From Zymoseptoria tritici IPO323 (taxonomy: Eukaryota > Ascomycota > Dothideomycetes > Mycosphaerellales > Mycosphaerellaceae), in the NCBI RefSeq assembly GCF_000219625.1, contig NC_018199.1, forward strand, positions 408,106 to 472,105: DNA of 64,000 nt. The letters run 5' to 3'. The stretch's first letter is position 1, and each line of letters starts with the position of its first letter. Below, piece after piece: positions 1-64,000 of the stretch. A program made the translations under genes and the position numbers. The notes under the pieces were generated by a model, which did not search any database, was not told the origin of the DNA, and worked only from the letters and a program-made list of their open reading frames with translations.

Positions 1-2254
1 GCTGCGCTAATTGATGAATCATCTTTGCACATCTCGAGATGGGATGGGTTTGCTCAAAATTGATCGACGTTTGAATGGTTTGCTCGACTCTGGTCATCGT
101 GAATTGGACTGTGGCCTCCACAGACCAATGTGGACCTCAGATCTATCTCACTCCTCTGCATCTCCGGCAATGTTCCAGCCAACTTCAACAACCCACGCTG
201 CTCGTCTTCGACTTGTTCCAACCTCGTCGCATTCCAGAAAACATCTATTGTAGTCCAGCCGGACCTGGAGTCTCCTCCGACATGACCAGTTCACAGGTTG
301 GCCAAAACTGACTGGGACGGCCCGTACTTCCAGCTGGTGCGTAGCTGATCCGGGCACGTTCACTCGATCGATCTGCAGATACAGAAAATGTCAGCTTAGT
401 GGACTTCTTTCCACCCGCCTCGCTGTCTCTCCCATGTTCGACGTGACGATACCTCTGTCACAACCACCATAGGTTGCGCGGCTTTCGCAACCTTCGCAAT
501 CGTGGGTTGTTGTAGTGATCTGTGGCGGGTAGATCGGGCGAGGGACCGGGATAGACATTGGTAGGGTCGGGTGAGAAGGCTCACGTTGTTGGTGTCGGTG
601 TCGACGATTGGCGGATGGCGTGGGGGCCGACGAAGGTGTAGGGTCGGACGGAGGGACAGTGGGGCCAGTCATGCGTGGTGCCCTGAGCGGACTCGGCTGA
701 ACGCGGGAGGTTTTGCGAGGGGCGTGCACGTTGCCAGGATCTGCTGTTGGAGGCCGCGGGAAATCCTCCAACAGGAGCGGTGAGGTATCGCCGTCGAAGA
801 CATCAACGACAGCAAGGCAGAACACTCCGTCTGCCCACCGCTCCACGTACGCGCTCGATAGATACGGCCCGGACATGTTGTTGGTCCCATATGGATCTTT
901 GAGAGGGCTCGCCTGAGCGTGCTGAGTCCTCTCCATCCTCGGTGTAGATTTTAGGAAACCTGTTAGAGAAGCCGAGGCCACTGGACAGCCAAGGCGGATC
1001 CGATCGAATCGAGCAGAGGAGGATTCTCAGGAGAATTGTAGTATGGCAAAGAGAGCTGTGAGAACTCGCAGAGAAGAAAACTGCAGTGCGTGTGTTGTGG
1101 AGGGAGACGTTGAAGTTGCCAATGATGACGTGTAACTCGCACGGCGCATCCAATTCCATCGAGGCGCGTGGAACGACGTAAAAGCAAGGGAGCGCAGGTT
1201 TTGGCGGGAAGCGAGGAGGTCTCGAAACATTATAGTCTCATAATCTGCGACCCGCCTGCAAGAACCTCCACTCGTGAATACCTTTCCTCACTGCTCGCAT
1301 CTCTGCTATCCAGCGGTGTGGTCCCAGTATGCTTCTCGTGCAGTGGGCTTCGGCTTCATGCCTGGTATGATAGTGCTGTTCCACGGAAGGTAGGGCTTGT
1401 CGTTCGAGAAAACACTCTGCCTAACTCGCTCGGGGCGTGGTATGGGGGTAAGATCTTTGTGTTGTTCGTCCTTTTCTCGCGAATTTCTCCAAGATCTCGG
1501 GCTGCGCGCTCATTCTCCAGTCGCCCGCCTGCCTCTAAGGCGCTCAATCTCCTTCCTCTCTCAACGCGAGCTCGATTTCCTCCTCACGGTCGATCGTAAT
1601 CGTGTCTCCAAATCGTCGCCATCCCTCAAGCTTCATTCGGCAACCGGGTGAGCTTTTAGGGCCGTTGATTGGGGCAACGAGGCAAAGGGCGATGATCGTA
1701 GGACTGGCGAGGGCGGTCTCGTCGGAGGTCGGGGTGCGGTTGATCTCATCGGACGTACGGTCGTCGTGGAAAATGTCTCGGCTCGGTCATGAAGGCGGCG
1801 GCGTTGACTGACTGCGAGTGGTTGCTGAAGAGCCTGACCTTGACTTTGGCGTGGAAATTTGAGGGAGCAGGGCCGATTGCTGCGGAGTAAGGTAGACTGC
1901 GATCCTGTCGACCAAGTTACCTTCAGATCTCATCAGAGATTCAGGGGAGAAGATGCAGTCGCTGACCGCTTTTACAATCCCTGCGGCCACACCGCAAATG
2001 GCGACGTCGGTGGAGCATTGGATGCATATTATTGTCCGCCATCATGCAACGAGAAGCCCGGGCCAGGTACACACGTGTTATGACTAAGCGGCTACGATCA
2101 GCGACGGGAGCCCTCGAGTCCGCAGAGCCGCATTCTCCACCCGACCACCTTGACGCAGTACAGCAGCAGCGACACTCTTCCTCGGTAAGGTATGCAATAC
2201 GGCTAGCTCACATTCATTTGCACCGAATGATGAAGTCGAGAGTCGTGCACCTTC

Positions 2255-2403
2255 GGCCGGCAGGACGCTTATCCATCCGCATAGAAGGATAAAGTCGACA
2301 ACGCTAGCCTCTCCTCGCACACAATCGGCCGGTAGGACGCTCATCTATCCGCACAGAAGGTTGAAGTCGACAACGCTAGCCCCTCTCGCACACAATCAGC
2401 CGG
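2255..2403. repeat. ~72-bp direct repeat, two full copies plus start of a third
   Basis: The words ggccggcaggacgct (2,255), ggccggtaggacgct (2,327) and agccggcag (2,398) start successive units of about 72 bp. Each unit ends in a cgacaacgctagcc...cgcacacaatc stretch. The copies differ by scattered substitutions, so the duplication is not recent. No reading frame is preserved across units. Confidence 0.7.
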
Positions 2404-3216
2404 CAGCACTCTGACCCACCTTCACCGAGCGACGAAGAGAGCGACAGTAACAGCCTCTAGTCGCACACACTAAACGCCAACAGCTACGCCAATGCGACCC
2501 GAGTTTGACAGTCACACCATCGACCACACTCATTCGGAATCAGTCGTGAAGGAAAAAAGTGACACGGGATGATGATGAAGATAAAGAGGAAGGCACGGAG
2601 AGACATGGATATGGAGAATAAATAGCAGGACATGTACACAGCCGAGCAGTGTCACATCAGCACAATTAGGGTCATGCAAAGGCCGTCGCATTCGCCCGGC
2701 ATAGGTAACGGTTTGAAGCGAAAGAAGAAGAATCAGTGCTCATGGGGCAGTGGCTTTCGCCTACGATGACGGTGAGCAGGCGGCCAGCTTGATCATAAAG
2801 GGAAGTGGACGACGGGAGCTGGTGACTCGTGCCTCGGCCATAAGGAAGCCTAATCAGGTCTCCATCGCCAGCAAAAGCTCGCTCCGATTGGACTTGCTCG
2901 TCTTTACGCTCCCCGTCTCTCGATGCGATAATCCTCCCTATGCTCACACGCCCCCGACTGCCATTATTTACCACCACTATCGGGCGATCACGTCGTACTA
3001 GACGCACCAAATCCAGTCGTCGCTTTCAAAGCAAGCATGCCGAAAGCCTACAGCCACGCGAAAGATCCCGTCGTCGACGTTGCTACTGATCCGCCAATAT
3101 CCTCCACTGAGTCCGAAGCAAGCTTTGTTACAGCTACCTTACTTCCAGACATACGGACCAGCCCGCTACCTCTCCTGCTTTTCGGCCCATCCACGTCCCT
3201 GATAACTCCATATCGT

Positions 3217-3560
3217 CCTACCTCTATTACCTCCTCCTCGACCAAGATTCAGCGGCCATGGCAGCATCCCGAAATGGAGGTCTGGCCGTCGAGCAAGCAT
3301 GCTATACCGGAAACTCGACTCCATCTCCGGCACCTCCGCGACCAATCTCTCTCGACGGCTATGGCAGCATAGCGCAGACTAGGTATCCCGAGATGGAGTT
3401 TTAACTGTCAAGAAGTATTCTATACCGGAAACTTTACTACAGAAGCACCAACGGGCACCTATCTTGCCGTCCTACCTCCATTACCTCCCTCCTCCTCCTC
3501 GACTAATCTACCTCCTCGACCAATTTCCCTCCGCGGTTATAGGGCGATATAGCGTAGATG
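3217..3560. repeat. Imperfect tandem duplication rich in CCTCC and GGAAACT motifs
   Basis: The order 'cctacctc.attacctcctcctcgac', then 'cccgaaatggag'/'cccgagatggag', then 'tataccggaaact', then a second 'cctacctccattacctcc' block recurs within this span. The copies are diverged by substitutions and small indels. No coding function is visible. Confidence 0.45.
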
Positions 3561-4596
3561 GAGTGCACTAGCGGCTTTCGCCGTGTACAATTATCCACGC
3601 GATTCGGCTGAACATGTCTGCCGATCTTCCCCGTACCTCCATTAAATTCGATTAACTGCTATCTACGGATTTGGATGATAACGTAGAGGCGACTCGGCGT
3701 AAGGCAGGGCTAAGGTTCCTCGGCGGCGGACTATTCAGCTTAACATGAACTTTCCCACCGGGAAGAAGATCAAGAAGAGGATGTCGATGGCAAGTGAAGA
3801 AGACCGCTGGCTCGGGACGAGACGAGCAGGCCGAAGGAGAACAGCAAGAGCAAGTCGACATTGCTCGGCGCAGCGATGCGATGGTTGAGGACACCAGGTA
3901 TCGCACCGGCTTGGCCTGCGAACAGGTCGATGAGGACTGTTCCGTCATATAAGGGGCGGAGAAGACGGTGAAGCAAGGCGGTGGAGCAGTAAACCGAGAT
4001 AGAATACGAATGCGATGGGCGACAATTATAAAGGAAACGATGGTCGGGGACTAGGAAAGTAGGCGATGTAGATCTGCAACACCGCCGTCTCTCCATGACC
4101 ACCACGTCTCTTGACTCCCAATTCTTACCTCTCTTAACCCCTACTACTACTACTACTTCGTAGTTACCGGACAGGAAGCCGCGAGATAAAAGTCTCTGCT
4201 TCAGAGCACCGCCAGCGATCCGTCACTCCCGTCCCGACAGACGAGACATGGACGGCTTCATCCAAACCACAATACGACTTCCGAACGCAGTCATGGATCA
4301 AGTCAGTACCAGACCAGGCATACCCGGAGAACATACGCTCGTAGAACACGATCTCTTCCGTCTTAACTACCACCGGCGCCAATCGCTCGTGACCAGAAAG
4401 CTAATGTCAGCCGAGGACTACCTTACGCGACACAGCATAATGATCTCTAGCTCTCTTCGTACACCCACCAGCAAATCTCGACCGAGGACTATGCGACACA
4501 GCACAATGTCCTCCAACGCCTGCGTAATGAGATGGAGCGGACGAAGTCGGAAAGTTAGACTACGGCTAGCTCTCTCCTCTCCTCTCACTCACCGAA

Positions 4597-4830
4597 CCGC
4601 AAATCTCGACCGAGAGTAGGCTCCTAGCAAGGTGCCGCCCCAGCAACGATGAACGACCGCTTTGCTGCTGCTGCAAGGGACGATCCGCTCCAAGGGAATT
4701 CCGAACATGGCGTGCAGGTCATCGACGGGGACAAGAACTTCTCTTCTCTCGCCTAATAGTAAACCTCGACCGAGCACGGGTAAATTACCGCCCTAGCAAC
4801 GATTAACGGCTATTCTGCTGCTGCAAGAGA
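4597..4830. repeat. Diverged direct duplication (~168-bp spacing)
   Basis: 'aaatctcgaccgag' followed by 'taccgccc.agcaacgat.aacg' and 'ctgctgctgcaag' occurs twice, starting near 4,600 and 4,765. It is a decayed segment duplication of the same style as others in this arm. Confidence 0.5.
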
Positions 4831-4857
4831 AGCCCGTACAAGAGTAGAAATATTGGT

Positions 4858-5479
4858 GTGGGTGGCTTATCCCTACCCGAAAACTATGCCCGTTTGCTAT
4901 TGAATGCTCTCTATAACGCGTACCTGTTCGGAGGGGTTTGCAGTTATGCATGGGAGCGTGGTCTTTCGATGGCTGTAGAGAGAATATTGCGTGAGCAGCC
5001 TGCCCGTGAAGTTCTAGGATCAATCGTTGCCGATGATGCATCTGCACAGCTCGAGAGATTACAGGTAAGAAGGCCTACGAGGAGCGAGACAAGTCAAAGA
5101 CGGACGTTAAGGTGTTTCTCGATCGTCTTGCTCGCGGGAACAGCCCCCCTGGAAGGAGATCAAGGAGGCATTCGTCAACATTAGCCGTTTTTTGAGGCGA
5201 AGCTCTGCAACTCACAATGCAAATGCTTGGAATCGCTCTTTGCTATTCCCGTCACTATTGGCGACTTATCTGGGACATCACCCAGGTCTTCCGAGGTTGT
5301 TTTTCTGCGATAGACAATATGGCATGTCCGGCGAGGTCGACGTGCTTTGCGATTGCTCCATTGCAGCTCGAGAACTAGGCAGCCCGCGAGGCTGCTTCGT
5401 AAGATGGGATTGGGCACGAGCTGCTTGGAAATCGGTCTTGAAGACATCGCATCCGGAATTCACGCAAGGAGACACGTAA
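4858..5479 (+). pseudogene. Possible decayed coding segment, function unknown
   Basis: One frame gives a protein-like, helix-rich segment up to about 5,065, ending near ERLQ. At that point the sequence reads gtaagaagg, which could be a 5' splice site. Coding character then continues in another frame (KAYEERDKSK...) and, after a run of six C near 5,148, seems to move to a third frame that stays open to 5,479. This could be a gene with an intron plus a frameshift, or three accidental frames. There is no ATG at the left end and no recognised domain. Confidence 0.22.
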
Positions 5480-6055
5480 GGTAGCCGGACTTCGAACTGC
5501 TGGATCCGGTAATGTCAGCGCTAAGCTTTTTGAAGTCAGCTAATGATCTGTAACAAACTGTGGGAGCGAGTCGTTGACAAGCCTGCGGAAATTGTACCTT
5601 TCTCCCGTAAAGCGTGGTTGAAGATGAATTCCGTCCCGCTTTCGGCACCCTCTCAACGGTGCAGAGGCGTATGCCGCCGTTTGACTGTCTTACTCAAGTC
5701 ATAGCCCGTCCAACGTCGTGAGCATGCACGGGAACTCGCAGTGCTTCTCCTACCTCTATTGCCGCCTCCTTTTACGCCTTGCCTCCCGAGCCAATTAACA
5801 CGTCGGAGTATACGGCTCAGGGCTCGTCAAAGTATCCCCTTGGTCCCGACACGACTCCCCGTCGACATTGCAGGTTATTGAGAAATGGAGTACCGCCTTG
5901 GGAAAGAATCTTCTTATTAGTCCAAGCCGGAAGACCATTCAGAACCCGACGACGTCTAAAACCGCAGACATTATCGATGTCGGCATATGCACCTCTGGCG
6001 CTTGCAGTGTCTCTGCTAGTTCTATTGCCGGATGGATTCTAGATCGTCTTGCTGT

Positions 6056-6853
6056 CTATGTCATTGTCGGAATCGATTCCAGATTGTCTTGCTTATGTGT
6101 ACGCTCGTTCTGCGTCTGCGGCAATAGCTCCTTCTTACGCACGGCTGCCAGCTTTCTGCAAAGACCGTGGGTTGTAGTCGGGCACGGCGGCTTCCGAAGG
6201 GTCTGCTCTGACTTGTCCTGCGGCAATGGCTTCGACTGGACCAGGCGGTTTCCAAAGGGCTCCTCGGGCTTGTTGTGCGGAAATAGCTTCTTCTCGAAGG
6301 CCGTAGGATCTGATCGAGCCAGGCGGTTTCCAGGAGGCTCCTCGGGCTTGTCCTGCGGCAATGGCTCCTTCTCACGCACGGCTGCGAGCTTCTTCTTAAA
6401 GGACGTGGGTCGTGACCGGGGCAGGCGTCTTCCAAAAGGCTCGTCGGGCTTGTCCTGCGGCAATGGCTTCTTTTCACGCACGGCTGCGAGCTTCTTCTCA
6501 AAGGACGTGGGTCGTGACCGGGGCAGGCGTCTTCCAAAAGGCTCGTCGGGCTTGTCCTGCGGCAATAGCTTCTTTTCACGCACGGCTGCGAGCTTCTTCT
6601 TAAAGGACGTGGGTTGTAGCCGGGCAAGGCGTTTTCTAAGAGGCTCATCGGGCGTGTCCTGAAGCACAACGGCGACACCACTCCTCCTCCGTAGGTCCGC
6701 ATTTTCATCTCCGGCATCGTATAGCTCGAAGACTTGCTTCTTGCTGGGTGGCTGTCCGTACGTGTCGCGCTGGTCGCCGGCCTGTGCTCGCGCGCGCTTG
6801 TTGCTTCTAGTAGTAGCGAGAGTGTAGAACAGCCCATTCATAGCATCGGGCAC
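6056..6853 (-). CDS. Unknown basic protein with 34-residue tandem repeats
   Basis: The 265-codon frame starts with ATG at 6,853. The N-terminal third has a basic, nuclear-localisation-like stretch (TTRSNKRAR) followed by PPSKKQVFELYDAGDEN. The rest is a series of 34-residue units with the core KKLAAVREKK, then PQDKPDEPFGRRLPRS. Units in the middle are nearly identical and outer ones are diverged, a pattern of unequal exchange. The opposite strand is open too (5,868-6,662). I prefer the minus strand because of the ATG, the basic motif, and a broken duplicate just upstream that conserves the same peptide (AQAGDQRDTY). No known family is recognised. It may be a non-conserved orphan gene. Confidence 0.42.
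   Translation of the reverse strand: MPDAMNGLFYTLATTRSNKRARAQAGDQRDTYGQPPSKKQVFELYDAGDENADLRRRSGVAVVLQDTPDEPLRKRLARLQPTSFKKKLAAVREKKLLPQDKPDEPFGRRLPRSRPTSFEKKLAAVREKKPLPQDKPDEPFGRRLPRSRPTSFKKKLAAVREKEPLPQDKPEEPPGNRLARSDPTAFEKKLFPHNKPEEPFGNRLVQSKPLPQDKSEQTLRKPPCPTTTHGLCRKLAAVRKKELLPQTQNERTHKQDNLESIPTMT
6280..6640. repeat. 102-bp in-frame tandem repeat inside the ORF
   Basis: 'ggacgtgggtcgtgacc' and its variants begin successive 102-bp units near 6,401, 6,503 and 6,605, with more diverged units to the left. Two adjacent units are nearly identical. The period is divisible by three, so copy-number change keeps the frame open. Confidence 0.8.
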
Positions 6854-6952
6854 AGTGGCGAAAATAGTGTCTCCTGATCGCTATGGGTTCCGTCGTCACG
6901 TCTATATATGTGGTATGAATGTCGTGGTAGTTCCGGAGAGTGATGTGTGTAT

Positions 6953-7150
6953 TTGACCGGGGCAGGCGCTTTCCAAGAGGCTTCTCGGGCTTGTCCTGAA
7001 GCACAACGGCGACACCGCTCTCCTCCTCCTCCGCAGGTCCACATGCTTGTCTTATTCATCACATCGACGAATTATTGCCTGATCAATAGCTGTCTATGCT
7101 GTCTATACGTGTCGCGCTGGTCGCCGGCCTGTGCCTCGCGTGCGCTTGTT
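6953..7150 (-). pseudogene. Broken duplicate of the 5' part of the 6,056-6,853 ORF
   Basis: The 'caggcg.tttccaagaggct...tgtcctgaagcacaacggcgacacc' segment (6,955-7,015) matches 6,622-6,678. 'tacgtgtcgcgctggtcgcc' near 7,105 matches 6,760. In translation the peptide AQAGDQRDTY recurs, but the following KKQVFELYDAGDEN segment is lost and the frame is shifted. It is therefore a truncated, frameshifted partial copy lying directly upstream of the intact one. Confidence 0.5.
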
Positions 7151-7349
7151 CGTTTCGGGGTGTGGAAGGGCGAATTGATGGCGTTGGGGACGATATTCAA
7201 AGGGAGTCGCCTACTAGCTGTGGCTGTATCCGTCCACGATACAGGTCGTGTGTAGTAGGTGTTTTCCGGACTGTGATATGGACATGGGAAGGAGATGGCC
7301 TGGTCCAATGGCAAGACGTCTTGGAGGCCATTATAGACCAGCCGTAGCA

Positions 7350-10214
7350 CTCGAATCCGGAAGAGTTCTCGTTCCGAAGAGGGACAGAGGTCGAAAGGTA
7401 TGACAATGATTTGGTCGCCTTGGAACAGTGGAGTATTCCGGTCTACATCCTGTACACTAGTGTTCTATCGCGGCAAGCGCGCTGAGATTGTGAGCGGACG
7501 GGTGCCTTGCAATCGCCTCCTGGAGTGACGCATTCACTGTCGTGGCGTGCAAGGCGTTCTCAGCGTGGATGTGATGTATTCTGCTTCATTGTCGCTGAGG
7601 TGGGTGCTTCCGGCCTTGCTGTCGGTCATCCCAATGGTTCTGAAGTCTTGTCTGCGCAAATTGCAGAACTGAAGGTTGGTCTCTGCCGGGTCTCGGTGTT
7701 GATCGGTGTCAAGAACGGTGACGTTCCTTGTTGGCGGCTATGTCCCTGATCTTTCCTCCAAGCCCAAGTCTTGCCAACAAACAGCTCGTCGTCCTCAAAC
7801 TGACACTCTACACCAATCTTACTCTCGCGACTCCGCCTCTATCATCACACTTCCGTACGTCCACATACCGTCCTCTCCCTCACACTTCGGCCGCTGACTG
7901 ATCTTCCGCAGCCACACCTTTCTCTCCGCCGTCCTGCGCGCACTCACCGAAATTCTCCTCCAAACCCCACGTCCATCGATCGGTTTCTACTTTGGCCACG
8001 AGCGGGTTAGCAGCGTCTTCACTTGACAATTGCGGGTGGCTCGAGCAAGTTTGACTCGTATCGAGCAGCGGCGTGGTGAGACCGAAGTGAGAAATCCAGG
8101 GAGATGTTCGTAGTTCTAGGACTTGTCGTTGGATTTACTTGTCGTTGAATTCGAAGTGGAGGTCTTGATCGTAATCGTCCGATCGTCGTGCGTTGAGTGA
8201 TGATGGTAAGTGGCTGAATGTTGTTTGATCGATACCCGGTCGATTGTTGGATAACCAATGAAATGATGAGTGAGACTGGGAGCGTGATATAGCGCGAGGG
8301 ACGGCTGCCGCTGACAGGGTTGGGTCCCGCGATTGATGTCAGAGTTGGCAGACTCGACCAGTCGGTCTAGGCATTGTTGGCGTGCCCGGCGCATGTATTC
8401 GACTGCCCTTCCTGTCGGCGAGGATATCCTTGTAGTCCCTCACGCGCTGCAACATGCTCTTGCTGCGGTGTCATCCACGATCAAGAGCCCGATCATGTCC
8501 AGGCGCGGCACGTTCCAGTAGCCATCCTGTTCAAAAGATCGTGGGAGTCCATCGCGATCCGTTCTCACAGATGGCTCCAAAGATGAGATTCAGGGTCAGG
8601 GTCGCGACGAATCTCTCTGCGTGTAGCGGCTCGGTCTGAGCCGCCTCGCGATTCCAGAGTGATCGGCTGAAGTTGATTACTTGCTTCTGATCCTGGATTA
8701 TCTCGTCCGGAGGGCAGCGAGAGCAGGTGTTGCAACAGCAGAAATAGCGAGGAGATCTTCGCAGGGTAGTCCTTGGCTTCTACAACTCAAGCAGTCAGCC
8801 AGAGGTGGAATTTGATCGAGGTTGAGATGGTTTCGATCTGGATGGGCAAGTGGCGTGGACAAGCACAACGGCTATGATGTGTCGCAATACTTCACCTATG
8901 CGAAGGGCAAGAGTGACGAAAAAGCAGTCAAAGAGAACCATCTGGCCATGTCGGCGATGGTTGAAGATGGTGGATAAGCACTCACGGGCATTGCCGTGGA
9001 CGACAGAGCTCGGCAGTACGCCTCGCCGCAACCACCTTTCTGTTGATGCCATCTAGCAACAGTCTTCCACGACGCCATTATGACCACCGGCAAGAGAGGT
9101 TGGACAACAGCATAAACCTGAGAGGAATAGGCTTGAGACGACAGAGCCGGAGCCGCTCACTCAATCGGAAGAGCAAGATGCATTGGCCAATTGGTGACGG
9201 CCATCGCGACGAGGAGCCCGGCAATCCATTTAATTATTGCGTCTGCCAACACAATCGCAACGACTTGTTTGTGGATGTCGATCAGGCTGTGATGCACAAA
9301 AGCAACGATCTCGCCATGTGAAGGCTGACACCAAGTGTACGGAGTGGTGCCATAGCCATAGATCGTGCAGAAAAAGGGGGCATGCCGTTGAACGAGGAGC
9401 TCGTTGCGGAGCGGAAATCGGCTACAAATGATGCTGCAAACCGAGGGATGCTGGTAGCAGTGACCAACGCAACGGGCCTAAAAAGCAGCACTTGTTGTTG
9501 TCGTCGGTGTCATTGGTGTTTCTCGTTCTGAGTGTCGGCACCAGATCTTTCCGCCAACGCCTCCAGCAGGAGCCACCATGTTGACCTTTCTGTTCTGGCG
9601 ACTGGTCAGATCTGACAACATCTCGGTCGGATCTGACAACATCTCGGTCAGATCTGACAGGATTGATTTCAATGCCATCGAGTCCCCGGCTCCTCGCAAC
9701 AAGCCATCGAAGCTGGTGCATGACGATCGAGTCCAGAAGCGTCCAAGGGCGATCGCTCTCGAAGTCAAGATCGTTGAGGCCCGGCCATTTTGCTGGACTG
9801 ATATGCTTGACACTCGTTCAGAATGGGAAGAACATAATTGTTGAGCACGTTGGTATATGCCCTCGTGTGCGATTCGTTCAGCTGGGAGCAATAGCAGTAT
9901 GTTGGTGGTGCGCGTTCTTTCCCGTTTTCCAAGCTCTTGATCTGGACGAGAAGCAAGGCGTTGAGGAATATATTTATGGTCCGCCTACGGCAAGGTCGGC
10001 AACATTCTGCGTTCCGTGGGAGAGATGCTCTGCTCGTTCAATCCAGGCACTCGGACGGACAAAAGCTGTTAGGAGTGTGCAGGCAATAGGCCGAACTTCC
10101 ATTTCGCTGGAGCGAGCTGGGTAGACGGAGCGCACGACAGTAGGGTATATACCCAAGGTAGGTAGATAGAGGAGATGATTGCGTTGATCAAAATGCAAGG
10201 CGACAGGACGGTAG
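7350..10214. other. Stretch without a supportable gene
   Basis: Short overlapping frames exist on both strands with no recognisable motif. The composition is ordinary. A short tandem repeat is present at 9,602-9,660. The segment ends at the 9-bp direct repeat that flanks the large element to its right. Confidence 0.5.
9602..9660. repeat. 22-bp tandem repeat, about 2.5 copies
   Basis: Successive copies of 'gatctgacaacatctcggtc' are separated by single-base changes. The unit is not divisible by three. Confidence 0.8.
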
Positions 10215-10223
10215 TCTCAGGCG
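10215..10223 (+). repeat. Left 9-bp direct repeat (candidate target-site duplication)
   Basis: TCTCAGGCG here is repeated exactly at 23,866-23,874. The two copies bracket the RIP-altered block. Flanking bases differ on both sides, which fits a 9-bp target duplication. Confidence 0.55.
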
Positions 10224-10292
10224 CTCAGACCACCTCGCTTAACGGGCCTATTAGCTGCAAGCAGCTGGCCCTACTGTAGGTGGTCTGAGGGT
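10224..10292. repeat. Foldback hairpin at the left terminus of the element
   Basis: CTCAGACCACCT (from 10,224) pairs with AGGTGGTCTGAG near 10,278-10,290, giving a 12-bp stem. An inner gggcc/ggccc pair lies around agctgcaagcagct. The right end lacks an equivalent outer arm. It may be a terminal structure of the element or a tiny foldback insertion. Confidence 0.6.
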
Positions 10293-10310
10293 CTAGACGC
10301 GCTTTTTTCG
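10282..10310 (+). repeat. Left terminal inverted repeat
   Basis: GGTCTGAGGGTCTAG..GCG followed by a T run matches the reverse complement of 23,840-23,864. In the first 15 bases only one position differs (T versus C), which is a RIP-type transition. Confidence 0.65.
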
Positions 10311-10584
10311 TAATAGAGCGCAGCATTAGTATATAAACACCACTAACATACAGTGTAGCATTAATAACGGCTAGTAGCGACGATAGCGACACTAGGTATA
10401 ATATTCAAATTTCGGACACTATAACTTTGTATAACTAGACCTGCTGAACAACCTCCTACTATCTATTTGTCTATACCTCCTTAGTAGCGACCTCTAATAG
10501 AGCTCGCGTACCTCGCATCTTAACGACGCGTTTATATAGTAGGACGCGAGCTCTATTAGAGGTCGCAGTTGGCGACCAATGCTA

Positions 10585-13500
10585 ACAAAACTATATCTAC
10601 CAGAACCGCACGCGCTCCCTCTACAAAGTTACAGTCCCCGATTCTCTAATAGCTCCCCCGAAGGCCCGCTGTAGACAACTAAAGGTCGCTAATCCCCGAT
10701 CTTACGCTAGCGATATCTCGAGCAGCTTTAGTACTAGCAGCACCGGACAAGATAAGAACAGTACAGGGACGTCGGTCGTTAAGGAAAATCGATCGCAAGA
10801 GTAGTCTCCTAATATAGATATCGAGCGTATAGCTGCCCTGCTCAACTAGTTCGATAGGTGCCTAGGCGACGACGACGGTAGTAATAGCGGGCTTTTGGAC
10901 GTACCTAGTAACTTCGACGATGCAGAAGGGCTTTAGGGTAGTCTACAAGCATCCGTTAAGGCGTCCGAGGAAGATTTGTCTATATAGAAGGTCCTAGGTA
11001 AAGGGGATATAAGGATCTATTTCGCCAGGCGACGCGAATAGGTAGCTAAGATAACCGCCGCTCTGTTGCGTACGCTAGTAGAGGTTAACAACGCAGGTAT
11101 AGAGAAGGTCGTGCTTTAGGCGCTACATAATATATAGCGGCAAAACACTAACCCGGAAGCCGTACGTTCTACCTAGCTTAGTCCGGTAGGCGCTAACGGC
11201 AAGCCAACCCTCGAGATACCTAAAGACATAGTTAGTAGTCTATTTGTGCTGTCGCGCCGGCAGGCGTTTCTTTAGGTACGCAATGCAATTAACCAGGCGA
11301 TCGACGAGCCTGTCCCCGTCGACAGCGGGCTACCTATAACTACCGCTTAGTAGATGCATTTAGTTTAGCAGGCGGTGCGACTCCTCCTTCCCTACTACGC
11401 TCGCCCGCCGCAGGTCCGGGCACTCTACTAGCTGCTATTTAACAACCGAGATCTTGTCTAGATCGCTGCTACGTCCGTAGGCAAGAGCCTCGTCTTCTAG
11501 GTGTAGCCTATTATCCGCAACAAGATGTCGATCCTAATCTTGCCCTTAAACTAGATTAGCAGGGAACAGTTTAAAAGGATCGAAGGCATAGGAGGTAAGC
11601 TAGTTGCACTAACATATAATACGAAGGCTAGTGCTACGGCGGACGACTAGAAACTCCTGTATTCTAGCAGGTGCACCTACTTAATGTTGTCTCTAGAGAT
11701 AGCTATGCAGTCCTAGTTCCGGAAGCTTATAACAAGGACCGACATGCGGAAAAGGCTGGGAATACTCGTCTACGATGAGTTTTATCTCGTCTACTAGTAG
11801 GGCATTAAGGGAGGAGGATTCCGGAAATAGTATACCTAGCTAAAGAACCTCCGGACTATACTTCACGAGCGGGTAAAGTTTTACGGCTGCTCTGCGACGC
11901 TTAATGCGTCTACTCTACTCAAATGTTAGGAGGCGGCCGGGTTCGACCCGAACACTTAGCTTATTCGCGATCCGATCGATCGGCCGGAGATATCGATACG
12001 GTATTGTGCTATTCCGGACAGGATGCTAATAAACTAGCGGGCGCTTCGGTATCTGCTCGCAGACCTAGTCGGCCCGGACGGCGTTGCCAGACCTTAGAGC
12101 GTGGAGAAGACAGTCGTCTTTATTAACAGCCGTGCCGGCATCTATGCCGCTGCTACTAGTCTCCGGGCCTATATCTAAGTAAGGTATCCTAGTTAGCTAA
12201 GTTCGGACGAAGTACACTAGCTCGTAAGGACTTACTACGGCAGGACCGTAAGGAGGACTTAGGCAAATGTTATCCGAGAGTTCTAGAAGCCTAACTCCCG
12301 CATCCGCATCCTTCTAGCTACTAAGGCGCTTAGCCTAGGGGTTAACTTACCTAACATCAAACGTATTGTGCAGTACCGACTAGCTATAAACGGCACTATG
12401 CGTACTATTATCTAGCGTGCTAGCCGCGCAGTCCGAGACAGTCGAAAATGGGGAGCTAGTTCGTTTATGTTCCTGCATAATCCGTGGATGCTTAGTAATC
12501 GGGTTGTGCAAAGGCCGCCGGACTCTTAGGTCCCTACGAGATAGCAGAGCTAAGCAGACGACGATACCGCAACGCCTACGAGCTCTAACGCTAACATAGA
12601 TTACCTATTAGATGCTAGTTCAGATGTCGATAAGCCTCTTTAGGTTAGCTAGTCGAAGAAAAAGAAGGGTAAACTAACAAATTAGCAGAAGCGCGACAAG
12701 ATAGATAGATGTGTCTAGAAGTTTGTTAACGCTTGTCCGCCGAGCAGCACGTCCTTTCTACCGTCTTGTCGCCGCGTTGCGGCACTTAAGTTGTTTTCCG
12801 AGGTACCTAGGCTAGTAGCAGGATGTGTCTGTTGCGATATCTGCTCGCCGGCGTCCGCTCTGCCTTCGGATTATGTGCTCGAATAGGCGACTAATCTGGG
12901 TACTCGTACGGCGGCAAGTATTACCCAGCTATACCTTAAGTCGATCCGCGATAGTCTGATTAAATAGGAGTCCGGAGCCGCTTAGTTATACTATAGCAAC
13001 GCCGTCTTTCCGGGAGTTCCTAGGTCTCTACTGCCTTCGTATGTAGTTAACTACCTTGCTAAAGCGTACGGTGTAGAGGACGCGCTACCCGATTTTAGCT
13101 ATAGCCGGATCTAGGGACTCTATATAGGTGTCGACTTCGTAGTCTCTTCTAAGTTGTGCGACATGCTAGCACTACAGTTGTCGACCCTACGTAAGGTCGC
13201 GGAGTCTATTAAAGCCTAGCGGCTATAGGAGCTTGCGACTAAGCGCGAGGGTCGGGAGAGGGAGCGCTAGGAGGAGCGCTAGCGCTAGCAGCTCCGACGA
13301 GAAGAGGCCTCTTCTAGTCGAGAACGGGATTGTTTCGCAGCCTCTTAGGAAGTAAGGTCTGCTAGTGCTCCGGACCCTCGTATTGTCGCCTTTACTACTA
13401 GCAGTGCTCGTTCGGTCCTTGCTCGTACACCCTCCCTAGTATCGCCTACCTCCTTAGTCGTTACTAGTTCTAAGCGCCGCCGAGGGAAGGCGAAAGCTCC

Positions 13501-13869
13501 TCCTCTGCCTGCTCCCGGCCTGTCTGCTAGCGCCTAGCCTCTACCTCCTACGGCAGTTCCTAGCCCTACGGCGGTAGGCTCTCGGAAGGGCAAGAGCGCG
13601 GCTTCTAGTCCTATTGTCGCCCGAGCCTTGCCGGTGCGCAGATTCGGCACAGAATTGGATCCTAATCGTCGAGGCTCTCGTGCGCCTACTCCTGTTTCTC
13701 TAGCATCCTCCGAAGCAGCCTAGTCGCCTATAACTATAGAAACATCTCGAGGTAGGAAGCGGGTCGTAAACGGGGTTTATTAGCAGCATCGACTCGGGTA
13801 GATTAATAGTTATGTAGATAAGCTAAATAGAGAGAAGAGGTAGTCGGCGCTAGGTAGTTTGTTTTGCTA
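10585..13869 (+). pseudogene. RecQ-like superfamily 2 helicase, riddled with RIP stops
   Basis: One plus-strand frame (codon phase as at 11,462) can be read for about 1,090 codons if TAG and TAA are treated as mutated Gln/Trp codons. Motifs in order: Walker A as TSVGKSLVF near 11,470-11,500; motif II as VYDEFYLV near 11,768, followed by a QWG-like spot (its codon now TAG), then GFRK.YT.LKNLR and GCSATL as in RecQ motifs II-III; and in domain 2 LLATKALSLGVNLPNI near 12,310 and II.RASRAVRD near 12,408, the motif VI region. A Cys cluster (CVCCDIC) follows near 12,830, then a low-complexity basic C-terminus. Stops fall where Gln or Trp is expected. It resembles helicases of fungal mobile or telomere-linked elements. 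The start is uncertain. Confidence 0.75.
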
Positions 13870-14069
13870 AGAATGCTAAGTTATAAGTGTATTTTTAGCT
13901 ACTAGGCTCTTAGTTAACATTAGTTAACACTGTCGTCGACCTTATCTTAAGCTAAGTTAATATTAATATCTTACAATATAGATTAACAATAGTTAGCTTC
14001 TAGTTCTCGCTGTATGCGTAGTCCTCGTCTACCTGCCCCCTAGTCGCTATCTAATTCGCCCGAGGGCTC

Positions 14070-17000
14070 GCCGCCACCTACGACCAAAGCTAGCTAGCAG
14101 ACGAAACCTAAGCCGACTAGGAGGAAGAGAGGGAACAACTAGTATAGCGACTCGAAGTCCGCTCGCGAGAAAGTAGACTTTATACTACAGACCATTCGCG
14201 GGCAGCACCTGTCGTTCGAGGACTTCCTAACGCTTTATATAACGACTAAGAAAGAATAGAACACACCTAACTAGGGCGAGCGGGCGGCTACTAGGGCGGC
14301 AAAGTTAGCACGGATTCTGTAGGAGGATAAAGTAGTAGAGTGCATCGCACTACATATGTCTAATAGTAAGTAGCTAAGTGCTACGAGTCTAGCGAAAGAG
14401 CTCGAGGATCTAAAGGGACGGAAGGTAAGCAATATTAGCACGTATAGGTTCTATTGCTAAGTCTATATAGGAATTCGGGTCTTAGGACAGAAAACTGCCC
14501 GCAGAAGAACTGGATTACAGAGACGCGGTAGCAGCTATAGGTTAGTACGTCCTATCTATTTAGGCTCTCGTGAAGGAGCTCTTAGGCTTGCCGGCAACTT
14601 AGGATCTCTCTAAGTTAATACTCCGCCGCATTAGTCTTATTTCTAGTATACTTCTGCGCATAAGACATCCTCGATCCGGGAACTAGTTCGCTATGCAGTT
14701 AGGAGTGTACCTGTAGAGTTAAGGTGTCAAACGTCGCGTTCTTGCGGTCCTGGCTAGACTAGGTATATACGGATACCCGAAGAGTATATACCGTTGCAAC
14801 CGGATGCTCCACGACCTAGCTGCTAGTCGCATTAAGGCATTCGGCCGGTCTAACCTTACCTATAGTATATTCGACAACCTAGACTACTTTGCCCGCGTCG
14901 GCTAGCATAGCTTCGGCAGGCGGGACGTCCTAAAACATATTACTACCGCAAAATAGTTTAAGAGCATCGAGGTGCTACGCTTAGGCCTAAAGAAAGAACT
15001 ATTCCGAGAGGACAGGCCGCTTTAGCTACAAGACATCCTAGATAGCCCGGGTAACCGGCACGACGCTTAGCAGAAGGCGATCTTACTCTACTTAATCGCA
15101 AGCGCTATAGCAAGGGTGTATCTAGCCGACGTTGCACAGGCATTCGGTGTCGAATCTAACGATTCTGTTTTAAAAAAGAAACCGAAGAAGAAGAAGAATA
15201 TTAGCTAGGACCCTAGTATTAGTAGAGATACCGCTACCGGTAGCGAAGCTAACCCTAACGGCATCGACTAGACTAAAGTAAAGGGCTTCCCTTAATTCCC
15301 GGCTTTTAATCGCATAGTAAAGCAGAAAACTATTAGTACTACTATAAATCTAATCTACGAACAAGAGGGCACGACCAAAGGCACTTATAACGTTATAGAG
15401 AATATACTAGAGGAGCAACTTAAGCTTAGGGAATTATACGAACAGGCCGTTAAAGGATAGAACGCGGACTAGATCTACCGCCCTAGTAATTTCGACTGCT
15501 ACGAACGCCCTCCTACTACTTAGACCTAGCCCTCTACTAGGCAGACCTAAGTGCCCGCTCCTCTAAATTAGTCGCCTATAGCTAATAACTATCGTCCCGG
15601 CACACAAATTTAGCCCCCCTCCTCGCAACATTAGCCGCCTACCTCGCAAAGCTGCCCTCCTAGCTTACAATATCAGCCGCCTACCTCGCAAAGCTGCCCT
15701 CCTAGCTTATAATACTAGCCGCCTACCTCGCAGAGTTAGCCTCCTAGCTCGCAATATCAGCCGCCTACCTCGCAGAGTTAGCCTCCTAGCTTATAGTACT
15801 AGCCGCCTACCTTACAGAGTTAGCCTCCTAGCTTACAATACTAGCCGCCTACCTCGTAGAACCGCCTCCCCACGCTACGGAATCCGCCTCCTACTAGTCG
15901 AGACTAGCCCCCTAGCACTCGCAATCGACTACCTACGGACGGAGAACGTGCTAAGGACGACGTTCTGCGTGTTCGACGGCTAGTCGAAGACTTTACGGGC
16001 AGTGCGTATAACCCCTCTAGGTATATTCTACTAATATACGGCGATCAGCTCTCCGTAAGCAACATACAGACGTAGCTGAAGGAGTCCCGGGAGAATAAGG
16101 ACGATTTTAACCGCATATAATAGGTACTGCTATTACCTAGGCTCTTCTACCTTAAGATATATCTAATACAGGCAATCGAGAACAATTTTAACAGCAGAGA
16201 GGGCTACCGGGCTAAATCGTTACTCCTGGTACACCGGGAGATAATAGAGCGGAAGATATGTCTATTATTTCACGCGCCGCATAGCTATCTAGAACGACTA
16301 ACACTCGACAGCTTTAATGCAAGGGTGCTAGCATTCGTATACGAAGAAATCGACCCGGTAGTTCCTAAGAGGCATGTTATATCTAACTACATCTAGGCGC
16401 TGTTAGCCGACGGCTTTATAGGTCTAGTCGGAAAGGTGTACAAGAAGGTGTTCTTGCCGTCTGCTCGTCGCCTAGAACCCGATGCTATTAAAGCTAACAC
16501 CTAGAAGGCAAAGAATTCGTACTCCTCGAAGAAGCAGCAGGGGAAGAAGGCAAAGGCGACTAAAAAGGCAGCTGCCCGGATCGATAGAAACGAAGAGCGG
16601 AGAAACTATGTCCGATTCCTACATATCGTCGAGACGTATTATATGCTCAGCCGGGCTATTAAATATGCGGACATTAGCCTACTGCGTCGAGTCGTCAACC
16701 GCTGTATCCTAATCTTCTATATACGCAGCTACAAGAATTATGCTTTTATTATGCTGTAGATAAAATAGCTAACCGATTCTAAGGCGTTAGATCCGGTGCT
16801 GCAAAGAGCGATACTAGCGAACGGGTTCGTAAACATAGCGGGTGCCGAGGATAGTTAGTTCGAGATTAACCGGGCAAACGAGTTCCTTAATCGATACCTA
16901 AAGACTCTTATTAGCAGCCGCCGCAATAGGACATTCGACGTCGAGAATTAGCTAGAAGAGGCAACCCTCTTAGCAACGTATACTAGCTATCTACGAGAGG

Positions 17001-17434
17001 TTATAGAGGCTAGCTTCGGGGAGTCTACAAACATAAAGCACACGTCCCTAAAATTAGTTAAAGAGGTACATGCCGTCGCAGCGGCATACTAGGACGAGAC
17101 GTTAAAGACCAAAGAAGTCGATCCGGATCCTAACGTAGTAGCCTAGTTTTACGCTATAGACCTATATGCTATAGGTGTTAAGAACCTAGTAACTCTAGTT
17201 AAGAATGTTAGCCGTCTAGAACGCTTTAATAAGAACGTAGTAGTTAAAGGACAACAGATTGTACAGGCCGACTAGCCCTTATTATCTGTTAGCATAGAGC
17301 TTCCGGACCTAAGGACGGACCCTTACTTACAACGAGCGGTAGCGACCGACCTAACACCTAGACTTATTATGTTATCCTAGGATCCGATAGACGGATACGA
17401 ATTAGAGCTTTTACAACAAGGCGAGGTAGAGTAA
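14070..17434 (+). pseudogene. DUF6589-like protein of the large element, RIP-inactivated, one intron
   Basis: Read through TAG/TAA, the N-terminal part runs to about 14,424. There GTAAGC, a TTGCTAAG branch-like site and a TATATAG acceptor suggest a ~46-bp intron, after which coding resumes in the correct new frame. Middle landmarks are SIFDNLDYFARVG (about 14,868) and HITTAK (about 14,938). A proline/glutamine repeat (15,630-15,862) separates these from a second conserved part, IYGDQLSVSNIQ near 16,028 with LFYLKIYLIQAI, and then ADISLLRRVV..C ... NYAFIML near 16,670-16,755. DNLDY...TT and GDQL are the hallmarks I associate with the fungal DUF6589 family. The biochemical role of that family is not known to me. 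The terminal TAA at about 17,432 may be the true stop or a mutated codon. Confidence 0.65.
15630..15862 (+). repeat. 42-bp in-frame proline-rich repeat in the DUF6589-like gene
   Basis: About 5.5 copies of a 42-bp unit (cagccgcctacctcgcaaag...) encode 14-residue units rich in Pro, Ser and Gln. Units differ mainly by CA/TA changes, so it is a pre-existing minisatellite later hit by RIP. Confidence 0.85.
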
Positions 17435-17789
17435 TGTTAGTTACTTCGCTAGTCGCTACGTGCTATACAGGAGTAAACCGGGTGTAGCAGGGCGCTGTTA
17501 TGCGCCTGCTATCGTTAGCTAATTCACCGAAATTTACGGGCATTAATTGTGTTAACTACACAGGTGCCTCCTAGTATATCTACCGCCCTATCGACATTAT
17601 TACTCGGAACTCTTCTATCTACTAATAACATCTCGACTCTACTTTATTATCCACTTCCTTATCTACTCTCTTGTCTACTTTATCTACTAATTAACTATCT
17701 CTTCTATTACCTACCTTCGCGAACGTACGCGAACTCGAATACTAGCTTACTATAAGCACTCCTACGAGCGGCAGAAACCTCTCGGGTCT

Positions 17790-19345
17790 CTAGCGACTAG
17801 CCGACTTTGGCGAAGCCCTACTAGGCACTAATTAAGACTAGTACAACGCGGCATGCATCTAGATATAGGCGAACTAGTTCAGCTAGCCAAAAATACGGAT
17901 ATTAGAGCTCGAAGTAACAGCGTTTATCGTTAAGCTTTATAGCGTCCTTATATAGGAGGATAGTGCTATACTAGATCTACTTAAGAGATTTATACCTAGG
18001 TTATACGCCTCTAGCAGACCGCACACCGAACTTATGCTTCTCCTCGACAGCCGAGCCGACTAGGCGAAGCTTATTCCCCGGGACAAGATCGCTGCGCGTA
18101 TGCGCGGCCGCAACGATTTCTACCCGTATGCAAGCACTACTTCGCTTTCTACGATCCTAGCTAGCTTTATAGTAGGTGCCGAGCGCATAGGCGAGCCGGA
18201 GGAGAAGGATAGTTAATGCGGCTGCGACTAATGCGGTCTATACGATGACCAGAAAGGCTTCGTTAAAGGCTGCTACACATTCCCGGCGCCGGATAGTTTG
18301 TCTAAGCTCTAGTCGGGCGCGTATACTAACTGCCTGCTAGACGGCAATAAGAAGGGATGCAGTATTAGCAGAAGGAAGTTATCGCGAGTTTACGACAGGC
18401 TAGCATCTAAAAACACGGCTAATACGTCGACTAGACGGCGCAACGATCCGCTATTAGCATTACTTAGACGCGTCCTAGCCGAAGTTAACATTGCAGACAT
18501 CTTCGACGGAGATAGTGTCCTAAATGCCGTCAGCTATCCTACTTCGAACGACTCTATCCTACGAGAAGACTATATAGTAGGTACACTTAACATTCCATTC
18601 GTCTTTAGCTAGTACGATACTACGGAGGCTTACGTCGGTCGGATAGAAAGCGCAGCGGCTAAGACTACAGAAGCATGTCGGACTGCTATTAGGAATGCCG
18701 CTATAGCTCGAGACCAAACTAAGATAGCCGCGGCCGAGGAGAGACAGGTGTCCTTATCCGGATCTAAAGACTCTATACTAGTGTTTAGCATACTGAAGGC
18801 TAAGGTCCGAGAGCGTAAGCAGTATAGGAGCACGAGATTAGAGCGACTAACTTAAGGCAGGAGGGTTCCTGTCGACGAGGACCGTTCTAGGCGCCGCTCG
18901 GATCGAAAGAATTTGCCCGGCAGCTTCGGAGAAATAGACGTTAAAGATAAAGACGATCTAGTCGTCCCTTCGGCCCGGAAATCCGGAAGGAAGAAACTAG
19001 CACTTACCGACCTGTTTAGCAGCCCCGAGCCGGAGACTACGCTAGCGAAGAAGCAAGCTTTAATAATAAGCAACATCTTTAGCAGCTTGCTAAGCAGTCG
19101 CAATAAGAGTCGCATAGTAACCTAGCCTTCCTAGCCTCGCGCCTCGCAGCCGCCTAGGCGGAGGGTCTACAAGCCGCGACAAATTTTAGACGAGGAGATA
19201 GTCGACGCCGGAGGGGACCGAGACGTTACTATAGAGTCCGTGCCTACGGGCACTATAAGGCCTAGTAGGAGCAACAAAGTAGACAAGAGTAATCGCCGCC
19301 GTAAGCGGTAGTTAGATAGCTACACTAAGACACTAGAGCTTGCTT
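17790..19345 (+). pseudogene. Unknown element-encoded protein, paralogue 1
   Basis: The plus-strand frame is open apart from TAG/TAA codons. Landmarks: LYASSRPHTELMLLLDS (near 18,020), SLSTILASFIVGAERIGEP (near 18,150), a Cys-containing segment CGCD.CGLYDDQKGFVKGCYTF (near 18,230), then TNCLLDGNKKGCSIS, and FDGDSVLNAVSYPTSNDSI near 18,500. The C-terminus is basic and Ser-rich. Every landmark has a counterpart in the same order in the frame at 20,517-22,205, so the two genes are paralogues. The Cys pattern suggests a metal-binding or nucleic-acid-binding role, which is inference only. I recognise no named family. Confidence 0.6.
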
Positions 19346-20516
19346 AATTTATAGCGCCTACACTGCTATTTTAGATTCGCGTTTTGCTTTATTACCTACG
19401 TAGCTGCTATACTGCCGTCCTGTCGTTAGGATAGCCCTATAGGACTAGCGACCGCTTCTTAGCATTTGTTTAGCGTATTGCGCCTTAGATTTTACGAACG
19501 GCAGTCGCTCTAACACGACATGCTAATCAGCAATAGACTACAAGCCCGTTATTAAAGGTCCGTTCGCACCTGTCGTTAGGATAGCCCTGCAGGTCGACAG
19601 CAAGTTGCCAGATACATTCTTCGAATTAAACCTTAGTATCCCTATTGGCCATCGCCTTACATTACTCAGGTGTTGCGTAAACCTAGTAGTGTCATAAATA
19701 GGAGCGCAGCTTCTTCATCCGTATTATACTTATTATCTAAGCTGCTGTAACGCCGGAGTCCAGGACTTACATTATGCCTACGCTAAAGTAGGCGGGCCTA
19801 GTATATATACACGGACTAAGGAGTCTAACATAGCCTCGAGGCTTGTAAACATAAGAGGAGCCATAAGACGAGGTCTGAACCGTAGACCGGAATAAATCTT
19901 AGATCCGGCTATACCGCACACCTTATAATTCCTAGTACTACTAGAATAGCCAAAGTTACTGCTAAGTCCTTACTACCGGAGCGAGGCTAATAAGCCATAT
20001 AACCGACTTTACGGCTGAGATCTTACTGCTAAAGTAAGCCTAGTAAACTATGTAACCTAACCGCGACGATAAGTAATATCGTGCTCCCTAAATACCTACG
20101 TACAAGGCGCGACAGCAAACCTATCACGCGCTGTCATACGCGCAGGAGGGGCCGCGTAGTGAATTTACGAGCTAGCTAACGTACTAACTAGCCGACTCGA
20201 AAGCGGTAATTATACTGGCTGCACAGAGGGCAACCTACGTATATCTATAGCCCTACTAACCTCGTTTCTTAATCTTCTTTCTCCATCCTTTATTAACCTC
20301 CTTCCCCTTCTGCCTTCCTTACATTATCTACTACATTATCTATTACACTATCTATTACACTATCCGCTACACTATCCGCTATCGTCCGCTTGCGTCGAGC
20401 AGGCTACTATTCGTAACTACGCTGCCTTATCAGAAGCAGCTATTGTAAGCTCATAACTTCCTAACATTTACCGCGATTTATAATCTAAAGACTAACGAGA
20501 CTATAGCACTACCGAA
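19346..20516. other. Intergenic part of the element with paired 'ggatagccct' motifs
   Basis: No coding frame is convincing. 'cgttaggatagccct' occurs near 19,427 and 19,576, about 149 bp apart. The equivalent region after the second paralogue has the same pair near 22,343 and 22,492. This shows that the 3' flank was duplicated together with the gene. The stretch from 20,250 to 20,400 is a pyrimidine-rich run of ctacactatc-like words. Confidence 0.5.
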
Positions 20517-22205
20517 ATGTCCGAGACTCTAGGAAAACGCGCGAAGATTATCCGCGACGGTCTTGAGCGCCTAGCGAGCTAGGGCAATACGCTATCCGGA
20601 ACAGACTAGGAGGAGTATAAGGCCGTTATAAGGTAGCTATAGAAGTATTAGTTCGGCTATAAGCAAGTCGAGCATACGAAGGAGAGCATCGCGGAGTTTA
20701 TTAGAAAGCTTTACTAGGCTCTATTATAGGAGGATAGAGCGGCGGTACAAAAATGCAGAGAGTTTATCCTGTCGACTTATGCAAATAGTCGCCCTTACAG
20801 CGAACTAGAGTCTATCCTAGATTCTTTAGCAAGCTAGGCGAGGCTTATTAGCCCGTAGGAAATTAAGGACCGTCTGCGTAGCGACATAAACGTTAACCTA
20901 TAGGGAAGCGCTACGAAGCTTAGTGCTATCCTAGCTAGCTTTATAAAGGGTACAAATAAAATAGGCGAGCTAGACGATAAGGTAGGTTAACGTAGCTGTA
21001 ACTAATACGGACTATCTTCAGACGCGAAAGGCCTAGTTAACGGCTGCTTTACGTTTCCCGCGCTAGACAGCAAATCTCTCCTCTTCGGCGGCGCCTACAC
21101 GAACTGCCTACTTAATAGTAGTTACTACTTATGCAGCATTAGCATAGTCCCGGTAAAGAAGCGCGTATCGCGTGCGAGCAAAGGTAGCAAGCGAGAAGAA
21201 ACTTAGCCGTTGTTATTGCTAAACAGAGTTACCTAGCAAGTGCGCATTAGCGAGATCTTCGACGATAGTGCTAGTATCCTAGACTCCGTTACCTATCCTA
21301 CCTTAGACGACTCTATCCGGGTAACTAACCGCATAGTAGGTATACTAAGCGTTCCCTTTACCTTTAGCCGGAACGACGATGCTACTGTATACGTTAGACG
21401 GATTAAGAGCGTATTAAAGGACGGAGTAGAGGAGTATCGGTCGATACTACGTAATTAAGAGCTCTGGAACTTATCTAAGTCCGATACTGGAGATGCTTAG
21501 TCGATAGGATTAGGCATTTCGAGGCTAAGAATAAAGACTACAAGTCCGAAGAAGAAGACGCCTCGGAGGACAACTAGTAGGATAGAGGAGGAGCTAGAGG
21601 AACTAAGGAGGGAGCCTAAAGACTTCGCGCGTAATTAGCGCCGCATTACCCGCTTATAGAGCACTACCTAGCAGCCCCAGGCGGACGAGATAGAGGTAGA
21701 CGATTAGCTAGTAAGCCGCCGACGTCGTCGCCGCTCTAAGAAGACTTCCTAACTCTCGCTAGAGTTTGTACGGGAGGACTTAGATAAGGATCTCGAGGGG
21801 ATCTAGACGTCTAGCCGTCCCCCCTTTAAGGACGGCAGGATAGTTAGTTCGAAGGTAGATAAGACACCTAGCAAGAAGAAGAAGGGTAGTATTTTCTCGG
21901 ACATAAACTTAGGCTTAGGTTTCAGCCCGGATCCCAGCGTAGAACCGGAACCCCGGACTAGAGCGATAGGGATGTTCGACAGGTTCCGTAGCCGTAGTAG
22001 CCGCTTAGTTGCGCTATTAAGTATAGTAAAGCCTCGTATAGCGGAGGCACTAGCTCGTCGAGCATACAAGCCTCGGGATTAGGACACACGCATAAAGGAT
22101 CTCGGTAAGGACGACACGACCTAGGACCTTACTAACACGTCTACTAAGGTAGGAAAGTAGAAGCGCCGCGAGTCTAGCTAGGGCGGTTGCTACTGCGACC
22201 GCTAA
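20517..22205 (+). pseudogene. Unknown element-encoded protein, paralogue 2
   Basis: ATG at 20,517 opens MSETLGKRAKIIRDGLERLA. The frame continues with TAG/TAA stops to about 22,205. It matches paralogue 1 in order: YANSRPYSELESILDS / YASSRPHTELMLLLDS; KLSAILASFIKGTNKIGE / SLSTILASFIVGAERIGE; KGLVNGCFTFPA / KGFVKGCYTFPA; GAYTNCLLN / GAYTNCLLD; IFDDSASILDSVTYPT / IFDGDSVLNAVSYPT. The C-terminus is Arg/Lys-rich. A residual open segment (21,240-21,458) survives without stops. Divergence between the two copies is large at protein level, so the duplication long predates RIP damage. Function unknown. Confidence 0.6.
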
Positions 22206-22899
22206 GAAACGGAGCGACAGGTGCGGATAATAAGAGGGCACTACGGAGTATGCGGATGTTTTGACTTAGATTTCAGTACTTTTATTACATTTACTAGCAT
22301 CGCGCTACGACTTTAGCAGAGCAGCATCGAACTTAGCCCGTCGTTAGGATGGCCCTACGGGTAGAGCGATTGCTAAGCGAGCATTAGATTTTACGCATCG
22401 CGACTCCTATATAAGATAGGAGTAGAGACGAGACATAACGCGGACGGCGGTGGACTACAAGTCCTAACATCGCTATCTAATTCTACCTATTAACAGGATA
22501 GCCCTACAGGTTAAAAGCATGCTTATAGTTAAGTCCTTTTTAATACAACCCTAGTGCCTTTATAACCCGAACTGTCTTATTTACTAGTGCTCTAGCAAAC
22601 GTAAGGCTCCCTTTTATTAAACATTACTATATGACAATAGAGTTCGCCGTAAGATTATAGAACACGCGAGGCGATTGCTATTCTTATAGCACTTTAGCAT
22701 AACTATTTATTAGATAAAGGCCGGCAACGTAGATAAGTCGACAGCTATATACGAATAGCAATTAGTAGCTAACAGAATTCACTAACGAGATGCTAACGTT
22801 GCGCCGCGTAGCCAGGCGACCGAATAGTATATAAAACAACCCCGTAAGAGCCCCTAAGACTTCTCTCGAACACTAACATTAACAACTATTAAGCGAGAC
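22206..22899. other. 3' flank of paralogue 2, no gene seen
   Basis: It contains the second pair of 'ggat.gccct' motifs (near 22,343 and 22,492) matching those after paralogue 1, and 'attagattttacg' and 'gactacaag' words in the same order. No coding frame is supported. Confidence 0.45.
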
Positions 22900-23600
22900 T
22901 AATAAGCATGCCTTAGCTGCCTAGGCAAACATCCGAACTATACTAACATTCGCCAGATACTATATGCTTCTCCTTAGACGACTAGTTAGTCTATCGTAGT
23001 GTTAACCGCCACCCGAAGTAAGGTCTACGAAAGTTGCGCGCCTTCCGGAACTACTTAGAAGAAGAGCGCTAGGCGTAGCGGTAGGACAAGCGTATAGCGT
23101 AAGAACAAGACTTCGAATCCGCATACGATCTTCTAGTACGGCGCCTATCCGACAACCGCAATTAGTCGCGATACGGAGGCTTAGGATACTATATAGGAAG
23201 CTCTAACTACTACTACATAGATAAGACACAAGAATTACGTTTAGGACAGCGCGTAGAGGGGAGGCTAGGGATAAGGCTAGATAACGGACGTAATACTAGA
23301 GATACTAGGCGGACGACCCGGAATCTATAGCCTGCCTAAGTTAACAACCCGTTTATAACGCGGCTAGCGCCTCGCAGCATAGCGCCGTCGACTTATCGCA
23401 ATACGGGATAGCATCCCTATGTCGAGACTGTAGCAACTTAGTCGAGTGTACGCAGTCGCTCTAGCCGACGACTAAGAGCTTATTAACCGCTATTAACGAA
23501 GTAGAACCTAGCGGATTAGCAGAGTAGGGCGGCAGCGATTAAGGCTAAGGAGGAACGCGCGCGGCAGCGTCTTGCTATGGCGGACAAATAACATAGTACT
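22900..23600 (+). pseudogene. Possible fifth gene of the element, badly degraded
   Basis: A frame with coding-like composition reads through about fifteen TAG/TAA codons, with segments such as IVVLTATRSKVYESCAPSG (near 22,995) and ITDVILEILGGRPGIYSLP (near 23,286). I do not recognise a family. It could also be untranslated sequence that happens to lack TGA. Confidence 0.3.
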
Positions 23601-23839
23601 AGCGACGGATATAGGGGCGCAATAGACACAGGCATAGTAATTTTAAGCTTTTGGCATAAGAATCTAGCTACGATACTAGTTGGAAACTAATACCCCTACT
23701 ACGCACGACAGCAATGGAATTATAGCATAATTTTTACAGTAGTATAATTAGATCGACATGCAGCTTCTTATACATACCTCAATTATGCGATAAAAGTAGT
23801 TTTGAATTTTCGATGTCGCGGCGCTACATAGCATCACCC

Positions 23840-23864
23840 AAAAACGCTACTAGGCCCTCAGACC
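23840..23864 (-). repeat. Right terminal inverted repeat
   Basis: Read on the minus strand it is GGTCTGAGGGCCTAGTAGCG then a T run, matching the left terminus at 10,282-10,310. Confidence 0.65.
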
Positions 23865-23865
23865 C

Positions 23866-23874
23866 TCTCAGGCG
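23866..23874 (+). repeat. Right 9-bp direct repeat (candidate target-site duplication)
   Basis: Exact copy of the 9 bases at 10,215-10,223, immediately outside the right inverted terminus. Composition returns to normal from here on. Confidence 0.55.
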
Positions 23875-25735
23875 AGGCGCTCGAAGAGGTTAGTGCTTGC
23901 CAAGAGGGTCTGTGCTTCTGAGACTAACAGGACGGGAGGTCGGGTGCCTTGCAAGACTCGCTTACTAAGCATGAAAAATGTTACTCGCAAACATCCATCA
24001 TCGACATCCTCTATGATCTCTGCTGGGATGCCTCTCGATAGAATACCGATATGCCGTGGCGCATGTACGCACGAAGGCGCCGACCTCAACCCGCTGACTG
24101 ACCACCTACTATAGCCTACCACGCTGCCACCAACTCACCGCTGTCATCACCTCACCGCTGTCGAGCAGCGAAATCGACAAGAGCTTTCCCACCTCTGACA
24201 ACGATGGCACGGCTAACCCACCACCATCTCCAGAACGACGAAGCAAGAAAACTCACCAGCTTGAGCAGACCTCACCTCACGGTAATGCTCTGCTCCGCCG
24301 TCCGCGCGCTTTCCAGCAGCTCGAAGCCAGATCTCGAGGCCTGCAACGCCGTCACAGTCTCCAGCAACCTCGCCGCTCATCGGTACATCATTGTTCCACT
24401 CGCCGCGCTCATCAAGTGACAGGAACTCCGTCCTGCCGACTCACGCCGAGGTAGCATACGGTGCTCGATGCGCCCTCGTACAAGCTCTCGCCTGAGCACG
24501 AGCACGACTGCCTGGCCCTACATTGTCATTTCAGACCCAGTTCTGACCATCATGGCCACCGCCGCGCTCGCTAAACACACTCCGAGAGACAAGAAGGATC
24601 TCTGATCAAGGAGACGAGTGTATGGTTCTCAAGAAGAAGAAGAAGAAGAAGAAAAGAAGTGAAGGGACTTTGTGATATCCAGTACTTTTCCCTGATCTTT
24701 CGGAACATTGCAGGTGGGTTATGCGGAAAGTAGTCGTACCTGTGGGCATTCACAAATTGTGGCCGAGCAGAAGCATGAATGAGCACGGAATTGTCACTGA
24801 GGAGCCTTGGAATGGGGTGAGGTGAACCGAACAGGATGCAGAGCCGTAGCGTGCGTCTTTGCTCGCATTCCACGGTATTGTACAAATGAGATCATTCACT
24901 TCAGATCTCGTTGTTGCGTGCATCTTTCCCGACGTCCAATCGACTCCTGCTCGCAGCTGATATCCCGGTGTGTCATTATCCTCCAGGCATTCGTCAATCC
25001 ACTCAGTTCATGCATTGGAAGCCTTGAACTTGACCGCTGGCCAGTCTTGTTGTGTTTCTTCGGTTGCTCGATTTCCCGTTGCTCGCCAGCCCAGGCCGCA
25101 CGATCGGTGGTTCGCGGTTCGCGGTTCGCGACTCGGTTCGCGTCTGCCAGATAAAGCGATCCAGCTCATCACAATCAAGTGCAGGTTTCTTCCGGGGTGC
25201 TCGCGGTGCGCAATGGTGTTGGTCGTCGTACTGGTCATCACCGCGCTGCTGCACGAATCTTCGAATCGCTGCACAGTCGGTCTCGTGCGACCTCGTATGT
25301 GGCTCATGGACAAATGGGAAGAAGCGGTTGGGGTGAGAGTTCTCTCGGAATCCGAATACGCGGAAGACTTGTGGATGAGGCTGCTGCGAATCTCCTGGAA
25401 GGCATCGACTTGCGCGGGACACGGGTGGAAAAGAAGGGAGTAAGTCCACTCCATTCGTTCTCGACCAACACATGATCTCCGACGCTTTCACTTCATCACT
25501 TCACACATGACAAAACCCCATATCCGTCAGCCTGTCAAGGTGATCCCGTCACTTCTTGAGAAATACGTGCCAAGCGCGCTAGCCTTCTTGCCCTCCAGCT
25601 TCCCGTCCAGCTTCCATTCTTTCCCTTCCGTGCGGAGTCACCAACTCTCCAAGCTCACCACCGCAGATCGGGACTCATCCTCCATCTCAACATCATCGTC
25701 CGCCATCAGTCGTCTCCGGACTTTCAACACCCACC
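23875..25735. other. Stretch without a supportable gene
   Basis: Ordinary composition. Overlapping short frames occur on both strands around 25,000-25,490. None has a recognisable domain, although a hydrophobic AMVLVVVLVITALL segment near 25,210 could belong to an exon. An (AAG) microsatellite lies near 24,630-24,655. Confidence 0.4.
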
Positions 25736-26566
25736 ATGCACTCCCCAAGCTTCGTCCAGAGCTTCTGCGTCTCGCGCATGCCGCCACCTCCGCCATGCCC
25801 GCCACTGCCACCCACTCACGACGCCTTGCTGGCGTTTTGTGTCTCGCTCACAGTCATGAGCCTGCTCACGATCGCCGCCGGAATGACCGACACCAACATT
25901 CGCGAGGGTATGGATCTCGTCTCACCTCTTCACTCTGCGTCTTCTGACACTGACTGACACCTGCAGCGTGCTTCACGCGAGTGCGCACGCTCTCCGCATC
26001 GACCCGCTCTCATGTCCACGCCGCCACCGACTTCATCATGCGTATCGCTGCGCTCGCACTGGCGTCTTTGAGCGCTGAATTCACATCCTGCAAAGCTGCC
26101 GTCCTCCGAACTTCGAAACCCTTCATCGACTTCATCCTACAAACCGCTGCTCCCTCGATCGCTCTGTTGAGCGCTGGGCTCACCACTTGCAAAGCTTCTC
26201 TCAGCCAAGCCTGCGCCGGCGTGGCAAAGACATCGACCGACTTCATCGACTTCAAAATCACTTTCGCAACGGATTTCTTCGGAGCCAGCTACAAGACTCG
26301 CCAAGCTGATGCAACATCCGTCAAACGCCTTGACCAAGTCGACAGCACGCACTACACCACTGAAAAGGGAGGCGACACATCAGAGCATGAGGATGATAGC
26401 GAGTACACCGATGCAAATAGCGAGGAGAGTAATGGCTGGACTGTGGTGAAGAAGGAACGCCATGAACGTGAGTTTATCCCTTATCGGACGCCTCAAGACG
26501 ATCATGCTCGACTAACAGCTCGAACCAGAGACATGCGTGATGTGCGATTCTGACAAGGAAGAGTGA
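25736..26566 (+). CDS. Hypothetical small membrane-anchored protein, three exons
   Basis: Exon 1 (25,736-25,907) starts at ATG and ends at a GTATGG donor. A 59-bp intron (25,908-25,966) ends in a gactgacacctgcag acceptor region. Exon 2 joins in phase and runs to 26,467. A GTGAGT donor, a CTAAC branch and a ccag acceptor define a 61-bp second intron (26,468-26,528), and a short exon 3 ends in TGA at 26,564-26,566, giving about 236 residues. If the second intron is not removed, the frame stays open to 26,553. The N-terminus has a Pro run and one hydrophobic helix (LLAFCVSLTVMSLLTIAAGM, about residues 31-50). Two similar segments, roughly TSCKAAVLRTSKPFIDFI and TTCKASLSQACAG..TDFIDF, suggest an internal repeat. 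The C-terminal half is acidic. No family recognised. Confidence 0.5.
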
Positions 26567-27025
26567 ACAGAAGGAATGTGCATGTGAGATGCGAGATGTG
26601 AGATGTGATGTGACGCGCGGACATTCACAACGGGCGGCGAGAAGCCAATATAGCAGAGTACGCTTGCAGCATGACATTCGGCGGCTTCCACTGGGATCTG
26701 CCGTATGAAAGATAACAGCAACTGCTCTGCTTGGACCCAAACGAATTCAATCAGTTATGACTTTCCTTTGTAGGACGCGGCCGCTCCACTCTGCTTGACA
26801 CGAACGGAACATCGCTGGTTTGTGTAGTAATCGACGCGAGAGGGAGAATCATCCCGAAATCGGAAGAAAGGGACCAGTTCAGGAGCATTGTTCAGTCGGA
26901 AGGAAAGCCGAGTCGACAGGGAAGTCACAGCTGTGTGAGTGCAATGTGAGGTGAGTGCTACGCGTCGGTTTGTTTTGTTTTGCGACTGCCTCCATCACGA
27001 CTGCCTTCCTCCAAGCCAAGCCAAG

Positions 27026-27137
27026 CCTCATCAACAACCTCCGTCACTGATCCTCATCAACAACCTCCATCACTGATCCTCATCAACAACCTCCATCACT
27101 GATCCTCATCAACAACCTCCATCACTGATCCTCATCA
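27026..27137. repeat. 26-bp minisatellite, four copies
   Basis: Units of 'cctcatcaacaacctcc.tcactgat' repeat every 26 bp with almost no divergence. No RIP-type changes are visible; the array is probably too short to trigger RIP. Confidence 0.9.
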
Positions 27138-27471
27138 CATAACTCATCAGTATCCCGCATCACACATCACACATTCATGCACCCATCAATCCTCACCTCC
27201 GCCTTCCATTCGAGTCTGCTCGAGCAACTCCCTTCACCCATTCTGAACCTTTGCAGCTCGCCGGAGCATTCACACACGTGGACGACCACCTTCGCACGAT
27301 CGGATCACCTTCGCACCATCACATCTCCACGACCACCTCCACACGACCGCCTTCGAGATGCCACCGCATCACCCGCCCTCGAGATGCCGCCACATCACCC
27401 GTTCGGACGACAACGCCCATGCTTCCATACCCGTGCGGCTCTCCGAGCAGCAAGACACCTCGATGTCGTTG

Positions 27472-28130
27472 GGTGAAGTCCGGCTGTTTCCTATCAGACA
27501 GTTCTTTTGAGCTGGAAGACGTCCTTCATGGGAGCCATGACGGTCAGGTGGACTGAAGATTGTTGCTCTGAAGATGGTCGCTGAGAAACTCGACACCGGT
27601 GCCACCCACCGTCAACAAAGCCCACGCTTCCTACCATGCTGCTCTCCGAGTAGTAAGACATCTCCTCGCCTACTTTGGCTCATGGGTACATTCCCGGGAG
27701 AGTGTTGTATGGTGAAGTCCGGCTGCTTCTCGATCAAACAGTTCTTCGAGCTGGAAGACGTCCTTCATGGGAGCCATGACGGTCAGGTGGACCGAAGATT
27801 GTTGCTCTGAAGATGGTCGTTGATGAAGCTTCGACACCGGTGCCGCCCACCGTCAACAAAGCCCACGCTTCCTACCATGCTGTTCGCAGTAAGACACCTC
27901 CTCGCGAACTCTCGCTTATGGACACTTGTTCCGGGAGGTCGTCGTATGGTGAAGTTCGGCTGCTTCGATACCATGCCATCCCCTGCAAAGGAGCGGCAAG
28001 ACACTAGCTGTCGTTTGGTTTGAGGCTCCAGTCCACGCTTCGCACCAGCTCGCCGTCAAAAGCTTGCAGATACACTCACTCCTCACGGAGCAGAAGCTGT
28101 CGTATGGTGAAGTTCGGCAGTTGGACACTG
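27472..28130. repeat. ~239-bp direct repeats plus partial copies
   Basis: 'ggtgaagtccggctg' begins units at 27,472 and 27,711 and, as 'ggtgaagttcggc', partial units at 27,948 and 28,106. The first two share long near-identical stretches (ctggaagacgtccttcatgg; caccgtcaacaaagcccacg). The spacing is not divisible by three and no frame is conserved between copies. Confidence 0.8.
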
Positions 28131-30959
28131 GTCTCGACTCGGGACACCTCAGACTCGGGACACAGTAGTGAGCATCGATCCGCCACTCACCGGACCATCG
28201 CGGAGACCAGCCTGTCAGGCCAGCTCGAGCTCACTGTTCTCTGCACCTGTGGTTTGGCCCATCTCCGCTTGAGATCATCTCGCTTGTCTGGTACTAACTA
28301 TTTCACACAGAGGTCTACCATGCCCGCTCCACCTCGACCCGCCAACGAGCTACCATCTACCGCCTGTTGTTTTCGCAAGTCCTCAACACCACTCCTACGG
28401 CCTCATCGGTCAACGACACCGCCTCTACGATGCTGCGCTGGCCGATGTCCCGGACAATCCGCGAGCAATTTACCATCGACAATGTTCACGCCCTGCCCCT
28501 TGGACTCTACAATTACGAAGGGACGAAGAAGACCGGGATGGCACCACAAACAGCAGGATGTCACAACCGACTTCATCAACAACCACGAAAACCAGCTTTT
28601 GCTCCAACGCAGGCCCTGCTCCCAACAAACGCGGCTTCCTCTTCGACAGACACACCTGCAGATTTGTTGGTGTTTGCCATGGTAATCATCCCCTTCTCGC
28701 TGCTTCGCATCTCACCCCGACGTAGCTGACGTTTAGCAGAGAAAGCAGCAACCCTGGTGATGTCGCCTTCGACCCCGGCTTGCTCACCAGCCTACGCACG
28801 ACCACCATCAACCTGGAACTGAGCTCCCGACTTACCAGGCGCTCGTGTCTCGCAGCAACTTCTCGCCGTCAGCTTCTCGCCCTGCAGCGCTGCAGTTGCC
28901 GTTCCCGGCTCGACAGTCGTTCAACGATCAGTAAAGCAACGCTACGTCCTCCGCAGCACACAACTGAAAAACCGTCAGGATCGCGCACGGTCCCACAGAG
29001 TCTTTGACGCCTCACGCTTGACGCCACGCAACCCTCGATCAAACCCAGCTTACGCCCATACTGGTGGCCGCGCATGATCGCGTGAAGAGTCAGAAGACAG
29101 AAGTCAGTGGAAACCCGATCGAGCTCGCATGGCTGCTGCAGCGAACGCGCAGCGAGCAGTCCAAGACAGCATGTGCCATTGCTGGAGATCGAGTCAAGAC
29201 CATGTCACATCGTGATCAGACGTTCAAGAGTTCATCCCAAACTCCAACTGGATCATTGCCGGGCGCTACGACGACTTTCGGGGGTATACAAAACGCATCA
29301 TTCTGTATTGGCACGATCAACGGATGCGATGAACCCATCGCGTTCAACTGAGATCTTTTTCACGGCGCTGGACTTGTCACTGTCGACAGCGACCGCCAGT
29401 CCCAGCAACTGTGGCCGGACCACCTAATACTGCCACGACAATCGGCACTACACCGTCTCACTTCATCGTGGCACCAACTGCACATGATTTCCTCGCTTCA
29501 CCAGTCTCTGTCGGCCTCGCCGTGAGCAGACACCTGGACCAGTGTTCAAACCGAAGTACGTCGCTTGAACTTTCCCGTGGATCGACCAACACCATCATCT
29601 CTCCATATTTACCCTAGAAGCGAAGACGCCACGATGGCCGACGATTCCACCATGGACCGCAGGCGCCTCATCAGCCGCCAGCAAGACTAGCTGAGTAGCT
29701 TGGATTTTGTCAGCGTCGGAGAATCCTTTGGCGAGAAGGTCTTCAGATCCAGCTCGCATGTCGTCCATGGATCAACAGAACAACACATGACTGATCACGA
29801 GTCGTCCATTGGCCACCGCACAGTCCGACAAACAGCACCGCACGGTACAAAATCAAGCGAGGTTACGATCATCATCACAGAATATGATCAGGCCGCTCGC
29901 GACAACCTCATGTCCTCACATCCGCCCCGTCAAAACAAACCGTTCTTGGCGCCCTGCCCATCGTCGCCTGGCGAGATGTCGAGACTCGAAGCTGCCAATG
30001 GGATGATTCGCCGTTTCCTTTGAGATGAAGAATGCCGCCAGAAACCCGAGTGAGGTCTTGCCATCCTCGAACGCCCTGCTCCTGGCCTCGGTGCTCCTGA
30101 CCTTGGTGCTCTCAGCCTCAACAACCTCGCGACTTGGACAATTCTCTCCGTGCCCTGGCCGAGGGTGGTCACGCATACCGAGTTCACCCTTCGTGTTCCT
30201 CGCGCATTACCCACGATCACCTGTCAACCTCCAATACTCATCGTCATGGCGAACATGGTGTGGAAGTTGTGGAATGGCCCGGTAGCGAACCACGCCACGC
30301 AAGGTATGACAAGCAGCTCCACCGCCCGCTCCGATCTGATCTGATATTTTCTCGCAGTGATATCGACAAACCCTCTCTCCCATGAATTCTGCCAGACCCA
30401 GTCTACCTTTGTCAAGCCGTCATGCGCAAATGCCAGACTACAGCTTCAAAATCTGCTCCGCAAAGTACCCACCTCATCCGACAACTTCTGCTCTGGAGAT
30501 CAATGCACCCCACGCCCGATGGCACGAACGCTGCGGATACAGCAACATCAGTCAGTCACTGGCATGGTCATGCAGCGCTCCCAATCCTTCCTACGCTTTC
30601 CCGATCAGCCGAACGTGCACTGCCTTCTAGAGCATCCTCCCATGCGCTCGAACTTCTTCGGTCCTTGAACCCTGTCTCTTATTGAGCCGTGACACTAAGT
30701 TCGATCGTGACAAGAATCTACCAGACGCATTGCGCGTACCAGAGTCCATCCGGATGTCTACTGCCCTCACCGCCGTCGTCGTTCCCACCGACCTCTCGAC
30801 GCGTCTACCAAACACGCGAGTCCATCGACATCGCACCTCAAAAGCGACAGCAACAGCACCGTTCCGAGCGACACCGAGTCATCGCAGTCCCCCGCAACCT
30901 CCATGGCTCGATAGCCACCGTCAATCCTTCCACCGTCCACCAGGGGTAGAGGCGCAAGA

Positions 30960-31844
30960 GTGCACAGGAGCTTGGAGACTGAGTTGCGTGGATACAAGAT
31001 TGGCCTCGCTCGCATGCAACAGCAGGCAATCCTTCCGCCCTCACCACCAGCAACACCGCCGCTTCAAGATACGGCATCAACATCTCTTCGCACGCCGTCT
31101 CAGCAGCCGGCTCCGAACGCAGGATCACCGCAAGTGCAGTACTTCGAGCCTCCCCCACAAGAGCAGAAGGATCACTGTATACAGCTGAACATCTGCTTTC
31201 GCTGTCGCCAGCACGGACATTCTAGCTATCATGGCTCTTGTCCCAATGATAACTGGCGTGCGCGCTCACGAGTGCAGCCGCAGTCGTCTTCTCAGCCTTC
31301 ATCAACACCTCCAGCATTGCCAACACCTCCAGCGACTGCTCAGTCGTTATCCCCTCCGAAACCTCGTCGCTCTCGTGCCTTACCAACTGGCCGGAGCACC
31401 CTCAAGAGTCACTTTGGATTGCTGACGTCTCATTTCACTGCCCTCGAAAGGCAGCTTGTCACGCAGGAGGTGCTGCCATCAAAGTCACCCATGTTTGATG
31501 CCATCTTTCCACCAGCTCCGTCGGCTCAACCATTGCCAATCGACTCTCCGGCCGACAAACGATCTACCGTCGAGTACAGCACCGCCAGTAGCAGTCTCGC
31601 CGGCCATCGCACCACTCGCTCCGACCATCATCTCGACGACACCAGCCGCTCAACGCACACTGCGTTCTCGACAACGCACGAACCCTCAACAGCTCCACGC
31701 GCTCGCAGCCTGCATTGGCAACGAGTAAGCTGTCTGCAACACGAGCCTTCTTCACAGGCACCAACTCCTCCTCGTCGACACAAGGAGCTGAATTCCAGCT
31801 TGGGTATTCACAGCTCCATGTCGTCTCATCCTGGCTGCGGCTAG
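30960..31844 (+). CDS. Zinc-knuckle (Gag-like) protein, partial model
   Basis: The open frame contains LETELRGYKIGLARMQQQ, a Pro/Ser/Thr-rich spacer, and then a zinc-knuckle-like motif CFRCRQHGHSSYHGSC (near 31,195-31,242; spacing C-x2-C-x4-H-x6-C, two residues longer than the retroviral CX2CX4HX4C in its last interval). A Ser/Pro/Ala-rich tail follows. The first codon available is GTG, and an ATG occurs only at 31,014, so the true start or an upstream exon is unresolved. A better tail may lie in another frame: the peptide RTLRSRQRT.PQQL.ALAA, read at about 31,648-31,704, is repeated at 32,772-32,831. Probably a Gag-derived or Gag-like gene. No protease or RT follows. Confidence 0.42.
   Translation: MHRSLETELRGYKIGLARMQQQAILPPSPPATPPLQDTASTSLRTPSQQPAPNAGSPQVQYFEPPPQEQKDHCIQLNICFRCRQHGHSSYHGSCPNDNWRARSRVQPQSSSQPSSTPPALPTPPATAQSLSPPKPRRSRALPTGRSTLKSHFGLLTSHFTALERQLVTQEVLPSKSPMFDAIFPPAPSAQPLPIDSPADKRSTVEYSTASSSLAGHRTTRSDHHLDDTSRSTHTAFSTTHEPSTAPRARSLHWQRVSCLQHEPSSQAPTPPRRHKELNSSLGIHSSMSSHPGCG
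31645..31710 (+). repeat. Paralogous coding segment, copy 1
   Basis: Encodes RTLRSRQRTNPQQLHALAA. It aligns codon by codon with 32,772-32,831, where most differences fall in third positions. Confidence 0.6.
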
Positions 31845-32248
31845 AAGCACGAGCTTGGGTATTCATAGCCCTACTCATGGACAGCGACTAGCCAGCATCT
31901 CAGGCCAGTCTGTCACCCTGCGATACCGAAAACCCTCGCAGCAGGTTCCTCGAGACGCCCCTACCTCGATGTCTGACGATCACAGACCAAGGAACAATGC
32001 GTGCCATTTGGACCGAATGCACGCAGGCACATGGCAGCAAACACACTCAGGTTTGTGTGGACAGCGTGAGAGACATAGTCATGCGGACGCGCAGCGACGA
32101 TTGTCCACCTTATCGCACCACCGCTGGCAGTCGACAACTGTCACCAGCTCCGGAATCACGACTCTCAGCTCGTTCCGGCTACACCGCCACTGGATCAGTG
32201 CTCATGCACTCTGGATCATCGACGTGCCTTAGCGGACGGTGAGGGCTT

Positions 32249-32352
32249 CGCACACCGACACCGACACCGACACCGACACGTGCTTGTGAGCTGAGCTCAG
32301 CACCCTTCAGGAAGACCAAAACACCTGACTGTACACCGACACCGACACCGAC
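32249..32352. repeat. CACCGA hexanucleotide arrays (two short tracts)
   Basis: Runs of 'caccga' occur at about 32,252-32,280 and 32,333-32,352, separated by unrelated sequence. Confidence 0.85.
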
Positions 32353-32444
32353 TGCGCTGCAGCGCATACACCAACATCGAGAGCAGCCGCATCTGCTTAC
32401 CAACTGCCAGTGAACTGATTACTCCAGATCACCGAAGCGCCTCA

Positions 32445-33101
32445 GTGGACCGCTGTGGGCTTCACAACACTGACACCGAAAGCAGCCGCATCTGCTTGCT
32501 GCTTTACCAACTGCTAGTCAACTCTGCGAGCTTACGAGCTCATCAACGCACCAACACCGAGAGCAGCCCGCATCTTCTTCAACAACCGCTTCGACCAGTC
32601 GCTCCGCCGACATCATCACTCTCACAGGCAGCGTCGAATTTGCCAGCCTCGTCCTCACCGATTGCTGCACCAGCAGCTGCCGCACCTTCCACTGCACCGG
32701 CAGTCGCACCACAACTCGTTCCTCACCAGCTTCGACAACACCAGTCGCTCTACCAGTGCCTCAGAAGCCGCACTCTGCGCTCGCGACAGCGCACCAGTCC
32801 CCAGCAGCTTCAAGCACTCGCTGCCACCCTCACCGATACCGACTCCGACATCACAACCGCCCCTGCAAGCATCACACAGCTCTTGCGCCGCCTTTTGAGC
32901 ATCTCCTCATGCTCCAACATCTCCGTGACAGTCCGTTCGGTCAACAACACACTACGATGTAGTGCCCTCGGCTGCGCAACAGCGGCATCCAGCTACGCCT
33001 GTTTTTCACCATCTGCGCCAGCACCAGCGTTCTCGACTCCGTGTGCGCCTTCAAAAGCACCTTCACGAGCGACACTAGCAACCACTCGTTCACCTGCGTA
33101 A
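32445..33101 (+). CDS. Ala/Pro/Ser-rich frame carrying a second copy of the RTLRSRQRT segment
   Basis: The 218-codon frame holds an Ala/Pro/Ser-rich stretch, then RTLRSRQRTSPQQLQALAA (near 32,772-32,831), matching the segment downstream of the zinc knuckle at 31,645-31,710 with mainly synonymous differences. That makes this short part convincingly coding at some time. The rest of the frame is low-complexity and uncertain. No start ATG is seen at the left end. It is likely a fragment of a duplicated gene. Confidence 0.33.
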   Translation: MDRCGLHNTDTESSRICLLLYQLLVNSASLRAHQRTNTESSPHLLQQPLRPVAPPTSSLSQAASNLPASSSPIAAPAAAAPSTAPAVAPQLVPHQLRQHQSLYQCLRSRTLRSRQRTSPQQLQALAATLTDTDSDITTAPASITQLLRRLLSISSCSNISVTVRSVNNTLRCSALGCATAASSYACFSPSAPAPAFSTPCAPSKAPSRATLATTRSPA

Positions 33102-33885
33102 ACACTAGCTTTCTCGACACCTGCGCTAACACTAGCGTTTCCACGACCTTCACGACCTCCACCATGTCCACCACCTTCGGCTGGCTGCGCGCGCCTTCAT
33201 GCTCCTCAGCAATCTCACCAGCTCTGTGCCATGAACACGACTTCCGCGCGCTCCACCAGCAACCACTCCTCCATCTGCGCCAACACCAGCGTTCTCACGA
33301 CCCTCCGCAACCCTCGAACTGCCCTCAATGCGGCGCCATGACCAAAGACTGCTCGCCAGCAGCGTTTTCACGACCGTATCCTTCCGCACCCTCGAAACTG
33401 CGCTCTGCAGCCTACACCGTCTCGACTGCCGTCAATGCAGCACCACTATCACGATTCAAGACTGCCGTCAATGCAGCACCATCACGATTCGACTGCTCGC
33501 CAGCAGCTCCCCCTGTGTTCACCGCCATGAACAATTCACTTGACTGATCACCGCCATGATCCTATTACCTATTACGACTTGACTGATTCACTACCATGAA
33601 CATCCACTGCGCAATCACGCCATAAATTGCTGCACGTTCACGACCACCCGCCATCCACCACCTGCGCCAAGAGCAAGAGCAATGAAAAATGTCCACAACA
33701 CACCTTCTGAGTCACCCTCTGCGGCTGGCTGCGCGCGCCTCCATGATCCTCATTGCCTTACCAGCTCTGTGCCATGAATACGACCTCCGCGTGCTCACCA
33801 GCGACTTCACCACCATCCGAGCCATCCACCGAGTTATCCACCGAGCCTTCCACCGAGCCTTCGACACCGGCCTTCACCAGCCTCA

Positions 33886-33976
33886 CCAGCCCTTCAGCGA
33901 CACCGTCCTTCAGCGACACCGGTCCTTCAGCGACAACGGTCCTTCAGCGACACCGGTCCTTCAGCGACACCAGCCC
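33886..33976. repeat. 18-bp minisatellite
   Basis: Copies of 'ccttcagcgacaccggt' repeat four to five times with single changes, preceded by diverged 'atccaccgag'/'ttccaccgag' units at 33,820-33,880. Confidence 0.85.
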
Positions 33977-36900
33977 TCACCACACGAGCAAGAGCAAGAC
34001 AATGCTAGGCGGTCCATGATCTGACACTGGCAAACGCATTTCCAGCTTCCGTGCGAGTCGCTTGCGCGAGTAAGAGATGTCCGCCATGCCCCCAACAACA
34101 CACCACCGACCATTGCGAAGGGGCCACGCCCGCGTCGACCATCACAAGACCATCGTCTAGCGCCGGAGCGACGACGAGCTCCGCGACCAGGTGCTTTGAA
34201 CCCCTCAAGTCTGCTGCCGGTGCTCGGACTTCATCTTGACTCCAAAAACGGCGACACGTGCGAGTTCTGCGTCACGTACACGGGCAGCCAGACGTGATAC
34301 GAGGTAGTTCTATGTCGGTCCGTCGCAATCCTGGATCCAATCACGGCCGGACTTCCACTGAATCCTTTGCCAAATGTATCCACCACTTTGGCGAGCGCTA
34401 CCATGACTTCATCATCGCTTTGGACCGCGTCGAGATCTTCTGCAAAGACACCGAAATCATCAACGAAGCTAAGATTGAGCACCAACGACCAGATTTCAGA
34501 GCACTCCTCAATCTTTCCTTCGCCGCCCGCATCCTCTGCCAGGAGATCTGATCGATCGAAGGCGCCTTGAGTGCAGTAGACTTGATCCATGCCGGCACCG
34601 CGTCCCGCATCGCATCCGCCAACGACCAGAACGCCTGCATCGTCAATCTTTGACATGCTTTTCGCCCCAATGTCAGCAACGTTCTCTCTCGGCATCCCGC
34701 TCCCACTTAAGACGACCTCCAACCGCCGACCGTCACAAAATGTCAACGATCTCATCCACATGCTGTCCCTCTACAGGTTGAACCGAACCCTGTACTGCAT
34801 CCGGTCCCTGGATATCTACTATCGCCGACACACGAGTCCCTGCTCTGCTGCCACGTCTTGTCGAATCGCCAAGATGTTCTCATCAGCCGGGTCAAGTCCG
34901 ACGCCGACCCAGATTGGGCCCGTCTTGATTTTCTCCATATCATTGGCAACATCTTCCGTCAGCACCACATCGACCGCTCGATTCCTGCGGCAATGCTGGC
35001 GAAATGCAAGCATGCGCACACGCGACACCTCGTTCAACAGGAAACCAGTGACTGCACGTCCGTGTCGCGCAGACGAAGGCAAGAGAACCCGTGTGCCCAT
35101 CATCATGCTCTGCCCGCAAGAACTACACTGACGTCTTTCCGCAGTGCCATTGACTCTCCTCTTGTCCTCAGCACCAGGACGGGCCAAGTCAACCTCAGCC
35201 AGGAACCCAGGTCAGGCCATCGTTTCAAGCAGGCGTTTCAGCGCCAGGGCTTCCATCTCTGCCTCCCAAGTCAGCAGCGCAGAGGCCCCGGTCTCCTCAT
35301 CTGGAGCGGTTATGGCTGTTGACACGTTACTCGTGTGAACGGTCAAGAGCAACACATCACTCGTGGCAGAGGTCAATCACCCAGCTCTCGTCTTATCTTC
35401 CATCACATCCTCTAACAAAAGCCATTCCAGCCGTCAACCCCGATCTCTCCATCCAAGGCTCGTTCTGTCCGCCTAGCCTACTTCTCAGACGGATCACTCT
35501 GGCCCCTCTCCGCTGTGTGTGCAGCAGCAAATCGCCTTTAAAAGTGCCATGTCCAAACGACACTCTCGCCGCACGACCTCGTGTTACACCCTCGCATGGT
35601 CTCCTTGCGCCAACTCCTCGCACCGGCTTGTCCCGCCAAATGCCTCGTAGTCCATGTCGAGGCGCCGAATCCGCATGGCAATCCTTACGCCGCCTCACCC
35701 GTCTACTGGAACTGCCAGCTGAAGATCCTCCGCGAAACCATCGTCTACTACTGGCAGTCTTCTTCCGTCACCTTCCCCTGTCCTGCTGTCTTGGACTTGA
35801 CTTTGAATCCCATTTCGCCGCGTACCGTGCGGCCTCGAATCCGATAGCATGGCTGGCATGCTCATTTCTTGCAACATCCCCTGCCGCTCGCATCATCCGA
35901 AATTGAGTGCTCGTTGCGACATCGCTGCAAATCAATATATGCATTCCTTTCATCGCTGCCATCGGTACACCAGAGCACACCGGCACGTACGTCCGATCAT
36001 CACCCTCGACACCACCGGGAATCACCACCAGCGCCCTCCCAGCATGCGACTACATCACATGAACGAGAGCTGCGAAACCCTCGAGCAATCGGGCAATGCT
36101 CAAGCACAAGGGAGGGATCGTGCAGTATCCCGCGGGAACGAACACACAGGACCGAGAAGAGGACAGCACCCCTTCCCCACCGTGAAGAACAGTTGCACCA
36201 ACTCATTTGCACACACGCAATCGTGGCCTTGTTCGTTGTCGCTTTCCTGGACATGCCTAGGAGTGTTTCCGACTGCGCGACCACGCAGCTCAAGACATTC
36301 TGCTGTCCAGTTCTGCTGCTGCCGTTGTCGGTGTCGTTCCTGCTCGGGTTTCTTCGACTGCTATGAAGATGCACACCGTGCTGGCCATTTCGGCGGCCAA
36401 CAGTACATACATGGCCACCGATGCCCGCCTTGCGACAAAGACTACCACCGCTCTGGGAGCCATGTTGGGCTGGTACCTCGATTCCACTCGTTCATCAACA
36501 GCCTGACGAGAGACCCGCAATGTCCGCTCACGACTCGCAAAATACTTGTTCGGCAGTGTTGAGAACAGGCTTTTGACCATCCGCAGAGCGCCTGAGATGC
36601 GCTCGAATACCTTCGCCGTCGATCGCCGTGAAAAACCTCCGCGCTTGCTCTCGCTATGGCCTGGGCAAGCACGGACTGGGCAAGCAGTCAAAGCATCGAA
36701 GACTGAAACGAAGACTGATAAGGAACGAGGACGACCGCCTTCACATTACAAGTCCCGCAGGTGAGGCGATCTTGTATGGCTTCTTCCTTTACAATGCCAC
36801 CCTCCCCCTCAAGATTCCGGGATGGAACGCTGCTGTACCCACAAGCCATTGCGGAATCCGCATTGTCGGTGCTTCCCACGCATCTGACAGACCTAGTGGA

Positions 36901-37012
36901 CACGCAGTCATGCAAGCGGGCAGCCTCGCATTGTTCCTACGGAAGGAAATATTGAATCTCAACATCTGGACATTGTCAGGTACTGGCGTCAGCCTGGACG
37001 AACTTCCTTACA
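33977..37012. other. Stretch without a firmly supportable gene
   Basis: Some frames have natural-looking protein composition. Examples are FAKCIHHFGERYHDFIIAL near 34,365-34,425 and ISRVKSDADPDWARLDFLH near 34,880-34,940. They may be exons of unrecognised genes, but I could not connect them with splice sites convincingly. No conserved domain is seen. Confidence 0.35.
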
Positions 37013-38156
37013 ATGACCGGCGAGTACTCTGACGAGCATGGCCTCGATTCTCGATACTCGGCGGCCCTAGCATCCATACCTTGGTCGTCGAAAATTTCAT
37101 CACCATCTCTCCAGCAGCAGACCGCTCGCGTCATCAACTCCACGCAAGACATTCAAAGCTCAACTCAAGCCCCTCACTCCCCCAATCCATCGGTCGTCGA
37201 AAAGCGGGTCTCTCCTCCAAAAGGCTCTTCTTCGACGGAGTCCTCAGACGCGCCGCCGTCGACTGCATTCCGCCGGCTTTTGGACTTGCTCACGCAACAG
37301 CAGTTGGTCGATCTGGAGACCGTCTTCAGTCCCATCGGCGAGCTGAAGATGGACGAGGTCTTCCGCACCTGCGATCAAGCCGGCCACCATATTGCGACAT
37401 GGGCCTCAACAAATGCCGGACGAGCCGCTGAGCATGTCGCGGCGCTTTGCTCTGAAGCCTCGCCAAACCAACGCACGCCAACTGCGAAGGAGTCTATTCG
37501 CTCTATCAGCAACATCCACCCAACCGCCCGGTCCACCGCCGATCGCTTGCGAGATCTCGCGTCCACTATGCTTACGCTCCCGATTCATTCCCGCAAGGTA
37601 GAAGACCGGTCTCTGCACTTCTCGATATATCGTCCACTGCGTCCCAACTGCATTGGGGGAAGGGGAGAGACCAGCTGAGACAATGCTCGCCGAGCTCTGG
37701 CGCCGTGCCGCGACCGAAATACACGCTTCAACCATGGCTGTCATGGCCGCATCGCCCTCGTCACCACTAAACCAGTGCCGACTCTACCAGGGTCTCCAAG
37801 GACGTTCTGTCAGTGCCCCACATCCAGACGATGACTCCGCAAAGGCGAGAGCTGCTAGCAGCCAAATCCTTCTGAAGCAAGGTGGTCTGCCGGAGCAAGG
37901 CGGACACGAGCGGACGACCGAATGTTGGCTATCGCTCGTTCGCCGCTCACCATTGCATTTCACTGTCTACACCGGACCGACCAGTCACCGACCTGCGCAG
38001 ATGGTCTCTGCAGTCACGAATCCGACACATCCTCTTCTTCCCACGCTCAACTTCCTGGACATGGTCCTTGGCTTTGTCTACAACGACGGACTACCGAAAC
38101 CTCACTACGCATTATGCTGCGATAGCTCGTGGACTCCGGTTCGCATCCCATCGTGA
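37013..38156 (+). CDS. Hypothetical protein, two-exon model
   Basis: ATG at 37,013 opens MTGEYSDEHGLDSRY. Exon 1 runs to 37,597, where a GTAGAA donor follows; an 82-bp intron (37,598-37,679) ending in gctgag joins in phase to a frame open to TGA at 38,154-38,156, for about 353 residues. The middle of exon 1 looks like genuine protein (FRRLLDLLTQQQLVDLE, VFRTCDQAGHHIATWA). The donor is weak, and without splicing exon 1 is open to 37,678. Exon 2 is less convincing. No family recognised. A further exon-like frame lies at 38,399-38,796. Confidence 0.3.
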
Positions 38157-38398
38157 TTGCACCACCATATGCGCCTATGGCCTGCAAATTGCGACGCCCG
38201 GGATCCAGCCGAAGCTCACCTACGGTGGATCCTCCTCAACCACTGAGCACCGGAGTCTACGGGATCGAGACGTCTTACGCTCTCTAGGCCAGGCCAATGA
38301 TCATGGAGTGGACGACATGTATGGTCGCGGCCGGAATACCTCTTGCACAAGGCATGCCACCCTTCTTCCTCCAGTTCGTGCTACTTGGGGGCGCTGAA

Positions 38399-38796
38399 TC
38401 ATCCTTTCTCAGATTGCTGCCATACTCTCTACCTGGGCCTTTCTTCATCATCTATTCAATGGGGCGGAGACCGCCCAATACTCTCTTTTGCAGCTCGGCA
38501 TGCGAGATATCGAGGAGTGCGATTCGGTGGTGCAGCTCTTCTCCCAGACAACCGACCAGCTGCAGAACTGTTCAACAATCCACTCGCTCTGCGGAAAAGT
38601 AGCTCCGTCTACATCTTCGGACCCAGCGAGCACAGATGTTGGCAGCCTGTTGCAACAGTCTCCCGTAAACGCCCGCAGAGAAGCCCAGCGGAGCAGCAGC
38701 GGTGGTGCCCAATGGTCCGTTTGGTGTGATATATCCGATCTTCTCGCCCAGGTGCAAAGGTTTCGACTCTGTGGGCAGAGCATGGTCTTGCATTGA
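38399..38796 (+). other. Exon-like open frame, function unknown
   Basis: The frame beginning IILSQIAAILSTWAFLHHLF and continuing GMRDIEECDSVVQLFSQ is open to 38,796 and has natural composition, including one hydrophobic helix. It has no ATG at its left end, so it would need an upstream exon, possibly the 37,013-38,156 model. Unrecognised. Confidence 0.25.
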
Positions 38797-41109
38797 GGTC
38801 GACAGGGTCGCCTATGCCCATGATTTTCGACGTCACGCTGCTGCGCAACGTCCCGTCGTAGCTTGACCGCACGCCTGGCGCACCGATCTATTGCATGTAT
38901 GCAGCGCACGCCGCCCCTGGCTTTCGATCGAGTCCCAAGTACTCCGAAATTCTCCTTCTTTGAGATGCATCTACGACTTGTCCACTCTCACGCTCTTCAA
39001 CATCCCTTGGCCATCACGTTCCGGCAGTCGCGAGTCCAGCCCACGACGGCCTTCTGCTTCCGTTCGCCGAAGACACCTCCACCGAGTCCTACCTTTCCTC
39101 TCAGGCCCTTGACTTCAAAATGAGCTGTCAGCGGACGTTTTCGAGAGATGGCAGGGAAATCTGGCAGTACCATCGCCCGCCTTCGCCATGAGAAGGTATC
39201 TGCAGTAAAGATGTGATGTTGCTGTACGAATACGGCCGCACACAGCATGTCCACCTTCATCAGTACAATGGCACCACGACAGCGTCACCAAGAACCCGAG
39301 GAAGTCGGATGACATATTTTCGAAGCAACCAAGGGAGATTCTGGGCTCTGTGATAGGATTAAATGAGGATCGGTTGGCCTGGGTCCGGTCATGGGACTCG
39401 TTGACAGAATGTGCGCTGGAGTGGGGAATTGGTTGTTGCCTGCGTGGGCTACCTTGGTGGCGACAGGTTTCAATCGACAGCCACACACGGTATGTGTGCC
39501 TCTGTGTCCTTCTCAACATCCTACCGGCTACTTCACTCCTCATTCTACGACTCTCCCTCGTGCTGATGCCTTCTTCGGACCACATCGCTCATCCTTCTCA
39601 ACCATATGAGCTTATCCTATCACTACCCAACCGTCGGCTCGTGAGGCTCATCGCGTGTTCCAGGGGATGCCAGAAGGCGGTGTCGTGTCAAGAATGCGCC
39701 CACCAGCCTTGCAACTACAAATTGTGGCTGCCCGGCTGCAGGTCTTGGGACCTCGGCAAGCTCGTTGAAGGGAATTTTGTCGTGCTGTACTGGCGGCGCC
39801 GTGCGATCGTGTCACGTTGCCCAAGATCCCGTCAGTTCTGACACTCCATCCATTCCACACAATTCCTCGCTCCACTGTCAATCTGAGCAGCATTGGGATA
39901 CTTGACGGGGGAGTGGGAACGAGGGCTTTGCCGCACTTCTGGCAGTGAGAAAGGTTCTAAGGGTGAAGATCGCCTTCAAGGTGGGTCACTGAACTAGAGA
40001 GTCTCGCGGCATCGTTCTACAAACACCGAAAAGAGCACGACCTCGACGGGATGACAAAGGCGAACAAACCCGACAAAAGTAGTGATCTGGTTCATGACGG
40101 GCGGATGCAACTTGCCCACGGTTCTTGAAATGAGACATTCATGCGGATGTTCTCCAAACTTCGCTTCTCATCTGCACTACAACACCGTGCACGATTCACT
40201 AATATCGCTCTCTCGAACCAGCAGAAACTTCAATACAGCAGTGGCAATCATTCCAATCATCAAAATGAACCCCCGGGCAGGACAAGTCTCCATTTTTTCG
40301 ACCATTCCTTATACATGTCGCTATACAGCTGCCGGTCAAGCTCTCGCTCTCCATCGGTCACTTCTTCCAGCATCTCGGTAATAAATTTTCGCATGTCGAG
40401 TTCATTAATGCTGCCCGGCGGGTGTTGAGCCGTGGAACTTCGTTTCATCCAACATCTCGGTAATGCAGTTTCCTATGTGTTGACTCGATTGACACTGGCC
40501 GTGGGTGTTAGGCCGTAGACCTGCATTCCAGCTAGAGGCTTCAACTCGGTGATGGGATTGTGGTGTTCGCTGCCTCCTTTTCAGTGCGCTCCAAGGTAAA
40601 CTGGGAAAGTCCGAATGCTGTTGTTACGGTTGCTGTACAACACCATCCTGGCCTTGCTTTTGCCTACCTGAGGCAAGTCTTCGACGACGCACTAACAGCT
40701 CGTTGCATGTCCTCGCTTTGGTTTCCCAAGCAGAGTCCCGAGACTAACCCGCAAGGAGCACACCCTCCACCTTCGGAAGGCAAATGGATTCGTATCTACA
40801 ACTGTTAAACACGAAGAGATACAAGGCCCAGTCGGTGGTATGCGCCCTAGCCTCGAGCCCACTGACAAATCGACATATTGCTATCTCTCGAGCTGCCTCC
40901 GATGTGTCAGAAGAAACAAAGTGTGCCAAAAATCTCGAACCTTGTCCTTCGGAGGAGTGGATAGGAAGTGTATGTAAACAGTCAGTCCGTTGGGATGGGA
41001 CTGGGTGATCGTCTCGCTTGATTTTTCTAAATTTTAAGAATCCGCGGGCGGTGGAGGAGTCGGGCTGGTGGAGGAGTCGAGCTCGAGGCAAACCCAGAAG
41101 CGTACACGG
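38797..41109. other. Stretch without a supportable gene, up to the transposon-rich distal part
   Basis: Short overlapping frames without recognisable domains. Near 41,045-41,085 a short 'ggtggaggagtcg' repeat lies at the edge of the retroelement domain. Normal CA/TG content ends around 41,110. Confidence 0.4.
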
Positions 41110-41125
41110 CAAAACAGTCGTTTCC

Positions 41126-41320
41126 GGTATTGTAAGAATCAGCCCGGCATACCTTAACAGGCAACCCGCTTAGAAGACCGAACGTTTTAGAACCGCTTAA
41201 GAACAAGGAAGTGTTAACCGATTCGGTATCTAAGACTGTACCCTTAGGCGCTTTTTAACTGTCTTATATAAGTAAAACTTTAAACTTTACGTTACCTTCT
41301 TCTTCTATATTTACTTACTC

Positions 41321-41356
<36 letters not shown>

Positions 41357-41365
41357 TAAGGTAGT
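41126..41365 (+). mobile_element. Possible LTR fragment truncated at an internal telomere tract
   Basis: The sequence from TGTAAGAATCAGCCCGGCAT onward has the TG start and the AT-rich, TATAA-containing body (cttatataagtaaaac) typical of fungal LTRs. It runs into a (TAC)n microsatellite (about 41,322-41,355) and then directly into TTAGGG repeats. No second copy is in the window, so the assignment is tentative. Confidence 0.3.
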
Positions 41366-41382
41366 TTAGGGTTAGGGTTAGG
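41366..41382 (+). repeat. Internal telomere tract 1
   Basis: Nearly three TTAGGG units in the same orientation as the chromosome-end telomere. Retroelement sequence lies on both sides. Confidence 0.9.
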
Positions 41383-44300
41383 TAGTATTACGGCCGGTCT
41401 CCGTACCTACCTTAGGGATGCCTAAGGCCGCAACTATTTCTATATATCTTCGAGTCCTTCTTAGACTCTCTTCTATAGTATTATATATAAACTTATCTAT
41501 TTACCGAGTTATTAGAATTACGTCTCTTCCTTCCGTTTAAGCCGTAATATATTTATATACCCCTAAGTATAATTTAACGACTATATAGTATAGGCTAGCT
41601 ATACCGATCTACTAACGCTATAGCTATAGGAGTAATATCGCGATACTACTAGGCGCCTTAACTTTAGCTATAAGCGCCTCTAGAACTAACTAACTAGTAC
41701 TTCCGAGTTAATCTTAGTACCTCTTAGGACGATACTATACCTTAAGTAATATTACCGATAGCGTACGTAGGCGCTCTAGAGAAAAGCGTACGTAGGCGCT
41801 CTAGATTAGTACTTACGTACTCTAGAATCGACCGTACCCGAGTACGCTAGATTAGTACTTAGGTACTCTAGAGATTCGATAAGTATACGGACATACTCTT
41901 AACCTAGAAAACCTATATCCTACGCTAACGCGTAAGATTAGTAAATTCGAATATTCCCCTTACCGCTAGTACTACTACGAGTATATACTTCGAATTCCTA
42001 TACGACCTTAGTGTTACGCTAGTACGCGCGCGCCTATCTTAGACGAGAAGGAAATTAAGGAAGAAATAAAGAATAAAGGATATATATATAGAATAGATAT
42101 CGGATAAAGTAAAGATAATAGCGACAAGTAGACTCCGTCCCTCGCGAGGCTTCTTATATATCTATACGACTCGCTACTCTATACCCTTACGTAAGAAAAT
42201 AGTATATATAGAGTCTACTCGCGTAACCGACTATAGACTTCTATCGACTTCTTATTTAAAGCTATTAACCTCGTCCGATCGTTTATACTATACTAATATC
42301 TAATAAATACCTACCCCTAGTATAACGTTTCCTCTATCCTCTTACGAATCGCCTTAAAAACTAATTAACTACTACTCTATTACCTCTATACGGGAACCGA
42401 GCTCCTAGATAGGCTAGTTACGACCCTCTCGCTTAGCGTCCTCGCTAATATAAACATCGAGCGTTTTAAGGCCTTCGTTAAAAAGAATCCTATAATCGCC
42501 TATTAGCTAGTTAGAACTATCTACTAATCCTTTAACGAGACCCTCTAGAACTAAGACGTCCTTTATAAGAGCTACGAGATATAGCGACTCCGGTTCGACG
42601 CCTACTACGTTAACTATTAGCTTACCCTAGAGAAAATTAAGGATCTTAGCCGAACCCTTTAGAACGATAATAAGAGTAAGCTTATTCTAAAATATAAGGA
42701 CTAAGCTAAGGCCTTTTATAAGACCGTTAAGGAGCTTAAAGAGAGCCTCGCTCGTACTAATTAGGATATCGATTCCTACGTTACCGCCGTAGAGTAGAGC
42801 TAAGCCTCCCTAGCTATAGCTAAGGGAGCTAGTACTACCTAGGATACGTTAAAGGCTCGTATTAAGTAGCTTAAAAAGGCTCTTAGAAAGCGAGTAGTTA
42901 CGTTCGAGCCTACCGAATACTAACGCTCCGTACGCTTAATCTCGCTTAAGCGATAAGTAAATACTACTATAGCTCTACCTCCGCGACTACTACCGGCTCC
43001 TTAGTTAAACTACTATTACTCTCGCTCTCGTAACCCTAGATTCCCGGACTATAGCGAGTCCGACTCTAAGGATAACTTTAGTAATTACCGCCGCGACTAC
43101 CGCCGTAATAACCGCCGCGATAACCGTCGCGATAAATACTAGCGCGACTATAACGAGGATAACGACCGTCGTAGCCGCTACCGCTCGTCCGAAGGTAGTA
43201 TACCGATATTAATGGTATTAAATATTACTACCTATAATCCTACTATATTAAGAGGTTATAAGATCGCTCGAGGAGTATAATACCCTAAGAAGTTTATAGG
43301 AGGAAAGACTAAGCCGAGATATAAATAATAGCTCCGATCTATAGATATACTCCTTAATACTACTAAATTTAGAAGTATCGAAGACTTACTCGGATTTATC
43401 TACTAGTATATAGGTAGTACCGTTTAGTAACTCCTTAAGTTACGTATACCTTCTAGGTTAGACTCCTACGCGGATACGCTAACCTCGCTATACTTTACTA
43501 CTATCGAATAGTTATTCGCCTAGATAAATATACGCTATATAGATCTAAATTACGCTAACTATACTAGATCCGAAATAGAGCGCCTTAAATAAAGTAACTC
43601 CGAGTCCTTTACGGACTTCTATAACTACTACCTCGAACTCCGTCCCTATATAGATTAGACCCTAATATCGGAGCTAGATACCTTAAAGAGAAAACTTAAC
43701 TTCCGCTTCCGATAGCGACTTATTAGACTAAGAATTAAAATAGCCGAAGAGCTTGTTAAGTAATATAACTAGGTCGATATCGACTTCGATAACCTTAAAG
43801 CGGATTACCCTTACGGCGCTAAGGCGGTATCTACTACTATAATCGACGTCGATAAGAGTAATAAAAAATAAGGTAGTAGTTTACGCTCTACTACCTTAAC
43901 GAATAATACTATCTCCTCCGCGACTAACCCGAGAAATTACGTACTTATAGATAAGTATCTTAACCTTCCTCGCCTAATAGACGTCGAGCGAAAGCGCTTT
44001 TAAGATAAAGACCGTTACTTCCGCTACCGGGAAATTGGTTACTATCTATAGTATAACCTCTACTCTATAAAGGGTTTTACCTCTAAGGGAGTCTAGGCGC
44101 TACGACCCGGCGCTACCGTAATTACCGCTAACTCTACTCGTATCGAGGAACTCTTAGATTCGTCTACTAAATTAGAAAAAGGAGTATCTACTACTTTAGC
44201 TAAGAAGTAGATAGACTCGAATCCGTTAGTATCTAATAACTATAACTATTAGCTTTATCCCTTTATATATCGCTATAGTACGAAGACGAGGACGAAGTCC

Positions 44301-44931
44301 TCGAACTAATTACGGAGCCCTATATCGTCCTTAGTATCCGACTAAACTAGCGTAAGGGCTCCGCTTACCTCGACCCTAGTATAAACGCCTTATTTATTAG
44401 TAGCTCGGCTATAAAGGCCTTTCCTTAATTTCCCCTTATATATTCGAGATCTCTTAGAATAGCCGACGGGACGTCTATAGCTAAGCGAGTTACGTACTAT
44501 ATAATAGTAACGTTTAAAATCGTAGGCTATTAGAAATAGTCCTTAATGTTCGTAGCCGACCTTTAATATAAAATTATCCTTAGCCTACTATAGTTTAACC
44601 GCTATAAGCTATACGTTTACTAGGTAATAGGGTAAGTCGCTTTTATAGCGGAACATCGTACTACGTACTATAATAAAGGCGATATTATTTAAGTATAGTC
44701 CCTTAACTACGCCTACGCTAAACTATTAGTATTCCCTCCTTTAGAAACCCCGGAAGGAAAAGCTATACTAATCCTTATACCTTTACTACCCGAAGCTCCT
44801 ATCGTAGGTATCGAACAAATTACCGGAGATACTAACTATCTAGTTAAGCTCCTATAATTAAGCGCTTATACTATCGAGCTTATAGCCTACCGACCGGACT
44901 CGGAAGTCTTCGCCGGCTAGATATTACGGTT
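41383..44931 (+). mobile_element. LTR-retrotransposon fragment (Gag and protease region), heavily RIP-mutated
   Basis: AT-rich sequence with almost no CA/TG, lying between two internal telomere tracts. From about 42,300 the plus strand can be read as Gag and then a protease-like region. The left 900 bp (41,390-42,300) is non-coding and may be LTR/leader. No RT, RNase H or integrase is present, because the element stops at the telomere tract at 44,932. This suggests a broken end that was capped by telomere sequence. Confidence 0.65.
42300..44930 (+). pseudogene. Ty3/gypsy-like Gag-protease remnant
   Basis: Read through TAG/TAA, one frame gives a coiled-coil-like N-terminal part (KTVKELKESLAR near 42,725) and an Arg-rich stretch near 43,080-43,195. 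A capsid-like core follows, with FTDFYNYYLELRPYID near 43,610 and LISELDTLKRKLNFRFR near 43,665. A former zinc knuckle now reads RYFRYREIGYY (44,013-44,045), where Cys and His have become Tyr. A shifted frame then reads INALFISSSAIKAF near 44,385 and MFVADL.YKIILSLL.FNRYK near 44,541, similar to retroviral-type aspartic proteases, but the DSGA catalytic signature is not intact. It is non-functional. Confidence 0.6.
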
Positions 44932-44950
44932 TTAGGGTTAGGGTTAGGGG
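44932..44950 (+). repeat. Internal telomere tract 2, fused to the 3' end of LINE copy A
   Basis: TTAGGGTTAGGGTTAGGGG followed directly by TTCATTG, the 3' terminus (minus strand) of the LINE. Confidence 0.92.
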
Positions 44951-47437
44951 TTCATTGTACTTGTTTATATAGGCTAGTCTACCTTTGCACCTAATCTGAA
45001 CTAAAGCCCTATCTAAGCCCTTACTACCGGCTCTTTTGGCCGTCTTCAGAGGGGAGGAAACAGACCTACGCTCCTACGTAAAGCGCCTCGCGATGCACGG
45101 CACCGCAGCTACTCCTAGCCTAACTACGTTTTATAGTGTCCTTTTAACTATCTCCTAAGTTAACCAAACCGCTAAAAAGAGAGACTACCGATAGGCTAGT
45201 CCGCATCCTAACGCAAAATATCGCTCCGGCAATCACTTACCGTCTATCGTACCTTAGGTTTCTAAACCTCCTAGGTAACGGACGAGGTGTGCGTCTCCTC
45301 ATCCGCCCGAAACTGTAACCCCGTCTCGTTAAGGGGGAATATCCCGCTTTAAGACCGTCCGGTAGAGCTCTGTCCTCCTTCCGTCCGGCGTATCTACTAT
45401 CGGAGATATTCGATTCCGATCGAGCCGCTTATATACTAGTCTATAAGTGCTTCCCGAACGGTTTAGGGAGTGCCGTCTTCCCTTCGGCTAGAATTCCTCC
45501 TCTAGCGATCGTCGTCGTCTACTCCTCTCCCCTACTACGCTGTCGCCTTCGCATTCCTCTAAGCCTCCTACTACTCTATAGAGGTACTAGTTTTCTTCCT
45601 CCCGCTCCCCGGCTTTAAGAGGAAGCAGCCGTAGATCTAGGGTATACACCTTATATCTACTACTAGGCCTTCCGGATAGAGTTAATCGTCCGGTACGGAG
45701 CTAGTCCGGGCCTCGCTAGTCGCCTACGTCTCCTATATCGCAGCGCAGCCTTTTAACGTCCTACTAATCGGACGCCTACTTTCATCTCGAGGGAAGAGAC
45801 TCCTTTTCGATAGGGTAAACGCCTAATTTATCCTCGAGGGATAATCTCCGCTTTTACGTCCTAGGTCGACGGAGCTACTTTACGTCCTACCTATCGGACG
45901 GAGCCTTTTTACGTCCTACCTATTGGACCGAGCTACTTTACGTCCTACCCATCGGACGGAGCTACTTTACGTCCTACCTATCGGATAGAGCTACTTTACG
46001 TCCTACCTATCGGACGGAGCTACTTTACGTCCTACTTATCGGACCGAGCCTTTTAATGTCCTACCTATCGGACGGAGCTACTTTACGTCCTACTTATCGG
46101 ACCGAGCCTTTTAACGTCCTACTTAGGACAGTGTATACTAGGTCTGTGCCGCTGCTTCCTCCGCTTCCTCCTTCGTAGCTTCCTCCTTCGTAATCTTCGT
46201 CGAGATTCGCTCGAGGATCTCGTTAGCTTGCTCCTAGCATCCTGTATTTAGAAGGAAGTCTACCTCGGTAAACTTCGTGTTCGTAGTGCCTATTTTCTTA
46301 TATATCTTCTGCTTCGCCCGTCGTTCCTTCCTCGAGAGCTAGCTCGTCCTGTTTTCCCGGTAGTAAGTCTCGTATCCTCGGATAAATTTACTTATATAGA
46401 CGCAGAAACTATAGGCATAGAAGGTTCTACGCCGATACTAGAGGAAGCGCTTCTAGAAGGACCGCGGCGCCTTTAAAAAGTAATCGGCTCCTCGTAAGTC
46501 CTACTTTAGGCGGCTTTCTTCCGGTATAATCCGGGTTAGGCTCTACTTCTTAGCCTCTTCGGCTATATCTTCCTCTCTCTCCTAGCGTAGGAACCGCTAG
46601 ACAGAACGGCGGTCTTTGCTAAGGCTTCGGTCGCGAGGCTAGGACTCGGGTGTCTTATAGTACTTCTTGTAGAGCTTGTCCTCCGTTAAGCGCTAGAAGA
46701 ACGCTTTAGGTTTCTAGATTAGTAATCCTAACTTCTGTAGCGGACTTTCTTCCGGAGCGTGCTTCTTTACAACCTAAAAGCTAGTTTTTAGTGCCTTAAA
46801 TCGCGAGGGTAGGGCGGAGATTCCTAGGAGATTGTAAGTAAAGTAAGGGTTAGAAGCATAACCCGAGATCTACTTCGTTAGCTTTGTAACGTCCTTAGTC
46901 GTCTCGTCCTAGAACTTAGGAGAGTCCTCGGCAAACGCCGCGAGGAGAGGCGCGCTATACTCGAACATCGGTGCGAGATACTACTAATAGACTCGTAGGC
47001 GATATGCGAAGCCCTAACTGTCTACGTCGAGGGTTAGGAAGTCGCTTCGTTTCCCGGCCTATTCGAGCCGGCTCTTAAGGTGCCTCCTTAAGTTAATCCC
47101 TCGCGCCGTTATAGGAAATCCGAGGTAGGTATATACCTCTCTCCTTAGTACCTCTACACTAAAGAGGTAGATTGCCTCCTACGAAGACGCCGGCGCTAGA
47201 TAGGCGCATTTTTTAATGTTTAGGGCGATGCAGTTAGCGGAGGACTAGCGCTCGAGGATCTAGATTAGTACACGCACCTTGTCTAAGTTAGTAGCAAGGA
47301 GAATACTATTATTAGCGAAGAACAGCGCGTAAGGAATCGGCGGCGCCGTAGGCATTACGTCGGAAGAGCCGGCTAGGGCGAGTATCCTAGGTTAATTTAA
47401 GTCCTCGAGCAAGCTATCGATGAAGATGTTAAACAGA
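44951..47437 (-). mobile_element. LINE copy A, 5'-truncated, strongly RIP-mutated
   Basis: Homologous to the 3' 2.3 kb of LINE copy B (47,482-49,828). It begins with the same TTCATTGTACTTG terminus after TTAGGGG. It is truncated within the reverse-transcriptase region, where 'aacagatag' runs straight into TTAGGG-type repeats. Against copy B most differences are CA to TA or TG to TA. The RT catalytic pair read as FADD in copy B (49,693-49,704) is FANN here (47,308-47,319). Copy A is longer than the matching part of B because a 29-bp repeat in the 3' region has more copies. Confidence 0.88.
45869..46128. repeat. 29-bp minisatellite in LINE copy A, about nine copies
   Basis: Units of 'ggagctactttacgtcctacctatcggac' repeat every 29 bp. 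The corresponding site in copy B (48,400-48,511) has about four. Confidence 0.9.
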
Positions 47438-47449
47438 TAGGGTTAGGGT

Positions 47450-47480
<31 letters not shown>

Positions 47481-47481
47481 G
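47438..47481 (+). repeat. Internal telomere tract 3, between LINE copies A and B
   Basis: A mixture of TTAGGG and TTTAGGG units. It is joined on the left to the truncated 5' end of copy A and on the right to the 3' end of copy B. Confidence 0.93.
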
Positions 47482-48399
47482 TTCATTGTACTTGTTTATA
47501 TAGGCTAGTCTACCTTTGCACCTGATCTGAACTGAAGCCCCATCCAAGCCCTTGCTCCCGGCTCTTTTGGCCGTCTTCAGAGGGGAGGAAACAGACCCAC
47601 GCTCCCACGTAAAGCGCCTCGCGATGCACGGCACCGCAGCTACTCCCAGCCCAACTACGTTTTACGGTGTCCTTTTCACCATCTCCCGAGTTGACCAAAC
47701 CGCCAAAAAGAGAGACCACCAATAGGCTAATCCGCATCCTAACGCACAATATCGCTCCGGTAATCGCTCACTGTCTATCGTACCTTAGGTTTCCAAACCT
47801 CCCAGGTGACGGACGAGGTGTGCGTCTCCTCATCCGCCCGAAACTGTAACCCCGTCTCGTTAAGGGGGAACATCCCGCTTTAAGACCGTTCGGTAGAGCT
47901 CTGTCCTCCCTCTGTCCGGCGTATCTACTGTTAGAGACATTCGATTCCGATCGAGCTGCTTACACACCAGTCCACAAGTGCTTCCCGAACGGTTTGGGGA
48001 GAGCCGTCTTCCCTTCGGCCAGAATTCCTCCTCTAGCGATCGTCGTCGTCCACTCCTCTCCCCCACTACGCCGTCGCCTTCGTATTCCTCCCAGCCTCCC
48101 ACTGCTCTGCAGAGGTAACAGTTTTCTTCCTCCCGCTCCCCGGCTTTAAGAGGAAGCAGCCGCAGATCTAGGGTACACGCCTCACATCCACTGCTGGGCC
48201 TTCCGGATAGAGTTGATCGTCCGGTGCGGAGCCAGTCCGGGCCTCGCCAGTCGCCTACGTCTCCTACATCGCAGCGCAGCCTTTTAACGTCCTACCGATC
48301 GGACGCCCACTTTCATCTCGAGGGAAGAGACTCCTTTTCGATAGGGTAAACGCCCAATTTATCCTCGAGGGATGATCTCCGCTTTTGCGTCCCGGGTCG

Positions 48400-48511
48400 A
48401 CGGAGCTACTTTACGTCCTACCCATCGGACGGAGCCACTTTACGTCCTACCCATCGGACGGAGCCTTTTTACGTCCTACCTATCGGACGGAGCCTTTTAA
48501 CGTCCTACTCA
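48400..48511. repeat. 29-bp minisatellite in LINE copy B, about four copies
   Basis: Same unit and position as the nine-copy array in copy A, immediately downstream of the ORF2 end on the minus strand. Confidence 0.88.
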
Positions 48512-51500
48512 GGACAGTGTGCACTAGGTCTGTGCCGCCGCTTCCTCCGCTTCCTCCTTCGCAGCTTCCTCCTTCGTAATCTTCGTCGAGATTCGCTCGA
48601 GGATCTCGTTAGCTCGCTCCTAGCATCCTGTATTTAGAAGGAAGTCTACCTCGGTAAACTTCGTGTTCGTAGTGCCCATTTTCTTATACATCTTCTGCTT
48701 CGCCCGTTGTTCCTTCCTCGAGAGCTAGCTCGTCCTGTTTTCCAGTAGCAAGTCTCGTATCCTCGGATGAATTTGCTCATACAGACGCAGAAACCATAGG
48801 TATAGAAGGTTCTACGCCGATACTAGAGGAAGCGCTTCTAGAAGGACCGCGGCGCCTTTAAAAAGTAATCGGCTCCTCGTAAGTCCCGCTTCAGGCGGCT
48901 TTCTTCCGGTAAAATCCGGGTCAGGCTCCACTTCTTAGCCTCTTCGGCTATATCTTCCTCTCTCTCCTGGCGCAGGAACCGCTAGACAGAACGGCGGTCT
49001 TTGCTAAGGCTTCGGTCGCGAGGCCAGGACTCGGGTGTCTTGCGGTACTTCTCGTAGAGCTTATCCTCCGTCAAGCGCCGGAAGAACGCTTTGGGTTTCC
49101 AGATTAGTAATCCCAACTTCCGCAGCGGACTTTCTTCCAGAGCGTGCTTCTTTACGACCTAAAAGCCAGTTTTTAGTGCCTTAAATCGCGAGGGTAGGGC
49201 GGAGATTCCCAGGAGATTGCGAGTAAAGTGAGGGTTAGAAGCATAACCCGAGATCCACTTTGTTAGCTTCGCAACGTCCTTGGTCGTCTCGTCCCAGAAC
49301 TTAGGAGAGTCCTCAGCAAACGCCGCGAGGAGAGGCGCGCCATACTCGAACATCGGTGCGAGATACTGCCGATAGACTCGTAGGCAATGCGCGAAGCCCT
49401 AACCGTCCGCGTCGAGGGTTAGGAAGTCGCTTCGTTTCCCGGCCTGTTCGAGCCAGCTCTTAAGGTACCTCCTTAAGTCAATCCCTCGCGCCGTCACAGG
49501 AAATCCGAGGTAGGTATATACCTCTCTCCTCGGTACCTCCGCACCAAAGAGGTAGATCGCCTCCTACGAAGACGCCGGAGCTAGATAGGCGCATTTTTTA
49601 ATGTTCAGGGCGATGCGGTTGGCGGAGGACCAGCGCTCGAGGATCTGGATTAGTATACGCACCTCGTCCAAGTCGCTAGCGAGGAGAACACTATCATCGG
49701 CGAAGAACAGCGCGCGAGGAATCGGCAGCGCCGCGGGCATTACGTCGGAAGAGCCGGCCAGGGCGAGTGTCCTAGGTCGATTTAAGTCCTCGAGCAAGCC
49801 ATCGATAAAGATGTTAAACAGATAGGGCGAGAGGGGTGAGCCCTACAGAACTCCCCTCGTCCGCGGAAACCACCGAGAAGCTATACCATCCGAAACGACA
49901 AAGGACCAGACATCGAAAAAGCAGAGGCTCGCAATCAGAGCTAGCATGTTCTCCGGACATCTCCGCCGGCGTAGAACGTCCGCGAGCAGTACATGATCGA
50001 CGACGTTAAAGGCGGCTTGAAAATCGAGGAACACAGCGTATATAATCCGGCTCGATTCGAGGAGGGCGTGGACAACCGCGGCGTTCGTTACGGTAGAGTA
50101 GTAACTTCGAAATCCCGCCTAGTTGGGATGCATCCTCGCCCATGTCCTACTATCAAAGCGCCGGAGGAGCAGGCGCTCGAAGACCTTTCGAAACATCGTT
50201 ACCAGCGAGATCGGACGAACGTTGTTAGCGTCCTTCGCCGGCATCGTACCATCCTCCTGTCGGGTCTTGTCCTTGACGACCAGATAGACGACAGTTTCGT
50301 TCTAGCTCCGCGGCGTCTTACCATTCCGAAGATAGGAATTGTAGAGGGCGGCTAGGATCCGGAGGAAGCTCGTCGTCGCGAGGGTTTTCATCAGACGGAT
50401 GTGTACCCCATCGTTTCCGTAGGCCTTCATAGCATCCTGGTAGGTAAGCTCCTACATTATCTCGTCGATCGAGAAGGAGAGCAAGGCAGATCGATCGTCG
50501 ACAGGAAACATCTCCTGTACTAGGAGGGTCGCCGTCGAGACGAATCGACTAGCAAATCCCTCTGTCACCTCGTCGATTGCCGTCATCCCTCTCGCCTTCC
50601 CCACCGGGGTTGGCACCAGCAGTGTGTTCTCGTTCGCGCGGCGCTACGCTCTCTTATAGAGACGGACTATCTCGAGCGTCCCGCCATCGGCGTCCGGATT
50701 CGGCTTCGCTATCGCCTTGAGACGCCAGTCCTTCTTCTTCTTGCTACGGCGGCGTAGCTGCTTTGGCTTGCGAGCGGCGTTGTTATTATCCTCGGCTCGC
50801 TTTCGCTTCGGGTCTGTTATCGCCTTTCGAGGCCCGTCGTTCTTCTCTCCCTCTCGATCCTTCTTCTCTCCCTCTCGATCCTTCTTCTCTCCCTCTCGAT
50901 CCTTCTTCTCTCCCTCTCGATCCTTCTTCTCTCCCTCTCGATCCTTCTTTTCTCCCTCTCGATTCTTCTTCTCTCCGCCTCCGTCACTTATATCCTCTGC
51001 CTTTCGTCTACCCGGAGGACGATTTCGACGACGCGCAGAGGCGAGTCCCAGCACAGCTTCGCTTACCTGCTGGCAGAGCGACACAATTTCCGCATTCCGC
51101 TTGTCTACATCGGCGCTCATATAGTATAGATGCCGTCGATGCCGCGCCCTTCTCTCCCAGCCATAGCAGAGCGCCTGCGCCGTATCGTCGTCGTTCAGCC
51201 GGCTTATCGTATAGCGTCGAAGTTGATACAGTACGGCTAATCTACCCGGAGTACCCGTAGTCGGGTCTAGCTAGAGGTAGAGCTAGTAGACATGGTTAGT
51301 ATTCATCTTCTCCGTCGGTCGCGGTAGAGCTAGCGTCGCATACGGCAGCGTCCGGCGGACAAAGCAGTGGTCAGTCGTCAGTTGTTTCTCGCACATGGCG
51401 TCCGCAATCGTAATCGGCTCCTAGATCGGCATCAGATAGGTTATCGCGGAGTCCTCGATCTATCGCGAGACGACCTTCTGTCTCGGAAGCGGCGACGCCT

Positions 51501-51945
51501 TCCCACTCTAGAGAGACATCTTACTAAAGCGGACGTTAATATCTCCGAGAACGACATCGGAGCCGGCAACCGCCTCAAGCGTAGACTGGACCTCATCCGG
51601 CTTCCGCTTGGGGGGAAAGTAGACTCCGCTAATCGTTCCCTGGTCCGTCGGCAGGGTTATAGCGTCCGTCCCAATGATCTATGCCTCGCCGGTGAGCCAA
51701 CTTCGCGCGCGTACCGTCCCCATCACTAGAATCCCATAGCCCAAGCGACCCTTTCTCGGCACCGTATCGGGCTTTACTGTAGTCGCAATTACGCGGTGAT
51801 CCGCTCGGCGCTTCTTATGCTCGACGAACCAGGTCTCGACGATAAAGAGGTAGTTAAGGACGTCGTCGTTAATTAGCGCCGCCAGGATTGGCCACCTATC
51901 ATCCCCTAAGCCCCGGATGTTAATACATCTAATCCTAGCATTCCT
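48510..51945 (-). pseudogene. LINE ORF2: APE endonuclease and reverse transcriptase
   Basis: N-terminal endonuclease: INIRGLG near 51,920, VETWF near 51,835, GVYFPPKRK near 51,615, LGDIN (51,535-51,549) and TTDHC (51,367-51,375), the standard APE-type motifs. A hydrophilic linker carries 21-bp repeats encoding EKKDREG units. RT: RPISLVTMFRKVFERLL near 50,210, HPNQAGFRS near 50,120, LDFQAAFNVVDH near 50,020, GVL-stop-GSPLSP at 49,852-49,830 and FADD (49,693-49,704). A Lys/Arg-rich C-terminal part ends near 48,510. The conserved Gln before GSPLSP is a TAG (49,845-49,843), the product expected from CAG by RIP. About 1,140 codons, typical of LINE ORF2. Broken by several stops; probably inactive. 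Confidence 0.82.
50840..50976. repeat. 21-bp in-frame repeat in the ORF2 linker
   Basis: About six and a half copies of 'ttcttctctccctctcgatcc'. On the minus strand they encode GEKKDRE units between the endonuclease and RT domains, so copy-number change is frame-neutral. Confidence 0.9.
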
Positions 51946-51946
51946 C

Positions 51947-53593
51947 CTAGTCTCGCGACCTACGAGAGGACTCGCCTCCCCTAGATGCCTCTCGACTCTC
52001 TCTCTTAGAGGATGCTCCCTGAGTCTCTCTCTTCGAGCCTAGGCTATCCTCCCGTCCCGCCGGCTCCCCTTCTAGCCCCTGCCGTATCAGCTCGGCTTTA
52101 AACTCGTCGAAGACGCTAGCACTCTTCGCCTTCTGCCGCACTACTCGCCTTTTGAATTTGTTATCGGCTTCTCGATAGCGATCGACGAACTTGCAGACCT
52201 AATCTGCAGACGATCTCCCAGGAAGGTTTACAGAGCGGGGTTAGAGTGGTTTCCGCTTACGGTCCGCCAAAGGAGAGGTCGGTTTCGTTCGTAGCTTCAG
52301 CTCCGCGGAGAGAATCCGGAAGGTCTTCGCTTTCGGGGAGGGCGTTACCGGTTCGGCACGCGCGGCCAGGTCCGCGATCTATGGCCTCTACCGTCCCGAC
52401 GAAGAGAACGGAAAGGGAGTAAGCTCCTTCGCCTTTACAGGAGAGGGCGTGTCCGGAGAAGGCACAAGGGGAGGAGGGACGGATGCCGTAGAAAAGGGCG
52501 AGAGAAGGTCGTAGTCCTTACTAGGAAAGAGGTCGTAGGGTCGCACCTCGGGAGGAACACTCTTCCCTCCGCGCTTCTCCTCGACAGAACAGTACGGAAG
52601 ACTCTTCCTCCGCCGTCTCTCCTCGATCGACTCTACTCGCGCGTTGTTCCGGCTAGGCGGTAGGGCTCCGTTCGTAGCGGGTCTCGATTCCTTCCGGTGC
52701 TCGCTCGCGCTGTCTTTAGGTCTAGGAGGGTCCGGAGGATCTTTACTTGAGCAATAAGGAGGACCTTCGTCCGAGCGATGAGGAGGACCTTCGCCCAGGG
52801 TGTATAGGAGGCGGTTAACCGATCGCTTCGTCTCCTTCGCCGCGCGGATCAGGCAGGCCTCGGCGTATTTCTAAAAGAAGGGTATCTGTACGATAGGCTT
52901 CGGTACAGGGTTAACTGGAATCGCGGCAGGGTCGGTCTCTGGGACGAGGACGGTAGGGATCGTTAAGGGGATGTCGATCGAAGGCAGCCCAGTCAAAGGG
53001 ATGTCGGTAGGGAGCCTTATAGAAGGAATGTCTGTAGACGGAATGTCCGTGGAAGGAAGATTCGTCGACGGAATCTTCGTCGAAGGGATGCTCGTAGAAG
53101 GAAGATCCGTAGAGGGAATATCTAGGAATACGTCCTCCTCACGCCGGATCGTCTTCCTTGACCAACAATCTGCAGACGCCGTCTCGATCGAAGACTCGGA
53201 CTCGAGTGCTCGCTTCGCCGGCGCGGTTACCGGCTCCTCTAGTCGATCTTTAATCTAGGTAACGAGCTGGGCCGTATCCTCACCACGGTCACGAAGCTAG
53301 TCCAGGATCGTTTGCGCCACAAGCGTAAGTCTCGACCGGCCGATTTCCGCAGTAACGCTCTTGATCTACGCCTTGACAGTACGCCTTTTGTTCGTACGAC
53401 ACTTCTTGCACTCGAAGGTGCGGTAGTATTGTCCTTCCGTGTCGGGATGTCCGGTCTTGTTCCTTAGGACGCCAAAGTAGTTGATCTCGCCGCCGCATAG
53501 GATAACGCCCTTATAGAGCTCCTAGAGGGCGTCCGCAAAGGCCGTCAGACCTTCCTAGGGCCGTACCGCGCTCGTCGACGGTTTGGATAACAT
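51947..53593 (-). pseudogene. LINE ORF1 protein with Cys motif and Pro-Ser-Thr repeats
   Basis: ATG at 53,593 begins MLSKPSTSAVRP. The frame runs 549 codons to a stop at 51,947-51,949 with about ten internal TAG/TAA. An N-terminal region has LCGGEINYFGVLRNKTG and FECKKCRTNKRRT, a possible four-Cys zinc motif (C..., CKKC). After that comes a region of 15-bp repeats encoding IPST(D/K)-LPSTS units (52,964-53,124), then a long Ser/Arg/Lys-rich C-terminus. ORF1 proteins of LINEs bind element RNA; that role is inferred from position. It sits just upstream of ORF2, with which it ends almost flush. Confidence 0.7.
52964..53124. repeat. 15-bp coding minisatellite in LINE ORF1
   Basis: Units such as gaaggaatgtccgta, diverged, encode five-residue Ile/Leu-Pro-Ser-Thr-x repeats on the minus strand. 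Confidence 0.75.
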
Positions 53594-53960
53594 CCGAGGG
53601 TTAGAGGGCAGAGAGGGCGACGCCGAGGGTAGAGGGAAGGAGGAAGCTACGAGGAACGTCGAGGGAGAGGTCGGCGAAGTAACGAGTCGGGATCGGTAGT
53701 AGGAGGCACTCGAAGGAGAGGGCAACCCAGGCAGAGAGTGCTCACGGATAGTTCGAAGTCTCTACCGTAGAGGAAAACCGAGGCTAAGAGCGTAAACGGG
53801 TTGTAGCGAGGCTCCAGAGAGGAGGGAACACATCCGGCTCTTATAGGGCCGGGGTATGGTCGTCCTTCTCACAATTACGAGCAGGGTCAGCCTTACGATC
53901 GTCGATAGTCATCGTCGATAGCTATCCTCTTATCTCGCTATCTACCGGGGTCCACGGCTT

Positions 53961-54611
53961 AATTACAATCGTCGCACTCGACAAGGTGGTAGTATAAAGG
54001 GCTACCCTCCCCTCCGTACTTACTCGTCCTGCTCGTCGTCTCTTCCTCTACTCCCCGGTCCGAGAATGGGCTGTCCCGGCATCGTTATATCGTCCTCTCC
54101 AGGCATCGTTACATCGTCCTTATCTCGATGCCATCCCGTCCTGCTAGGCCTATATCCTCTTCATCCTCCCGTCTTCCTCTCCCTTCGCCAAGCTCGTCTC
54201 GTCTGTTGCCTTACCGTCTCGCTTTCGAATCTCCTGTGTCTACGTCTTCTCCCTCCTCCTCCTCCGCCCTACTCTCGTTAATCTGTTCTCCCTCGTACCG
54301 TTCTCGTACCCGAGCCGTCCTCTATAGGCTGTTGAATCTACGTTAGACTCGCCATCCGCGTATTTTTGCCAACGAGGAGCTCGACGACGTAGTGCAGTGC
54401 TCTCCCGTCGTAGTAATTCCTGCCCACATTCAGTACCACCCCCTCCTCATCGGGCACCCGGTAGAAAGCGTAACAAAGCTACAGGTAGTAGCGCTAGCGT
54501 CGCAGGCTCTTATATTGTGGGACTTCTATGTCCGTAGAGGTTTCTACGGTGGCTGTTCTTGAGCGTCGAGCAGGAGGTGTATGCCGCTTACGTGTTCGGC
54601 TGCTGGGTCAG
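53961..54611. other. Unassigned stretch distal to LINE copy B
   Basis: Pyrimidine-rich sequence with short overlapping frames and no recognised domain. It may include the LINE 5' leader. 'ggcatcgttatatcgtcctctccaggcatcgttacatcgtcc' is a small direct duplication near 54,077-54,118 (shown as two 21-bp halves). Confidence 0.35.
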
Positions 54612-55350
54612 CTCTCCGCCCATCCCGGCATTAGGCGAGAAATCCGCCTAGCGGCAAGGTGGGCTAGAAATCCGCCCAAGGTGTGGAAGCCAAAACGGAA
54701 ATTCCGACACATAGTCTAGCAGCGACACCTTAAGTTTCTCGACCTTTTTTGACACTACAACAACGATCTCAAATTGAATATAGACACATAGAAAGGAACT
54801 TCTTATACTGGAGTTACTCTCCGTGTTCTTAGAATCTTTGAAATTAGCTATGTGCGCGAGATACGAGAGGTGAAAGCAGAAAGCCATAATTCTTAGAAGT
54901 TTCCGTTTTGCTTTTAGGCGGAGGCCGCCCATCCCGGCATTAGGCGGAAAATCCGCCTAGCGGCAAGGTGGGCTGGAAATCCACCCATCCCGGCATTGGG
55001 CGAGAAATCCGCCCAGCGCCAAGGTGGGCTGGAAATCCGCCCATCCTGGCATTGGGCGAGAAATCCGCCCAGTAGCAAGGTGGGCTGGAAATCTACCTAT
55101 CCCGGCATTGGGCGAGAAATCCGCCCAGCAGCAAGGTGGGCTGGAAATCCACCCATCCCGGCATTAGGCGAGAAATCCGCCCAGCGGCAAGGTGGGCTGG
55201 AAATCCGCCTATCCCGGCATTGGGCGGAAAATCCGCCCAGCGGCAAGGTAGGCTAGAAATCCACCTATCCCGGCATTGGGCGAGAAATCCGCCCAGCGGC
55301 AAGGTAGGCTGGAAATCCGCCTATCCCGGCATTAGGCGAGAAATCCGCCC
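54612..55350. repeat. 56-bp satellite, one outlying copy plus about seven in tandem
   Basis: Units built of ggaaatccgcccatcccggc, attgggcgagaaatccgccc and agcggcaaggtgggct repeat every 56 bp from about 54,928 to 55,350. One more unit lies at 54,612-54,680, separated by an inserted ~240-bp segment. Differences between units are mostly C/T and G/A. Each unit contains an imperfect inverted word (ggcgagaaatccgcc). Its large ORFs on either strand are by-products of the 56-bp periodicity. Confidence 0.9.
54684..54920. mobile_element. Candidate MITE inserted in the 56-bp satellite
   Basis: A ~240-bp non-satellite segment interrupts the array. Its left edge reads AAGCCAAAACGGAAA and the reverse complement of its right edge reads AAAAGCAAAACGGAAA, so it has short inverted termini. 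Target duplications could not be resolved because the flanks are repetitive. No coding capacity. Confidence 0.45.
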
Positions 55351-55439
55351 ACACCCGTAATCCGTAGCCAGCCTGCCCTAGCATCGTCTATATCGTGAGA
55401 AGGGTAGACTTCAGCCATAGCTCCGGAAAGCGATACAAT

Positions 55440-55910
55440 CCGCGTTTAGGCAGAGGAGGTAGAGCAGTTCGTAGTGCAGGCTATAGAGGCAATCCCAGCG
55501 GAGGAGACGGCGAGGTTGTAGTAGAGAGGGAGGAGTCTTAGCGGGAAGTTCAGCAGTGCGCCAATTGGTCCTAGCGACCGGACACGGACCCTCCTTGGTC
55601 AATTAACCAAGGCGTAGGGCTCAGAGTTTGCGGTCGACCAATTAGAGGAGCCGGACGGGTCTGGAGCAGGGCTCTTTCGACAACTCGCTAGACCTCGTCT
55701 CCTTCGCGCTTCCTCTTAACTATCGAAAATCCTCCTTAAGGGTCTGCCGACTAGTCGGGGCGAACAGACGAATTCGAGGCTCGTCGTATACTTTTAGAAC
55801 CCAACTTCTTAACCTTACGACGGGTTCTTTCGAAACTAATACAAGCTCCGAGTGCGGGTTATGACAAGAAGAATTGTCTGTTTTCAATCTTCGATATCGT
55901 ATATATTAGA
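55440..55910. repeat. Duplicated ~0.5-kb unit, copy 1
   Basis: Shares order and sequence with 55,965-56,417 plus 57,416-57,570: 'ggagacggcgagg..gtag.agagagggagga', the hairpin module, 'aactcgctagacct', 'aagggtctgccg', 'acgctcgtcg/aggctcgtcg', 'caggctccgag/caagctccgag'. Non-coding as far as can be seen. Confidence 0.75.
55565..55649. repeat. Hairpin module, copy 1
   Basis: ATTGGTC ... GACCAAT form an outer stem and GACCG ... CGGTC an inner stem around a near-palindrome CTTGGTCAATTAACCAAG (55,594-55,611). Two related modules lie at 56,050-56,130 and 56,168-56,247. Confidence 0.55.
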
Positions 55911-56167
55911 TCTTTATTCGCCCGCTAGCAGATTTGGATTATACGAAATCCACGTTAGAGTCCAGGAGATAGAGGAGTTCGGAGCGGAGGAGACGGCGAG
56001 GTCGTAGCAGAGAGGGAGGAGTCCGGGTAGGAAAGTTCAGTAGTGCGCTTCTATGTCTACGTAACCGGGCACGGACCCACCTTGGTTAATTGACTAAGAC
56101 GTGGGGCTCAGAGTTTGCGGCCAGCTAATAGGCAGGGGAGGACGTAGCGGCCCTCCCGTCGCGGCCG

Positions 56168-56247
56168 ATTCGTCTACGCGACCGGACACGGACCCACCTT
56201 AGTTAATTAACTAAGACGTAGGGCTCAGAGTTTGCGGTCGACGAATC
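56168..56247. repeat. Hairpin module, copy 3, with perfect 18-bp palindrome
   Basis: GATTCGTC ... GACGAATC (outer stem), GACCG ... CGGTC (inner stem), around the perfect palindrome CTTAGTTAATTAACTAAG (56,198-56,215). Relative to copy 1 the outer stem has a paired G/C to C/G change that keeps pairing. Confidence 0.6.
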
Positions 56248-56417
56248 AGAGGAGCCGGACAGGTCTGGATCGAATCTATACTTAGATAACTCGCTAGACC
56301 TTATCTCCTCCGCGCTTCCTCTTCACTATCCTCTTCCGCGGTAGTACTATGTCTTGCTCGGGTGTTGTTAGTTGTAGTCGAAACCCGAAAATCCTTCGTA
56401 AAGGGTCTGCCGGCAAG

Positions 56418-57407
56418 CAGTGAGCTTGTTGTATTGTATCCTTGTTGTATTGTATTGTATTGTCGTGTATACAGCTGTCGTGGATCCTCACCTTAAGGCT
56501 GGTGTATTGTATTATCGTGCTGTACGGCTGGATATAATACAGCTGTATCCGGTGATGGTAGGCATAGTTTTAAGGGCCATGTTTATGGTAGTGTATTCGG
56601 AGGTAGTGTTTTTAGAGGTGTATTCGGAGTCTGCGCCGGTGTTGTTGCACTGTATGAACAGAGTCTACACCTAAGAAGTTAGCTATTAATCCACCGCTCT
56701 TATGACTATTGTAACAACACTATTGCTATCAACATGGCCTCATCTTCAGCCTCAACACCCTCGACAGTAGGCTGGCAACTGCCACCACGCAAGGATCGCA
56801 CCTCCGACTATGTTACGCTCTGTGAGAGCAGCGCTATATTCGACAAGGCCCTTTAGCCGGACTCCTTTAAGATCAAGGGCACTAAATACACTCGTTGTAC
56901 GAACGCACACCACTATTCGACGCCATTGCTTGGTGGATGGCTCGTCGCCGTTAGTAGCTATGCCTCTTACGAATGGCACTCGACTGCCTTTTAGTCCCCC
57001 TTATGAGCGACAACCCTAAGCGCTTATTTAGCTCCGGCAGAGATATGATTGACTACCGCCGTTCACAGCTCTATGGCGACATTATTGAGGCTTGTGCGTT
57101 CCTTCGCAGTGCATATAGACCTCCAATTAAGATAACAAGAGCCGGAGCAACAACACTAGCATTTGACGACGACGAGGACATTAAGAAGTCTATAGATGGT
57201 CAGACAACAAGCTCATTCATGAGCGATACAACAGCCGGCTTTACAACCTTGTGCACTACTTAAGGAGACTCATAAGCAACAGTGGTGGACGATAAGGTCT
57301 AAGAGTGTTATATACAGTAGATATCTACTGTATGTTGCCAAGATACACATTGTATTGTATTGTTACCACCCTTATATACAATACAATCTAATACAACAAG
57401 CTTACTG
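56418..57407 (+). mobile_element. hAT-family element, internally reduced, with perfect 8-bp target duplications
   Basis: Inverted termini CAGTGAGCTTGTTGTATT (56,418) and CAGTAAGCTTGTTGTATT (reverse complement of 57,390-57,407) are bracketed by identical CCGGCAAG at 56,410-56,417 and 57,408-57,415. The 8-bp duplication, the CAG terminus and a C-terminal hAT dimerisation-like segment inside fit the hAT superfamily. At 990 bp it is much shorter than an autonomous hAT, so it is a deletion derivative. It keeps normal CA/TG content, unlike the surrounding DNA, so it arrived late. Confidence 0.9.
56734..57263 (+). pseudogene. Remnant of hAT transposase (first and last parts only)
   Basis: ATG at 56,734 opens a short N-terminal-like frame (MASSSASTPSTVGWQLPP) with a stop near 56,854. 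From about 56,935 another frame reads WWMARR, two stops, then MALDCLLVPLMSDNPKRLF and SSGRDMIDYRRSQLYGDII, ending at 57,263. The WW, MALDCL and RLFSS...RR.QL elements match the C-terminal dimerisation region of hAT transposases. The catalytic centre is missing. Confidence 0.75.
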
Positions 57408-57597
57408 CCGGCAAGTCGGGGCAGCAAGACGAATCCGACGCTCGTCGCATACTTCGAAAACCTCACTTCTGAACCTTGTAACGGTTTCTTTCGCAACAAA
57501 GACAGGCTCCGAGACCGGGCAATTACGAGAAGAACTGTCCATTCAAAATCTTCCATGTCGTATCTATAAGAGCTTGTTTTACCCTACTTATAGCGTA

Positions 57598-57750
57598 GCT
57601 CGGGTCGACGAAGTCGACCCGAGCGGAGCTATAAGGCGACTTTTCGCGAAGCGACGCGACTTCTCGCGAAGCGACTATTCGTTCGAGAGGTCGTAAGCCC
57701 TTCGAGAAGGCTTAGGGGATCTTTCTATAAGCCCTTAAGGCTTATAGATA
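57598..57750. repeat. Cluster of palindromes next to the subtelomeric satellite
   Basis: GCTCGGGTCGAC-gaa-GTCGACCCGAGC (57,598-57,624) is a perfect 12-bp inverted repeat with a 3-nt loop. 'gcgactt.tcgcgaagcgac' is repeated directly at about 57,636 and 57,656. AAGCCCTTCGAGAAGGCTT (57,695-57,713) and CTATAAGCCCTTAAGGCTTATAG (57,726-57,748, shown here in part: arms CTATAAGCC and GGCTTATAG) are further palindromes. No coding sequence. Confidence 0.8.
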
Positions 57751-57779
57751 AAAATACCCTATTTTAGTACTAGAAAATA

Positions 57780-59400
57780 AGGGTTCCGAGGTTTTATTAG
57801 AGGCTCTTAAGTTTCTAGGTATATAGAGTAGGTTTTATAAGATATAAGAGGCTCTAAAGAGTAAGAGAAAACTACTAGCTAGTCGTAGAAAACTCTAGTA
57901 CTCGCTAGAAAACCTAAAGTACTAGTATATATAGAGACTTAAGGTTTTAATATTCTTCCTAGAGTTTTAAGGGCTTAGGGTATAGTTTTCCTAGATTCTT
58001 AAATAGATAAAGAAGCTTAGAAAACCTCTAACTAGTCTATATAAACTCTACTAAAGTTTATAAAACCCTAAGTTTTAGTCCTAAGAAATTTCTTAGTAAA
58101 GACGGACTTAGAGTTTTATATTAATCTAGGAGGTTTCTATAGACTAGTGTATAGTTTTAGTAGATTCTTACGTAAATAAGAAAGCTTAGAAAACTATTAG
58201 CTAGTCCTAGAAAACTCTATAAAAGAATAGAAAACTTAATATCCGAAATAAAATATAAACGACGGGCCTAGAGTTTTACTTTAAGCCCTAGGGTTTCTAT
58301 AGACTAAATAATAGTTTTAGGGTATTCTATACTAACCTAGAAAGCCTAGAAAACTATAAGTTAGTCCTAGAAAACTCTAGGAAAGAATAGAAAACTAAAG
58401 GTATATCTAGTACTAAGAAATCTAGACTCGAAGTTTTAGTAAAAGCTCTAGAGTTTCTAAAGACTAGCTAGTAGTTTTCTTCTACTCTTTAATAGATTAG
58501 GAAGCTTAGAAAACTACTACTTAGTCTTAGAAAACCCGAGGAAGAAATAGAAAACCTAAGGTAGATATAGTACTAGGAAATCTAGACGCGAAGTTTTAGT
58601 TAGGCTTAGGAAGTTTTAATAGACTAACTAATAGTTTTCTTATATCCTTTTATATATTAAGAACCTTAGAAAACTATTACTTAAGCTTAAAAAACTCTAT
58701 AGATAAATAGAAAACCTAGGTTCTACTTAGTACTAAGAAAGTCGGACTCGAGGTTTTAATAGAAGCCCTAGAGTTTCTATAGCTTATATAATAGTTTTCC
58801 TACTATTTAGGCTAAATAAGAAAGCCTATAAAACTATTACCTAGTTCTTAGAAACTCTATAAAGAAATAGAAAACCTAAAGTCTCTTAAAGTCTAAAAAA
58901 ATTATTACTATAGCTAAACTCTAAGTTTTCTAAGAAGCCCTAGAGTTTCTATAGACTAAGTAATAGTTTTCCTATTATTCTAGCCGACTAATAAAGCCTA
59001 GAAAACTATTAAATAGTTCCTAAAAACTCTATAAAGAAATTAAAAACTAAGATAGACCTAGTACTAAGAAAGTCGGACCTTAGGTTTTTATTAGATCTCT
59101 AGAGTTTCTATTATCTAAGTAGTAGTTTTCCTATCTTTATTACTACTCTAGAAAGGCTAGAAAACTATTAGCTAGTACTAGAAAACTATAAGGAAGAATA
59201 GAAAACCTAAGATAGACCTAGTATTAAAAGTATTAGACTTAGGGTTTTTATAAGAGCCTAGAAGTTTTAATAGACTAAGTTATAGTTTTCTTATACTCTT
59301 ACCTAACTAAGAAAGCCTAGAAAACTATAGCTTAGTCCTAGAAAACTCTTAGAAAGAATATAAAACTATATTAAAAATAGTACTTTAAGAAAAGCTATAG
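57780..59400. repeat. 160-bp subtelomeric satellite, about ten diverged copies
   Basis: The block 'gaaaactatta.ctagt' recurs near 57,869, 58,022, 58,189, 58,349, 58,509, 58,669, 58,829, 59,001, 59,160 and 59,320, mostly 159-160 bp apart. Each unit also holds 'gaaagtcggactcgaggtttta', 'ccctagagtttctatagact' and 'atagttttcctat' (shortened). CA and TG are nearly absent throughout, so the array has been saturated by RIP-type change while unit spacing is kept. Confidence 0.92.
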
Positions 59401-59510
59401 TAGAGAAATAGAATAAAATCCTATAAGATAGCTATATAAAGTAGTCTAGATACCGTTCCCTAAACGCCTAACCTTCTATACTTAATCCCTTATATTAGAA
59501 TTTAAAAGCT

Positions 59511-62500
59511 TTATCCCTTTTTAGGCCGTCCGCCTTTTTTACCGCTCTTAATCTTCTTCGGTCTACCTCCTTTCTTTTTAACTATCTCTTTAGCCTCTTC
59601 TATATTCTCTTCTACGTCTAGATTATTATTAGAAGATTTCGATTTACTACTATTAGAACTATTTCTATTACTAAAAGACCGCTTAGTAGAAAGCTTCGGT
59701 ACTAGGGGTTTAGAGCTACTAGGTACTACTAGATTCGATCTTAACTCTAGAGTCTTTATAGGATTCTTAGGGTTCTTTACTCGAGAAGAATTCTTAGATT
59801 TAATAGAATTATTAGAGGTAGGGCTAGAATTACTAGACGGCCGTAAAGACTTAGTATTACTCTTTTCTTTAGAGTTAGATATAGGTTCTATAAGATTCTC
59901 TCTTTCCGGATCGATAGTCGTTATATAATCCTCGATAATAGTCTCTTTAGAAGGGCTAAAGACTTTATTATTAAGTAGACGAAGAGCTTTAGGAGTAAGT
60001 CGATTCTTTCTAGTATTTTCTTCCGTTAAAAGGGTTTTAGGACTATTAAACGTATTCTTAAAGGTAAAAGATATATTAGAATCCGAGCTAGGGTTGCTTA
60101 GATTATCTTTAGAGGACTCGAGTACCTTAGGAATAGTAAGCGTTTTATTATCCGAATTATTACTTAGGTTAAGACTACTAGAGTCGATAGAAGATATCGA
60201 AGAAGAGGTAGTACTATCCTCTTTATTACTAGTCGTCTTATAGCTTTTTACTCGAGAGATATACTCTACTTTATCTTTTAAGATCTCTCTTATCGATTTA
60301 TCCTCTAGTAAATTAAAGTAGTTAAAGTATAGCTTAGAGAAAGCTAGGCTTCGGTTCGTAGTATCTCTAGTCTTATTACTAAAGTAGTTTGTTTCTCTAG
60401 CGTAGTTTAGATTCGCTACTTTAGTAGAATGTCCCGCTAGTATATCCTCGATATTAGATTGTTCTCGATTACTTAATTTTATAGCCGTTTTGTTCGATCG
60501 AGGGCTTAATAGCTCCGGCCTCTCTACTAGTATACGCTCTTTAATTATATAGGTTATTAAATGTCTATACTCTTTAATACCAATTCCTTTATTAAAGTAC
60601 TTTTTAGTTATATCCTTTAGAGCTTTACTTAGAGTAAGGCTCGTAATATTCTTATTATAAAGCTTAAAGAAAAGCTTTGTTTCTAGGGTTGTAACGTCTA
60701 GATAGTTAATCCGTAGATACTCTATTAGCGGAATAATAAAAGTAATATAGTAGACTATTATCCTCGTTATGCGTATAGGTAGAAACCGAATAGTATTAGT
60801 ATTTAGGGTAGTAGAGTCCCGGTTCTTATCGAGGTTACTCGTATCTAAAGCTATTAAATTATTACTCTTATCGAGGAAGATATCTCGTAGGGATCCTAGA
60901 CTAGTATTTCGAAACTTAAGTAGAATAACCGCTTTCCCTCTTAAGGGACTACTCGATAGTAAGTAGATATTTAGCGCTAAAGATACTAAGAAGTTATAGA
61001 TCTTTTTAAAGTAGCTTAGAATACCGTCTTTAATATTCGCCTTACTACCTAGAGTAGGATCTAGTAAGAGGTCTTTATTTATAAACTTCTTAATAAGAAT
61101 ATCCTTATATTTTACTAGGTACTTAGAGCTCGTTAGATCCTCTAAAGGCGTATTATTATCTTTTCGATCGAGAACTTTACTTAGATCTAGGTCTATTATA
61201 TTTTCCTCCTCCTTATTAAATAGTATAATATCCTTAAAGAATAGATCCTCTAGATCTTCTAAGGATTTTATAAATAAGGTCCGTAGCGTATTTATATTAA
61301 TTTTAATATTATCTATAGCTAAAGTATCCGGATCTATATCGTCTATAGGCTTATAGCTACTAATCTTATTATAATTATAATACTTTAGCTTAATCCGAAG
61401 GCTATAGTACTCCGTAAAGTAGTTACTAGCATTTATAGTTAATCTAGACTCGATAAACTTTAAGGCGTTATCTACTTTAGTAGTAGTAGTACTTAGAAGT
61501 ACTAAATACTTTAAAGTAAATAGGCGGCTAGAGTAGATTAACTTAGATAATAGAGATTGTACCGAAGTCGTCTTTCTAAATATAATAGTATTCTTATCTT
61601 CTAGAGCTAGGATCTTAGCCGGATCTAAGCTCGCTATAATCAAATAGGTTATTAAAGGATTATTAAAACTACTATTCTCGTAGAATACTATATCTATCCC
61701 TAGAGTAATAAGATAATCTAGAGTCTCTAATAAAACTCTCTTTAGATCTTCTTTAGCTCTATTACTATCCTCTATTAAATACGTACTAATAGTAGATACT
61801 TTAAATAAAAGACTACTAAGAGAAGACTCTATAGTAGGCTTAGAGTAGTAGGCTTCCGGCTCTCGATATATAGTATAGAGATAGACGAAGAAGGTAGCGA
61901 TAGGCTTAAGGTAAGACTTTCTCGTAGCTATATCGAGCTCTTTAAAGGCTTTTACTTCTAGATTATTATTTCCCGGGTTATAGTTATTAAGAGCCTTTCT
62001 AGTATTTATAGAGAGATCTTCGATAGAACTAAAGGTTTCTAAGCCTAGATTTATAGTTGTATAATAGATAAAGGCTAGTAGCCTATTCTTAAGAAAGATA
62101 TTAGGATCTATCGTATTTAGAAGTAGTTCTAGGTCCTTATCCTCTAGATATCGGAAGTAGTAGGTACTTCTATTAAAAAACTCCTCCTCTCTATTTATAT
62201 TAGATTCCTTAGGCGCGTTAGAAAGCGTATCCTTCTTTATACTACTAAAGACGTCTTTATACGTATCTAGATTTAGATCCGTATTAGATATACTATTAGT
62301 ATAGGTATTACTATTCTCTTTAATAAACTTAGGTATAAACCTATACTTTAGATTATCCTTAAATCCTTTAATAGATATAATAGGAACCTCTCTTAGAACG
62401 TTAGGGTTAAGAGTAGTCGTACTTTTATAGTTATGTTTTTTATTTAAATGTCTTCGTACTTCTTTAGCGCTCGGATTAAGATAGAGACAAAATCGGCATT

Positions 62501-63000
62501 TATACCCGTCTAGATTTAGCTCTAAGTTAGGATAGTAGTAGGTATTATAGCTTATATTACTAAGTAACTCCTTAGAATTCTTTTCCTCTTTAATAAGTAT
62601 ATCTTTACCCTCTATAAAGCTCTTAATTAAATCTAGAATAGAGGTAGAGTTATAGTATTCTCTAGTCTCCTTATTATTCTTATTCGAATGTCCCTATTAT
62701 ATATAGTTAGTAGGGTTTCTAATATACTCTCTAGACTATACTTACCTTTAAATGTTTTACTATATTATTAATATCCTTAGTAAGAGTAGTAGAACATTCC
62801 GAGCAAATTAATAGCTTTAGATCCGGATTATAGTCTAGCGGTAACCCTTCTAAGGACTCTATACTACTAGGAGTAATAGCTTTAAAGGTCTCCTTAGTAT
62901 AAGGCCTATTATCCTCTAGTAGTTTATTAAATTCTTCTATAGTAAGAGGTCTAATTCTATCTATATTCTTATAATAAATACTACTAGTAGTAGAAGACAT
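59511..63000 (-). CDS. Telomere-proximal zinc-finger / tyrosine-recombinase-like protein with C-terminal AT-hooks
   Basis: Exon 1 is 63,000-62,746. A 52-bp intron (62,745-62,694; GTAAGT donor, AATAG acceptor) follows. Exon 2 is 62,693-59,511, about 1,145 residues with no internal stop. Zinc finger 1 is LICSEC...KHLK joined across the splice to GHS, so splicing creates its last His (C-x2-C-x13-H-x3-H). Finger 2 is YKCRFC...RRHLNKKH (62,511-62,434). Further on are IRITRIIVYYITFIIPLIEYL (20 quoted residues or fewer in two parts: IRITRIIVYY, ITFIIPLIEYL), KEYRHLITYI and LAGHSTKVANLNYARE, which match the recombinase-like region of fungal telomere-linked helicases and OrsD-type proteins. No helicase domain follows; the C-terminus is Ser/Asn/Lys-rich and ends in two GGRPKK AT-hook motifs. 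It is the last gene before the telomere. A DNA-binding role at chromosome ends is inferred. Met, Trp and Gln are nearly absent. Confidence 0.75.
62694..62745 (-). other. Intron of the telomere-proximal gene
   Basis: Donor GTAAGTATAG, acceptor TATAATAG, 52 bp. Without splicing exon 1 stops four codons further on (VSIV-stop). With splicing the frame joins in phase zero and completes zinc finger 1 (HLK|GH). Confidence 0.75.
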
Positions 63001-63867
63001 CTAGTAGTAGTAAAGAGTATAAGAGGTAGTAGTAGCAAAGAGTATAAAAGGTAGTAGTAGAGTAGATAATATAAGAGAGTTAAGAAAAGGAAGAGAAGAG
63101 TAAGAAGAAAACTAAAGGTTTATATAGTCTACTCTATTTCTAGATATATAGTATAGCGGTTTTAAAGTATAAGATATAGCGGTTTCTAAGTATATATTAT
63201 AGCGGTTCTAGGGTATAGAGTATAGAATATAGAGTATAGCGGTTTAGAGTATACTAGTATCTAGATATATACTATAGCGGCTTAGAACTATATACTATAG
63301 AGGTCTCTAAATATATAGTATATAGTATAGGCGCCTAGAAGTATAGAGTATTATATATTATATATAATAGATATATAATATAAAAGCCGAGAACCTAATA
63401 GATTAATACTTTAAGTATAGCTTATATATATAGTATACTTTAGCTAGTAGTTCTAGAGTATAGATAAAATATAGGGTATATACTATCTCTTATTCTACTT
63501 AGACTACTTAGAGCTACGATATAGAGATAAATTAATTAACTAAGGTAAATATAAAGCGTAATCTATATAATAAGAATATTAGTAAATAGAATAAAGATAT
63601 AGAAGTAGATAGGGTAGAACCCGAATCCGCGTAGCGCTAACCCGGTTAATAGGTTTAATTAAGTCGCCATAAAGCGTAACCCGTTAAATAGGTAAAAGCG
63701 TTAGGGTTAATAGGTTTAATAAAATCGACGCGAAGCGTAACCCGTTAAATAGGTAAAAGTATAGGTTAGGGTTAAGACATATAAGTAGGGGAGGTCGAGT
63801 AGAGACGGTAGTAGAGTTTAGATAAGGTTAAAGTTGTAGGGTTAGGCGCGCGCGTAAGCGCGCGGCG

Positions 63868-63868
<1 letters not shown>
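63001..63868. repeat. Subterminal AT-rich repeats and GC hairpin, no gene
   Basis: From 63,130 to 63,420 short words (tatagcggtt, agtatatagtat) recur irregularly. From 63,640 to 63,780 a ~62-bp unit containing 'ggttaataggtttaat' and 'gcgtaacccgttaaatagg' is present about twice. At 63,846-63,866 GCGCGCGCGTAAGCGCGC forms a GC-rich hairpin. This region separates the last gene (ATG at 63,000) from the telomere and must contain its promoter; no specific promoter element can be assigned. Confidence 0.7.

Positions 63869-63916
<48 letters not shown>
63869..63916 (+). repeat. Variant telomere repeat TGAGGG, eight units
   Basis: Eight perfect TGAGGG units stand immediately proximal to the canonical repeats. 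Confidence 0.97.
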
Positions 63917-63917
<1 letters not shown>

Positions 63918-64000
63918 TAGGGTTAGGGTTAGGGTTAGGGTTAGGGTTAGGGTTAGGGTTAGGGTTAGGGTTAGGGTTAGGGTTAGGGTTAGGGTTAGGG
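63917..64000 (+). repeat. Telomere, TTAGGG, 14 units to the window end
   Basis: Fourteen perfect TTAGGG units on the plus strand reading outward, so this is the right-hand chromosome terminus. The window ends inside the tract. Confidence 0.98.

Follow-up and report, generated by a model that had tools for sequence, protein, structure and literature searches.

Judging from sequence comparisons, the gene at positions 59511–63000 of the window, i.e. of the whole 64,000-nucleotide stretch of DNA analyzed here, lies in a telomere-terminal unit of ~6.4 kb (57584–64000) with two conserved ends; the whole unit is probably a RIP-proof, telomere-terminal recombinase element, with this gene as its coding sequence. 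The window is the right end of chromosome 20 (C20, 472,105 bp) in the assembly of Zymoseptoria tritici IPO323 (39.69 Mb, 21 contigs). A previous, sequence-only reading saw here a subtelomeric gene that had discarded its RIP-vulnerable codons under purifying selection and that might encode an end-associated, possibly recombinase-derived protein. The core of that interpretation is supported by the present comparisons, with the end-associated function still putative, and the main addition is that the gene appears to belong to a repeated unit with precise ends, apparently joined onto many chromosome tips. From the inner end to the telomere, the features of the unit are the following:

57584–57586, minus strand: TAG, the last bases of the unit, where it meets other chromosomal sequence (from 57583)
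57587–57635, minus strand: inner terminal hairpin, 49 nt (folding z = -5.2 for 57580–57680)
58133–59367, no strand assigned: tandem repeats of ~160 bp, 7.7 copies, between the gene and the inner end
59511–62693, minus strand: exon 2, 1,060 aa, with a TAA stop
59517–59570, minus strand: two AT-hooks (GGRPKK twice; cores at residues 1127 and 1139)
60402–62075, minus strand: predicted tyrosine recombinase region, core-binding and catalytic (exon-2 residues 207–764; AF2 models, VIA-align)
60402–60404, minus strand: Tyr849 (Y764 of exon 2), candidate nucleophile, in at least 90% of rows
60429–60431, minus strand: box III His840 (GHS); H in 8 of 16 relatives, R in the other 8 of 16
60564–60566, minus strand: box II Arg795 (YRH; R710 of exon 2), invariant
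60825–60827, minus strand: Lys708 (K623 of exon 2), invariant, candidate catalytic Lys
60939–60941, minus strand: box I Arg670 (SSPLRG; R585 of exon 2), invariant
62433–62498, minus strand: second C2H2 finger of OrsD (C151, C154, H167, H172)
Residues 55–173 of the protein: OrsD domain (Pfam PF12013, E 4.1e-9, 37.3 bits against a cut-off of 26.6)
62694–62745, minus strand: intron of 52 bp (GTAAGT...CTAAC...TAG)
62746–63000, minus strand: exon 1, from ATG, with the first part of the OrsD region and zinc ligands C66, C69 and H83
63847–63865, no strand assigned: outer GC palindrome CGCGCGCGTAAGCGCGCGG, found at 11 genomic places
63867–64000, plus strand: TGAGGG variant repeats, then the TTAGGG telomere

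The spliced frame on the minus strand encodes 1,145 amino acids (CDS of 3,438 nt), and its splice junction separates two zinc ligands, His83 in exon 1 and His87 in exon 2; intron length, splice site and intron ends are the same in all seven full-length copies of the gene. That a two-exon frame stays open in such CA/TG-poor DNA is borne out by a Markov-1 null of the CDS, under which 118.8 ± 9.9 stops are expected (never fewer than 88 in 500 runs; longest open run 106 codons), and the five other frames of the CDS contain 44–214 stops. No further ORF of at least 150 codons was found within the unit.

The depletion of dinucleotides is as extreme as had been noted: over 59511–63000, CA and TG occur at 0.05 and 0.07 times their expectation and TA at 1.53 times. 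This combination of CA/TG depletion with TA excess, present on both strands, is the signature of RIP, which we infer from this pattern to be the cause of the CA/TG loss. The CDS retains 23 CA/TG in its 3,438 nt, the 1.5 kb past the 3' end of the gene contain one, and the final 370 nt of the unit, including the hairpin, contain none in the three copies checked (C3L, C20R and C2R). Elsewhere in the window, the 2 kb at 42001–44000 are also poor, with 2 CA and 3 TG, and their longest open run in any frame is 68 codons.

At the protein level, there are five residues, M, W, Q, H and C, whose codons always hold CA or TG, and these amount to 13 of the 1,145 residues of the window protein (M1 W0 Q2 H6 C4), in agreement with the near-absence of Gln, Met and Trp that had been reported. 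Synonymous codon use is purged too: codons with CA/TG make up only 1 of 146 for Leu and 4 of 91 for Thr, and none of 31 for Val, 28 for Ala, 43 for Pro and 131 for Ser; CA/TG also spans just 5 of the 1,144 codon borders. The further claim, that the remaining CA/TG largely encode Cys and His, calls for one qualification: Cys/His codons account for 10 of the 23 (13 with M and Q included), a count that is partly circular because every Cys/His codon must contain TG or CA, and another 10 are unforced by the residue (4 in ACA, 1 in TTG and 5 across codon borders). The non-circular part is that all ten Cys/His residues occupy motif positions, namely, those of the eight zinc ligands, His796 and His840. 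The 13 M/W/Q/H/C residues are, then, the start Met, the eight zinc ligands, the two recombinase-box His and a pair of Gln; at one of the Gln positions, 7 of the 15 aligned relatives have Q as well. The conservation of the zinc ligands is imperfect: at H172, 6 of the 11 relatives aligned share the His, and no relative has a His aligned with H87, the relatives seeming to carry it one residue on.

Two relatives put this composition into perspective. In P0006 (39% identity over 85%), M/W/Q/H/C account for 110 of 1,088 residues, as against 13 of 1,145 in the window protein, which keeps 8 of the 98 aligned M/W/Q/H/C positions of P0006 and 336 of the 872 other positions. The GC-rich relative P0008 (M1 W0 Q2 H5 C5 of 1,283 residues) is depleted in the same way as the window protein, which matches it at 8 of 10 aligned Cys/His. 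Since P0008 is GC-rich and depleted nonetheless, low GC alone is not the explanation, which suggests that CA/TG purging has taken place at another base composition as well.

The assumption of a multi-copy subtelomeric gene proved correct. Seven full-length copies (C20R, C20L, C4L, C3L, C12L, C17L and C17R) are located at or near chromosome ends, six of the seven being telomere-adjacent. Stops combined with a lack of constraint in other copies, which would speak against a working gene, were looked for and not found: all seven full-length copies are free of internal stops, and the truncated copies C5L, C13R and C12-internal are open, too. The diverged relatives C16 and C11 carry 8 and 3 stops, respectively. 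In the truncated copies at C5L (L016 near 6188) and C12 (L013 near 4980), the gene passes directly into short runs of CCCTAA and a subtelomeric element, as would be expected of tip loss and healing within the gene.

The evidence for purifying selection, as originally supposed, is twofold. Over the 44 of 45 copy pairs that differ (one pair is identical), NG86 dN/dS ranges from 0.11 to 0.62, the pairwise values not being independent replicates because the copies are partly homogenised; their 5' parts are common to different chromosome ends in a mosaic fashion. Because mutation here is context-bound, we also employed context-matched reshuffling, whereby each observed difference was re-placed randomly among sites flanked by identical bases. 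For every one of the 8 pairs tested, replacement and stop changes together fell below all 2,000 reshuffles, with an observed/expected N/S of 0.22–0.61; the few "stop" counts in distant pairs reflect the scoring of single changes in multiply changed codons. By region, dN/dS in four pairs was 0.00–0.08 in the zinc-finger part, 0.07–0.17 in the middle, 0.13–0.24 in the recombinase part and 0.14–0.63 at the C-terminus.

The gene product is likely to be a DNA-recombining protein. Tyrosine recombinases carry their catalytic residues in the order R – K – (H/K)xxR – H/W – Y, with the Tyr about 9 residues past the H/W. In alignments of 17–18 rows, the R, K and R of the window protein are invariant and the Y is present in at least 90% of rows, and the spacing between His840 and Tyr849 is 9 residues; the model alignments, the tree and the residue-conservation comparison were made without P0009, whose match ends short of box III. 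The predicted AF2 models contain the core-binding and catalytic fold, and their best rows in VIA-align were XerH, XerA and Cre. As no recombinase Pfam family matches the window protein at E ≤ 1, the assignment rests on the conserved residues and the fold, and it is these invariant residues and the Cre/Xer-like model that sustain the original guess of a recombinase. Foldseek with both AF2 models gave no significant match, and among solved structures the family profile had 4 matches at E ≤ 1 (best E 0.055), most of which were zinc fingers. Pfam searches of the window protein yielded neither a helicase (DEAD/Helicase_C) nor a GCR1_C domain at E ≤ 1, and no Rep or Pif1-type, reverse transcriptase or RNase H domain; the copies L011, L017 and L013 likewise gave no helicase domain at E ≤ 0.01. 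Both AT-hooks of the sequence-only reading were located at the C-terminus.

A discrete unit is indicated by its inner end. When the ends are read inward from the telomere, the 8 copies compared all lose homology at precisely the same point, past which the DNA is unrelated. Read in this direction, the inner hairpin, an imperfect inverted repeat, consists of an 8-bp outer stem, a 3x3 internal loop, a 12-bp inner stem and a TTC loop, and it ends in AAGTAG. The 39.7-Mb genome contains 18 instances of the hairpin core, exact in 17 and with a single mismatch at C5L; each lies ≤23 kb from a contig end, 17 of the 42 ends are represented, and the flanks differ. All 18 inner ends read GCTATAAGTAG, the first flank base being G in 15 and T in 3, and the loop is TTC in 17 of 18; at C4L (L003), it is GAA between perfect arms, as if the loop were inverted. 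Comparison of the 18 junction flanks with the loci under study revealed 8 inferred empty sites, i.e. paralogous uninterrupted sequence, and a genome-wide search with 6 of the 10 remaining flanks, namely those other than the flanks of C6L, C18L, C18R (inner) and C5L, added 3 more. At 10 of these 11 sites, AG directly precedes the joint (C2R has CG), which amounts to 9e-12 if the chance is 1/16. A fixed end at many targets that share a short sequence points to a site-specific enzyme; ragged ends would be the mark of ectopic copying of subtelomeres or of repair by microhomology. In one instance, at C18R, a tail has been joined to another copy within the 3' end of its coding sequence.

The outer end is composed of variant CCCTCA repeats and the palindrome CCGCGCGCTTACGCGCGCG, found at 11 places; it is carried by every full-length copy, by the two helicase ends discussed below, by C18L and by the C13R tip. 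At C18L (L039), the two ends of the unit lie at full distance from each other and a stretch of N takes the place of the gene; this is probably the published 4.5-kb gap of "unclonable" DNA on chromosome 18. A gene-less form of 359 nt, which starts on the left with GGCTATTTACG and terminates in the hairpin, is found at C6L, C7R, C16L and C13L (L024, L025, L027 and L026, respectively); the left side of the C13L form is not telomeric, and, in a comparison with homologous DNA that tested for a clean two-sided insertion, its right flank matches at 74% and its left flank not beyond ~12 nt. Farther inside the window, 16–19 kb from the telomere, the segments 44968–45297 and 47499–47828 are 91–97% alike to DNA that borders the inner end in C20L and C7R, and also to DNA distal to the C4L, C5L and C12-internal copies; they probably belong to the telomeric retroelement family described in the text of PMC4522978.

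The origin of such a distribution can be envisaged as follows. The recombinase would recognise the inner hairpin, be it a duplex inverted repeat, a cruciform or a folded strand, and join the hairpin to an AG site. One such joining would suffice to make a new chromosome tip, the other end of the unit being a telomere: the recipient chromosome would gain it and the DNA beyond the joint would be discarded. Parallels for such one-ended joining are provided by folded-site recombination (integron attC sites) and by hairpin resolution (protelomerases). That the recombinase itself makes the inner-end joint, and that events run in this direction, we infer from the fixed end and its AG sites. Repeated RIP acting on the multi-copy element would have stripped nearly every non-essential CA/TG, and the surviving lineage, being nearly without these dinucleotides, would offer RIP almost nothing to mutate and so persist in several intact copies while other repeats decay. 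Multi-copy DNA would be expected to decay in a fungus with active RIP; passages of PMC8016269 describe additional subtelomeric dim2 copies of IPO323 as non-functional, with changes that are not all due to RIP.

What else could account for these data? A somewhat unlikely alternative is that the protein is a domesticated host end-protection protein like Drosophila WOC, which would bind chromosome ends through its zinc fingers, recombinase-derived domain and AT-hooks, the gene spreading solely via recombination and copying between subtelomeres. The telomere-adjacent position of six of the seven full-length copies, the purifying selection and the mosaic 5' parts would all fit, and WOC itself, according to passages of PMC3212892, co-localises with telomeres, its mutants showing telomeric fusions. 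However, copying between ends would not yield the same exact boundary next to 18 different flanks, nor an AG at all but one of the 11 inferred empty sites, and a purely DNA-binding role would not need the R, K and R that are invariant among the relatives. We find it distinctly less plausible that the unit is a passenger moved by another enzyme, either a Helitron-like Rep or microhomology end-joining, with the recombinase gene being incidental. Helitrons, listed for Z. tritici in passages of PMC4522978, likewise have a hairpin close to their fixed 3' end, and the 359-nt form does without the gene altogether. Nevertheless, end-joining would not fix the inner end at 18 of 18 places, the protein of the unit has no Rep/Pif1-type domain, and gene-less forms are just what is expected of non-autonomous or eroded copies.

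The two other readings are far weaker. An accidental ORF, with the copies being recent duplicates of a dead gene that RIP has yet to strike, is very improbable: the copies do resemble each other, but CA/TG are already nearly gone from the gene and its flanks, the null predicts ~119 stops, the copies differ by fewer replacement changes than chance would give, and it is the diverged relatives C16 and C11 that have acquired stops. It is still harder to believe that the gene encodes a subtelomeric RecQ helicase, as published (PMC4522978), perhaps in truncated form. The N-terminal two thirds of the protein are homologous to real OrsD-YR-RecQ proteins, but the helicase domain that is present in the C13L and C8R proteins is missing from the window protein and from L011, L017 and L013, and the helicase and non-helicase groups are split at 100/100 in the tree, which indicates an old separate clade, not a recent truncation.

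The telomere-terminal recombinase element thus being the preferred reading, one may ask, in a more speculative vein, whether it represents a new class of mobile DNA: a recombinase element with a functional telomere as its outer end and a foldable hairpin as its inner end, which replaces chromosome tips by one-ended, site-specific capture and is RIP-immune by virtue of making do with essentially 15 amino acids. We regard this as possible, although the odds are against it; if true, fungal TLHs in general would descend from, or be, such elements. The element might explain why telomere-linked "helicase" genes occupy fungal chromosome ends and how they arrive there, and a truly one-ended telomere element would be a new route of chromosome-tip turnover in fungi with unstable accessory chromosomes. 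It also seems to exemplify, in nature, a repeat that a genome defence (RIP) has driven to purge the target dinucleotide from its DNA and protein.

The gene is already in print, but its published name, "RecQ helicase", does not fit. This subtelomeric family of Z. tritici was reported from nine chromosomes, with 7 full-length copies, 6 truncated ones, a CDS of 3,480 bp and a GC content of 34.7% (Dhillon et al. 2014, PMC4522978, passages of the text). Our set, i.e. the 7 full-length copies plus C5L, C13R, C12-internal, C6R, C13L and C8R, on nine contigs, very probably comprises the same loci, with the differences that the CDS lengths here are 3,438 and 3,471 nt and that the window protein and the scanned copies have no helicase domain. 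The text of PMC4522978, as far as available, contains no mention of OrsD, a recombinase, AT-hooks, CA/TG purging or unit ends. Within the titles, abstract openings and some passages of the literature covered, there is no description of a recombinase domain for the family or of unit ends, nor of RIP-proofing of the gene.

The same genome contains two OrsD-recombinase-RecQ genes, C13L (L019:904-5991), open from its ATG, and C8R (L020:3805-8736), interrupted near the N-terminus; both are M/W/Q/H/C-poor, to a lesser degree than the window protein (Q11–12, H10, C18, W3). These TLH-type helicase ends have the outer palindrome and the variant repeats in common with the window unit. More generally, fungal TLHs and Ustilago UTASb, for which passages of PMC10532341 give an OrsD domain, combine, as here, OrsD, a recombinase-like region and a position at chromosome ends. 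In contrast to TLHs, the window protein has C-terminal AT-hooks instead of a RecQ domain (DEAD/Helicase_C), and the gene has the opposite orientation to the telomere.

Cryptons, as described in passages of PMC3212892, are DNA elements with a tyrosine recombinase and a short sequence common to element end and target, as in the present case; they have terminal repeats of 4–6 bp, whereas the inner end here shares only AG with its targets, forms a terminal hairpin, and is paired with a telomeric outer end, and the window protein has no match to GCR1_C, the C-terminal domain of CryptonF. In Cryptons, the tyrosine recombinase is the only transposition enzyme; here, the recombinase region would be the putative counterpart that moves the unit. 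TATE elements of kinetoplastids (PMC6681497, passages) likewise bring a tyrosine recombinase to telomeres, with the difference that they encode RT/RNase H and sit inside telomeric hexamers, whereas the window unit has no RT and joins subtelomeric AG sites. Neither the RT and RNase H of TATE/DIRS-type YR retrotransposons nor the Rep/helicase protein of Helitrons was found in the window protein. Finally, Drosophila WOC is encoded by a host gene, with other zinc fingers and an AT-hook. Along with ZMYM proteins, it exemplifies a recombinase-derived domain in a telomere-associated protein (PMC3212892, passages), which is what the window gene putatively encodes, with the difference that the window gene, unlike WOC, sits in a repeated unit.
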